Below are positions 1-40,102 of a DNA stretch of 40,102 nt, one piece after another. Under the pieces are notes generated by a model that saw nothing but the letters and a program-made list of their open reading frames with translations, was not told the DNA's origin and made no database searches. Every line of letters begins with the position of its first letter. Position 1 is the stretch's first letter. This DNA comes from Saprospirales bacterium (lineage in GTDB: Bacteria; Bacteroidota; Bacteroidia; Chitinophagales; CAMDFR01): NCBI GenBank assembly GCA_947464015.1, contig CANHVE010000003.1, positions 1 to 40,102 of the forward strand, read 5' to 3'. A program made the translations under genes and the position numbers.

Positions 1-921
1 AAGAAATTCTTCACACTTTTACCCGAAGAAAAACTAAAATTCATTCCAGTAATTGTAGATTATATTTTCAGTCAGGAAAACGGAGAACAAAGTTTTACAG
101 ACAACACTAAAAACTTATTGAAAGCATTTGCTATTTCAGTTCCACACGACAAAGCAATGGCAATTCGTGATGATGTGGCATTGTTTCAAGCCATAAAATC
201 AAGGTTGGTAAAAATATCAGACAGAAACGAAGGCGGTGCAGGTGGCGAAGAAATGGAAACAGCAATCAAACAAATCATTTCCGAAGCTATTACAGCCGAT
301 AATGTGATTGATATTTTTGATGCAGCAGGTTTGAAAAAACCAAACATTGAAATTTTAGACGAACGCTTTTTGCAAGAACTAAAAGACTTGCCACAAAAGA
401 ATTTGGCAGTAGAGTTATTGAAAAAATTACTTAAAGACGAAATAAAGAAACGAACAAAAATTAACTTGGTAGAAAGCAAAAAGTTTTCCGAAATGTTGGA
501 AGATGCAATCAAACGCTACCACAACGGAATGATTGACACAGTTGAATTTTTAGAAAAAGTTTTAATTCCATTTGCAGAGCAACTAAAAGAAGCGGATAAA
601 CGAGGCGAAAATCTTGGTTTAGATTACAGAGAATATGCTTTTTACACAGCATTAGAAGTGAATAACACAGCAGTTGCAGTACTTGGTGACGAAATTCTAA
701 AACACATTGCACAGGAACTTTTAAAAACGGTTCGCAACAGCACAACCATTGATTGGACAATTAAGGAAAGCGTACAATCAGCATTAAGACGAAACATAAG
801 ACGAATTTTAAGACTACACGGTTATCCGCCAGACCTTCAAGAAAAAGCGGTTGAAACAGTAATCACACAAGCAAAAATGTTAGCAGAGGACTTTATAAAC
901 AACAAACCGACAGACGAATAA
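1..921 (+). CDS. hsdR: Type I restriction endonuclease subunit R, C-terminal part (gene cut by window start)
   Basis: The frame is open from base 1 to the stop at 919-921 and gives 306 residues without a start, so the 5' part lies outside the window. The sequence resembles the C-terminal DUF3387-type region of HsdR: an early stretch reading FAISVPHDKAMAIRDDVALF, then a helical region, then DWTIKESVQSALRRNIRRIL followed by LHGYPPD and a terminal helix. In the family this region follows the nuclease and SF2 helicase domains and helps dock HsdR onto the HsdM/HsdS methyltransferase. No hsdM or hsdS lies downstream, so they should be upstream if present. Base composition looks slightly richer in G+C than the genes after 1361, compatible with an acquired island (inference). 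An internal TTG at 118 could be taken as a start but is not needed. Confidence 0.9.
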   Translation, partial: KKFFTLLPEEKLKFIPVIVDYIFSQENGEQSFTDNTKNLLKAFAISVPHDKAMAIRDDVALFQAIKSRLVKISDRNEGGAGGEEMETAIKQIISEAITADNVIDIFDAAGLKKPNIEILDERFLQELKDLPQKNLAVELLKKLLKDEIKKRTKINLVESKKFSEMLEDAIKRYHNGMIDTVEFLEKVLIPFAEQLKEADKRGENLGLDYREYAFYTALEVNNTAVAVLGDEILKHIAQELLKTVRNSTTIDWTIKESVQSALRRNIRRILRLHGYPPDLQEKAVETVITQAKMLAEDFINNKPTDE

Positions 922-931
922 GCCCACGCTT

Positions 932-998
932 TTGGTGGCACATTTGCATTTTTTCCAAACGCACAAAGCCCAACAAAAAAATGCAAAAGAGCCACCAA
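932..998. repeat. Imperfect inverted repeat just after hsdR
   Basis: The left arm 932-954 and right arm 976-998 match as reverse complements at 21 of 23 positions; a loop of 21 bases lies between them. The core is TTGGTGGC followed by a TTTGCATTTTTT stretch. The repeat starts 11 bases after the hsdR stop and could act as a transcription terminator or be a member of a dispersed palindromic repeat family. No credible gene covers it. Confidence 0.7.
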
Positions 999-1063
999 GC
1001 CAACGCACCAAAGACAGCAGTAACAATGGACAGACACACCACGACAGAAAGAACGCCAGCCTG

Positions 1064-1189
1064 TAACAGCGGTTTTGCAAAAAAGCGGGTTCAGTGGATA
1101 ATTGAACATTCTACTTCGCATCAACTTTTGTGGTATGTTGACAGTTTTGTGCTCCGAAATCCGCTTCTTCGCAAAGCCGCAAACCGTTA
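1064..1189. repeat. Long inverted repeat with TAAC/GTTA ends, attC-like in shape
   Basis: Arms 1069-1088 and 1161-1180 are reverse complements at 17 of 20 positions, and one further position is a G-T wobble. Outside the arms, TAAC at 1064-1067 can pair with GTTA at 1186-1189, leaving unequal bulges of 1 and 5 bases. The loop is 72 bases. The overall plan of two arms, a long loop and AAC/GTT-containing ends resembles an integron attC recombination site, but the RYYYAAC/GTTRRRY consensus is only partly met. The whole gene-free stretch 922-1360 contains this repeat, the smaller repeat at 932-998 and the rrf2 control region; short open frames within it do not look like proteins. Confidence 0.55.
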
Positions 1190-1292
1190 AAACCCACCCA
1201 TCCACCCCCATATTTATACAGGATCAATAGCGTATAAAAAAATTAATACGTTTGAAAATCAACAATTTAGTAAAAAAACAAGCAGGAAGATT

Positions 1293-1322
1293 GAAATAAA
1301 GATATTAAACTCTTTTTATTTC
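1293..1322. promoter_or_regulatory. Candidate operator dyad upstream of the Rrf2-type regulator
   Basis: GAAATAAA (1293-1300) and TTTATTTC (1315-1322) form a perfect 8-bp inverted repeat with a 14-bp spacer. The dyad covers the place expected for the -33 element relative to the -7 box at 1335-1342. Rrf2-family regulators are dimers that often repress their own promoters, so autoregulation is a reasonable inference. The low sequence complexity means chance cannot be excluded. Confidence 0.4.
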
Positions 1323-1334
1323 AAAATATTTATT

Positions 1335-1342
1335 TATCTTTG
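1335..1342 (+). promoter_or_regulatory. Bacteroidota-type -7 box for the rrf2/cbb3 cluster
   Basis: TATCTTTG matches the -7 consensus TAnnTTTG exactly and lies 18 bases before the rrf2 ATG. No TTTG sits at the usual -33 distance; that position is occupied by the dyad at 1293-1322. Confidence 0.55.
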
Positions 1343-1360
1343 TTTTATAATTGAAGTAAA

Positions 1361-1795
1361 ATGTTTTCAAAGTCTTGTGAATATGCGATAAAAGCGATGA
1401 TTTATGTAGCACAAAAATCGAAAGATGAGATGCGTGTTAGTATAAAAGATATTGCTAAAGGAACTGATTCTCCTGAGCATTTTATTGCTAAAATCATGCA
1501 GGAATTAGGTCGAAAAAGACTGGTATTGTCAGTAAAAGGTCCCAATGGAGGATTTTATATGACTGATAAAGAATTACAAACCTCAATTTCAGATATTGTA
1601 AGAGCTCTTGATGGAGATGGTATCTATGTAGATTGTGTATTAGGTTTGAAAACCTGTTCAGAAAAAACCCCTTGTCCAGTTCATTTTGAATATAAAGCGA
1701 TTAAAGCAAAGCTTATTCAAATGTTAGAGCATAATACTATTGGTAATTTTAATGAAAAACTAGACTCAGGTAGCTTTTTCTTAAAGAACATTTAA
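1361..1795 (+). CDS. Rrf2 family transcriptional regulator with Fe-S type cysteine triad
   Basis: This 144-residue protein has the Rrf2 layout: an N-terminal winged helix (MFSKSCEYAIKAMIYVA, then VSIKDIAKGTDSPEHFIAKI and a wing with VKGPNGGFYM) and a C-terminal dimerisation helix. Cysteines at 92, 99 and 105 followed by His108 closely match the cluster-binding residues of IscR/NsrR-type members, so it probably carries an Fe-S cluster and senses iron-sulfur, oxygen or NO status. It stands 70 bp before the usp gene and directly ahead of the cbb3 oxidase cluster in the same direction, suggesting control of respiration. Which ligand it senses cannot be read from sequence. The ATG at 1361 begins at the conserved family N-terminus. 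Confidence 0.88.
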   Translation: MFSKSCEYAIKAMIYVAQKSKDEMRVSIKDIAKGTDSPEHFIAKIMQELGRKRLVLSVKGPNGGFYMTDKELQTSISDIVRALDGDGIYVDCVLGLKTCSEKTPCPVHFEYKAIKAKLIQMLEHNTIGNFNEKLDSGSFFLKNI

Positions 1796-1865
1796 ATTTT
1801 TTTACACCAATTAAAGATAAAAAGGTATTAAAAACATTATAAATAAACATTAAAATAAAAACACA

Positions 1866-2306
1866 ATGAAAACATTTAAAAACATTTTATGTCCTTACGA
1901 CTTCTCAGAATATGCTGATGAAGCCTTATTGTTTGCGTTTAAATTAGCAGATAAAGAAACCACTATTACACTTGCAAACGCCATACAAGTTCCTTATTCA
2001 ATAGATCCATATGGATTTACATATTTTGATTCAAGTGCAGAAGATATTAAAAAATCTTCTAATGAAGCATTAGATAAAAAAACAGCTGCCTTAAAAGAAA
2101 AACATCCCGATCTAAATATTAACTACAAGTCAGAAGTGATTTATGATCCAGCAGAATTTATTTTAAAAACACAAAAAGAAGGTCATTATGATTTATTAGT
2201 GATTGGCTCTCATGGAAGAAAAGGATTGAGCAGATTATTAATGGGTAGTGTTGCTGAATCAGTATTAAGAGAAGCTACTTGTCCAGTTGTTATTATCAAA
2301 AAATAA
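1866..2306 (+). CDS. Universal stress protein, UspA family
   Basis: A 146-residue single Usp domain. The start MKTFKNILCPYDFSEYADEA is the family's first strand and helix. The nucleotide-binding signature is present near the end: GSHGRKG at about 114-120, then GSVAESV at 127-133 and CPVVII at the C-terminus, as in ATP-binding Usp proteins. It is cytoplasmic, with no signal peptide. It lies between the Rrf2-type regulator and ccoI, a placement that fits a response to oxygen limitation or respiratory stress (inference). The stop is only 5 bases before the proposed ccoI start, so the two are likely co-transcribed. Confidence 0.9.
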   Translation: MKTFKNILCPYDFSEYADEALLFAFKLADKETTITLANAIQVPYSIDPYGFTYFDSSAEDIKKSSNEALDKKTAALKEKHPDLNINYKSEVIYDPAEFILKTQKEGHYDLLVIGSHGRKGLSRLLMGSVAESVLREATCPVVIIKK

Positions 2307-2311
2307 AAGTC

Positions 2312-4732
2312 GTGCGAAGTCATAAAAATATTTCTGAAAACAGTATAGCATGCTACCATTGCGGAGACACTTGCAGCAATGACAGCATTCATATTGAACA
2401 GAAGTATTTTTGTTGTACGGGTTGTAAATCTGTTTATGAAATATTAAACGAAAACGATTTATGCACTTATTATACGCTAAATCAAGCGCCTGGTAATGAC
2501 CAAAAAAAGGAAATACGAAAAGACAAATTTGCTTTTTTAGATAATGATGAAATCAAATTAAAACTATTACAATTTAGTTGTGCTAAAAAATCACAACTCA
2601 CTTTTTATATTCCACAAATTCATTGTAGTAGCTGCTTATGGTTGCTCGAAAATTTGCATACTTTAGATTCGGGAATTATTGAATCTAGAGTTAATTTTAA
2701 TGTGAAAGAAGTTTTTATTTCTTTTGAAAACGAACAAACTACGTTACGTAAAGTAGTTGAATTATTAAGCAAATTAGGCTATGAACCACATTTAAGTTTA
2801 AATGAAATAAGCCAAAAACAACTTAATAAAATCGACAGAACTCGATGGTATAAAATTGGTATTGCAGGTTTTTGTTTTGGTAATATCATGATGATGAGTT
2901 TTGCTGATTACTTTGCCATAAGCAATACCGTTGAACCAGCCATAAAATATTTTTTTAGCATCATGAGTGTGGCTTTGTCATTGCCTGTATTATTCTATTC
3001 GGCCAATGAGTTTTTTATTTCTGCTTGGAATGGTCTTAAAAACAAGTATTTAAACATAGATTTTCCAGTAGCATTAGCACTTATTATTACTTTTTCTCGA
3101 AGCCTATATGAAATTTATAATCAGGTAGGTACCGGTTATTTAGATAGTATGACAGGCATTGTTTTCTTTATGCTTATTGGTAGATGGTTGCAATCCAGAA
3201 CCTATCAATCTATTTCTTTTGATAGAGATTATAAATCTTTTTTCCCTATAGCACTTAATGTAATTAAAGAGGGTTATGTAAAACCTACTGATCTCATGGA
3301 GGTGAAAAAAAATGATATTATTCAAATTTTTTCTAATGAAATTATACCTGTTGATACCATCTTATCTAAAGGTGTTGCAAAGATAGATTATAGTTTTGTT
3401 AGTGGAGAGAGCGAGGCAGTATCTATACAACCTGGTGAAATGATTTATGCAGGAGGAAAACAAATTGGAGGATTATTAGAACTCATCGTAGTGAAAGAAG
3501 TTTCACAAAGTTATTTAACTAATTTATGGAACAACCCAATTTTCGACAAAAAACAAACGAGTCAACAAAGTATTTATGATATAATAGGCAAATACTTTAC
3601 TTATGCGGTTATAGCTATAGGTGGCATTGCTGCTTTATATTGGTATTGGATGGGTTCTACAATCTTGATGTGGAATGCATTTACAACGGTATTAATCGTT
3701 GCATGTCCATGTGCCTTATTGCTTTCTCAAAATTATACGAATGGTAATATTATCCGAATTCTTGCTAAAAATAAATTGTATTTAAAGTCAGCAGAAGTAT
3801 TAAATAAAATTACACAAATAAATCATATTGTATTTGATAAAACAGGCACCATTACGCAAGCAAACACTTCACGTACCAAATACGTTGGTAAAGTATTAGA
3901 TGCTGAATTGAAGTTAATGATTGCGTCTTTAGTGAAACAATCAGCTCATCCAGCAAGTCATTTAATTTTTGATTACCTAAATTGTAATAGCACAGTTGAG
4001 GTACAACATTTTAAGGAAGTAGAAGGGAAAGGCATTGAAGCTTGGATCAATGAACATCATATAAAAATAGGTTCACCCGCATTTGTGGGAGGAATACATA
4101 ATATAGAAAATAAAGGAACGGTTGTAGTAGTCTATATGGATGGACATATTATAGGAGATTTTATAATTACCAATAAATATAGAATAGGTGTTTCTAATTT
4201 GTTGTCGTCCTTAAAAAAACATTTTAAATTGTCTCTTTTATCAGGAGATAATGATGCTGAAGTAAAAAATGTAGAAGCGTTATTAGGTGCAGATAGTGAA
4301 ATTTTATTTAATCAAAGTCCTACGCAAAAATTAGAACATATCAAATATTTACAAAACGCTTTGCACCATGAAGTAATGATGATAGGTGACGGATTAAACG
4401 ATGCAGGTGCACTTAAACAAAGCGCTGTAGGGATTGCAGTAGCAGATGCTAAAAATTCTTTTACACCTTCTTCAGACGCTATCATCGATGCCAACAAATT
4501 AACTAATTTGGATACATTTATTCAATTTATTAAACAAGGTAAATATATCATATTCGCCACCTTTAGTATCTCTGCTATTTATAATATTATAGGATTGTTT
4601 TTTGCCGTACAAGGTACTTTATCTCCTGTAATAGCAGCCATATTAATGCCTTGTAGCTCTATCAGTATTATTTTATTAACCTATGGATTAACCGAAGTTT
4701 CGGCTAAGCACTATAAATTAAATCGAGATTAA
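2312..4732 (+). CDS. ccoI: CcoI-type copper-translocating P1B ATPase for cbb3 oxidase
   Basis: From the GTG at 2312 the protein is 806 residues. An upstream in-frame TTG at 2279 would start inside usp, so GTG is preferred, although no ribosome site settles it. Order of domains: a cysteine-rich N-terminal metal-binding region (CYHCG, then FCCTGCK), a heavy-metal-associated domain with CSSC at about 105-108, membrane helices, an actuator loop SGES near 364, the transport motif CPC at about 465-467, the phosphorylation motif DKTGT at about 509-513, an HP locus (SAHPAS) and the hinge GDGLND. This is the CcoI/FixI subgroup, which exports Cu(I) across the inner membrane for the CuB site of cbb3 oxidase. 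It is followed 1 bp later by ccoS. Confidence 0.92.
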   Translation: MRSHKNISENSIACYHCGDTCSNDSIHIEQKYFCCTGCKSVYEILNENDLCTYYTLNQAPGNDQKKEIRKDKFAFLDNDEIKLKLLQFSCAKKSQLTFYIPQIHCSSCLWLLENLHTLDSGIIESRVNFNVKEVFISFENEQTTLRKVVELLSKLGYEPHLSLNEISQKQLNKIDRTRWYKIGIAGFCFGNIMMMSFADYFAISNTVEPAIKYFFSIMSVALSLPVLFYSANEFFISAWNGLKNKYLNIDFPVALALIITFSRSLYEIYNQVGTGYLDSMTGIVFFMLIGRWLQSRTYQSISFDRDYKSFFPIALNVIKEGYVKPTDLMEVKKNDIIQIFSNEIIPVDTILSKGVAKIDYSFVSGESEAVSIQPGEMIYAGGKQIGGLLELIVVKEVSQSYLTNLWNNPIFDKKQTSQQSIYDIIGKYFTYAVIAIGGIAALYWYWMGSTILMWNAFTTVLIVACPCALLLSQNYTNGNIIRILAKNKLYLKSAEVLNKITQINHIVFDKTGTITQANTSRTKYVGKVLDAELKLMIASLVKQSAHPASHLIFDYLNCNSTVEVQHFKEVEGKGIEAWINEHHIKIGSPAFVGGIHNIENKGTVVVVYMDGHIIGDFIITNKYRIGVSNLLSSLKKHFKLSLLSGDNDAEVKNVEALLGADSEILFNQSPTQKLEHIKYLQNALHHEVMMIGDGLNDAGALKQSAVGIAVADAKNSFTPSSDAIIDANKLTNLDTFIQFIKQGKYIIFATFSISAIYNIIGLFFAVQGTLSPVIAAILMPCSSISIILLTYGLTEVSAKHYKLNRD

Positions 4733-4733
4733 A

Positions 4734-4889
4734 ATGACGGTAATAATTCTTTTATTGATTGTAAGTATACTCATAGCAGGAGGTTTTTTAATAGCCTTTT
4801 TATGGAGTGTAAACGATGGACAGTTTGACGATGATATAAGCCCAGCACAAAGAATCTTATTTGATAATAAAAAAACTAACACAAAATAA
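4734..4889 (+). CDS. ccoS: cbb3 oxidase assembly protein CcoS (51 aa)
   Basis: A short frame of 51 residues beginning at ATG 4734, one base after the ccoI stop. It has one N-terminal membrane helix (residues about 3-24) and the family's hallmark segment FLWSVNDGQFDD followed by ISPAQRILFD. CcoS is needed for insertion of redox cofactors into cbb3 oxidase in the bacteria where it has been studied. The length is near the family's usual 50-70 residues. Position between ccoI and ccoNO is canonical. Confidence 0.92.
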   Translation: MTVIILLLIVSILIAGGFLIAFLWSVNDGQFDDDISPAQRILFDNKKTNTK

Positions 4890-4900
4890 ATCCAATTTTT

Positions 4901-7036
4901 ATGAACCAAGAAAAATTCTTTTACGACAACAAAATCCCAAAAGCATTTGCGATAGCATGTATTTTTTGGGGTGTAGTAGGAATGTTATTAGGAGTGATTG
5001 CCGCTTTTCAATTAGCATTTCCTATTCTAAATTTTAGTGATTATTTTCCATACTTAGCATTTGGTCGTTTAAGACCTGTGCATACCAATGCGGTTATTTT
5101 TGCCTTTGTTGGAAATGGAATTTTCACAGGAGTTTATTATGCAGTTCCTCGTTTACTTAAAACGCCTATGTGGAATAAAGCATTGAGCTTAATACACTTT
5201 TGGGGTTGGCAGTTTATTATCGTATGTGCTGCCGTTACTTTATTATTAGGCTTCACTACTGGTAAAGAATACGCAGAACTAGAATGGCCAATTGATATAT
5301 TAATTACATTGGTTTGGGTGGTGTTTGGAATTAATTTATTTGGAACCATATTCACACGTAGAGAGCGTCATTTATATGTTGCTATATGGTTTTTCATTGC
5401 TTCATGGGTAACGGTAGCTATGTTGCATATTGTAAATTCTTTCGAATTTCCAGTATCATTTATGAAAAGTTATTCTTGGTATGCAGGTGTACAAGATGCA
5501 CTTGTACAATGGTGGTATGGACATAATGCAGTAGCATTTTTCTTAACTACACCTTATCTAGGTTTAATGTATTATTTCTTACCTAAAGCAGCAGATCGTC
5601 CAGTATATTCTTATAGATTGAGTATCGTTCACTTTTGGAGTTTAATCTTTTTATACATCTGGGCTGGTCCACACCATTTATTATATACAGCATTACCAGA
5701 TTGGGCGCAGTCTTTAGGTACAGCCTTTTCAATTATGTTAATCCTACCTAGTTGGGGAGGTATGTTAAATGGTTTATTTACTTTAAGAGGAGCTTGGGAT
5801 AAAGTAAGAGAGGACCCAGTGTTGAAGTTTTTTGTGGTAGCTGTTACATGCTATGGTATGAGTACGTTTGAAGGACCCATGTTATCTTTGAAAAATGTAA
5901 ATGCTATTTCACATTATAGCGATTGGACAGTTGCTCACGTACACATTGGTGCATTAGGATGGAATGGTTTTTTAACCTTTGGTATGATGTATTGGTTAAT
6001 ACCTAGATTATTTGATACAAAATTATATTCAAAAAAATTAGCCTCTGCACACTTCTGGATTGGAACATTAGGTATTATGTTATATGCTATACCAATGTAT
6101 TGGAGTGCGTTTCGTTCTTATTTCATGATGAAAGCATTTACTCCTGAAGGACAATTACAATATAAATTTATTGATATCGTACAAACAGTCGTTCCTTTTT
6201 ATACAATTAGAGCTATTGGTGGTACCATCTTTTTGATTGGCGTATTTATTATGGTATATAACCTTATTAAAACAGCTAAAGCAGGTAAATTTTTAGCTTC
6301 TGAAGAAGCAAATGCTCCAGTGTTGGCTAAAGAATATGTAGCACCTGCCAATTCAATTTGGCATAGCTTAATTGAAAGAAGACCTTTATTATTATTAGTA
6401 TTAAGTCTTATCATGGTAGGAATAGGAGGTTTAGTGGAGTTGGTTCCAACCTTCTTAGTGAAAAGCAATATACCAACTATAGCTTCTGTTAAACCTTATA
6501 CACCACTTGAATTACAAGGAAGAGATATTTATATCAGAGAAGGTTGCTATAATTGCCATTCACAAATGATTCGTCCATTTAGATACGAGGTTGCTCGATA
6601 TGGAGAATATTCTAAAGCTGGAGAGTTTGTTTATGATCACCCTTTCCAATGGGGAAGTAAACGTACAGGACCAGATTTAGCTAGAATTGGAGGAAAGTAT
6701 AATAACGTTTGGCATTTCAATCATATGTTATCACCAAGCTCAATGGAGTCGGCTACTATTATGCCTTCTTATCCAAGTTTGTATGAAAATACAATTGATA
6801 AAGCGAGTACCAATTCTAAAATTCATGTGATGCGTAAAATGGGTGTTCCATATCCAGAAGGATATGAGGCAATCGCTAATCAGGATTTAGAAAAACAAGC
6901 AAACGAAATTGTAACTGATTTAGTGAGTACTGATAAACATATAAAAATTTCGAGCGACAAAGAAATTATTGCTTTGATTGCATACTTACAACGTGTAGGA
7001 CGAGATATTAAATTAGAAGAAAAAACAAATAAATAA
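4901..7036 (+). CDS. ccoNO: Fused cbb3 cytochrome c oxidase subunits I and II (CcoNO)
   Basis: 711 residues. Residues 1 to about 460 are CcoN, the haem-copper catalytic subunit: a low-spin haem ligand at His61 (RPVHTNAV), CuB ligands at His208 (WWYGHNAV) and His258/His259 (GPHHLLY), and haem ligands in AHVHIG (His346, His348). After a linker and another membrane helix (about 493-515), residues about 535-705 form CcoO, a mono-haem cytochrome c with CYNCH at 549-553 and a likely axial Met621. The enzyme reduces oxygen with high affinity at the cytoplasmic membrane. In Proteobacteria N and O are separate genes; fusion is common in Bacteroidota. ccoQ starts 3 bases after the stop. Confidence 0.96.
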   Translation: MNQEKFFYDNKIPKAFAIACIFWGVVGMLLGVIAAFQLAFPILNFSDYFPYLAFGRLRPVHTNAVIFAFVGNGIFTGVYYAVPRLLKTPMWNKALSLIHFWGWQFIIVCAAVTLLLGFTTGKEYAELEWPIDILITLVWVVFGINLFGTIFTRRERHLYVAIWFFIASWVTVAMLHIVNSFEFPVSFMKSYSWYAGVQDALVQWWYGHNAVAFFLTTPYLGLMYYFLPKAADRPVYSYRLSIVHFWSLIFLYIWAGPHHLLYTALPDWAQSLGTAFSIMLILPSWGGMLNGLFTLRGAWDKVREDPVLKFFVVAVTCYGMSTFEGPMLSLKNVNAISHYSDWTVAHVHIGALGWNGFLTFGMMYWLIPRLFDTKLYSKKLASAHFWIGTLGIMLYAIPMYWSAFRSYFMMKAFTPEGQLQYKFIDIVQTVVPFYTIRAIGGTIFLIGVFIMVYNLIKTAKAGKFLASEEANAPVLAKEYVAPANSIWHSLIERRPLLLLVLSLIMVGIGGLVELVPTFLVKSNIPTIASVKPYTPLELQGRDIYIREGCYNCHSQMIRPFRYEVARYGEYSKAGEFVYDHPFQWGSKRTGPDLARIGGKYNNVWHFNHMLSPSSMESATIMPSYPSLYENTIDKASTNSKIHVMRKMGVPYPEGYEAIANQDLEKQANEIVTDLVSTDKHIKISSDKEIIALIAYLQRVGRDIKLEEKTNK

Positions 7037-7039
7037 GAT

Positions 7040-7210
7040 ATGAAATTTTCAACGTATTTAACCCATATAGCTGGTGTAAAAATTTATCCAATAATTTCTT
7101 TACTCATTTTTGTTGTCTTTTTTGTACTCGTGGTTTTTTGGATGTACAGATTAGATAAAAATGAAATTGCTAGAATAGAGAATTTACCATTTGATGACCA
7201 AAAAAATTAA
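7040..7210 (+). CDS. ccoQ: CcoQ-like small cbb3 oxidase subunit (56 aa)
   Basis: A 56-residue frame from ATG 7040, three bases after ccoNO. It has a single membrane helix at about residues 16-35 (YPIISLLIFVVFFVLVVFW) followed by a charged tail ending PFDDQKN, as in CcoQ/FixQ proteins, which stabilise the assembled oxidase. Similarity in proteins this small is weak, so the call rests on length, topology and position between ccoNO and ccoP. Confidence 0.82.
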   Translation: MKFSTYLTHIAGVKIYPIISLLIFVVFFVLVVFWMYRLDKNEIARIENLPFDDQKN

Positions 7211-7214
7211 TACA

Positions 7215-8378
7215 ATGACAACGATTAATTATAAAAAAAGTACCCTTTTAGTATTAGCACTTTCTCTTCCTTTCTTGATGAAGGCTGCAGATAATGGTGC
7301 GACAGCGGCTGCCTCTCCATTTGAGTTGGATATCAATATCATTCTAATGTGTATAGCCGTATTGCTGCTGATTCCTTTTTATTATACCAGTAAAACTTTT
7401 TTGTTTGCTGCTAAAGATTTTTTTAATAAAAAAATGAAAGGAAATGAAAGCACTAAAACCATTATAAGTATTTTAATATTTTGTCTATTAACTACAGTTG
7501 CATCTGCTCAAAATGTAGCTGCTGATGCTGTAGCATCCAAACCAGATTTCCTTTCTTCTCCTAAAAACTTTTTGACCATATTATTATTAGCTACAATTTT
7601 TCTGGAGTTTCTTTTTATCATTTATTTTTCTTGGAAAACAACGAAGTTTTTAAATCCGGAAGCTCTTAGAGAAGCTTCACCAGAAGCAGAAACAGAAAGC
7701 ACTTTTGAAACTTTTTGGAATAAAATAAATAGTTTTAAAGCTAAAGGAGAAGAAGATACCATTGATACAGGACATAACTATGATGGTATTCGCGAATTAG
7801 ACAATGTTACTCCGCCTTGGTTTATTACCGCTTTTGCATTATCAATCATTTTTGCAGCAGTATATTTATACATATATCATATTGCTGAATCTGCTCCTCT
7901 TCAAATAGAAGAATACAATATTGAAATGGCTAATGCAGATGCTGAAAAAGCAAAACTAAACCCAGCAAATGAAAAAATTATTACAGCTGAAACTGTAACG
8001 ATGCTTGGTGCAGCGGATATAGCAAAAGGTAAAATGTTATTTACAGCCAATTGCGTTTCTTGTCATGGTGCAAATGCAGCAAGTATGCCAGGTGGTGTTG
8101 GTCCAAACTTAACGGATGAATATTGGATTCATGGTGGAAGTATTGCCAATGTGTTTTCTTCTATTACAAATGGTTGGCCTGAAAAAGGAATGATCTCTTG
8201 GAAATCACAATTGTCATCAATGCAAATTGCACAAATTGCAAGTTATGTGAAGTCTACTAAAGGAACAGTACAAACGGGAGGCAAAGAATCTCAGGGTGAA
8301 ATTTATATAGAAGAATCAACATCAGTAGTAAAAGATTCTATGGTAACCACAATAGATACTACAGCTAAAGTAAAATAA
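7215..8378 (+). CDS. ccoP: cbb3 oxidase subunit III, mono-haem CcoP
   Basis: From ATG 7215 the protein is 387 residues; an ATG at 7194 is also in frame but would overlap ccoQ by 17 bases. The N-terminal part has several hydrophobic stretches (about 13-25, 40-58, 83-95 and 119-138). After these come the CcoP N-terminal signature with TPPWFITAFALSIIFAAVYL (about 199-218) and one class I cytochrome c domain with CVSCH at 280-284, then GPNLTDEYWIHGG. Only one CXXCH is present, whereas classical proteobacterial CcoP carries two haems. It passes electrons to CcoNO. The tail after about residue 358 is low-complexity and charged. Confidence 0.92.
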   Translation: MTTINYKKSTLLVLALSLPFLMKAADNGATAAASPFELDINIILMCIAVLLLIPFYYTSKTFLFAAKDFFNKKMKGNESTKTIISILIFCLLTTVASAQNVAADAVASKPDFLSSPKNFLTILLLATIFLEFLFIIYFSWKTTKFLNPEALREASPEAETESTFETFWNKINSFKAKGEEDTIDTGHNYDGIRELDNVTPPWFITAFALSIIFAAVYLYIYHIAESAPLQIEEYNIEMANADAEKAKLNPANEKIITAETVTMLGAADIAKGKMLFTANCVSCHGANAASMPGGVGPNLTDEYWIHGGSIANVFSSITNGWPEKGMISWKSQLSSMQIAQIASYVKSTKGTVQTGGKESQGEIYIEESTSVVKDSMVTTIDTTAKVK

Positions 8379-8408
8379 TATTTAGGCGTATTTAAGAAAT
8401 TAGACATA

Positions 8409-9812
8409 GTGAAAGAGAATGATTTATTACATGCAAATACTTACAGAGATAGAGTAAGTACCGTTACAGAAAAAGGAGGAAGAAATTGGGTATATGCATT
8501 AAAACCTTTCGGTAAATGGTATAACTATAGAAAAATATTAGCATACACATATCTAGCAGTTTTCTTTATACTTCCATTTATTAAAGTAAATGGAATGCCT
8601 TTTATGATGATTAATGTGCCTAATGGAAAATTTATTTTATTTTCAAAGATTTTCTGGCCTCAAGACTTTTTCATCTTTGCCATCGCCATGGTGACGTTTA
8701 TTATTTTTATTGTACTATTCACTGTTGTATTTGGTCGATTGTTTTGTGGATGGGTATGCCCTCAAACGGTTTTTATGGAGTTTGTGTTTCGTCCTATAGA
8801 ATGGCTGATAGAAGGTATTCCAACACAACAAAAAAATTTGAACGAATCGGAATGGAACTTCACTAAAATATATAAAAAAGCTTTAAAGCATTTTATTTAT
8901 TTTATGATTTCTTTTGTTATCGCTAACACCTTTTTATCTTATATCTTAGGTTTAGATGAATTAATAAAAATCATTGAAGAGCCCATCAGTCAACACCTAT
9001 CATTACTTTTTGGTTTAATATTTTTTACCTATTTATTTTACGCAGTTTTTGCATTTGTTCGCGATTTGGTTTGTACAACCGTTTGTCCCTATGGTAGATT
9101 GCAAGGGGTAATGTTTGATAAAGACACCATGCAAATAGCCTATGATTATAAAAGAGGTGAGCCAAGAGGGAAATTTAAAAAACATGCAGAACGTAGTGAT
9201 GGCGACTGTATAAATTGTTTAAAATGTGTGCAAGTATGCCCTACAGGTATCGATATTAGAAATGGATTACAAATGGAATGTGTAGGTTGTACGGCTTGTA
9301 TAGATGCTTGTGACGACATGATGGAATCTATTAATTTTAAAACAGGCTTAATCAGATATGCTTCAGAAAACGAAATAAGTACAGGAGAAAAATTTCATTT
9401 TAATGCACGAATGAAAGCATACACTACTTTATTAAGTGTATTGCTTTTAGTGATGATGATTTTAGTTGGTACTCGTCATTCGGTAGATACTTATATTTCT
9501 AGGGTAAATGGACAATTGTATCAAGAACAACCTAATAATAAAATCAGTAATGTGTTTGAAGCTAAAATTATTAATAAGACGAAATCGACCATACCGGTAA
9601 GCTTGAAAGTTGAAAATCTTGATGCAGAAATTAAATTGATTGGTGCTCCACAAATGATATTAAAAGGAGAAGCGATAAATAAATTTACTTTCTTTTTAGA
9701 AGTACCACACAATGAAATTAAAAAAAGAAGTACCACGATAAAGATTGGAGTATATAAAGGCAAAGAAAAAATTCAAACGGTTAGCACCAAGTTTTTAGGA
9801 CCATTTATGTAG
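8409..9812 (+). CDS. ccoG: CcoG/RdxA-type membrane ferredoxin, cbb3 accessory protein
   Basis: 467 residues from GTG 8409. It contains five or so membrane helices, a CGWVCPQTVFMEFVFRPIEW segment at about 113-132 and VCTTVCPYGRLQG at 221-233 typical of the NapH/CcoG group, two [4Fe-4S] motifs (Cys267, 270, 273, 277 and Cys291, 294, 297, 301), and a C-terminal Ig-like FixG domain after the helix near 346. Family members have been linked to Cu(II) reduction and delivery during cbb3 assembly. It lies 30 bp after ccoP and continues the operon. No ATG lies near the start, and KENDLLHANTYRDRVSTV fits the family's N-terminus. Confidence 0.93.
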   Translation: MKENDLLHANTYRDRVSTVTEKGGRNWVYALKPFGKWYNYRKILAYTYLAVFFILPFIKVNGMPFMMINVPNGKFILFSKIFWPQDFFIFAIAMVTFIIFIVLFTVVFGRLFCGWVCPQTVFMEFVFRPIEWLIEGIPTQQKNLNESEWNFTKIYKKALKHFIYFMISFVIANTFLSYILGLDELIKIIEEPISQHLSLLFGLIFFTYLFYAVFAFVRDLVCTTVCPYGRLQGVMFDKDTMQIAYDYKRGEPRGKFKKHAERSDGDCINCLKCVQVCPTGIDIRNGLQMECVGCTACIDACDDMMESINFKTGLIRYASENEISTGEKFHFNARMKAYTTLLSVLLLVMMILVGTRHSVDTYISRVNGQLYQEQPNNKISNVFEAKIINKTKSTIPVSLKVENLDAEIKLIGAPQMILKGEAINKFTFFLEVPHNEIKKRSTTIKIGVYKGKEKIQTVSTKFLGPFM

Positions 9813-9846
9813 TTTTTTTATTAGTAAACATTTAAATCTATTAAGT

Positions 9847-10284
9847 ATGAATTGGGGATATAAAATATTAATTGTTATTATCGTTTTTATAGTTGGAATG
9901 TTAGGAATGGTTGGTTTAGCATTTAAACAAAACAACGAAATGATAGATGCAAATTATTATGATAAAGAAATAGCTTATCAATCATTGATAGATGCTTCTA
10001 ATAATTTAAACCATGTTTCTAAAGATTCTATTTTGATTTTAAATGACCAGGAAGTGATTTGTAGCATTCCTATGCAATTAAATAATCAATTTAAAACAGG
10101 CACGATTGAATTTCTTAAGTCGGATGATATGTCAAAAGACCAAACGATTAAATTTGTACCTAATGAAAAAGGATTGTTTATGATGCCTAAAACTAAATTT
10201 TCGAAAGGAGCATATAAAGCCCGAATTCATTGGATAAACGAAAGCACAAGTTATTACAAAGAACAAACGATAATCATTAAGTGA
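9847..10284 (+). CDS. ccoH: FixH/CcoH family cbb3 assembly protein
   Basis: 145 residues with one N-terminal membrane helix (about 6-28) followed by a periplasmic beta-rich domain containing NNEMIDANYYDKEIAYQ, the characteristic FixH segment. FixH/CcoH associates with CcoN during oxidase assembly in Proteobacteria. It follows ccoG by 34 bp, and its stop codon overlaps the next gene by 4 bp, indicating translational coupling. Confidence 0.87.
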   Translation: MNWGYKILIVIIVFIVGMLGMVGLAFKQNNEMIDANYYDKEIAYQSLIDASNNLNHVSKDSILILNDQEVICSIPMQLNNQFKTGTIEFLKSDDMSKDQTIKFVPNEKGLFMMPKTKFSKGAYKARIHWINESTSYYKEQTIIIK

Positions 10285-10991
10285 TTCAAGAGCTATTATT
10301 GGTCATATTTTCAGGCTTCTCTATAGGGATCATAGGAAGTTTTCATTGTATTGGTATGTGTGGCCCTATTGCCCTTTCATTGCCTGTCAACCAATATACA
10401 GCAAGCAAAAAAATACTTAGCATTTTATTATATAATTTAGGTAGAGCAACTACCTATGCTCTCTTAGGTATTATTTTTGGGATTCTTGGTCAAAGCTTTG
10501 AATTATTTAAATTGCAACAATATACTTCCATCTTTGCAGGAGTTTTTATATTATGGATTGTTTTATTCTCTTCTAAAAAAGCACTTCAAATACCTTATAT
10601 ATCAAGGTTTTCAATTAAAATAAAAACAAGCTTAGCGAATGTGTTGCGAAGCGAAAAAACAAGTTTTTCTTATTTTACTATTGGCATACTCAATGGTTTT
10701 TTACCCTGCGGTTTAGTTTATGTAGCTATTGCCGCAGCCGTAGCAACAGGATTTATCTATAAAAGCGCTTGGCTAATGTTTGCATTTGGGTTAGGCACTA
10801 TGCCTCTGATGATACTTACCATGTCTTTTGGCAAATACATTTCATCTAACCTTAAAAACAAAATGAATAGCATCAGTCCTTATTTAATTATGCTCGTTGC
10901 AGTTCTTCTTATATTACGTGGATTAAACTTAGGAATTCCTTATATTTCTCCAAAAGAAGTAGGCACACAAAAAACATGTTGTCATAGTTAA
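10281..10991 (+). CDS. TauE/SafE- or DsbD_2-type membrane protein of the cbb3 operon
   Basis: 236 residues starting at GTG 10281, overlapping the previous stop in a GTGA junction. It has about six membrane helices, with the helix-1 motif FHCIGMCGPIALSLP and a helix-4 motif GFLPCGLVY; paired Cys-containing helices of this kind mark the cytochrome-c-biogenesis/DsbD_2 group, usually annotated as sulfite exporter TauE/SafE family. Members in cbb3 clusters are thought to aid copper or thiol handling for oxidase assembly. The C-terminus ends TCCHS, a possible metal-binding tail. The next feature is a strong hairpin terminator. Confidence 0.82.
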   Translation: MIQELLLVIFSGFSIGIIGSFHCIGMCGPIALSLPVNQYTASKKILSILLYNLGRATTYALLGIIFGILGQSFELFKLQQYTSIFAGVFILWIVLFSSKKALQIPYISRFSIKIKTSLANVLRSEKTSFSYFTIGILNGFLPCGLVYVAIAAAVATGFIYKSAWLMFAFGLGTMPLMILTMSFGKYISSNLKNKMNSISPYLIMLVAVLLILRGLNLGIPYISPKEVGTQKTCCHS

Positions 10992-11034
10992 GGATCATCT
11001 AACAGCTAAAAATAGTTATTGAAAGAATACACAT

Positions 11035-11064
11035 AAAAAACCCATCTATCAGATGGGTTTTTTT
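11035..11064. terminator. Bidirectional intrinsic terminator between cbb3 operon and dnaJ
   Basis: CCCATCT (11041-11047), loop ATC, AGATGGG (11051-11057), flanked by A-run 11035-11040 and T-run 11058-11064. It serves the plus-strand operon and the minus-strand grpE-dnaJ transcript. Confidence 0.93.
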
Positions 11065-11080
11065 ATGAATTTCAGTTTGC

Positions 11081-12247
11081 TTATCCAAAAACATTTTTCA
11101 TTTTCTCAAAAAAACTTTTTTCAGATTTATCTGGTGCGGGTTGAAAGTTTTTAGAAGCATTTAATTTTTCTAATGTTTTCTTTTCCTCATCACTAAGATG
11201 TTTTGGTACCCAAATATTAATATAGATTAATTGATCTCCTTTATGATATGAATTCACCGCAGGAAATCCTTTTCCTTGTAAACGTAATACCTTACCAGGT
11301 TGTGTGCCAGCGGGTATTTTCACTTTAGCTTTTCCATCTATAGTAGGTACTTCTACAGAAGTGCCCAAAGCAGCATCTGAAAAAGAAATATATAAAGGAT
11401 AAATAACATTATCATTATCACGGATTAATTCTGTATGCTTTTCTTCTTCAATAGCAATAATTAAATCTCCTGGAGCGCCTCCTCTTTGGCCAGCATTTCC
11501 TTTACCACTCATGCTTAATTGCATACCTGCAGAAACACCCGCAGGAATATCTACAGTGATAGTTTCTTCGCCATATACAGAGCCATTTCCATTACAACTT
11601 CCACATTTTGCACTAATCGTTTGACCTTCGCCATTACAGGTAGGACATGTAGTAGTAGTTTGCATTTGACCTAAAAAAGTATTCGTAATTTTACGTACAG
11701 CTCCAGAACCTCCACAGGTATTACATTTATGAAAAGAGCTTGCATCTTTTGCTCCTAATCCATTACAAGTACCACAAGCAACATTTTTCTTTACTTTAAT
11801 AATTTTTTGAACACCATTAGCAATATCTTTTAAAGTAAGAGTTACTTTAACGCGTAAATTTGAACCTCGAACCCCTCTATTTCTAGTACCTCCACGGCTT
11901 CTTCCTCCACCAAAAAACGATTCAAAAGGATCTCCCCCTCCAGCACCACCACCAAAAATATCGCCGAAATGACTAAAAATATCATCCATATTCATCCCAC
12001 CACCATTAAAGCCACCATTTGCATCAAATGCCTGATGCCCATATTGATCGTATTTTGCTTTTTTATCGGCATTCCCTAATACATCATAAGCTTCAGCCGC
12101 TTCTTTAAATTTGTCTTCAGATTCTTTATTATCTGGATTTCTATCAGGATGGAATTTTAAAGCCGTTTTTCTATATGCTTTTTTAATTTCTTCTGCCGAA
12201 GCATTTCTGCTTACACCTAAAACCTCATAATAGTCTTTCTTTGCCAT
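11081..12247 (-). CDS. dnaJ: Molecular chaperone DnaJ
   Basis: 388 residues, the usual full length. The J domain carries HPD at 33-35; a Gly/Phe-rich region follows (about 76-128). The zinc-binding domain has four CXXCXGXG repeats at 158-165, 175-182, 201-208 and 215-222, and the two C-terminal substrate-binding domains end at about 355. It stimulates DnaK ATP hydrolysis in the cytoplasm. It lies 49 bp downstream of grpE on the same strand, a standard heat-shock pair; dnaK is not in the window. Translation ends 17 bases before the shared terminator. Confidence 0.98.
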
Positions 12248-12296
12248 CTTTTATTTTTTATTACTTCTAGCTAAGCTTGATTTAATTTTTATTTAA

Positions 12297-12887
12297 TTAC
12301 TTTCCTACAACTACTTTAGCGTATCGAACTATTTTTTCATTCAGGTAATAACCTTTCTCAACTTGGTCAATTACTTTTCCTTTCATCTCCTCATTTGGAG
12401 CAGGAATTTCAGTTATAGCTTCGTGTTTTTCAACATCAAAAATTTCTCCTATTGCATCAAATCCCTTCAAGCCTTTGTTTTCAAGGGTACTCACAAATTT
12501 AGTATACACCAATTCTAAACCGGCTTTGATACTTTCGATGTCTTGCGACTCTTTAAAGGCTTTCATAGCTCTTTCCATGTCGTCTGCCACTGGAATCAAT
12601 GCTGACATTATTTCCTTTCCAGCACTTTGTATCGTGTCGTTTCTCTCACGTGCACTTCTTTTTTTATAATTATCAAAATCAGAAAAAAGTCGTAAATATT
12701 TATCTTTTTGTTCTTCTACCTGTTTTTCTAATAATGCAATCTTTTCTACCAAAGGGTTGCTCTCGTTTGTAGTTGTCGAATTGTCTTCAGTGTTAACGGT
12801 TGATTCATTACCATTGTTTTCTGCAGAATCTCTAATCTCTTCATTCATACCTATAAAATTCTTTATTTTATTAATCATTTTGCACAT
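12297..12887 (-). CDS. grpE: Nucleotide exchange factor GrpE
   Basis: 196 residues. An acidic, Asn/Glu-rich N-terminus is followed by the long coiled coil (about 48-95, with KYLRLFSDFDNYKKRSARER) and the C-terminal beta domain (FDVEKHEAITEIPAP, then GYYLNEKIVRYAKVVV). GrpE releases ADP from DnaK. The start at 12887 (MCKMINKIKN) could instead be the second Met at 12878; neither has a clear ribosome site. No CIRCE heat-shock operator was seen upstream. Confidence 0.96.
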   Translation of the reverse strand: MCKMINKIKNFIGMNEEIRDSAENNGNESTVNTEDNSTTTNESNPLVEKIALLEKQVEEQKDKYLRLFSDFDNYKKRSARERNDTIQSAGKEIMSALIPVADDMERAMKAFKESQDIESIKAGLELVYTKFVSTLENKGLKGFDAIGEIFDVEKHEAITEIPAPNEEMKGKVIDQVEKGYYLNEKIVRYAKVVVGK

Positions 12888-12933
12888 ACTTTAGCAAATA
12901 ATAAGCCAAGCCAATTCAGCGACATTATGGCAT

Positions 12934-12957
12934 AAAAAAGCCCCATTTACATGGGGC
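12934..12957 (-). terminator. Intrinsic terminator of the minus-strand solute-binding protein gene
   Basis: GCCCCAT (12940-12946), loop TTAC, ATGGGGC (12951-12957), with a T-run on the minus strand at 12939-12934. It lies 8 bases beyond the stop of the gene at 12965-14725 and separates it from grpE. Confidence 0.9.
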
Positions 12958-12964
12958 ATATAAT

Positions 12965-14725
12965 TTATTTTAAGGCTTTATGTTTGCACAACAACTCATC
13001 AAATCCAGGTCTTGAAGCAAAAGATTCTATATCAAAACGCTTATTTAAAATCAAGCGATTTTTGGGTTGATATAAAAAGATATAAGGGATTTCATCATGA
13101 ACTATTTTTTGAAATTCAAAAAAATAGGCCTCACGTTTAGTTTCATCTAATTCTGTTCGTAATGCATCAATAACTGCATCGCTTTTTTGATTACCAAAGC
13201 CCACATAATTACTTCCGCCATTACTATATGATTTGGTATGCCAAATTTGTATAGGATCATCATTAATAGGATCTCCAACCCATCCGCCAATCATTAAATC
13301 AAAATTATGCTTTTTAGTTTCGTCAATAAAAACAGTCCATTCCTTAACAACAGGATTAATATCAATGCCGGCTAGCTTTGCTCTTTCTTTCACTAATAAA
13401 GCAATTTTTTCACGCGTATCATTTCCTTTATTAAACTTCATGTTGAACGACAAACTGGTTTTGCTACCATTAATTACTTTATCTCTGATACCATCACCAT
13501 CAGTATCTATCCATCCTGCAGCAGTTAGCAGTTGTTTCGCTTTTTCTATATCAAATGCATAAGCAGTTAAAGACTTATCATAATATTTTTTAGCAGGTTG
13601 GATAGGTCCATTCATCGGGTCGCCTAAATCATACAATAAGGAATGAATAATTTGTTTCACATCTACACAATGTGCCAAGGCTTTACGAACATTTAGGTCG
13701 GCCAAGCGCTCATCTTTACAATTAATTCCAATGTATACATAAGATAATTCCATAGGTGTTGCAAATTCAAATTGTTTTTTCATTTGCTCATCTTGCATAT
13801 CCGTAATATATGTTTTAGGACTCATCCCGTGTACAATATCTATACTATTATTTCTTAAAGAGGAATTTACAGAAGCCCAATCATTAATAATTTCATAGGT
13901 AATTTTATCTGGATAAGCTTTAAATCCTGCTTTATCACCCCACCAATCCTTTTTTCTAGATAATATAATTCGTTGAGAGGTAACCCACGATTCAAATTTA
14001 TATGGACCATTCCCTACAACCCCTTCTTTTTCTCGCTGATACTTTTCACTATTAAATTCTTTTGCAAAATTTTGATGCACTTCACTGCTCTTAAATCCAG
14101 CAAAGTTTTTTTCATTATTAATTTCTTTTACTGTGATATTTTTCATTAAACCTTTAGGGTCGAAGTGCTTTTCTTGAATCACAAATATAGAACCAGATAC
14201 AAATGCAGCTAAATAATACTTAATGGGTGTAAAGACAGTAAACTTTCTTGGATTACTTGGATCTATTTGAACTTCTTTGATAAATTCAATAGTGGTTCTA
14301 CCTTGTTCATTATCTACTAAAGGATGTAATAATGTTTTGTATGTAAAGTCTACATCACTTGCTAATACAGGCGATCCATCATCCCATTTAGCATCTGGAC
14401 GAATTTCAAAAGTGATAGCCAATCCACCTTTATATGCACCTTCTGTAATTTCAGTTACTGTAGGTAAAGCTACAGCTAGCTCAGGGGTCATGTTCATCGT
14501 TTTTTTATCTACATCTATTAACTTCATAAAAATCATATCTTCAATATAGGTGGCATCTGCACTTGTAGAAGTAGAAGGATTTAACTTGTCTGGATCTGAT
14601 AAATCATGAACCACTAATTCGTTTTTGCCAAATTCTGTATTGCTTTTTTTGTTCCCACAATGACATCCACTTAGAATAAATAATGTTACGATTAACGTAG
14701 AATAAAAATAATTTTTTAACATCAT
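12965..14725 (-). CDS. Oligopeptide-type ABC transporter solute-binding lipoprotein (SBP_bac_5)
   Basis: 586 residues with a lipoprotein signal (LSGC, Cys21; Cys20 if the second Met is used). The mature part has the family-5 solute-binding fold: DKLNPSTSTSADATYIEDMI near the N-terminus, RPDAKWDDGSPVLASDVDFTY at about 110-130, then GPYKFESW and ADLNVRKALAHCVD. A calcium-loop-like DTDGDGIRDK lies near 408. It closely resembles the plus-strand protein at 30967-32754, clearly a paralogue by motif order. It is not next to permease genes; it follows the HlyD-like gene by 47 bp. The substrate is probably peptide, but this is inference from the family. Confidence 0.9.
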   Translation of the reverse strand: MMLKNYFYSTLIVTLFILSGCHCGNKKSNTEFGKNELVVHDLSDPDKLNPSTSTSADATYIEDMIFMKLIDVDKKTMNMTPELAVALPTVTEITEGAYKGGLAITFEIRPDAKWDDGSPVLASDVDFTYKTLLHPLVDNEQGRTTIEFIKEVQIDPSNPRKFTVFTPIKYYLAAFVSGSIFVIQEKHFDPKGLMKNITVKEINNEKNFAGFKSSEVHQNFAKEFNSEKYQREKEGVVGNGPYKFESWVTSQRIILSRKKDWWGDKAGFKAYPDKITYEIINDWASVNSSLRNNSIDIVHGMSPKTYITDMQDEQMKKQFEFATPMELSYVYIGINCKDERLADLNVRKALAHCVDVKQIIHSLLYDLGDPMNGPIQPAKKYYDKSLTAYAFDIEKAKQLLTAAGWIDTDGDGIRDKVINGSKTSLSFNMKFNKGNDTREKIALLVKERAKLAGIDINPVVKEWTVFIDETKKHNFDLMIGGWVGDPINDDPIQIWHTKSYSNGGSNYVGFGNQKSDAVIDALRTELDETKREAYFFEFQKIVHDEIPYIFLYQPKNRLILNKRFDIESFASRPGFDELLCKHKALK

Positions 14726-14772
14726 AGATTATGATTAAATAAGAAATAATAAAAATTAAAGATAGGCTGTTT

Positions 14773-16062
14773 TTAGCTCAATTTATTATGCCATACATAA
14801 GATAAACGATCGAAAAATTTAGATATCAAACGTTTTTTAGATGTAATGATTTCAGCTTGACCTTGCATATCAATTTGCATATCAATTTTTTTGTGATACG
14901 AAGTGGTGCCATTATTAATTAACTCAGCTTCTACTATGTATTTGCCATCCACAGGAACTGTAGAAATATTAGTAATACGAGCTTCTAAAGTACCATATTC
15001 TTGATATGGATAATTATCTAGTTTTACTAAAACAACCTGACCTGTTTTTACTTTCCCTGCATTCGTTGTAAGTAAATTCATTTTTGCAGTATAGTTTGCT
15101 TTTTCTTTTAATACCGAAAAAATTACTTTCCCTGCTTCAACAAATTGATTTTCATTTCTAATATTTCCTAATGAAACATGTCCTTTACAAGGCGAACTAA
15201 GTAAATAACTATTTTTCCATAATTGAATTTTACTTTTCATGTTATTAATATTATCAGACAAGGCTAATTCTTTGCTTAATTGAGTAGAATTATCGGTATT
15301 AATAACTTCTTTTTGTTGTTGTTGTATACTAATCAAACTCATATTACCGCTTGATATATTAGCCGACAATCCTTCCACTTGATTGTTTAACGCATTTACA
15401 TGAGATTGAGATTCTTGATATTCTCTATTAGATATAATTCCTTTATTGAATAATACAGCGTCATTTTTTAATTTAGATTGTGCAGCAGCTAATTCGGATA
15501 ATAAATTGTTTAATTGATTTTTATATGTATTATTTAAAGCTTTTTGATAGTTGGTGTTTTCATTTAATTTCGAAATTTGAAAACTTTTAAAATTGGTACC
15601 ATTATACAATTTAATTTCTTCTATAGCATTTAAAAACTGAGAATAATCATTTTGTATTTCGCCCATTTGTAAACTTTTATCAAAACGGATTTGCTCTACA
15701 TTTTTTAAAATGGTAGTACTTGATAGAATTTTTTCAACAGCTAGTATATCATTGTAATTAGCCGTGTTTTCAATAACAGCTAAGATTTGTAAACTATCTA
15801 CATTATCATTGTCTTTAACTAATAACTTGACTAGTTTTCCACTTGTTTTCACAACTATAGGCGTTGGAGGAATATTTGTAGTTATTAGTACAGGAGCACT
15901 TACTACATCAGGATATTTAATAAAGTAACTAAAAAGTAGAATACCTATTAAAATCAATAGGATGACAAATGAACCATACTGTACCAACCAACCTGGTGGT
16001 CTACCAATTAAGTCTTGAATTTCATTACTTCGTAAGTGAATCTTTGTTTTTTGCTCTTCCAA
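14773..16062 (-). CDS. HlyD-family membrane fusion (periplasmic adaptor) protein
   Basis: 429 residues. A single membrane helix at about 31-48 (FVILLILIGILLFSYFIKY) follows a short cytoplasmic segment with DLIGRPPGWLV. Then come a half lipoyl domain (APVLITTN, KLVKLLVKDNDNV), a long coiled-coil hairpin (about 95-280) and the second lipoyl/beta-barrel part (SSPCKGHVSLGN, then GQVVLVKLDNYPYQEYGTL). This is the layout of adaptors of type I secretion/bacteriocin ABC exporters. No ABC peptidase-exporter or TolC gene is adjacent, so its partner must be elsewhere. A good promoter lies upstream at 16085-16118. The start codon at 16062 is not ATG-rich in context but fits MEEQKTKIHLRS. Confidence 0.86.
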   Translation of the reverse strand: MEEQKTKIHLRSNEIQDLIGRPPGWLVQYGSFVILLILIGILLFSYFIKYPDVVSAPVLITTNIPPTPIVVKTSGKLVKLLVKDNDNVDSLQILAVIENTANYNDILAVEKILSSTTILKNVEQIRFDKSLQMGEIQNDYSQFLNAIEEIKLYNGTNFKSFQISKLNENTNYQKALNNTYKNQLNNLLSELAAAQSKLKNDAVLFNKGIISNREYQESQSHVNALNNQVEGLSANISSGNMSLISIQQQQKEVINTDNSTQLSKELALSDNINNMKSKIQLWKNSYLLSSPCKGHVSLGNIRNENQFVEAGKVIFSVLKEKANYTAKMNLLTTNAGKVKTGQVVLVKLDNYPYQEYGTLEARITNISTVPVDGKYIVEAELINNGTTSYHKKIDMQIDMQGQAEIITSKKRLISKFFDRLSYVWHNKLS

Positions 16063-16084
16063 TATTATTGATTTAAATGCACAC

Positions 16085-16118
16085 CAAAGCTATTTATAAT
16101 AATTGTAAGTAAATCAAA
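16085..16118 (-). promoter_or_regulatory. Bacteroidota promoter for the HlyD-like gene
   Basis: Read on the minus strand, -33 TTTG (16118-16115) is followed after 22 bases by -7 TAGCTTTG (16092-16085), matching TAnnTTTG. It lies 23 bases before the start at 16062. Confidence 0.65.
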
Positions 16119-16139
16119 GCCTCTGATAATCTTCTTAAC

Positions 16140-16183
16140 AAACTAGCGTGTATTGCAGTATAATCAATACACTAATCTAGTTT
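16140..16183. repeat. 44-bp imperfect palindrome over the redoxin stop codon
   Basis: AAACTAG (16140-16146) pairs with CTAGTTT (16177-16183) and GTGTATTG (16148-16155) pairs with CAATACAC (16165-16172); the loop is 9 bases, with bulges of 1 and 4 bases between the two stems. It overlaps the last codons of the redoxin gene. There is no T-run, so it is not a typical intrinsic terminator; it may still end or protect that transcript. Confidence 0.65.
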
Positions 16184-16813
16184 CCGTTTGATACTACAAC
16201 CAACAGGTTTCGTTTCTGAAGGATTGATTTTTGTTTCTGCAACTAATGCAGTTATGGCGTCGATTAAATAAGATTCTTTTACTTCCGCGGCATTTTCATA
16301 ATTATCATCAATAGCTCCTTTATAAACTAAATTGTATGATTTATTAAAAAGAAAGACATGTGGAGTTGTTTTGGCTCCAAATGAATTTGCCATTACGGAG
16401 TTTTTATCTAATAAATAGGGCCAAGTATATTTATTATCGGTAGCTTTTTTTTGCATCAATTCATAACTATCATCTCCCTCTCGTTTCATTTCATTCGAAT
16501 TAATCATCACCATACCGATATTAAATCTATCACACATGCTTTTAATCAAAGGATAACGACCTTCCCATTTCAATACAAAAGGACAAGTATTGCTTGAAAA
16601 GATCACTAATAATCCATTGCTTTTGGCATGGCTGATTAAATCGCTTTCTTTTCCATCAACACCTTTCATCAAGCCTTTGCCCGAAGGAATTTTGCTACCT
16701 ATGGCAATGGTGGGAAATTTTTCGGTTTCGGTGTTATTGCCCTGAAAGCTATATAAGCCCAAAGAAAGAAATAAGAAACTAATACTTAGAATATAAAAAA
16801 TTGATTTTTTCAT
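16172..16813 (-). CDS. Secreted redoxin (AhpC/TSA-like thioredoxin-fold protein)
   Basis: 213 residues with an N-terminal signal peptide or anchor (about 5-22). The thioredoxin fold shows SSNTCPFVLKW at 74-83, with one cysteine (Cys77) where TlpA-type proteins have CXXC, and a cis-proline site TTPHVFLF at 149-156. Further cysteines are Cys94 and Cys206 in the C-terminal GCSIK. The NTCP/GCSIK pair is a recurring pattern in Bacteroidota redoxins, suggesting a peroxiredoxin-like mechanism with a distant resolving cysteine (inference). It is probably periplasmic. It lies divergent from gldH and 109 bp upstream of the HlyD-like gene. Confidence 0.82.
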   Translation of the reverse strand: MKKSIFYILSISFLFLSLGLYSFQGNNTETEKFPTIAIGSKIPSGKGLMKGVDGKESDLISHAKSNGLLVIFSSNTCPFVLKWEGRYPLIKSMCDRFNIGMVMINSNEMKREGDDSYELMQKKATDNKYTWPYLLDKNSVMANSFGAKTTPHVFLFNKSYNLVYKGAIDDNYENAAEVKESYLIDAITALVAETKINPSETKPVGCSIKRKLD

Positions 16814-16891
16814 TTGATATTTGAATTAAGTTTTAAAAATAGATAAATTATAAATGAAACGACTAAATAACTAAAGCGTTTTATTCTTAAA

Positions 16892-16924
16892 TTGTTTAAT
16901 ATTCGTTGAATTCATTTAACTTTG
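16892..16924 (+). promoter_or_regulatory. Bacteroidota promoter for gldH
   Basis: TTG at 16892-16894, a 22-base spacer, then TAACTTTG at 16917-16924, matching the -33/-7 pattern. It lies 28 bases before the gldH ATG. Confidence 0.7.
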
Positions 16925-16952
16925 GTTTTTATATAAAAAGAGCTTTACCTAA

Positions 16953-17438
16953 ATGAAATATTTCTTCTTACTAATTACTTGTATTTCTTTCTCCTATTTC
17001 TTAGTGTCGTGCAACGATACGGCTGTGTACGACGAATATAAAAACATCAAAAACAATTCGTGGGATTATAGCGATTCGTTAAAATATGAAGTAGATATTA
17101 AAGATACAGCTACACATTATAGTTTATTTGTGAATGTGCGACATAATTTTTATTTCGATTGGAGAAATGTTTGGGTAAAAATAATAACGGTTTATCCAAA
17201 CAATAAAATGGAAGTAAGCTCCGTGAATTTGCCTTTAAGCGAATCTGATGGTAAATGGTTTGGCAAGTGTAGTGGCGACATATGTGATATAAGAATTGGT
17301 ATACAACAAAATGCAGTTTTTCCTCAAGTGGGCAAATACAAATTTATTATTGTTCAAGATATGCGACAAAATCCCTTGCCTAAAATTATGGATGTAGGAT
17401 TGAGAGTGGAGAAGTATAAGGTTACTAAAGCACAATAA
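16953..17438 (+). CDS. gldH: Gliding motility lipoprotein GldH
   Basis: 161 residues, the usual size for GldH. A lipoprotein signal ends at Cys20 (FLVSC). The mature part has the family pattern: VYDEYKNIKNNSWDYSDSLK at about 25-44, YSLFVNVRHNFYFDWRNVWV around 57-76, a GKWFGKCSGDICD segment, and PLPKIMDVGLRVEK at the end. GldH is one of the lipoproteins required for gliding and chitin use in Flavobacterium and co-occurs with the T9SS. It precedes the sterol-desaturase-like gene by 14 bp, so the two are probably co-transcribed, though a functional link is not evident. Confidence 0.9.
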   Translation: MKYFFLLITCISFSYFLVSCNDTAVYDEYKNIKNNSWDYSDSLKYEVDIKDTATHYSLFVNVRHNFYFDWRNVWVKIITVYPNNKMEVSSVNLPLSESDGKWFGKCSGDICDIRIGIQQNAVFPQVGKYKFIIVQDMRQNPLPKIMDVGLRVEKYKVTKAQ

Positions 17439-17452
17439 GTTTAAATTTAATC

Positions 17453-18682
17453 ATGCAATACATCGTCTATGCCATACCTGCTTTCTTTCTGCTGATAGGC
17501 GTAGAATTGCTCATTGACAAACTAAAAAAATCCGGCTATTATAAATTAAACGACACGGTTACAAATATTAATTTGGGCATAGGGTCACAATTAGTAGGGG
17601 TTTTTATAAAAGGATTAACATTAGGAGCTTACATCTATATCTACGAACATTTTCGATTTATACAAGAAATTCCTAACCAGGCACTCACCTTTATTTTACT
17701 CTTTATAGGAGTCGATTTTTTTTATTATTGGTTTCATCGATTGGCACACGAAATTGGCGTTTTATGGGGTTCACATGTAGTACATCATCAAAGTGAAGAA
17801 TATAATTTTTCCGTTGCACTTCGTCAAAGTTGGTCGCAAGGATTCTTCTCTTGGATCTTTTATATTCCTTTGGCATTTATAGGATTTAAGCCCGAAATGT
17901 TCGTCTTAGTAAGTGCTTTACAAACACTTTATCAGTTTTGGATTCACACAAAATTGATTCGTAAATTACCAAAACCTTTTGAATATCTTTTTAATACTCC
18001 TTCTCATCATCGTGTGCATCATGGACAAAATCCATTGTATATTGATAGAAATCATGGAGGGACTCTTATTGTTTTCGATAGAATGTTTGGTACTTTTCAA
18101 GAAGAACTAGAACCGCTTGTTTACGGCATAACCAAACCTGCCAATAGTTGGAATCCTATAGGGCTTAATGTCGATTATTGGAAAGATTGGTTTACTCATT
18201 TTGTACAAGCAAATGGTTGGATTAATAAATTAAAAACGATTTATAAAGCTCCAGGTTGGACAGATAAAGAGATAAAAACGCCTACATTTTCATCAGCAAA
18301 CATTCACAAATTTGATGTTTCTTTAAGCAAACAAATCAATGCGTATGTATTATTTCAATTTGTTGTTTTGTTGTTATTAAGCTCATTATTATTGAATATT
18401 ATTGGCGATCAATCCTTACATATAGAGCTATATCAAAAAGCATTCATAGCCTTGTATATGATATTTTGTTTATTTGCTATTGGTGCTATATTAGAAAATA
18501 AATCTTGGTCGAAAATTATTGAAGTGATACGCTTAATAATATTTCCAATATTTATGTATTATGTGATTGTATTAGCTCAATTACATCTAAATCTTCAACT
18601 GATAAGTATTGTTAGTTCGTTTTTTGCATTGCTCTCAATAACCTATTATTACTGGTCTGCAAAGAATCCTAACAAATTATAA
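17453..18682 (+). CDS. Sterol desaturase / fatty acid hydroxylase superfamily membrane protein
   Basis: 409 residues. The di-iron histidine clusters of the superfamily are present: HRLAHE at about 95-100, HVVHHQSE around 108-115 and HHRVHHG near 186-192. These are embedded among membrane helices; the N-terminal helix is at about 3-22 and four or so additional helices follow residue 295. The domain likely hydroxylates or desaturates a lipid using O2. The C-terminal third (from about 290) is extra compared with a minimal about 280-residue family member and is purely hydrophobic, as in alkylglycerol-monooxygenase-like proteins. The substrate is unknown. It converges with tag, leaving a 3-bp gap. 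Confidence 0.86.
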   Translation: MQYIVYAIPAFFLLIGVELLIDKLKKSGYYKLNDTVTNINLGIGSQLVGVFIKGLTLGAYIYIYEHFRFIQEIPNQALTFILLFIGVDFFYYWFHRLAHEIGVLWGSHVVHHQSEEYNFSVALRQSWSQGFFSWIFYIPLAFIGFKPEMFVLVSALQTLYQFWIHTKLIRKLPKPFEYLFNTPSHHRVHHGQNPLYIDRNHGGTLIVFDRMFGTFQEELEPLVYGITKPANSWNPIGLNVDYWKDWFTHFVQANGWINKLKTIYKAPGWTDKEIKTPTFSSANIHKFDVSLSKQINAYVLFQFVVLLLLSSLLLNIIGDQSLHIELYQKAFIALYMIFCLFAIGAILENKSWSKIIEVIRLIIFPIFMYYVIVLAQLHLNLQLISIVSSFFALLSITYYYWSAKNPNKL

Positions 18683-18685
18683 TTG

Positions 18686-19270
18686 CTATTGTTTTTTGTT
18701 TAATTGTTTATATCTATGGCAGGTACAAAGATGATCGTTCACCATTCCTGCCGCTTGCATAAAGGCATAACAAATAGTTGAACCTACAAATTTAAACCCT
18801 TCTTTTTTTAAAGCTTTTGACATCGCATCACTTTCAGCTGATATAGCAGGTATTTCGGAGTGTGATTGAATTTGGTTTTGTATTACTTCATGATTGGTGA
18901 ATTGCCAAATATAATTACTAAATGAGCCATGCTCTTTTTGTAATCGTAAAAAATGTATTGCATTAGTTACAGTAGCTCTAATTTTTAATTGGTTTCGTAT
19001 TATGCCAGCATCCAGCATCAATGCTTGAATTTTTGCTTCTTCATACTTCGCAATTTTCTTCGCATTAAATTGATCAAATGCTTTTTTAAAATGTTCTCTT
19101 TTGTATAAAATCGTTTTCCAACTCAATCCTGCTTGAAAACTATCTAACACGATAAATTCAAATAATTTTGCATCATCATATACTGGAGTGCCCCACTCTT
19201 CGTCGTGATAGGTTATCATTAAAGGATCTTGTCCTGGCCACATACAGCCACTAGTAGTTTTTGTTTTCAT
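18686..19270 (-). CDS. tag: DNA-3-methyladenine glycosylase I
   Basis: 194 residues from the Met at 19270, matching the E. coli Tag length (187); the in-frame Met at 19291 would add a seven-residue MLIFEIN extension and is less likely. Family features: Cys9 and His22 (SGCMW, YHDEEWG) with His180 and Cys184 (HLCTCHRY), the zinc-binding set, and FQAGLSWKTILYKREHFKKAF in the middle. It removes 3-methyladenine from alkylated DNA. It is transcribed separately or after the small T9SS-domain gene, with a hairpin terminator between them. Confidence 0.95.
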   Translation of the reverse strand: MKTKTTSGCMWPGQDPLMITYHDEEWGTPVYDDAKLFEFIVLDSFQAGLSWKTILYKREHFKKAFDQFNAKKIAKYEEAKIQALMLDAGIIRNQLKIRATVTNAIHFLRLQKEHGSFSNYIWQFTNHEVIQNQIQSHSEIPAISAESDAMSKALKKEGFKFVGSTICYAFMQAAGMVNDHLCTCHRYKQLNKKQ

Positions 19271-19291
19271 ATTTATTTCAAAAATAAGCAT

Positions 19292-19330
19292 AAAAAAAAC
19301 TCCTTCCCATAAATGAAAAAGAGTTTCCTT
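19292..19330 (-). terminator. Probable terminator after the small T9SS-domain gene
   Basis: On the minus strand AAACTC (19326-19321) pairs with GAGTTT (19302-19297); the stem can extend by several wobble pairs and is followed by a run of T (19299-19292). It lies 60 bp past the stop at 19389. Confidence 0.6.
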
Positions 19331-19388
19331 AATAAAGCCAATTATTAATAATGCCTAGATATTCCTAAAAATATCTAAAGACCATTTT

Positions 19389-19730
19389 TTATTGTTTGTA
19401 AATTCTTTTGGTGATTTTTGCATCTCCTACATAAATATTTACTAAATACATTCCTGAAGATAAACCAGACAAATCAATATCTAAATTTTCTTCAGTAGTT
19501 TTTTTATAATATACATTACCAATTAAATTAGTGATTTCTACTCGTGCAGATTCTGAATTATTTATATCTACACTCAAATTAGTAATGACTAATGAAGGAT
19601 ATACTTTGCAATCTATTGATTTTGTAAAACTAGTGATTTCGTTTTGTTGAGGATCTGTAGCTTCTGCGGCTGCATATGTCAAATTACCTATAAAGAATAA
19701 GGCTATTAGTAAAAAGAGTCTTGCTTTCAT
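19389..19730 (-). CDS. Small secreted protein consisting mainly of a T9SS type A sorting-like domain
   Basis: 113 residues. A signal peptide (about 1-20, ending TYAAAEA) is followed by a 20-residue linker and then the pattern of a T9SS type A C-terminal sorting domain: VYPSLVITNLSVDINN, ARVEITNLIGNVYYKK, LDIDLSGLSSGMYLVNIYVGDAKITKRIYKQ. The usual cargo domain is missing. It may be a remnant or a genuine small surface-exported protein. The gene has its own terminator and no clear promoter match. Confidence 0.75.
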   Translation of the reverse strand: MKARLFLLIALFFIGNLTYAAAEATDPQQNEITSFTKSIDCKVYPSLVITNLSVDINNSESARVEITNLIGNVYYKKTTEENLDIDLSGLSSGMYLVNIYVGDAKITKRIYKQ

Positions 19731-19835
19731 AATATTCTGTTTTTTTGGACGTTATTACTTAATTAAAACGTATCAAAAATTCTCGTTAATGTTGAATTTT
19801 GAAAGTAGATTCTTTATCTATAGGCACTAATATTT

Positions 19836-20408
19836 TTAATAATTAAATAACTTGTCTGTAAATATATATTCTTTTTTTCGAAATTGCAAGTAATAAATGG
19901 CTTTTTGTAGCCCAAAACGACCAAGATTTATGTTTTTTATGTTTTTTTCACAAAATATCTTAGCTCCATATTCGTTGTATAGTGTTATTTCAAAGGGCTC
20001 TTCAGGTGTGTTTAATATGCTTAAATCTTGATTATCAGCAGAATAAAAGAAAGAAAAAGGATTTTCCAAAGGAGAAACAATAGCTAAATTGCTTTGAACA
20101 TAAAAACTACCTATCATTGCTAAATCTGCCTTACATTGATAATTGTGAGTTCCTAAGACAGTTGGTATATATCGATAGAGATTTTCAGTATCAGAGCTAA
20201 ATGAATCCGCTCCTGCAGGCAAAATGGTAGACTGAAGAGGAAGCAGAGATAATGGTCCATTAAATTCTACAGTATCACCTAAATTAATAATCATCGCGTT
20301 TGGTAAATAATTATGCCCATAATGTGTTCCAAAATGAACTACATATACTGTCGCATGAATCTTACAAAGGCATACAAATAAAGATAAGAGTAAATAAATC
20401 TTTCTCAT
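19836..20408 (-). CDS. Secreted cupredoxin-like protein with C-terminal T9SS-like tail
   Basis: 190 residues with a signal peptide (about 1-19). Residues 20-105 resemble a plastocyanin-like domain: YVVHFGTHYGHNYLPNAMII, NLGDTVEFNG, then LPAGADSF and GTHNYQCKADLAMIGSFYV. In functional blue-copper sites the pattern near the end is C-H-M with an upstream His; here Cys and Met remain (QCKADLAM) but the middle His and the usual upstream HN(V) are absent, so copper binding is doubtful. Residues about 120-190 resemble a sorting domain (LYNEYGAKIF, YYLQFRKKEYIFTDKLF). It is divergent from the reductase-like gene at 20457. Confidence 0.62.
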   Translation of the reverse strand: MRKIYLLLSLFVCLCKIHATVYVVHFGTHYGHNYLPNAMIINLGDTVEFNGPLSLLPLQSTILPAGADSFSSDTENLYRYIPTVLGTHNYQCKADLAMIGSFYVQSNLAIVSPLENPFSFFYSADNQDLSILNTPEEPFEITLYNEYGAKIFCEKNIKNINLGRFGLQKAIYYLQFRKKEYIFTDKLFNY

Positions 20409-20456
20409 TCTTATGTAAAACTAACAAATCTGCTTAATTTCGATAAAATATTTTCT

Positions 20457-21203
20457 ATGTTTCAAAATTATTTTACCGTATTTGTTTTATGCTGGATAGC
20501 CTTTGCAATTATCACTTTTATATCTCTATTCTTCATTAAACAACCCTACGGAAGACATAGTACATCCACTTTTGGTAAAATGATAGATAATCAACTTGGT
20601 TGGATTATCATGGAATTGCCATCACCGATTGTTTTTGCATATTTTTTTTTCACAGGAACAGCCACATTAACTTCTATACATTATTTGTTGTTTAGTTTAT
20701 ATATGATTCATTACATCAATAGAAGTATTATTTTCCCATTACGTATTCGTACTAAAAACAAAAAAATGCCTTTAATAATAGCCTTATCTGCTATATTTTT
20801 TAATTTGGTGAATGGATTTGTAAATGGTTATTATTTGGGAAATAATGCTATTACAAAAGAACCAATCATATTCATCGTTTTTGGATTTATCTTATTCGTC
20901 ATAGGCTTCTATATCAACAATAAATCAGATCATATATTATTACATTTAAGAGGTAAAGACGAAACGGGGTATAAAATTCCAAAAGGATTTTTATTTGAAA
21001 AAGTTACATCGCCAAATTATTTTGGTGAAATTTTAGAATGGTTAGGGTTTTGTATAATGAATATCCATATTGCCTCTATCTCATTTTTAGTATGGACTTT
21101 GGCCAATCTAATTCCCAGAGCTAGAGATCACCATCAGTGGTATAAAGACAAGTTTGAGAACTATCCAACAGACAGAAAAAGAATATTCCCTTATATATAT
21201 TAA
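20457..21203 (+). CDS. Steroid 5-alpha-reductase-type (DUF1295/SRD5A C-terminal) membrane protein
   Basis: 248 residues with about six membrane helices. The family signature is visible: QPYGRHSTSTFGKMIDNQLG near residues 27-46 and the C-terminal NADPH-linked segment GFLFEKVTSPNYFGEILEWL followed by ARDHHQWYKDKFENYPTDRK and a final IFPYIY. This agrees with 3-oxo-5-alpha-steroid 4-dehydrogenase-like enzymes of about 250 residues. It likely reduces a double bond in a lipid in the inner membrane; the native substrate is not known. It converges with the hydrolase gene at 21205, leaving one base between the stops. Confidence 0.85.
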   Translation: MFQNYFTVFVLCWIAFAIITFISLFFIKQPYGRHSTSTFGKMIDNQLGWIIMELPSPIVFAYFFFTGTATLTSIHYLLFSLYMIHYINRSIIFPLRIRTKNKKMPLIIALSAIFFNLVNGFVNGYYLGNNAITKEPIIFIVFGFILFVIGFYINNKSDHILLHLRGKDETGYKIPKGFLFEKVTSPNYFGEILEWLGFCIMNIHIASISFLVWTLANLIPRARDHHQWYKDKFENYPTDRKRIFPYIY

Positions 21204-21204
21204 A

Positions 21205-22008
21205 CTAGCAATGATTAGGATTATTACCGTTTATACAGGCATTAAATTCTATTGGATCGTGTGAGCAAATGAATCGTACTTGATCTTTACTAGCGTTGTA
21301 AAATTGTTGTAATCGGTTTTGATTCTTTCTTCGGTCATCACTATTAAAATCGATAAAATATTGTATAAGCCTAATTCCAAAAGGCGTTTCGCTAGGATTT
21401 TTTTTAATCGTATCTCTGTGATAGTAAGCGTCTCCACAATGAAACAACCACCCCTTATCCGTCAATATAGCTACTCCACAATGTCCTGATGTATGCCCAC
21501 GCAAAGGAACCAATAAGATTTCTTCGTTTTTATCTAAGATGTTTGATTTGTTGAATCCGTTCCATTTTTCACCATAAATATCATGTATACACCAGTTTGT
21601 TTCATGTTTAAATTGTTGTAAGCTATAGCCAGGCAATGGGTTTTCGTTATTATATACATTATCATATTCGTAGCGTAAAATATGAATTTTAGCCTTCGGA
21701 AAATCGCTTAAGCCTCCTGCGTGGTCTGCATGAAGATGAGTTAAAACAATATGTTTAATATCTGAAGCTACATAACCCATTTTTTGAATTTGAGATAATG
21801 CCGTTTCTTGCATTTCTAATTTAGGTTTCACAAAGCTGCGAAAAGTTTTATCTAATCTTTTTTTAGGGTATTCAATATCCTTTGTTCCTAATCCGGTATC
21901 AACCAACATTAATCCCTCAGGACTTTCAATAAGTAGACAGTGGCAAACCATTTGACCAATTAGTGGATTGAGTGTTGCGCAGTTTAAATGATGTATTTTT
22001 AAAGGCAT
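21205..22008 (-). CDS. Metallo-beta-lactamase-fold hydrolase (lactonase-like)
   Basis: 267 residues. The metal site THLHADHAGG gives His91, His93, Asp95 and His96; further ligands are likely in HTSGHCG, HCGDAYY and SHDPIEF. The early LIESPEGLMLVDTGLG and the moderate length are typical of AHL-lactonase/AttM-like or general MBL hydrolases. No signal peptide is evident, so it is likely cytoplasmic. It is last in the minus-strand run, 49 bp after the Spy-like gene. The substrate cannot be deduced. Confidence 0.86.
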   Translation of the reverse strand: MPLKIHHLNCATLNPLIGQMVCHCLLIESPEGLMLVDTGLGTKDIEYPKKRLDKTFRSFVKPKLEMQETALSQIQKMGYVASDIKHIVLTHLHADHAGGLSDFPKAKIHILRYEYDNVYNNENPLPGYSLQQFKHETNWCIHDIYGEKWNGFNKSNILDKNEEILLVPLRGHTSGHCGVAILTDKGWLFHCGDAYYHRDTIKKNPSETPFGIRLIQYFIDFNSDDRRKNQNRLQQFYNASKDQVRFICSHDPIEFNACINGNNPNHC

Positions 22009-22057
22009 TTGTAAATATAAAGAAAATAATAAAACTAGGGAATACTTCTCTTAAAAC

Positions 22058-22483
22058 TTACTTTGTTTTCAATTGTTCAATCATTATTTTTTTAAACTCG
22101 CGTTCTGCTTGTTTAAGTTTAATTAGTTTTTTGGCAGAGATTATTAATAGAAACTTATCAGCAAATTTTTTATTAATCGCATATCGTTGGTTTTCCAATT
22201 CAAGCTCTTTATAAATAAATTGTTTGGCTTCTGTTTCGCTCATCTGATCAATGGTTTTTCCTATCGCTTTGAGAGGACGCTCTAGATTATCCAGTTCGGT
22301 ATGATACTCATTGTAAACAGGCCAAAACTTTTGAGCTTCTTCAGGCGTTAAATTCATTTGTGAAGTAATATAAGCGTTTCGCATAGCTTCTATTTTCTCT
22401 TTTCGTTGAGAAGGATTGGTGGATTGTGCTTGTGCTATTACAACGTATATAAATAATAGACTTACTAAGATTGTATTTTTCAT
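22058..22483 (-). CDS. Spy/CpxP-like periplasmic protein of a sigma/anti-sigma operon
   Basis: 141 residues. A signal peptide (1 to about 19, ending AQAQ) is followed by an all-helical charged protein with MNLTPEEAQKFWPVYNEYHTELDNL at about 43-67 and a Lys/Glu-rich C-terminal coiled coil (ISAKKLIKLKQAEREFKKIM). This layout is recurrent in Bacteroidota next to ECF sigma and anti-sigma genes and resembles the Spy/CpxP fold, suggesting an envelope-stress chaperone or sensor role (inference). It lies one base after the anti-sigma-like gene. Confidence 0.72.
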   Translation of the reverse strand: MKNTILVSLLFIYVVIAQAQSTNPSQRKEKIEAMRNAYITSQMNLTPEEAQKFWPVYNEYHTELDNLERPLKAIGKTIDQMSETEAKQFIYKELELENQRYAINKKFADKFLLIISAKKLIKLKQAEREFKKIMIEQLKTK

Positions 22484-22484
22484 T

Positions 22485-22976
22485 TTATATATTTATTTCT
22501 GTGTTATCTAATTCTATCCAATCGTCTAAAAGTTGTTTTTTTTCTTCTTCTGTTAGATCGTTACTTGATTTATAAATAGGCAATTTTAAACTATTGCTTT
22601 GCTTAATCAACTCTTCTTCATTTATCTCATCCATATGATTAATTAAATAGATTTCAATTTCAGCGTCCTCTATTTTACTTAATTGACTTCTTACTTCTTT
22701 TTCACTTAAACCTGGAGCAGTATTTTGTGTTAATTGAAACCAAAAAAAACTAAAGAAACACAAAGCAAATATAGCAGCAATGAATAATGGCTTAAAAAAA
22801 GGAATAATCGAAGTATTAGAAGTGATTTGCGGATGGTGAATCTTTTGTAACAATTCATTTTCAAAATTTTCAAAATAGGAATCGGGAACTAAAAAAGGAT
22901 TTTTTTTAGATAAATTTTTGAAGGCCTCTATGTGGTCGTCTTCCATATTTTGATTATGATTTGCATCCATTTTCAT
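22485..22976 (-). CDS. Anti-sigma-factor-like single-pass membrane protein
   Basis: 163 residues. The N-terminal cytoplasmic part contains NPFLVPDSYFENFENELLQKI (about 26-46), a segment common to small membrane proteins next to ECF sigma factors in Bacteroidota. A membrane helix runs at about 59-82, followed by an acidic periplasmic tail. No zinc-binding anti-sigma (HxxxCxxC) motif is present. The position, 24 bp after the sigma gene and one base before the Spy-like gene, supports a role in holding the sigma factor; this is inferred. Confidence 0.72.
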   Translation of the reverse strand: MKMDANHNQNMEDDHIEAFKNLSKKNPFLVPDSYFENFENELLQKIHHPQITSNTSIIPFFKPLFIAAIFALCFFSFFWFQLTQNTAPGLSEKEVRSQLSKIEDAEIEIYLINHMDEINEEELIKQSNSLKLPIYKSSNDLTEEEKKQLLDDWIELDNTEINI

Positions 22977-23000
22977 TAGATAAGTATTAGGGTATTTGGT

Positions 23001-23558
23001 TTAATCTTTTTTTAAATATTCTTCTATTTTTTTAACTGCATGGTGAAAACTAGCTTTGAGAGCACCTACAGAGGTATTCAGTATTTGAGCCATTTCTTCA
23101 TATTTTAATTCCTCATAGTATTTCATTGTAAAAACAATCCGTTGTTTGTCTGGTAATAATTGAATCGCTTTTTGAAATTTGATATCCGCTTCACCACCAT
23201 CAAAATAAGGATCTGCTTTTAACTGGTTTTCAATCGACTGATTGTTAGATTCTTCATGGTCATTTAATAAAAACGAAAAAGTATAAACTTTTTTTTGTTT
23301 TCTAAGAAAAGTCATGGTTTCGTTATAAGCAATTTTATATAGCCAAGTAGATAATTGAGCTTCTTCTCTAAAAAGATCTATACCCGACCATGCTTTTAGA
23401 AACACATTTTGCAATATATCATGGGTGTCTTCATGTTGTAATACGATTCGACGTATTTGATAATATAGTTGTTGCTGATATTTTTTCACAAGTAAGGTAA
23501 AAGCCTTTTCTTTAGAGGCTTCTACACGAAACAGGGCTACTAACTCTTTATCAGTCAT
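23001..23558 (-). CDS. ECF-family RNA polymerase sigma-70 factor
   Basis: 185 residues from the Met at 23558 (MTDKELVALFRVEASKEKAF). A Met at 23594 is also in frame but would add MNLNVLSIYIYN and would place the palindrome at 23580-23601 in coding sequence. Region 2: LVKKYQQQLYYQIRRIVLQHEDTHDILQNVFLKAW, then LSTWLYKIAYNETMTFLRK. Region 4: LLPDKQRIVFTMKYYEELKYEEMAQILNTSVGALKASFHHAVKKIE. It is the first gene of a three-gene unit with an anti-sigma-like and a Spy-like protein, pointing to envelope stress. It is 73 bp downstream of the transketolase half-gene. Confidence 0.92.
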   Translation of the reverse strand: MTDKELVALFRVEASKEKAFTLLVKKYQQQLYYQIRRIVLQHEDTHDILQNVFLKAWSGIDLFREEAQLSTWLYKIAYNETMTFLRKQKKVYTFSFLLNDHEESNNQSIENQLKADPYFDGGEADIKFQKAIQLLPDKQRIVFTMKYYEELKYEEMAQILNTSVGALKASFHHAVKKIEEYLKKD

Positions 23559-23579
23559 GTTATATATATATATGGACAA

Positions 23580-23601
23580 TACGTTTAAATTCATAAACGT
23601 A
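23580..23601. promoter_or_regulatory. Perfect palindrome upstream of the ECF sigma gene
   Basis: TACGTTTA (23580-23587), spacer AATTCA, TAAACGTA (23594-23601): a perfect 8-bp inverted repeat with a 6-bp spacer. It sits 22 bases before the preferred sigma start, where an operator or autoregulatory element could be. Confidence 0.5.
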
Positions 23602-23631
23602 AGAATAAAGAAGTAGTATATAAGCCTTATC

Positions 23632-24591
23632 TTATTTTCTGCTGATGGCTTTCATTGCGGCTTCTACCACGTTTTTGCTGTCTAAGCCATACTCAGTCAT
23701 TAATTGATCGGGAGTACCACTTTGACCAAAAGCATCGTTAACAGCTACAAATTCAGCAGGACATGGATAATGTTGACTCAACAATTGTGATATCGTGGCC
23801 CCTAATCCACCCAGCTTTTGATGTTCTTCGGCAATAACTACACATTTTGTCTTACGAACAGAGTTTAAGACAGCCGTTTCATCTAAAGGTTTAATGGTAT
23901 GTATATTTATTAATTCAACTTGAATGCCTTTTTCTTGTAATGCTTTAGTAGCTTCAATACTTTTCCAAACCATATGTCCGGTAGCTATAATGGTAACATC
24001 ATTTCCTTCTTGCATTAAAATAGCTTTTCCAATTTCAAAACCTTCATTTAAAGGAGTAAAATTGGGCCATTTAGGTCTACCAAAACGTAAATAAACAGGA
24101 CCCACATGATCTGCAATAGCAAGCGTAGCTAGCTTCGTTTGATTAAAATCACATGGATTTATAACGGTAAAGCCCGGTAACATTTGCATTAAACCAATAT
24201 CTTCTAAAATTTGGTGAGTTGCACCATCTTCCCCTAAAGTTAGCCCCGCGTGAGAGCAGCATATTTTAACGTTTTTGCCAGAATAAGCCACAGATTGTCT
24301 AATTTGATCATACACTCTACCTGTACCGAAATTAGCAAAAGTTGTAGCAAAAGGAATTTTATCATCTATCGCTAAACCTGCTGAAATCCCTATCATATTC
24401 GCTTCAGCAATACCACATTGAATAAATCGATCTGGAAATTCTTTTTCAAATTCTTCTAATTTTAAAGAGCCAGTTAAATCTGCACAAAGAGCAATTACAT
24501 TAGGATTTTTTCTACCTAATTCTACCATTGCTTCTCCAAATCCTGAACGGGTATCTTTTTGGTTTTGTTCTACGTATTTTTCCAGTGCCAT
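23632..24591 (-). CDS. Transketolase, C-terminal subunit
   Basis: 319 residues, corresponding to the pyrimidine-binding and C-terminal domains of transketolase in organisms where the enzyme is split. Motifs: LCADLTGSLKLEEFEKEFPD, FIQCGIAEANMIGISAGLA (about 57-75), HAGLTLGEDGATHQILEDIG, PVYLRFGRPKWP, and the C-terminal domain with VVIAEEHQKLGGLGATISQL. The thiamin-diphosphate-binding N-terminal half is not in this window: the upstream neighbour, 10 bp away, is the CNNM-type gene. It works in the non-oxidative pentose phosphate pathway. Confidence 0.92.
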   Translation of the reverse strand: MALEKYVEQNQKDTRSGFGEAMVELGRKNPNVIALCADLTGSLKLEEFEKEFPDRFIQCGIAEANMIGISAGLAIDDKIPFATTFANFGTGRVYDQIRQSVAYSGKNVKICCSHAGLTLGEDGATHQILEDIGLMQMLPGFTVINPCDFNQTKLATLAIADHVGPVYLRFGRPKWPNFTPLNEGFEIGKAILMQEGNDVTIIATGHMVWKSIEATKALQEKGIQVELINIHTIKPLDETAVLNSVRKTKCVVIAEEHQKLGGLGATISQLLSQHYPCPAEFVAVNDAFGQSGTPDQLMTEYGLDSKNVVEAAMKAISRK

Positions 24592-24601
24592 ATTTGTGTT
24601 T

Positions 24602-25885
24602 TTATAGGTTTTCTTGATCTATTGGTTTTACATTCACTTTAATTATTTTATTGTCAGCAGCTTCTATAATAGTATATACATAATCTCCAATACTCAACTC
24701 TTCATTCTGTTCAGGAATGGATTCATGTTCATATAATATATATCCATTAAGGGTTTCATAACTTTCTGATGAAGGAATATCTAAATGATATTTTTCATTT
24801 ATTAAATCAATTTCCATATCACCTGAAAATACATAGGTGCCATTTTGAAGCGCGGTATCTGTTTGATCATCTACATCATGTTCATCTTCAATCTCTCCAA
24901 AAATCTCTTCGATTAAATCTTCTAAAGTAACAATACCCGCCGTTCCACCATATTCATCAATTACAATCGACATGTTTTTTCGGTCTTTGATAAATGTATA
25001 TAATAAATCTCTAGCAGTACTAGTTTCTGCAACTGTCACTGTTTTACGAATTAATGGTTTAATGTCTGTTGGGTTTTTGAATAAATCTTGATGGTAGATA
25101 TAACCTACAATATTATCAATCGAATTTTCGTAAACTAAGATTCTTGAATGTTGTGTTTCGATAAACTTCTTTTTCAATTCATCTACGCTACAATTGCTAT
25201 TGACAGCCTCTACTTTCATTCGGTGAACCATGCATTCTCTAACTTTTACATCTTTTAGATAGAGGGCTTTTTCAAAAATTTCGGCATCAATTTCATTGTC
25301 TTCTTCTTTTGCTTCAATATCAACTGAACCACTTGATGCTTCTTTAATTAAGTATTCTAAATCTATAGCACTAAATTCTTCTTTATGCGATTCTAATTCT
25401 TTTCCTAAAAATATCTTCATAAACACCTTAGACGTTTTTACTAATACCCAGGTGAATGGATAAAGAATAGTATGTATAATTTTTAAGGGAATAGCAAAAA
25501 AGGATAGCGTTTTATCTGGGTTAATTCTAAAAAGTGCTTTCGGAAAAAACTCCCCTAAAAACAATACAAATGCAGTAGTAATAATAGTTTGAATGACTAA
25601 TAATACAATACGATTATGAGGTAAGAGAGTAAAATTTTCGGGCACTAAAAAATTAGCCATGATACTACCGAAAATAATCACACAGATATTTAATCCAACT
25701 AAGAGAGTACTTACAAATTCGTGTCTGTGTTCATTGAAATCGGATAAAATTTTGCCAGAAGTACTGCCTTTGTTTTTGTCAAGCTCAATTCTTAATTTAT
25801 TAGCCGATAAAAAAGCAATCTCAATTCCAGAGAAAAAAGCGATGACTAATAATACAATAATGCTTGAAAGGATGTAAATAAACAT
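24602..25885 (-). CDS. CNNM/CorC-family (hemolysin-like) membrane protein with CBS domains
   Basis: 427 residues. An N-terminal DUF21 domain has about four membrane helices (1-160), with FSGIEIAFLSANKLRIELDK and VLFLGEFFPKALFRINPDK. A CBS pair follows at about 215-330 (VRECMVHR, SRILVYENSIDNIVGYIYHQD, SIVIDEYGGTAGIVTLEDLI), then a CorC_HlyC domain at about 345-425. Family members are implicated in Mg2+ or Co2+ efflux; the hemolysin name is historical. It follows the small membrane protein by 13 bp, in a lptC-linked arrangement that I recall as frequent in Bacteroidota. Confidence 0.9.
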   Translation of the reverse strand: MFIYILSSIIVLLVIAFFSGIEIAFLSANKLRIELDKNKGSTSGKILSDFNEHRHEFVSTLLVGLNICVIIFGSIMANFLVPENFTLLPHNRIVLLVIQTIITTAFVLFLGEFFPKALFRINPDKTLSFFAIPLKIIHTILYPFTWVLVKTSKVFMKIFLGKELESHKEEFSAIDLEYLIKEASSGSVDIEAKEEDNEIDAEIFEKALYLKDVKVRECMVHRMKVEAVNSNCSVDELKKKFIETQHSRILVYENSIDNIVGYIYHQDLFKNPTDIKPLIRKTVTVAETSTARDLLYTFIKDRKNMSIVIDEYGGTAGIVTLEDLIEEIFGEIEDEHDVDDQTDTALQNGTYVFSGDMEIDLINEKYHLDIPSSESYETLNGYILYEHESIPEQNEELSIGDYVYTIIEAADNKIIKVNVKPIDQENL

Positions 25886-25898
25886 ATAACAAAGATAA

Positions 25899-26141
25899 TT
25901 AATTCAAACTTTTGTCTGACTTGTTTTTATCTACATCTTCGTCTCTTTTCTTCATTTTCTCAGTAAATTCTCTTTGAGATTTTAAGTTTCGCCACAAAAA
26001 AATACAAAGAATACCACAAACGATGGGCATATATACATGATTATCTACTTGCTTATTTTTAATCAAATTAAAAACAGCTACAAAAATAGATAGCGCAAAA
26101 GCGGTAATCCAAAGACGTTCAAATACAATTAACATTTTCAT
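25899..26141 (-). CDS. Small two-helix membrane protein of unknown function (80 aa)
   Basis: 80 residues. Two hydrophobic segments (about 9-27 and 36-51) are separated by a KNKQVDNHVY loop, and the protein ends in a strongly charged tail (KKRDEDVDKNKSDKS). No family was recognised. It lies 15 bp after lptC and 13 bp before the CNNM-type gene, so it is probably translated as part of that operon. Met3 is an alternative start. Confidence 0.7.
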   Translation of the reverse strand: MKMLIVFERLWITAFALSIFVAVFNLIKNKQVDNHVYMPIVCGILCIFLWRNLKSQREFTEKMKKRDEDVDKNKSDKSLN

Positions 26142-26156
26142 ATTGATGATTTTTAT

Positions 26157-26720
26157 TTATGGTAGATCACTTGTGTTTATTTTAACTTTACCTGTAACTT
26201 GTCGAATGGTATACGAACTAAAATCTTCTTTAGCATCTAAACCTCGTCCATAGATAATTTGTTCGCTAGTTGTAATTTTTACAAATCCAGGAGTACTAAT
26301 CAATTTTTTTTTCTGACTCCAAAGCAATTCCTCTGTGTTTAGCTTTTCTCCTTTTGCATTTACTACTACCACATCGTTTTTAGCTAACATTCCTTCTATT
26401 TCTCCACTCACTTCATTAAGCACAGCATAACGAGCCGTTAATGAACTTTCAATATCTCCAGCAGGATTATAGGAATAAGCTTTGATACCTTTTGGAAACT
26501 CGGTATAATTTTTTCCTTCAGAATGATGAATGGTTTCGGTGGCAGTAATTTTCATACGCATGATTCCGTCATTACTCACATGGACTTCTACGTTTTTCCC
26601 AATTTCTTCACCTATGTTTTTTTGTGAGGCAATTTCATCTATTTTTTTCAAATCGTTTACACAGGCGCTAAATAGCAGCGTTGTACATACAAAAAACAAT
26701 ATAGGAAAGATAGATTTCAT
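26157..26720 (-). CDS. lptC: LPS export protein LptC (lipoprotein form)
   Basis: 187 residues with a lipobox ending at Cys20 (LFSAC). The mature part contains the LptC pattern: SNDGIMRMKITATETIHHSE, then FPKGIKAYSYNPAGDIESSLTARYA, SGEIEGMLAKNDVVVVNAKGEKLNTEELLW, and GRGLDAKEDFSSY, the GxGhxaxxdF signature near the end. LptC links the inner-membrane LptBFG exporter to the periplasmic Lpt bridge; in Bacteroidota it is often predicted to be lipid-anchored instead of single-pass. It is first in the long minus-strand run and has a -7 box just upstream. Confidence 0.9.
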   Translation of the reverse strand: MKSIFPILFFVCTTLLFSACVNDLKKIDEIASQKNIGEEIGKNVEVHVSNDGIMRMKITATETIHHSEGKNYTEFPKGIKAYSYNPAGDIESSLTARYAVLNEVSGEIEGMLAKNDVVVVNAKGEKLNTEELLWSQKKKLISTPGFVKITTSEQIIYGRGLDAKEDFSSYTIRQVTGKVKINTSDLP

Positions 26721-26728
26721 GCTCGTTT

Positions 26729-26758
26729 CAAAGATAGCTAAATTATAGCCAGCTATAA
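26729..26758 (-). promoter_or_regulatory. lptC promoter -7 box with adjacent palindrome
   Basis: On the minus strand TATCTTTG (26736-26729) fits TAnnTTTG and is only 8 bases from the lptC ATG, implying a very short leader. Just upstream, TTATAGC (26743-26749) and GCTATAA (26752-26758) form a perfect 7-bp inverted repeat with a 2-bp spacer. No clear -33 TTTG was found. Confidence 0.5.
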
Positions 26759-26762
26759 AAAT

Positions 26763-26790
26763 AAAAAAGGCTTAGAATTACCTAAGCCTT
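26763..26790 (-). terminator. Intrinsic terminator after the lipoprotein/barrel cluster
   Basis: AAGGCTTAG (26767-26775), loop AATTAC, CTAAGCCTT (26782-26790); on the minus strand a T-run follows at 26768-26763. It lies 12 bases after the stop of the barrel-like gene. Confidence 0.92.
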
Positions 26791-26802
26791 TCATTAGTCT
26801 AA

Positions 26803-27603
26803 TTATTTTTCTTTTTTCTGGAGTTTGATTATAGGATATAATTGGAATCGTACCCCTAAGTATCCGTTGAGGTTAGTTCCATTTGAAATTACAACAGCAC
26901 TAAATCGTTGGGCTGGCAAATTACTATAAATATCTCTTTCATAACTATCATAATAAGAGTGATAGAATCTATTAAGTCCTAAACTATAATTAACCCCTAC
27001 ATACACGGAGAAAAAATTACGACTATAACCTAATTCGGTTCCAAATTGTAAATGATATAAATGATTATTAATTGTTTTATGTTTTGTTTCAGTAAAAGCA
27101 AACTCTAAAACTAATGTGTCGTTTCTACCTAAGCCTGAACCGCTGAGTGGCTCAGTATAACTTCGATCATTAGAATAATTATAAGAAAATCCTATATTCG
27201 GACTAATATAAATTCCTTTATATATAGGCTGACGATACGCGAAACGGATTGGGATACTCCAAAAATCACCACCCCTGCCAATTCCTTGAGTAACTTTAGT
27301 TAGAAATGTTTTTTCGGTTGTATAATCAGACACTACCATAGACTGAGAAGCGCCATACATAAAAGCTTTGTGCTCCAGACCAGTACTTAGATAGAGGTGT
27401 TTATATAGTTGAATATCTATTAAAACGCCCCACATATACTTGTTGAATTGTTCGCTTTTAAAGGAAAGAGCATTATCAAGGTTATAAGTGTTGTACTGAT
27501 ACATTTTTGATATACCGTTAATATAACTTAACGAAACACTTGTACCTGCTATACCCTGTTTAATACAAAGTAAAAAAAGAAAAATAATTAATGTTTTTTT
27601 CAT
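26803..27603 (-). CDS. Predicted outer-membrane beta-barrel protein of unknown function
   Basis: 266 residues with a clear signal peptide (about 1-19, ending GIAG). The rest alternates aromatic and polar residues in short strands (VSLSYINGISKMYQYN, IQLYKHLYLSTGLEHKAF, IRFAYRQPIYKGIYISPNIG, FFSVYVGVNYSLGLNR) and closes with LGVRFQLYPIIK, as in small porin-like barrels of Bacteroidota; unusually, a KLQKKEK tail follows. No family name is assigned. It overlaps the stop of the preceding lipoprotein gene by one base (TAATG), so the two are translationally coupled and probably function together. Confidence 0.75.
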   Translation of the reverse strand: MKKTLIIFLFLLCIKQGIAGTSVSLSYINGISKMYQYNTYNLDNALSFKSEQFNKYMWGVLIDIQLYKHLYLSTGLEHKAFMYGASQSMVVSDYTTEKTFLTKVTQGIGRGGDFWSIPIRFAYRQPIYKGIYISPNIGFSYNYSNDRSYTEPLSGSGLGRNDTLVLEFAFTETKHKTINNHLYHLQFGTELGYSRNFFSVYVGVNYSLGLNRFYHSYYDSYERDIYSNLPAQRFSAVVISNGTNLNGYLGVRFQLYPIIKLQKKEK

Positions 27604-28628
27604 TAGAAATCGTTTATTTGTCGGGTTAAAAATGGATAACTAAAATAATGAACACCATCTAAAGTTTTAAAACTAAAAGTAGTAATTAATTTATAATTTT
27701 TACAGTCTCTGGTATCTCTATAAGTAATAACATCATACTTCTTTTTATTTGTAACCGTAAAATGTAATGTACCATTTACTGATGGTCTACATCTAGGAGT
27801 ATAGAAATATTCAATATCGAAAGTGCTTTCAGCTGTTCTCAGAAAATAGCTAAGATTTTGTCCTAATATATTTCCACCCGAAGGAGAGGTAGGCCAATAG
27901 TTTTCATAGTGAGAATATAGTTTTACGGAAATACCGATTTTTTTATATTCGACATTCATTCTATAAACATAATTATCTCGACCATAGAAATAGGGAAATG
28001 AATATGGGTCATCCTTTTCATTAGCACGTCTATCTCTACAGATAGATTTTGCAGCATCATCAGGATTTTCAGGACTTACTCCTCCTTGTTCTTCTAATAT
28101 AGAAAACACTTCGTCATCAAAACTAAATGACTGTATAATACTACTACCTTCACTAGCTGCTTCTAGTATAGGCAAAGAAGCTATATTGTCTTTGCTCATT
28201 ACTAAAACAGTTCTAGTTGTTGGGATTAATTTAAAGATATAATTTTGAACTTGAATGATCCCTTTATTATTTAGCACAGCAGCAACTTGATTATCACCTA
28301 ATGCCTCTGTTTCTGTAGCATTCTCTGTATATAAAGAATGAAAACCAATACTGTTTTGCCAATCAATAATTTCTTCTTCTTCAATGTAGGTAACTATAGT
28401 ATTAAAGTCTTCTTCCGATTCAAAAGCTAATCGACCATCAATTAATGAATAATGGATGGGTTTAGGTGCTTCATCTAGTTTATTAGATTGTCCTACTTTT
28501 TTGCTTGGTGTATAGATTAATTCTTTAATGTTTTTTTGTTGGTATTTTTCATCCATACCAATTTTTTTGCATGCGCTCAAGTAAAAAGTGAGCGCAATAA
28601 TTCCTAAATAAAAAATGTTTTTTTTCAT
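27603..28628 (-). CDS. Uncharacterised lipoprotein, tandem paralogue A (341 aa)
   Basis: 341 residues with a lipobox ending at Cys20 (YLSAC). No known family was recognised. Shared with the neighbouring paralogue at 28789-29814: YSLIDGRLAF near 60-69, FHSLY at 96-100, NYIFKLIP near 129-136, FSFDDEVF at 168-175, LEEQGGV at 178-184, SICRDR at 195-200, YTPRCR at 276-281 and TRDCKNY at 306-312. Cys197, Cys280 and Cys309 are therefore conserved and may form disulfides after export. The protein is probably periplasmic or at the cell surface. It starts 83 bp downstream of a shared 28-bp promoter element and is coupled to the barrel gene. Confidence 0.85.
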   Translation of the reverse strand: MKKNIFYLGIIALTFYLSACKKIGMDEKYQQKNIKELIYTPSKKVGQSNKLDEAPKPIHYSLIDGRLAFESEEDFNTIVTYIEEEEIIDWQNSIGFHSLYTENATETEALGDNQVAAVLNNKGIIQVQNYIFKLIPTTRTVLVMSKDNIASLPILEAASEGSSIIQSFSFDDEVFSILEEQGGVSPENPDDAAKSICRDRRANEKDDPYSFPYFYGRDNYVYRMNVEYKKIGISVKLYSHYENYWPTSPSGGNILGQNLSYFLRTAESTFDIEYFYTPRCRPSVNGTLHFTVTNKKKYDVITYRDTRDCKNYKLITTFSFKTLDGVHYFSYPFLTRQINDF

Positions 28629-28683
28629 GTGTTTTGTTTTAAAAATGATTAATGTTCTTTCTGGCTAGAAGTAAGTTATTTGT

Positions 28684-28738
28684 CAAAAATAATAGTAATA
28701 TAATTTTATACCTGATTATAAGCATTTGTATTCGCTTA
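28684..28738 (-). promoter_or_regulatory. Promoter of lipoprotein A with shared 28-bp element
   Basis: On the minus strand -7 TATTTTTG (28691-28684) fits TAnnTTTG. Nineteen bases upstream lies an element at 28738-28711 that matches the one before lipoprotein B at 24 of 28 positions (core AATGCTTA preceded by CGAATA). A second copy of part of the element (ACCTGATTATA, plus strand) occurs at 28765-28775, as well as at 28710-28720. Confidence 0.65.
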
Positions 28739-28788
28739 ATATCGTATAGAAAGAAAGGACTCCAACCTGATTATATTATATAATGCTG

Positions 28789-29814
28789 TTAATCAAGAAT
28801 GTTTAACGAAAAAACATCTCTTCTCCAAATCAACGTATAGTATGATTGAAAACTAAATGTGCTGCTAAGAGAATAGTTTTTGCAATCGCGAGTATTGGAA
28901 TATACATTATATGAGCCATTTTTTTTATCTGAAATGATAATATCTACTTCATTTGAAACAGTACTTCTACATCGAGGAGTATATTTGTATACTAGGTGAA
29001 ATAGCGTGTTTTTTGTTTTTAGCGAAGCACTTTCAAAAGCTCTTCTACTACTTTCAATCGTTTTATTTGTATTGGAGTATTTACAAATCAATTGAACAGC
29101 AATACCTATTTTCTTATATTCAAGTGTACCTCTAAACTCTATTGAATGCATTGATGCATCGTCTGATCTAAAGTAATAGCCAGGCTCTGTATAGTATATA
29201 GCCTGCGTTTTGGAGTTTTCGTTTGCATAACGATCCCTGCATATCGATTTTTCTTCAGTTGCTCCAGAAGGATTTACACCTCCTTGCTCTTCTAGCTTTC
29301 CAAACACTTCATCGTCAAATGAAAAAGCCTGAATCAAAGAGTTTCCATCTGTAGCTCCTTCAAGCTCATATAAATGGTCAATCGTAGCATCACTTAATAC
29401 CAATACCTTTCTGCTTGCGGGAATAAGCTTGAATATATAATGCCCAACCTGCACTATTCCATTTCTATTCAATGTTGCATAAACGGTATACTTCTCATCC
29501 TCAAGTAAAGTACTATATAAGGAATGAAAATCAATACTGCTTTCCCATCCAACAATGTCGTCTTCTTCCAGATAATTTATAAACTGATTGAAATCATCTT
29601 CATTATTAAACTTCAATCTTCCATCAATCATTGAATAGGTAATCGATTCAGGTGCATCGCTTAATTTGTGCGCTTGGTTTAAATTGTTTTTTATATAGAA
29701 CGTAAATGTTTTTAGCTCTTTCTGAATATACTTCGTTTCGCTTGTTTTTTTAGTACAAGTAATTAGAAGGACAGACAAAAAAAGTAGACTTAAATAATAG
29801 ATTTTTTTCTCCAT
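28789..29814 (-). CDS. Uncharacterised lipoprotein, tandem paralogue B (341 aa)
   Basis: From the Met at 29814 the protein is 341 residues, exactly the length of paralogue A, with a lipobox ending at Cys20 (LLITC). A longer in-frame start at 29889 would add a non-signal extension and run through the promoter, so it is rejected. Residues 50-100 align with paralogue A without gaps, about 29 of 51 identical. Conserved cysteines are Cys192, Cys282 and Cys311; Cys244 is extra. The last 25 residues differ. No family was recognised. It has its own promoter with the shared element, and 160 bp separate it from paralogue A. Confidence 0.85.
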   Translation of the reverse strand: MEKKIYYLSLLFLSVLLITCTKKTSETKYIQKELKTFTFYIKNNLNQAHKLSDAPESITYSMIDGRLKFNNEDDFNQFINYLEEDDIVGWESSIDFHSLYSTLLEDEKYTVYATLNRNGIVQVGHYIFKLIPASRKVLVLSDATIDHLYELEGATDGNSLIQAFSFDDEVFGKLEEQGGVNPSGATEEKSICRDRYANENSKTQAIYYTEPGYYFRSDDASMHSIEFRGTLEYKKIGIAVQLICKYSNTNKTIESSRRAFESASLKTKNTLFHLVYKYTPRCRSTVSNEVDIIISDKKNGSYNVYSNTRDCKNYSLSSTFSFQSYYTLIWRRDVFSLNILD

Positions 29815-29863
29815 GGGTTTAGTTATTTGATTAAAAAAGATTCTTGCCAGAAAGATGTCGGAG

Positions 29864-29918
29864 CAAAAATAGTAGTAGCTTCTACACACACCTCATTTTA
29901 AGCATTTATATTCGTTTA
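29864..29918 (-). promoter_or_regulatory. Promoter of lipoprotein B with shared 28-bp element
   Basis: -7 TATTTTTG (29871-29864, minus strand), then exactly 19 bases, then the shared element at 29918-29891. Box sequence and spacing are identical to those before lipoprotein A, although the 19-base spacer is otherwise unrelated. Confidence 0.65.
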
Positions 29919-29954
29919 CACGAAAATAAACTTATAACCAAAACCATAGAAACC

Positions 29955-30857
29955 TTATTTTACTAGGTTTTTAAGACATTCACTGAGCATGCCATATTGA
30001 AATTGAAATCCTGTTTGTACAAGTTTTTTTGAACTGCAACATTGTCCATCCAAAACTAATGATGCACTTTCTCCTAATCCCATTTTTATAGCAATAGATG
30101 GTATTCCAAATACAGGGCTGATTGGTTTTTTAAGTTGAGCTAATATTTTAATAAATTCTTTTTGACGAGTGTTTTCAGGGGCATTAATATTATAGATTCC
30201 TTTAGTTGTAGTATTCTCCATAAAGAAAAGCACCACCTTACATAAATCCTCCACATGAATCCATGGCATGTATTGATCTCCTTTTCCAAAATAATTTAGT
30301 GAAAGGGGATACGATATTATTAATTTTGGAAAAGCACCTTGATTGGCATCTAATACCATTGGGATACGCATTATAATATGTCTTTTGGTAAAAGACAGCA
30401 GATTTTGATGTGCCTTTTCCCATAAAACACAAGTTTCAGCCAAAAAATTATGACCAGCTGGGCTCTCTTCATCAACAATATGATCATTCACATTTCCATA
30501 AAAACCAGTAGCGGACGCACCAATATAACAATCGAGCATTATTTTCTTTTTAGCTAATAGCTCAAAAAGCATATGGGTACTTTTCACTCTACTCGAAATA
30601 ATATGCTCCTTTTGCTCAATGGTCCATGATTTAGCTCCAATATTCTCTCCTGCTAAATGTATGATACAGCCCACTTCCTCAATAGCCGTTTCTTCCACTT
30701 GATTTTTCTCTATGTCCCATAAAAACGAGTTAATCCTAGGGTCAACAATGCGTTTCCTGCTGAGTGTGTTTATTTTATATCCTTTTTCGAGTAAAAGATG
30801 GATCATTTTCTGTGCAATAAATCCAGTTGCACCTGTTATTAATACTTTTTTATTCAT
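29955..30857 (-). CDS. TIGR01777-family NAD(P)-dependent epimerase-like protein
   Basis: 300 residues, an extended short-chain dehydrogenase. The N-terminal Rossmann motif is KVLITGATGFIAQKMI (5-20), with Ala at the third glycine position. Next come HLAGENIGAKSWTIEQK, SRVKSTHMLFELL and the active-site region GASATGFYGN, then MPWIHVEDLCKVVLFFMEN and the C-terminal DUF1731-type segment (LGESASLVLDGQCCSSKKLVQTGFQF). These are hallmarks of the YfcH/SDR39U1 group; its biochemical role is not established. It is divergent from oppA at 30967. Confidence 0.92.
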   Translation of the reverse strand: MNKKVLITGATGFIAQKMIHLLLEKGYKINTLSRKRIVDPRINSFLWDIEKNQVEETAIEEVGCIIHLAGENIGAKSWTIEQKEHIISSRVKSTHMLFELLAKKKIMLDCYIGASATGFYGNVNDHIVDEESPAGHNFLAETCVLWEKAHQNLLSFTKRHIIMRIPMVLDANQGAFPKLIISYPLSLNYFGKGDQYMPWIHVEDLCKVVLFFMENTTTKGIYNINAPENTRQKEFIKILAQLKKPISPVFGIPSIAIKMGLGESASLVLDGQCCSSKKLVQTGFQFQYGMLSECLKNLVK

Positions 30858-30897
30858 TTTTTAACCTTTACAGTAAATACAACAACTTTTAAGCATA

Positions 30898-30928
30898 TTT
30901 GTTATAATGATAATATCAATTATCTTTG
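30898..30928 (+). promoter_or_regulatory. Bacteroidota promoter for the OppA-OppB-OppC operon
   Basis: TTTG at 30898-30901, 19-base spacer, TATCTTTG at 30921-30928: a full match to the -33/-7 consensus, 38 bases before the ATG. Confidence 0.82.
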
Positions 30929-30966
30929 GCAGCTCATTTTTAATCTAAAATTTAGTCAACATAATA

Positions 30967-32754
30967 ATGAAAAAAATAGTTTATCAAATCAGTGTAGTAT
31001 TGGCAAGTGTACTTATTTTAAGTTCTTGCGGCGGTGGTAAAAAAGGATCAAAAGTTAAATCCTCTAGAGCAGGTATCAACGAAGTAATTATTAGAGAATC
31101 GGCTGATTGTGATAAAATTAATCCATATACATCAACAAGCGCAAATTCTAGATATGTTGAAAGCAATGTGTTTATGGCTTTATTAGATGTTGATCCTAAT
31201 AACTTAGAAATGATAGGATCTTTAGCCGTATCACGTCCAACAATTACTGAAATTACAGACGGGGAATATAAAGGCGGAATGTCAATTGCTTATGAGCTTA
31301 GACCAGAAGCAAAATGGGATAATGGTTCACCAGTAACGGCAAATGATGTGGTTTTTACAATGAAAGCATTAAAAAACCCAAATACTAATTGCGAAAACTT
31401 AAGACCTTATTTTGAATTTATTAGTGATGTGGTTGTAGATCCTTCAAACAATAGAAAATTTACTTTTTTCTGTAAAGAAAAATATTTTACAGCTGAAGAA
31501 AACTCTGGGATTACCGTATTGCCTGAGCAATCATATGACCCACAAGGATTGATGAGAAAATTCACTATTAAAGAGTTGAATGATCCAAGTAAATTAAGTG
31601 CATTAAAAGTTAATCCGGATATTATCAAATTTGCAGATTTATTTAATGGGGAAGCTACAGGTAGAGAGCCTAAAAACATTGTAGGATGTGGACCATATAC
31701 AGTTGCAGAATTTACTACAGGTCAAAGAATAGTATTGAAAAGAAAAGCAAATTGGTGGGGTGATCAATTTAAAGGTAAAGTATATGGCTTTGAAGCGAAT
31801 CCTACAAAAATCACTTATGAAATTATTACCGATGAAGCTTCTGCTAAATCTTCTTTATTAGGTGAAAAAACGGATATTACTCAAGGGATTACGGCTAAAA
31901 CGTATTTAGAATTAGCTAAGACTAATATTGTTACAGATAGATACAATCCTGCAACTCCTGATCAATTTGCATATTCTTATTTTGGTTTAAATATGAGAAA
32001 CTCTAAATTAAGCGATTTACGTGTAAGACAGGCTTTAGCTCATTTAGTAGATGTAGACAAAATTATCAAAATCGTTTCTTATGGTATGGCTAAAAGAGTA
32101 ACTGGTCCAATCAGTTTTATGAAACCTTATTATAATAAAGATTTAGCTCCAATAGCTTACGATGTAGAAAAAGCTAAAACATTATTAGAAGCTGCAGGAT
32201 GGAAAGATTCAGATGGAGACGGCGTTAGAGATAAAATGATTGATGGTAAAAAAACAGATTTAACATTAGAATTAAAATATCCTTCAGGAAGTCCAGCAGC
32301 AGATGCCATTGCTTCTATGTTGACAGAATGGTGTAAATCTGCAGGAGTTACTATTACTACTTCTACAAAAGAGTGGACAGTATTCATAGAAGATACTAAA
32401 CGTCATAATTTTGAAATGTATTTTGGATCTTGGATTGGTGGACATACACTAGATGATATGAAACAAATCTGGCATACTCAATCATATAATGGAGGAGGAA
32501 ACTATATTGGATTTGGTACTATTGAATCAGATCAATTGATTGAAAAAATCAGATATGAATTAAATGAAGAAAAAAGAAATGAATATTATAAACAAATTCA
32601 AAAAATCATTTATGATCAACAACCATACATCTTCATTTCATCTCCTAAAAACAGATTGTTTATCCATAAAAGATTTGAAAACGCTAATACTTATGTAATC
32701 AGACCAGGATTCTTTGAAAAAGAATTCAGATTAAATAAAGATTTTGGTAATTAA
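30967..32754 (+). CDS. Oligopeptide-type ABC transporter solute-binding lipoprotein (SBP_bac_5)
   Basis: 595 residues with a lipobox ending at Cys21 (LILSSC) followed by a GGGKKG spacer. The family-5 fold is visible: DKINPYTSTSANSRYVESNV, RPEAKWDNGSPVTANDVVFTM, NIVGCGPYTVAEFTTGQRIV, KLSDLRVRQALAHLVDVDKI, DSDGDGVRDK and KEWTVFIEDTKRHNFEMYFG. It is paralogous to the minus-strand protein at 12965-14725. Two permease genes follow on the same strand (58 bp), so it delivers substrate, probably peptides, to that importer. A strong promoter precedes it. Confidence 0.93.
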   Translation: MKKIVYQISVVLASVLILSSCGGGKKGSKVKSSRAGINEVIIRESADCDKINPYTSTSANSRYVESNVFMALLDVDPNNLEMIGSLAVSRPTITEITDGEYKGGMSIAYELRPEAKWDNGSPVTANDVVFTMKALKNPNTNCENLRPYFEFISDVVVDPSNNRKFTFFCKEKYFTAEENSGITVLPEQSYDPQGLMRKFTIKELNDPSKLSALKVNPDIIKFADLFNGEATGREPKNIVGCGPYTVAEFTTGQRIVLKRKANWWGDQFKGKVYGFEANPTKITYEIITDEASAKSSLLGEKTDITQGITAKTYLELAKTNIVTDRYNPATPDQFAYSYFGLNMRNSKLSDLRVRQALAHLVDVDKIIKIVSYGMAKRVTGPISFMKPYYNKDLAPIAYDVEKAKTLLEAAGWKDSDGDGVRDKMIDGKKTDLTLELKYPSGSPAADAIASMLTEWCKSAGVTITTSTKEWTVFIEDTKRHNFEMYFGSWIGGHTLDDMKQIWHTQSYNGGGNYIGFGTIESDQLIEKIRYELNEEKRNEYYKQIQKIIYDQQPYIFISSPKNRLFIHKRFENANTYVIRPGFFEKEFRLNKDFGN

Positions 32755-32812
32755 TATTTTTAAAGAACTTTTCAGGGTATTCAATAAATGCATTCAAATT
32801 AAATAGAAATAG

Positions 32813-34351
32813 ATGTTTAAATACGTATTAAAAAGGTTGCTTTATTTTGTTCCTACATTTATAGTTATTTCATTAATAACGTTTATGTTAGGTCAAATGG
32901 CTCCAGGCGATCCAGTAGAATTGAAATTAAAAGGAGGAATGGGTGGATCTGCCAATGGGCAATCTTCTGAAAAAATGGCTGGTGAAAAAGCTTATATGGA
33001 ACTGAGCGAAAAACTTGGTAAAAACTTACCTGCTTTTTATTTTAGTATTACTAGTGCAGCATATCCAGATACTTTATACAAAATTCCACGTCAAAATGAA
33101 CGTAAAAATTTAGATCGTTTAATTAGTATGTATGGCAATTGGAACAATGTATCAGACTATTATAAAAACGCTAAATTACTAGAGCAAAAATTATTTCAAT
33201 TCTCTAATACAAACTTAGACGAAGCTTCATATGAAAAACTAAAAGCATTACGAGATAATAACTCCGAATTATTTATAAATTATGATAAAGTAAAAATTGG
33301 CGAATCGCTTAAAACCATTCAAGCGGCAGCTATTCATACAACCACTATCAAAACAGATAGTACTCATACAAAAACGATTCAACCTTTTATTTTTGCATTA
33401 CCAGAGGTAAACAACCTAGTTGCTAGTTACACTAAAATGAACAATGAAATCAATACCTCTAATAATTATGTACCGGCATTTCATTGGTTTGGATTAAACA
33501 ATCAATATCACCGTTGGTTATTTGGAGATGTTCCTTGGTTTGGTAAAAACGATAATCCTTCAAAAGTTTCTAAAGGATTTTTTAGAGGAGATTTTGGCAA
33601 TTCAATTCTTGATAATAGACCTGTAGCATCTATATTGATTGAGGCAGTTAAATTAACTTTATTAATTAATTTCTTCGAGTTTTTCTTTATCTATATAATA
33701 GCAATTCCATTAGGTGTTTCATTAGCCGTTAAAAAAGGAACCTCTTATGATAGAATTGTAACCACATTGAACTTTATGTTGTATTCTTTACCAGCATTTT
33801 GGATTGCAACTATGTGTATTATTTTCTTTACTAATCCTTATTATGGAGAGGCATTAAATTTATTCCCTGATCATGGAATTGGTAAAACAGGTGCAGATTT
33901 TGGTTTCTGGGAAAAAGCCGTAGACAGAGCTTATCATTTGATATTGCCAATGTTTTGTATGTTATTAGGTGCTTTTGCTTTTATTTCACGAATGATGCGT
34001 GGAAGTATGTTGAATGTGATTCGTCAAGATTATATCAGAACAGCCTTTGCAAAAGGCTTAGAACCACGCAAAGTGTTTTGGAAACACGCTTTTAGAAATT
34101 CATTAATACCTATCATCACTATGTTTGCTAGTTTTTTACCAGCGATGATTAGTGGAGCAGTTATTATCGAATATATATTTACGATACCTGCCATGGGACG
34201 TATTAGTTATGAATCAGTAGTAGCAAGAAATTTCCCAGTATTGTTTACCATTCTGATGTTTGCAGCGATACTAACCATGTTAGGAAACTTATTAGCAGAT
34301 ATTTTATACGGATTTGTAGATCCTAGAATTTCACTTACTAAAAAAGCATAA
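32813..34351 (+). CDS. Oligopeptide-type ABC permease (OppB-like) with a large insertion
   Basis: 512 residues, about 200 more than typical OppB (about 300-340). The N-terminus (LKRLLYFVPTFIVISLITFMLGQMAPGDPVELK) and the C-terminal MetI-type domain (RMMRGSMLNVIRQDYIRTAFAKGLEPRKVFWKHAFRNSLIP, then FTIPAMGRISYESVVARNFPV and LADILYGFVDPRI) are normal. The extra length lies between helix 1 and the RGDFGNSI segment, mainly residues about 82-222; this hydrophilic, Lys/Asn/Thr-rich loop should face the periplasm. The gene overlaps the OppC-like gene by one base (TAATG). Confidence 0.92.
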   Translation: MFKYVLKRLLYFVPTFIVISLITFMLGQMAPGDPVELKLKGGMGGSANGQSSEKMAGEKAYMELSEKLGKNLPAFYFSITSAAYPDTLYKIPRQNERKNLDRLISMYGNWNNVSDYYKNAKLLEQKLFQFSNTNLDEASYEKLKALRDNNSELFINYDKVKIGESLKTIQAAAIHTTTIKTDSTHTKTIQPFIFALPEVNNLVASYTKMNNEINTSNNYVPAFHWFGLNNQYHRWLFGDVPWFGKNDNPSKVSKGFFRGDFGNSILDNRPVASILIEAVKLTLLINFFEFFFIYIIAIPLGVSLAVKKGTSYDRIVTTLNFMLYSLPAFWIATMCIIFFTNPYYGEALNLFPDHGIGKTGADFGFWEKAVDRAYHLILPMFCMLLGAFAFISRMMRGSMLNVIRQDYIRTAFAKGLEPRKVFWKHAFRNSLIPIITMFASFLPAMISGAVIIEYIFTIPAMGRISYESVVARNFPVLFTILMFAAILTMLGNLLADILYGFVDPRISLTKKA

Positions 34352-35673
34352 TGGCAACGAATAACACATCTAATAATACCTCTAGAGAAATTAGTACACA
34401 GGCAGATCAAAGCTATTGGGCTATTGTAAAGAGACAATTCAAAAAGAACAAATTAGCTGTTTGGTCTTTACGTATCATTATTTTTATTATTACAGTGGGT
34501 CTTTTAGCTGATTTTTTAGCGAATGATAAACCCTTATATTGTTCTTATAAAGGCAATACTTATTTCCCTGTTCTTAAAGAATATGCAGTAGATATGCGCT
34601 TAAGTAAATGGCCCGAAGAGCTTAACAATGTGGTATGGAAAGACTTAAAATATGATGCCGTAATATTTGCTCCAATACCTTACGCTCCCGAAAAGACTGA
34701 CGATAAAAATAATGATTATAAAAGTCCAATGGGTAGTCAAGAAATCGTTTCAACACGATGGAGACATTGGTTAGGAACAGACCAATTAGGTAGAGATTTA
34801 TTATCTGGCTTGATACATGGTACTCGTATTGCCATGCTTGTAGGCGTTGTATCAATGTCAATTGCTTCCGTTATTGGTATTTTATTAGGCTCGCTTGCAG
34901 GCTATTATGGAGATGAAAAATTAAAAATTTCTCTTGCACGACTTATCCTAAATATTATAGGTGTTCCATTAGCATTGTTTTACGCATTTAATACAAGAGG
35001 CTATATTTTAGAAGATGCATTAGCAGATTCTTTTGGTAGTTTTTGTATATCATTTTTAATTAGTTTTTTCTTATTCTTGATTTTAATGCTAATCCCAAAT
35101 ATCATTACTATAGGGTTGAAAAAAATAGCTTTTTTAGATAAAAAAGTAACAATTCCAGTTGATATTTTAATTTCTAGAATGATTGAGGTCATTATGTCTA
35201 TCCCAACACTATTATTAATTCTATCTATTTGTGCAATCGTATCAAAACCATCTATCATGTTAATTATGGTTATTATCGGATTGACTGGATGGACAGGTAT
35301 AGCTAAGTTAATTAGAGGAGAATTATTAAAAGTACGTAGCCTTGAGTTTATAGAAGCAGCACAGTCTTTAGGTTATTCAGAAGCTCGTATTTTATTTAAA
35401 CACGCTATACCTAACTCACTTACTCCGGTTTTAATTTCAATTGCATTTGGTGTAGCCGGAGCAATTTTAGCAGAGTCTTCTTTATCCTTTTTAGGTATAG
35501 GTACTCAAGCAGATGTAATTACTTGGGGTAAATTATTAAGTAGTGCACGCGAATATGCACCAGCATGGTGGTTAGCTATTTTCCCAGGCTTTGCGATATT
35601 TGTAACCGTTACCATATTCAACTTCGTTGGAGAAGGTTTAACAGATGCAATCGATCCAAGACTAAAACAATAA
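34351..35673 (+). CDS. Oligopeptide-type ABC permease (OppC-like) with two extra membrane segments
   Basis: 440 residues, against about 300 in typical OppC. LGTDQLGRDLLSGLIHGTRI at 141-160 and the coupling region LEFIEAAQSLGYSEARILFKHAIPNSL, then LAESSLSFLGIG and the terminal DPRLKQ are standard. An insertion at about 188-268, right after GSLAGYYGDEK, contains two strongly hydrophobic stretches (about 195-213 and 230-255). There is also an enlarged loop before residue 130 (about 57-135). No ATPase (OppD/OppF) follows; the operon seems to end here or continue into the secreted protein at 35721. Confidence 0.9.
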   Translation: MATNNTSNNTSREISTQADQSYWAIVKRQFKKNKLAVWSLRIIIFIITVGLLADFLANDKPLYCSYKGNTYFPVLKEYAVDMRLSKWPEELNNVVWKDLKYDAVIFAPIPYAPEKTDDKNNDYKSPMGSQEIVSTRWRHWLGTDQLGRDLLSGLIHGTRIAMLVGVVSMSIASVIGILLGSLAGYYGDEKLKISLARLILNIIGVPLALFYAFNTRGYILEDALADSFGSFCISFLISFFLFLILMLIPNIITIGLKKIAFLDKKVTIPVDILISRMIEVIMSIPTLLLILSICAIVSKPSIMLIMVIIGLTGWTGIAKLIRGELLKVRSLEFIEAAQSLGYSEARILFKHAIPNSLTPVLISIAFGVAGAILAESSLSFLGIGTQADVITWGKLLSSAREYAPAWWLAIFPGFAIFVTVTIFNFVGEGLTDAIDPRLKQ

Positions 35674-35720
35674 TTCATCTTATCCCGTATTTTTAATTGA
35701 ATATGCACTAATTTCGTGTC

Positions 35721-37184
35721 GTGCCAAATTCATCTATTTTTATACTCCTTTTTTCAATGTTTATTGCTTCCATAAGCAATGCACAAACCATCCTTATTTC
35801 TAAAACTATTCCAGTCTCTAATAGAACTAGTAAGTTTAAATTAATAGGTAAAAACACACAAGGATATTGGGTTCGAAATTATGGTAAAAATGAAGAAAGA
35901 GTCGACATTTATGACGACGGACTTAATTTAATTAAATCTAAAACCTTATTAATAAAACGTAATAATTTCACTACAGTTTCTTTCTTTTTAAGCAATTATC
36001 AAGCAACTATCTATTATTCTGAATATAAGAAAAAACAAATGATTGTTTATGCGAATGCAATTAATGATCGATTAGAATCAGGAGCAGAAATTATATTAGA
36101 TACGATACAATATCAAAGTTATGATGATAATGCTAATGTGTCTTTTGCTACAAGCACCAATAAAATGTATCATATGCTTTTTATTCCTACTTACTTGAAT
36201 GGCAACATACAAAAAATTCGAATCATTGGAACCAATGGCTCTAGTTTTGCTTTGTTTAAAAGCACTATAAACATTAGTGAAGAAGGCTTTTCAGCTGTTC
36301 CACAAGATGCAATAGTTGATAATAATGGGAATACCTATCTGCTAATAAAATATTTTCAACAAGAGAATCAAGCCGAATCTTTTATGGTATATCAAGTATC
36401 TAATCGTGGTCAATTGATAAAAAAATTTCCAGTCTATTTTGATAAACAAATTTTTGGCGAACCTTATATTATTTTTGATGAATTACATCATGAGTTTATA
36501 GTCACAGCCTTTACTACTGAAGATAGAAGAGAAGGGGCTACGTATTTTACTACATTTAGATATTCTTTATTCGATTCGTTAAGTTCTTCTACAAATCATT
36601 ACAAAATAGATAAACAAATAATAAGTGATATCTATAAGGGAGATCCTGGTAAAATTGTAGGTCTGTACACTTATGCAATAAAAAAAATCATTTTAACTTT
36701 AGAAAGAGGATTGTATGTGTTTACTGAATCATTCTACAAAGAAAGCAAAGAAGAAATTGCACCAGATTTAATGAGTTTAAGTCCAATGAATACTTTCCAA
36801 CCTTCTTTTAACAATACTCGTAGTATTAACGTATACCATTACAATGATATACTTTGTATGAAATTAAATGATAGTTTAAAGAGCTTTAATTATGAACTCA
36901 TAGATAAATCACAAATAAGCGAGAATGATAATGGAGCCTATTCGTCTTTTGTAATACTCAATTCAGGTGATGCTATTAAATGTTTATATAATGCAGAAGA
37001 TAAATCAATTTTTTCTTTTCTCGAAAACACTATTGATATCACCAATAGTAAACAAGTATTAATAAATGAAGAAAAAAAAGGATTACAACTTATACCTAAG
37101 ATGGCTATTCAAACAGGAATTAACGAATTAATTATTCCTAGTTATAGAAATGATGAATTTAAATTAATAAAGATTAAATATTAA
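35721..37184 (+). CDS. Secreted protein of unknown function (487 aa)
   Basis: 487 residues from GTG 35721, the only plausible start because an in-frame stop sits at 35709-35711. A signal peptide (about 1-21, ending SISNAQ) is followed by a beta-rich sequence with repeated short strands (KFKLIGKNTQGYWVRNYGKN, NGNTYLLIKYF, YHYNDILCMKLND). These loosely suggest a beta-propeller-like fold, but no signature was found and no T9SS tail is evident at the C-terminus (LIIPSYRNDEFKLIKIKY). It lies 47 bp after the OppC-like gene and 3 bp before the membrane protein gene at 37188. Confidence 0.75.
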   Translation: MPNSSIFILLFSMFIASISNAQTILISKTIPVSNRTSKFKLIGKNTQGYWVRNYGKNEERVDIYDDGLNLIKSKTLLIKRNNFTTVSFFLSNYQATIYYSEYKKKQMIVYANAINDRLESGAEIILDTIQYQSYDDNANVSFATSTNKMYHMLFIPTYLNGNIQKIRIIGTNGSSFALFKSTINISEEGFSAVPQDAIVDNNGNTYLLIKYFQQENQAESFMVYQVSNRGQLIKKFPVYFDKQIFGEPYIIFDELHHEFIVTAFTTEDRREGATYFTTFRYSLFDSLSSSTNHYKIDKQIISDIYKGDPGKIVGLYTYAIKKIILTLERGLYVFTESFYKESKEEIAPDLMSLSPMNTFQPSFNNTRSINVYHYNDILCMKLNDSLKSFNYELIDKSQISENDNGAYSSFVILNSGDAIKCLYNAEDKSIFSFLENTIDITNSKQVLINEEKKGLQLIPKMAIQTGINELIIPSYRNDEFKLIKIKY

Positions 37185-37187
37185 ACC

Positions 37188-38174
37188 TTGTTAGAGTTAT
37201 TTAAAAAACAAAATCCGTTTACTCTTTTTTTTGTTATTATCTATGGTTTTGCCATCAGAAGCAGTATTTTTTTTATAGATTTTTCTAAAGCTTATTTTGA
37301 CCCTAAACAACCCTTATCTTTTTTAACAGATAATGCCTGTAAATTAAGCCCTCAAAATGTTTCCTTCCATTATGTGATAAGTACAAGTATTCTGCTGCTC
37401 ATTAGTATATTCATAAATCTATATTTGAAAAACAATAAGATAATTGATAAATTAGGTTATTTACCAACGTTATTATTTATGCTAGTTTCAGCTAGCTATT
37501 CTTCTTTTTTATATATGAGTAATGAGTTTTTTGCATTTATATTTTTTAGCATTTCTATTATTAGATTATTGCAATCATTATTGGTAGATGAAACCGATAT
37601 TAAAGTTTTTGATGCTGCCTTTTTTATATCCATCGCATCCTTGTTTTATAAACCAATACTACCTTGTATTCTAATAGTTTTTATAGCTATTATTATATTG
37701 AAAAACGTACAGATAAAAGCTATTGTTTTTATGCTAATCGGACTATTAATTCCTTATTTTTTGCTTGGAGTTTATATGTTTTTAACAGACCGTTTAAGTC
37801 AATTTGCTTTTCATATCATACCAGAATTGATAAGTCAAATGAATTGGTATAATCATCAAGACTTCCTTCAAATAAGTAAAACCATATTTTTAGGGATATT
37901 ATCTTTATTAGGTTTTGTAAAAATTCAAGCAAGTTTAGCAAAAAGCATTGTAAACATTAGAAAATATTATAGCCTACTCTTAATTATTAGTCTGGTATAT
38001 ATACCGATGTTTCTAATAAACAAACAACTTACTACTACCCATTTTATTTTTTTGTTGCTCCCCATATCTTATTATTTATTAAATTTTCTAAAAGACATGA
38101 AACGAATATGGATTTCAGAGTTAATTCATGTAGCTTTGTTTGTACTTATATATTTTTCAAACATTAATAATTAG
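37188..38174 (+). CDS. Multi-pass membrane protein of unknown function (possibly DUF6427-like)
   Basis: 328 residues, nearly all hydrophobic: about eight to ten predicted membrane segments (for example 13-30, 62-80, 88-104, 108-125, 140-168, 170-195, 230-250, 258-275). The start is a TTG at 37188, 3 bases after the preceding stop; no ATG is near. Composition and the short KNQ-type loops recall the DUF6427 group of Bacteroidota membrane proteins, but I am not certain. It is 8 bp before purQ, so it belongs to the same transcript. Confidence 0.7.
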
Positions 38175-38182
38175 CTTTTAAT

Positions 38183-38887
38183 ATGAAATTTGGAGTTGTA
38201 GTTTTTCCTGGTTCGAATTGTGATCGTGATATGATTCATGTACTTAAAAATATTAAGCATCAACAAGTGGAAGAAGTTTGGCATAAAGAAACCCAATTGA
38301 ATCAATTCACCACAGATGATTGTATTATTTTACCAGGAGGATTTTCTTATGGAGATTATTTGAGAACTGGTGCTATAGCCCGCTTTTCACCTATCATGGA
38401 AGCAATTATTGAATTTGCTCATAAAGGAGGCAAAGTTTGGGGGATATGTAATGGTTTTCAAATTTTATGTGAAAGTGGATTATTACCTGGAGCTTTATTG
38501 CGAAACAACAATATGAAGTACACTTGTAAAAACATTTTTTTAAAAGTGAATACTACTAATACAACACTTACACAAGTATGTACAGCAGGAGAAATTCTTA
38601 AAGTTCCTATTGCACATGGCGAAGGAAGATATTATGCAGATGCTGCAACGATTGAAAAATTAAAAAAACAAGATCAAATTTTATTTAACTATTGCGACGA
38701 ACAAGGAGTAGAAACAGTAGATTCAAATCCTAATGGCTCTTTATTAAATATTGCAGGAATTTGTAATGAACAACGAAATGTATTTGGAATGATGCCTCAT
38801 CCCGAAAGAGCAAGCGAATCTATTTTAGGAAATAGTGATGGTTATAAATTATTTGAATCTTTAGTTATGAAAGAACTGGCTCATTAA
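38183..38887 (+). CDS. purQ: Phosphoribosylformylglycinamidine synthase subunit PurQ
   Basis: 234 residues, a class I glutamine amidotransferase. The nucleophile is Cys89 in [11 protein letters not shown], with the His207/Glu209 pair in [11 protein letters not shown]. Early motifs [10 protein letters not shown] and [17 protein letters not shown] are diagnostic for PurQ. It releases ammonia from glutamine for the PurL-catalysed step of purine synthesis. purL and purS are not in this window. It begins 8 bp after the membrane protein gene. Confidence 0.96.
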
Positions 38888-38915
38888 TTGCCATGTGCTT
38901 TGCAAAAATACACAT

Positions 38916-39371
38916 ATGAAAAAAGGATATCTACTTATAGTATTTCTATTAGTTACTTATATAACTAGTCAAGCACAAACACTAAAACCAGTGAGCTGGT
39001 CGTTTAGTAGTGAATCATTAGGAAATAATGAATACAATATTTTACTTACAGCTACAATCCAAGAGAATTGGTGGACCTATTCTCAGTATATTAAAGAAGG
39101 TGGACCAATTCCTACTACCATTACTTTTGATGCGAATAAAGATTTTGAAATTAGTGGTACAACCGGTGAAGCTGGTGCACACGTTAAAGAAGGACTCGAA
39201 CCCATGTTTGACATGGTTCTAAAAAAATATGCAGACAAAGTAGTATTTACCCAAAAAATAAAAGTTCTTAATGGCAAACCAGAAATTAGTGGTCATGTAG
39301 AATTTATGTGTTGTGATGACAAACAATGTTTAGCTCCTGAAACAGTACCTTTTAAAATTAGTATTCAATAG
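38916..39371 (+). CDS. Stand-alone DsbD alpha-domain-like periplasmic protein
   Basis: 151 residues from the ATG at 38916; an in-frame GTG at 38895 would add a seven-residue leader and is less likely. A signal peptide (about 1-20, ending TSQAQ) precedes an immunoglobulin-like domain resembling the N-terminal domain of DsbD: LLTATIQENWWTYSQYI, GPIPTTITFD and the cysteine segment MCCDDKQCLAPETV (Cys132, Cys133, Cys138). That Cys-x(n)-Cys loop carries the redox pair in DsbD. It lies 11 bp before a full DsbD gene that has its own alpha domain, so this is a tandem duplicate domain. Confidence 0.8.
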   Translation: MKKGYLLIVFLLVTYITSQAQTLKPVSWSFSSESLGNNEYNILLTATIQENWWTYSQYIKEGGPIPTTITFDANKDFEISGTTGEAGAHVKEGLEPMFDMVLKKYADKVVFTQKIKVLNGKPEISGHVEFMCCDDKQCLAPETVPFKISIQ

Positions 39372-39382
39372 TTATATATACA

Positions 39383-40102
39383 TGAGAAAAAGTTTTTTAG
39401 CATTATGCTTATTTTTTATTGCTTACCAAAGTTTTGGTCAAGGCATGAAAAAAGTACACTTAAGCGCTTGTACAAATATTATTAATGAAACAGAGGCAGA
39501 AATCGTTTTAACGGCTCGTTTGGATAAAGGTTGGCATCTATATGCATTTGATGCAGGTGGTGATGGTACTCTTATTTCTCCTGCAATTACGATTGCTGCA
39601 AATAAAGATATTGTATTAGTAGGAAATCCAACAGAGAAAGGAAAACTAGAAACCAAAGATGATGCAGGTATTGGCCCATATCATTTTTATGAAAATAAAA
39701 TTATTTATACGCAAAAAATAAAATACAAAAAACTAACTACCTTAAAAATTACTTTTGATTATCAAACTTGTGATGAAAAAGGATGTTTGCCTCCAGACTA
39801 CGAAGAGTTTACTTTAGATATGAATGTTTCCTGTAATGGCGCTACTGCAATTAAAGATACTACACCCTTAGTGGACTCATCTAATATAGCTGCTGCAACA
39901 ATTGATTCTAATCAGGCAACCATAAGCGCAACTACATCTTATGGAGATTGGGGTACACCTGTGGGTGATTGTGGTGAAGCCGTGCAAGAAGAATTGTCTA
40001 TTTGGACTGCATTATTATATGGTTTATTGGGTGGTTTTGCAGCATTGTTTTTTCCTTGTACGCTACCAATGATTCCAATGACGATTAGCTTTTTCTTAAA
40101 AG
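39383..40102 (+). CDS. dsbD: Protein-disulfide reductase DsbD, N-terminal part (cut by window end)
   Basis: From ATG 39383 the frame stays open to the last base (240 codons). A signal peptide (1-20, ending SFGQ) is followed by an alpha domain (WHLYAFDAGGDGTLISPAIT, YQTCDEKGCLPP with Cys130 and Cys135), an Asn/Thr/Ser-rich linker (about 150-205) and the first transmembrane helix, GLLGGFAALFFPCTLPMIPMTISFFLK, with the redox Cys226 of the membrane domain. The rest, presumably further helices and a C-terminal thioredoxin domain, is outside the window. DsbD carries electrons across the inner membrane to periplasmic thiol proteins, including those needed for cytochrome c maturation. Confidence 0.9.

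Follow-up and report, generated by a model that had tools for sequence, protein, structure and literature searches.

The surfaces of Bacteroidota are built of lipoprotein-barrel complexes, and it is mainly those with large TonB receptors that are understood. A 40,102-nucleotide stretch of a Saprospirales genome (contig CANHVE010000003.1, positions 1 to 40,102; hereafter the window) carries two lipoprotein genes of equal length next to the gene for a small predicted barrel. Do such a lipoprotein and such a barrel belong together, and what might they do at the cell surface? An earlier, sequence-only reading of this DNA had proposed a surface complex. We find that the window holds a copy of a lipoprotein-barrel module that is real, uncatalogued and spread across the phylum, with a distant link to DUF4848 and a function proposed below. 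What is new here is the scale, as the pair is widespread in Bacteroidota though absent from Pfam and NCBIfam. The features of the locus are as follows.

29890..29914, minus strand: upstream element of A, CGAATATAAATGCTTAAAATGAGGT, 18 bp before TATTTTTG
28789..29814, minus strand: lipoprotein A, 341 aa from the ATG at 29814, lipobox LLITC (Cys20)
28710..28734, minus strand: upstream element of B, CGAATACAAATGCTTATAATCAGGT, 18 bp before TATTTTTG
27603..28628, minus strand: lipoprotein B, 341 aa, lipobox YLSAC (Cys20)
27599..27607, minus strand: TAATG stop-start overlap of B and C, sequence CGATTTCTAATGAAAAAA
26803..27603, minus strand: barrel C, 266 aa, signal peptide and eight long beta-strands, predicted OmpA-like 8-stranded outer-membrane barrel
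26765..26792, minus strand: intrinsic-terminator-like hairpin and T-tail, directly past C

A duplicated lipoprotein gene is coupled to a barrel gene

The three genes lie head to tail on the minus strand in the order A, B, C. A and B are paralogues (44% identity over 334 residues, E 1e-83), and the duplication of a 341-residue lipoprotein, as read from the sequence alone, holds in its open reading frames, coordinates and lengths. The same is true of three finer points of that reading: the near gapless N-terminal half, which has a single gap region; the three conserved cysteines, which besides that of the lipobox are residues 192, 282 and 311 of A and 197, 280 and 309 of B; and the coupling of B to C, where the TAATG overlap TTTCTAATGAAA is present. 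Judged by the alignment, the equal length of A and B is a coincidence, because it contains compensating indels. A profile of the proteins' own family, of which A is itself a member, matches A at E 3e-120.

The upstream regions of A and B have a 25-bp element in common, CGAATAYAAATGCTTAWAATSAGGT, each time 18 bp before TATTTTTG, a sequence that agrees with TAnnTTTG, which we take to be the Bacteroidota -7 consensus. These are the only two copies in the 2.66-Mb genome at up to 3 mismatches, an occurrence not expected by chance. Of the twin promoters proposed earlier, the twinning is seen directly in this shared element, which would act as a promoter. Since the element is common to A and B and unique to them in the genome, the duplication probably took in the promoter region along with the gene. 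A candidate third copy, before 30857, failed on re-examination and was dropped. The terminator assigned to the end of the unit is a 12-bp hairpin with a T-tail, exactly placed past C, in a region where such hairpins are no more numerous than chance would have them (2 found, 2.4 expected). Just downstream of it (26157-26720) lies an LptC gene (TIGR04409, 1e-14; lipopolysaccharide export protein), and the opposite strand at 30967-35673 carries what, by eye, are oligopeptide-type ABC importer genes (substrate-binding lipoprotein, permease-like proteins). The window contains no Rfam RNA.

An upstream element dedicated to A and B would suit a surface sensor, wherein the complex of lipoprotein and barrel passes an extracellular signal on to a dedicated regulator. 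In line with this, divergent genes for small XRE-type helix-turn-helix regulators lie directly upstream of the lipoprotein gene in three related genomes (G001, G330 and G624; L016:5298-5639, L021:5607-6074 and L103). However, regulators of the XRE type abound in these genomes, and no regulator is encoded beside the window genes or at most other loci. We consider a sensor very unlikely.

Domain architecture and family assignment

The AF2 model of C has strands at residues 18-33, 51-67, 70-84, 108-123, 131-144, 180-195, 198-209 and 243-255, and OmpA is its nearest solved structure (Foldseek, 4e-7). Together with the signal peptide, these strands suggest that C is an 8-stranded outer-membrane barrel of the OmpA/OmpX fold, on a model of modest confidence (mean pLDDT 55), in keeping with the barrel predicted earlier. 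B is modelled as two domains, an N-terminal alpha/beta domain (residues 58-180, pLDDT mostly 65-91) and a C-terminal beta domain (residues 221-336, pLDDT about 60) modelled weakly as a sandwich; A likewise has an N-terminal DUF4848-like domain and a C-terminal beta domain. No solved relative of the N-terminal domain of B was found among the top Foldseek matches, and an ApaG/arrestin-like beta-sandwich was rejected for B on weak Foldseek matches (best 4e-3). The N-terminal domain is the better conserved of the two, both between A and B (55% versus 38% identity) and in conserved columns among 20 relatives (17 versus 8).

None of A, B and C belongs to a family in Pfam or NCBIfam. In these collections A and B match no family of the SusD, BtuG or HmuY type lipoproteins, all three proteins lack a match to the PorP-PorE/PorV families, and C matches neither OMP_b-brl (PF13505) nor OMP_b-brl_2 (PF13568), although one of 12 relatives of C matches PF13568. 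A match of C to Pfam Autotransporter (0.0044) lies below the cut-off and was taken as general barrel likeness; an NCBIfam match to Riean_0653 covers the signal peptide only, which makes its genome survey uninformative on the lipoprotein family; and a PDB sequence match to 4lb8 (E 0.067) was too weak to use. The earlier statement that A and B resemble no known family is therefore right as to catalogued models and needs amending as to ancestry, for the N-terminal domain is related to DUF4848 (PF16140), Bacteroidota lipoproteins of uncharacterised role. A and B give no match to the Pfam model of DUF4848, and a single, distant relative out of 20 has a 37-residue match below the gathering cut-off (E 0.0049). 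In profile comparison by hhalign, the N-terminal domain scores 97.6% against a set of DUF4848 and DUF4848-like proteins, from the lipobox to residue 160, and 87% against a single DUF4848 protein; a signal-trimmed profile of the lipoprotein family also finds the DUF4848 protein of genome G634 at 2.7e-4. By these profiles the domain is a distant homolog of DUF4848. The C-terminal part gave no hhalign alignment to DUF4848.

The lipoprotein and the barrel recur as a pair

The lipoprotein family is patchily distributed, occurring in about 4-6% of sampled genomes from several families and classes of Bacteroidota. Relatives were found in two of four genomes of the same family, the window's own included, in 23/399 genomes of the order and in 23/395 of the class, the last two counts including some signal-peptide-only matches as the profile then retained signal peptides. 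Weak matches confined to the first 30-60 residues proved to be signal peptides and were discarded, and with the signal-trimmed profile used instead (A12) relatives were found in 12/297 genomes across the phylum, other classes included. A narrower alignment search gave 4 loci, and a scan of genome contigs with a single protein query found nothing. Named records with relatives are a metagenome-assembled genome (MAG) labelled Chitinophaga pinensis, a Saprospiraceae MAG, a Prolixibacteraceae MAG and the isolate Anditalea andensis. Within the genus, G001 has one frame-broken lipoprotein gene and a barrel gene; none was found in G002 and G003, both less complete genomes.

Of 27 core loci read by hand, 20 have a gene for a small secreted beta-barrel immediately after the lipoprotein gene, on its strand, and the downstream partners are mostly of 189-302 aa at spacings of -145 to +118 bases. 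Among lipoprotein-like open reading frames in 400 kb from three of the genomes with the lipoprotein, only 2/38 are followed by any secreted-looking 180-320-aa gene, neither resembling the barrel C type. These counts strongly support the earlier view of lipoprotein and barrel as one unit. With signal peptides removed, leave-one-out profiles recognize 13/19 barrels at E<1e-3 and none of 598 control open reading frames (400 kb; best 0.028). Because most are recognized in this way, the barrels are largely one homologous family, which accompanies the lipoprotein from genome to genome. Divergence is too great for sequence to reveal this homology in the barrels of G372, G624, G658, Prolixibacteraceae and the DUF4848 locus and in the later barrels of L132, L133 and L137.

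Among ten intact pairs, the distance matrices of lipoproteins and barrels are correlated (r 0.74; 10,000 permutations gave no value as high). Co-inheritance accounts for this no less than co-evolution, and vertical descent alone could suffice. The pair recurs in many genera, with lipoproteins about 18-30% identical to those of the window, and it stays while the neighborhoods vary from genome to genome, which makes it a unit of its own. The window carries the family's N-terminal motif set (GRLxF, LNxxGIIQVxxYIFK, FSxDDxV) with a homologous barrel as the next gene. It is the pair that is conserved, not the trio of tandem lipoproteins and barrel suggested earlier, which occurs in this genome only. 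Arrangements elsewhere include tandem lipoproteins without a barrel (locus L020; the Saprospiraceae relative G372) and three successive barrel-like genes behind one lipoprotein gene in G028 (L105:5598-7942).

Broken lipoprotein frames adjoin intact barrels

In about 8 relatives the lipoprotein frame is broken, and the adjacent barrel is intact in all of them but Anditalea. The frame of G001 is broken by a 41-bp tandem duplication (L016:5891-5974), that of G372 near an A-tract (L019:7190-7260), and stops or frameshifts interrupt the lipoprotein in G217, G585, G658, G512 and G028; besides L016 and L019, the loci of the broken frames are L100, L105, L108, L110, L028 and L076. The breaks may reflect decay, switching (phase variation) or assembly error. 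Since broken lipoprotein frames adjoin intact barrels, the barrel can persist without its partner.

This persistence, along with the 7/27 core loci in which no small barrel follows the lipoprotein, is what would be seen if the two were co-transcribed envelope genes that form no physical complex, for example two that contribute independently to a stress or nutrient response. We think this unlikely, as strongly diverged pairs stay associated in unrelated neighborhoods, an association hard to keep without joint function. The pattern of breakage, spanning a tandem duplication, an A-tract, stops and frameshifts beside mostly intact barrels, together with the patchy distribution, could also mark a phage-facing antigen or an element of antagonism, in which the lipoprotein would be a target or weapon at the surface that is often inactivated, with the barrel as its partner. 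Against this, no toxin, defense or known-family match was found, a defense-system search with PADLOC included, and the breaks could partly be assembly errors, since many of the genomes look like metagenome assemblies; we regard this explanation as highly improbable.

Larger barrels as alternative partners

Some relatives of A and B adjoin partners of a different kind. TonB-dependent receptors with a Plug domain directly follow the lipoprotein gene in L131, L135 and L136; in L075 a barrel, a DUF4249 protein and a TonB receptor follow in a row; and a DUF4249 lipoprotein is next in L056 and L078. The relatives encoded before TonB receptors or DUF4249 lipoproteins suggest an uncharacterized uptake system. 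Over the majority of loci, the lipoprotein's partner is thus some type of outer-membrane barrel. In SusD-SusC, BtuG-BtuB and HmuY-HmuR, too, an outer-membrane lipoprotein is encoded beside its barrel, and the likeness extends to the TonB-dependent receptors that several relatives adjoin. The window differs in that the partner is the small 266-aa, 8-stranded barrel, where these systems have a 22-stranded TonB receptor, and not a receptor with a Plug domain. PorP-PorE/PorV of the type IX secretion system also combine a Bacteroidota barrel with a lipoprotein; in contrast to these, no type IX genes were recognized beside the window pair. C has the fold of the OMP_b-brl/OMP_b-brl_2 and OmpA/OmpX barrels, with its eight long strands and OmpA as best PDB match, and differs from OMP_b-brl and OMP_b-brl_2 in that it and its relatives form a family tied to the lipoprotein.

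A proposed two-part outer-membrane receptor

A surface complex of lipoprotein and barrel is the best reading of these observations. Specifically, our favored explanation, held tentatively and at a little under even odds, is that B and C, plus the duplicate A, represent one copy of a two-gene module, found in Bacteroidota, that encodes a two-part outer-membrane receptor. It builds on co-encoding, the shared ancestry of most barrels, the domain layout and the alternative partners, to which surface exposure, docking and ligand binding would be added as follows. Once flipped to the outside of the cell, the lipoprotein would use its conserved N-terminal DUF4848-like domain to dock on the extracellular side of the cognate barrel, leaving the variable C-terminal beta domain to bind ligand. 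Since an 8-stranded barrel has no wide pore, the small-barrel complex would serve binding, adhesion or sensing, and relatives with a TonB-dependent receptor as partner would work in uptake, like SusD or BtuG. A, with its own promoter copy and diverged C-terminal domain, would likely serve the same barrel as an alternative ligand-binding subunit. In a bolder form that we doubt, the proteins would represent an unrecognized Bacteroidota receptor class in which a DUF4848-like adaptor couples a fast-changing ligand-binding beta domain to small 8-stranded barrels or TonB-dependent receptors, the barrel outlasting a lipoprotein frame that is often turned off or lost.

Some lipoproteins are threaded, flipped or held at the surface by barrels, and C could instead be a dedicated display or anchoring factor of this sort, not a receptor partner. 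The stop-start coupling with the lipoprotein first, the co-inheritance of usually one barrel per lipoprotein and an 8-stranded barrel without a pore all fit such a role. The three barrel-like genes of G028, the TonB receptor in place of the small barrel at other loci and the barrel-less tandem at L020 do not, and Bacteroidota already have a general route of lipoprotein surface export (PMC5080379), all of which makes a display factor rather improbable. The signal for that export is C-X-K-(D/E)2 (PMC5080379). Mature lipoproteins of the family have lysine at +3 in 18/24 and an acidic residue at +4 in 14/24, with the full signal in only 4/24, and it is absent from A (CTKKTS) and B (CKKIGM). The N-termini of the family thus partly resemble the export signal, which counts in favor of the receptor, and those of A and B count against it.

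Returning to the receptor reading, a lipoprotein paired with a small barrel gives a way into a group of hypothetical genes, and links them to the uncharacterized DUF4848 and DUF4249 proteins. DUF4848 proteins are like A and B in being lipoproteins and in their N-terminal domain, and a DUF4848 gene, too, can precede an overlapping outer-membrane barrel. In L077 a clear DUF4848 gene (1.3e-40) has a 4-nt overlap with the OMP_b-brl_2 barrel gene that follows it (2e-17). The run there is DUF3244 - DUF4848 - OMP_b-brl_2 (L077:683-2924), a difference from the window locus, which has no DUF3244 gene in front. In product names this run parallels BT3221-3223 of B. thetaiotaomicron (DUF3244, DUF4848, hypothetical protein), and BT3223 may, at a guess, be a barrel. 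Iron depletion lowers BT3221-23 jointly by 10-14.6-fold (PMC10434189), and as this iron-responsive run belongs to a gut species that is genetically tractable, the module is directly testable.
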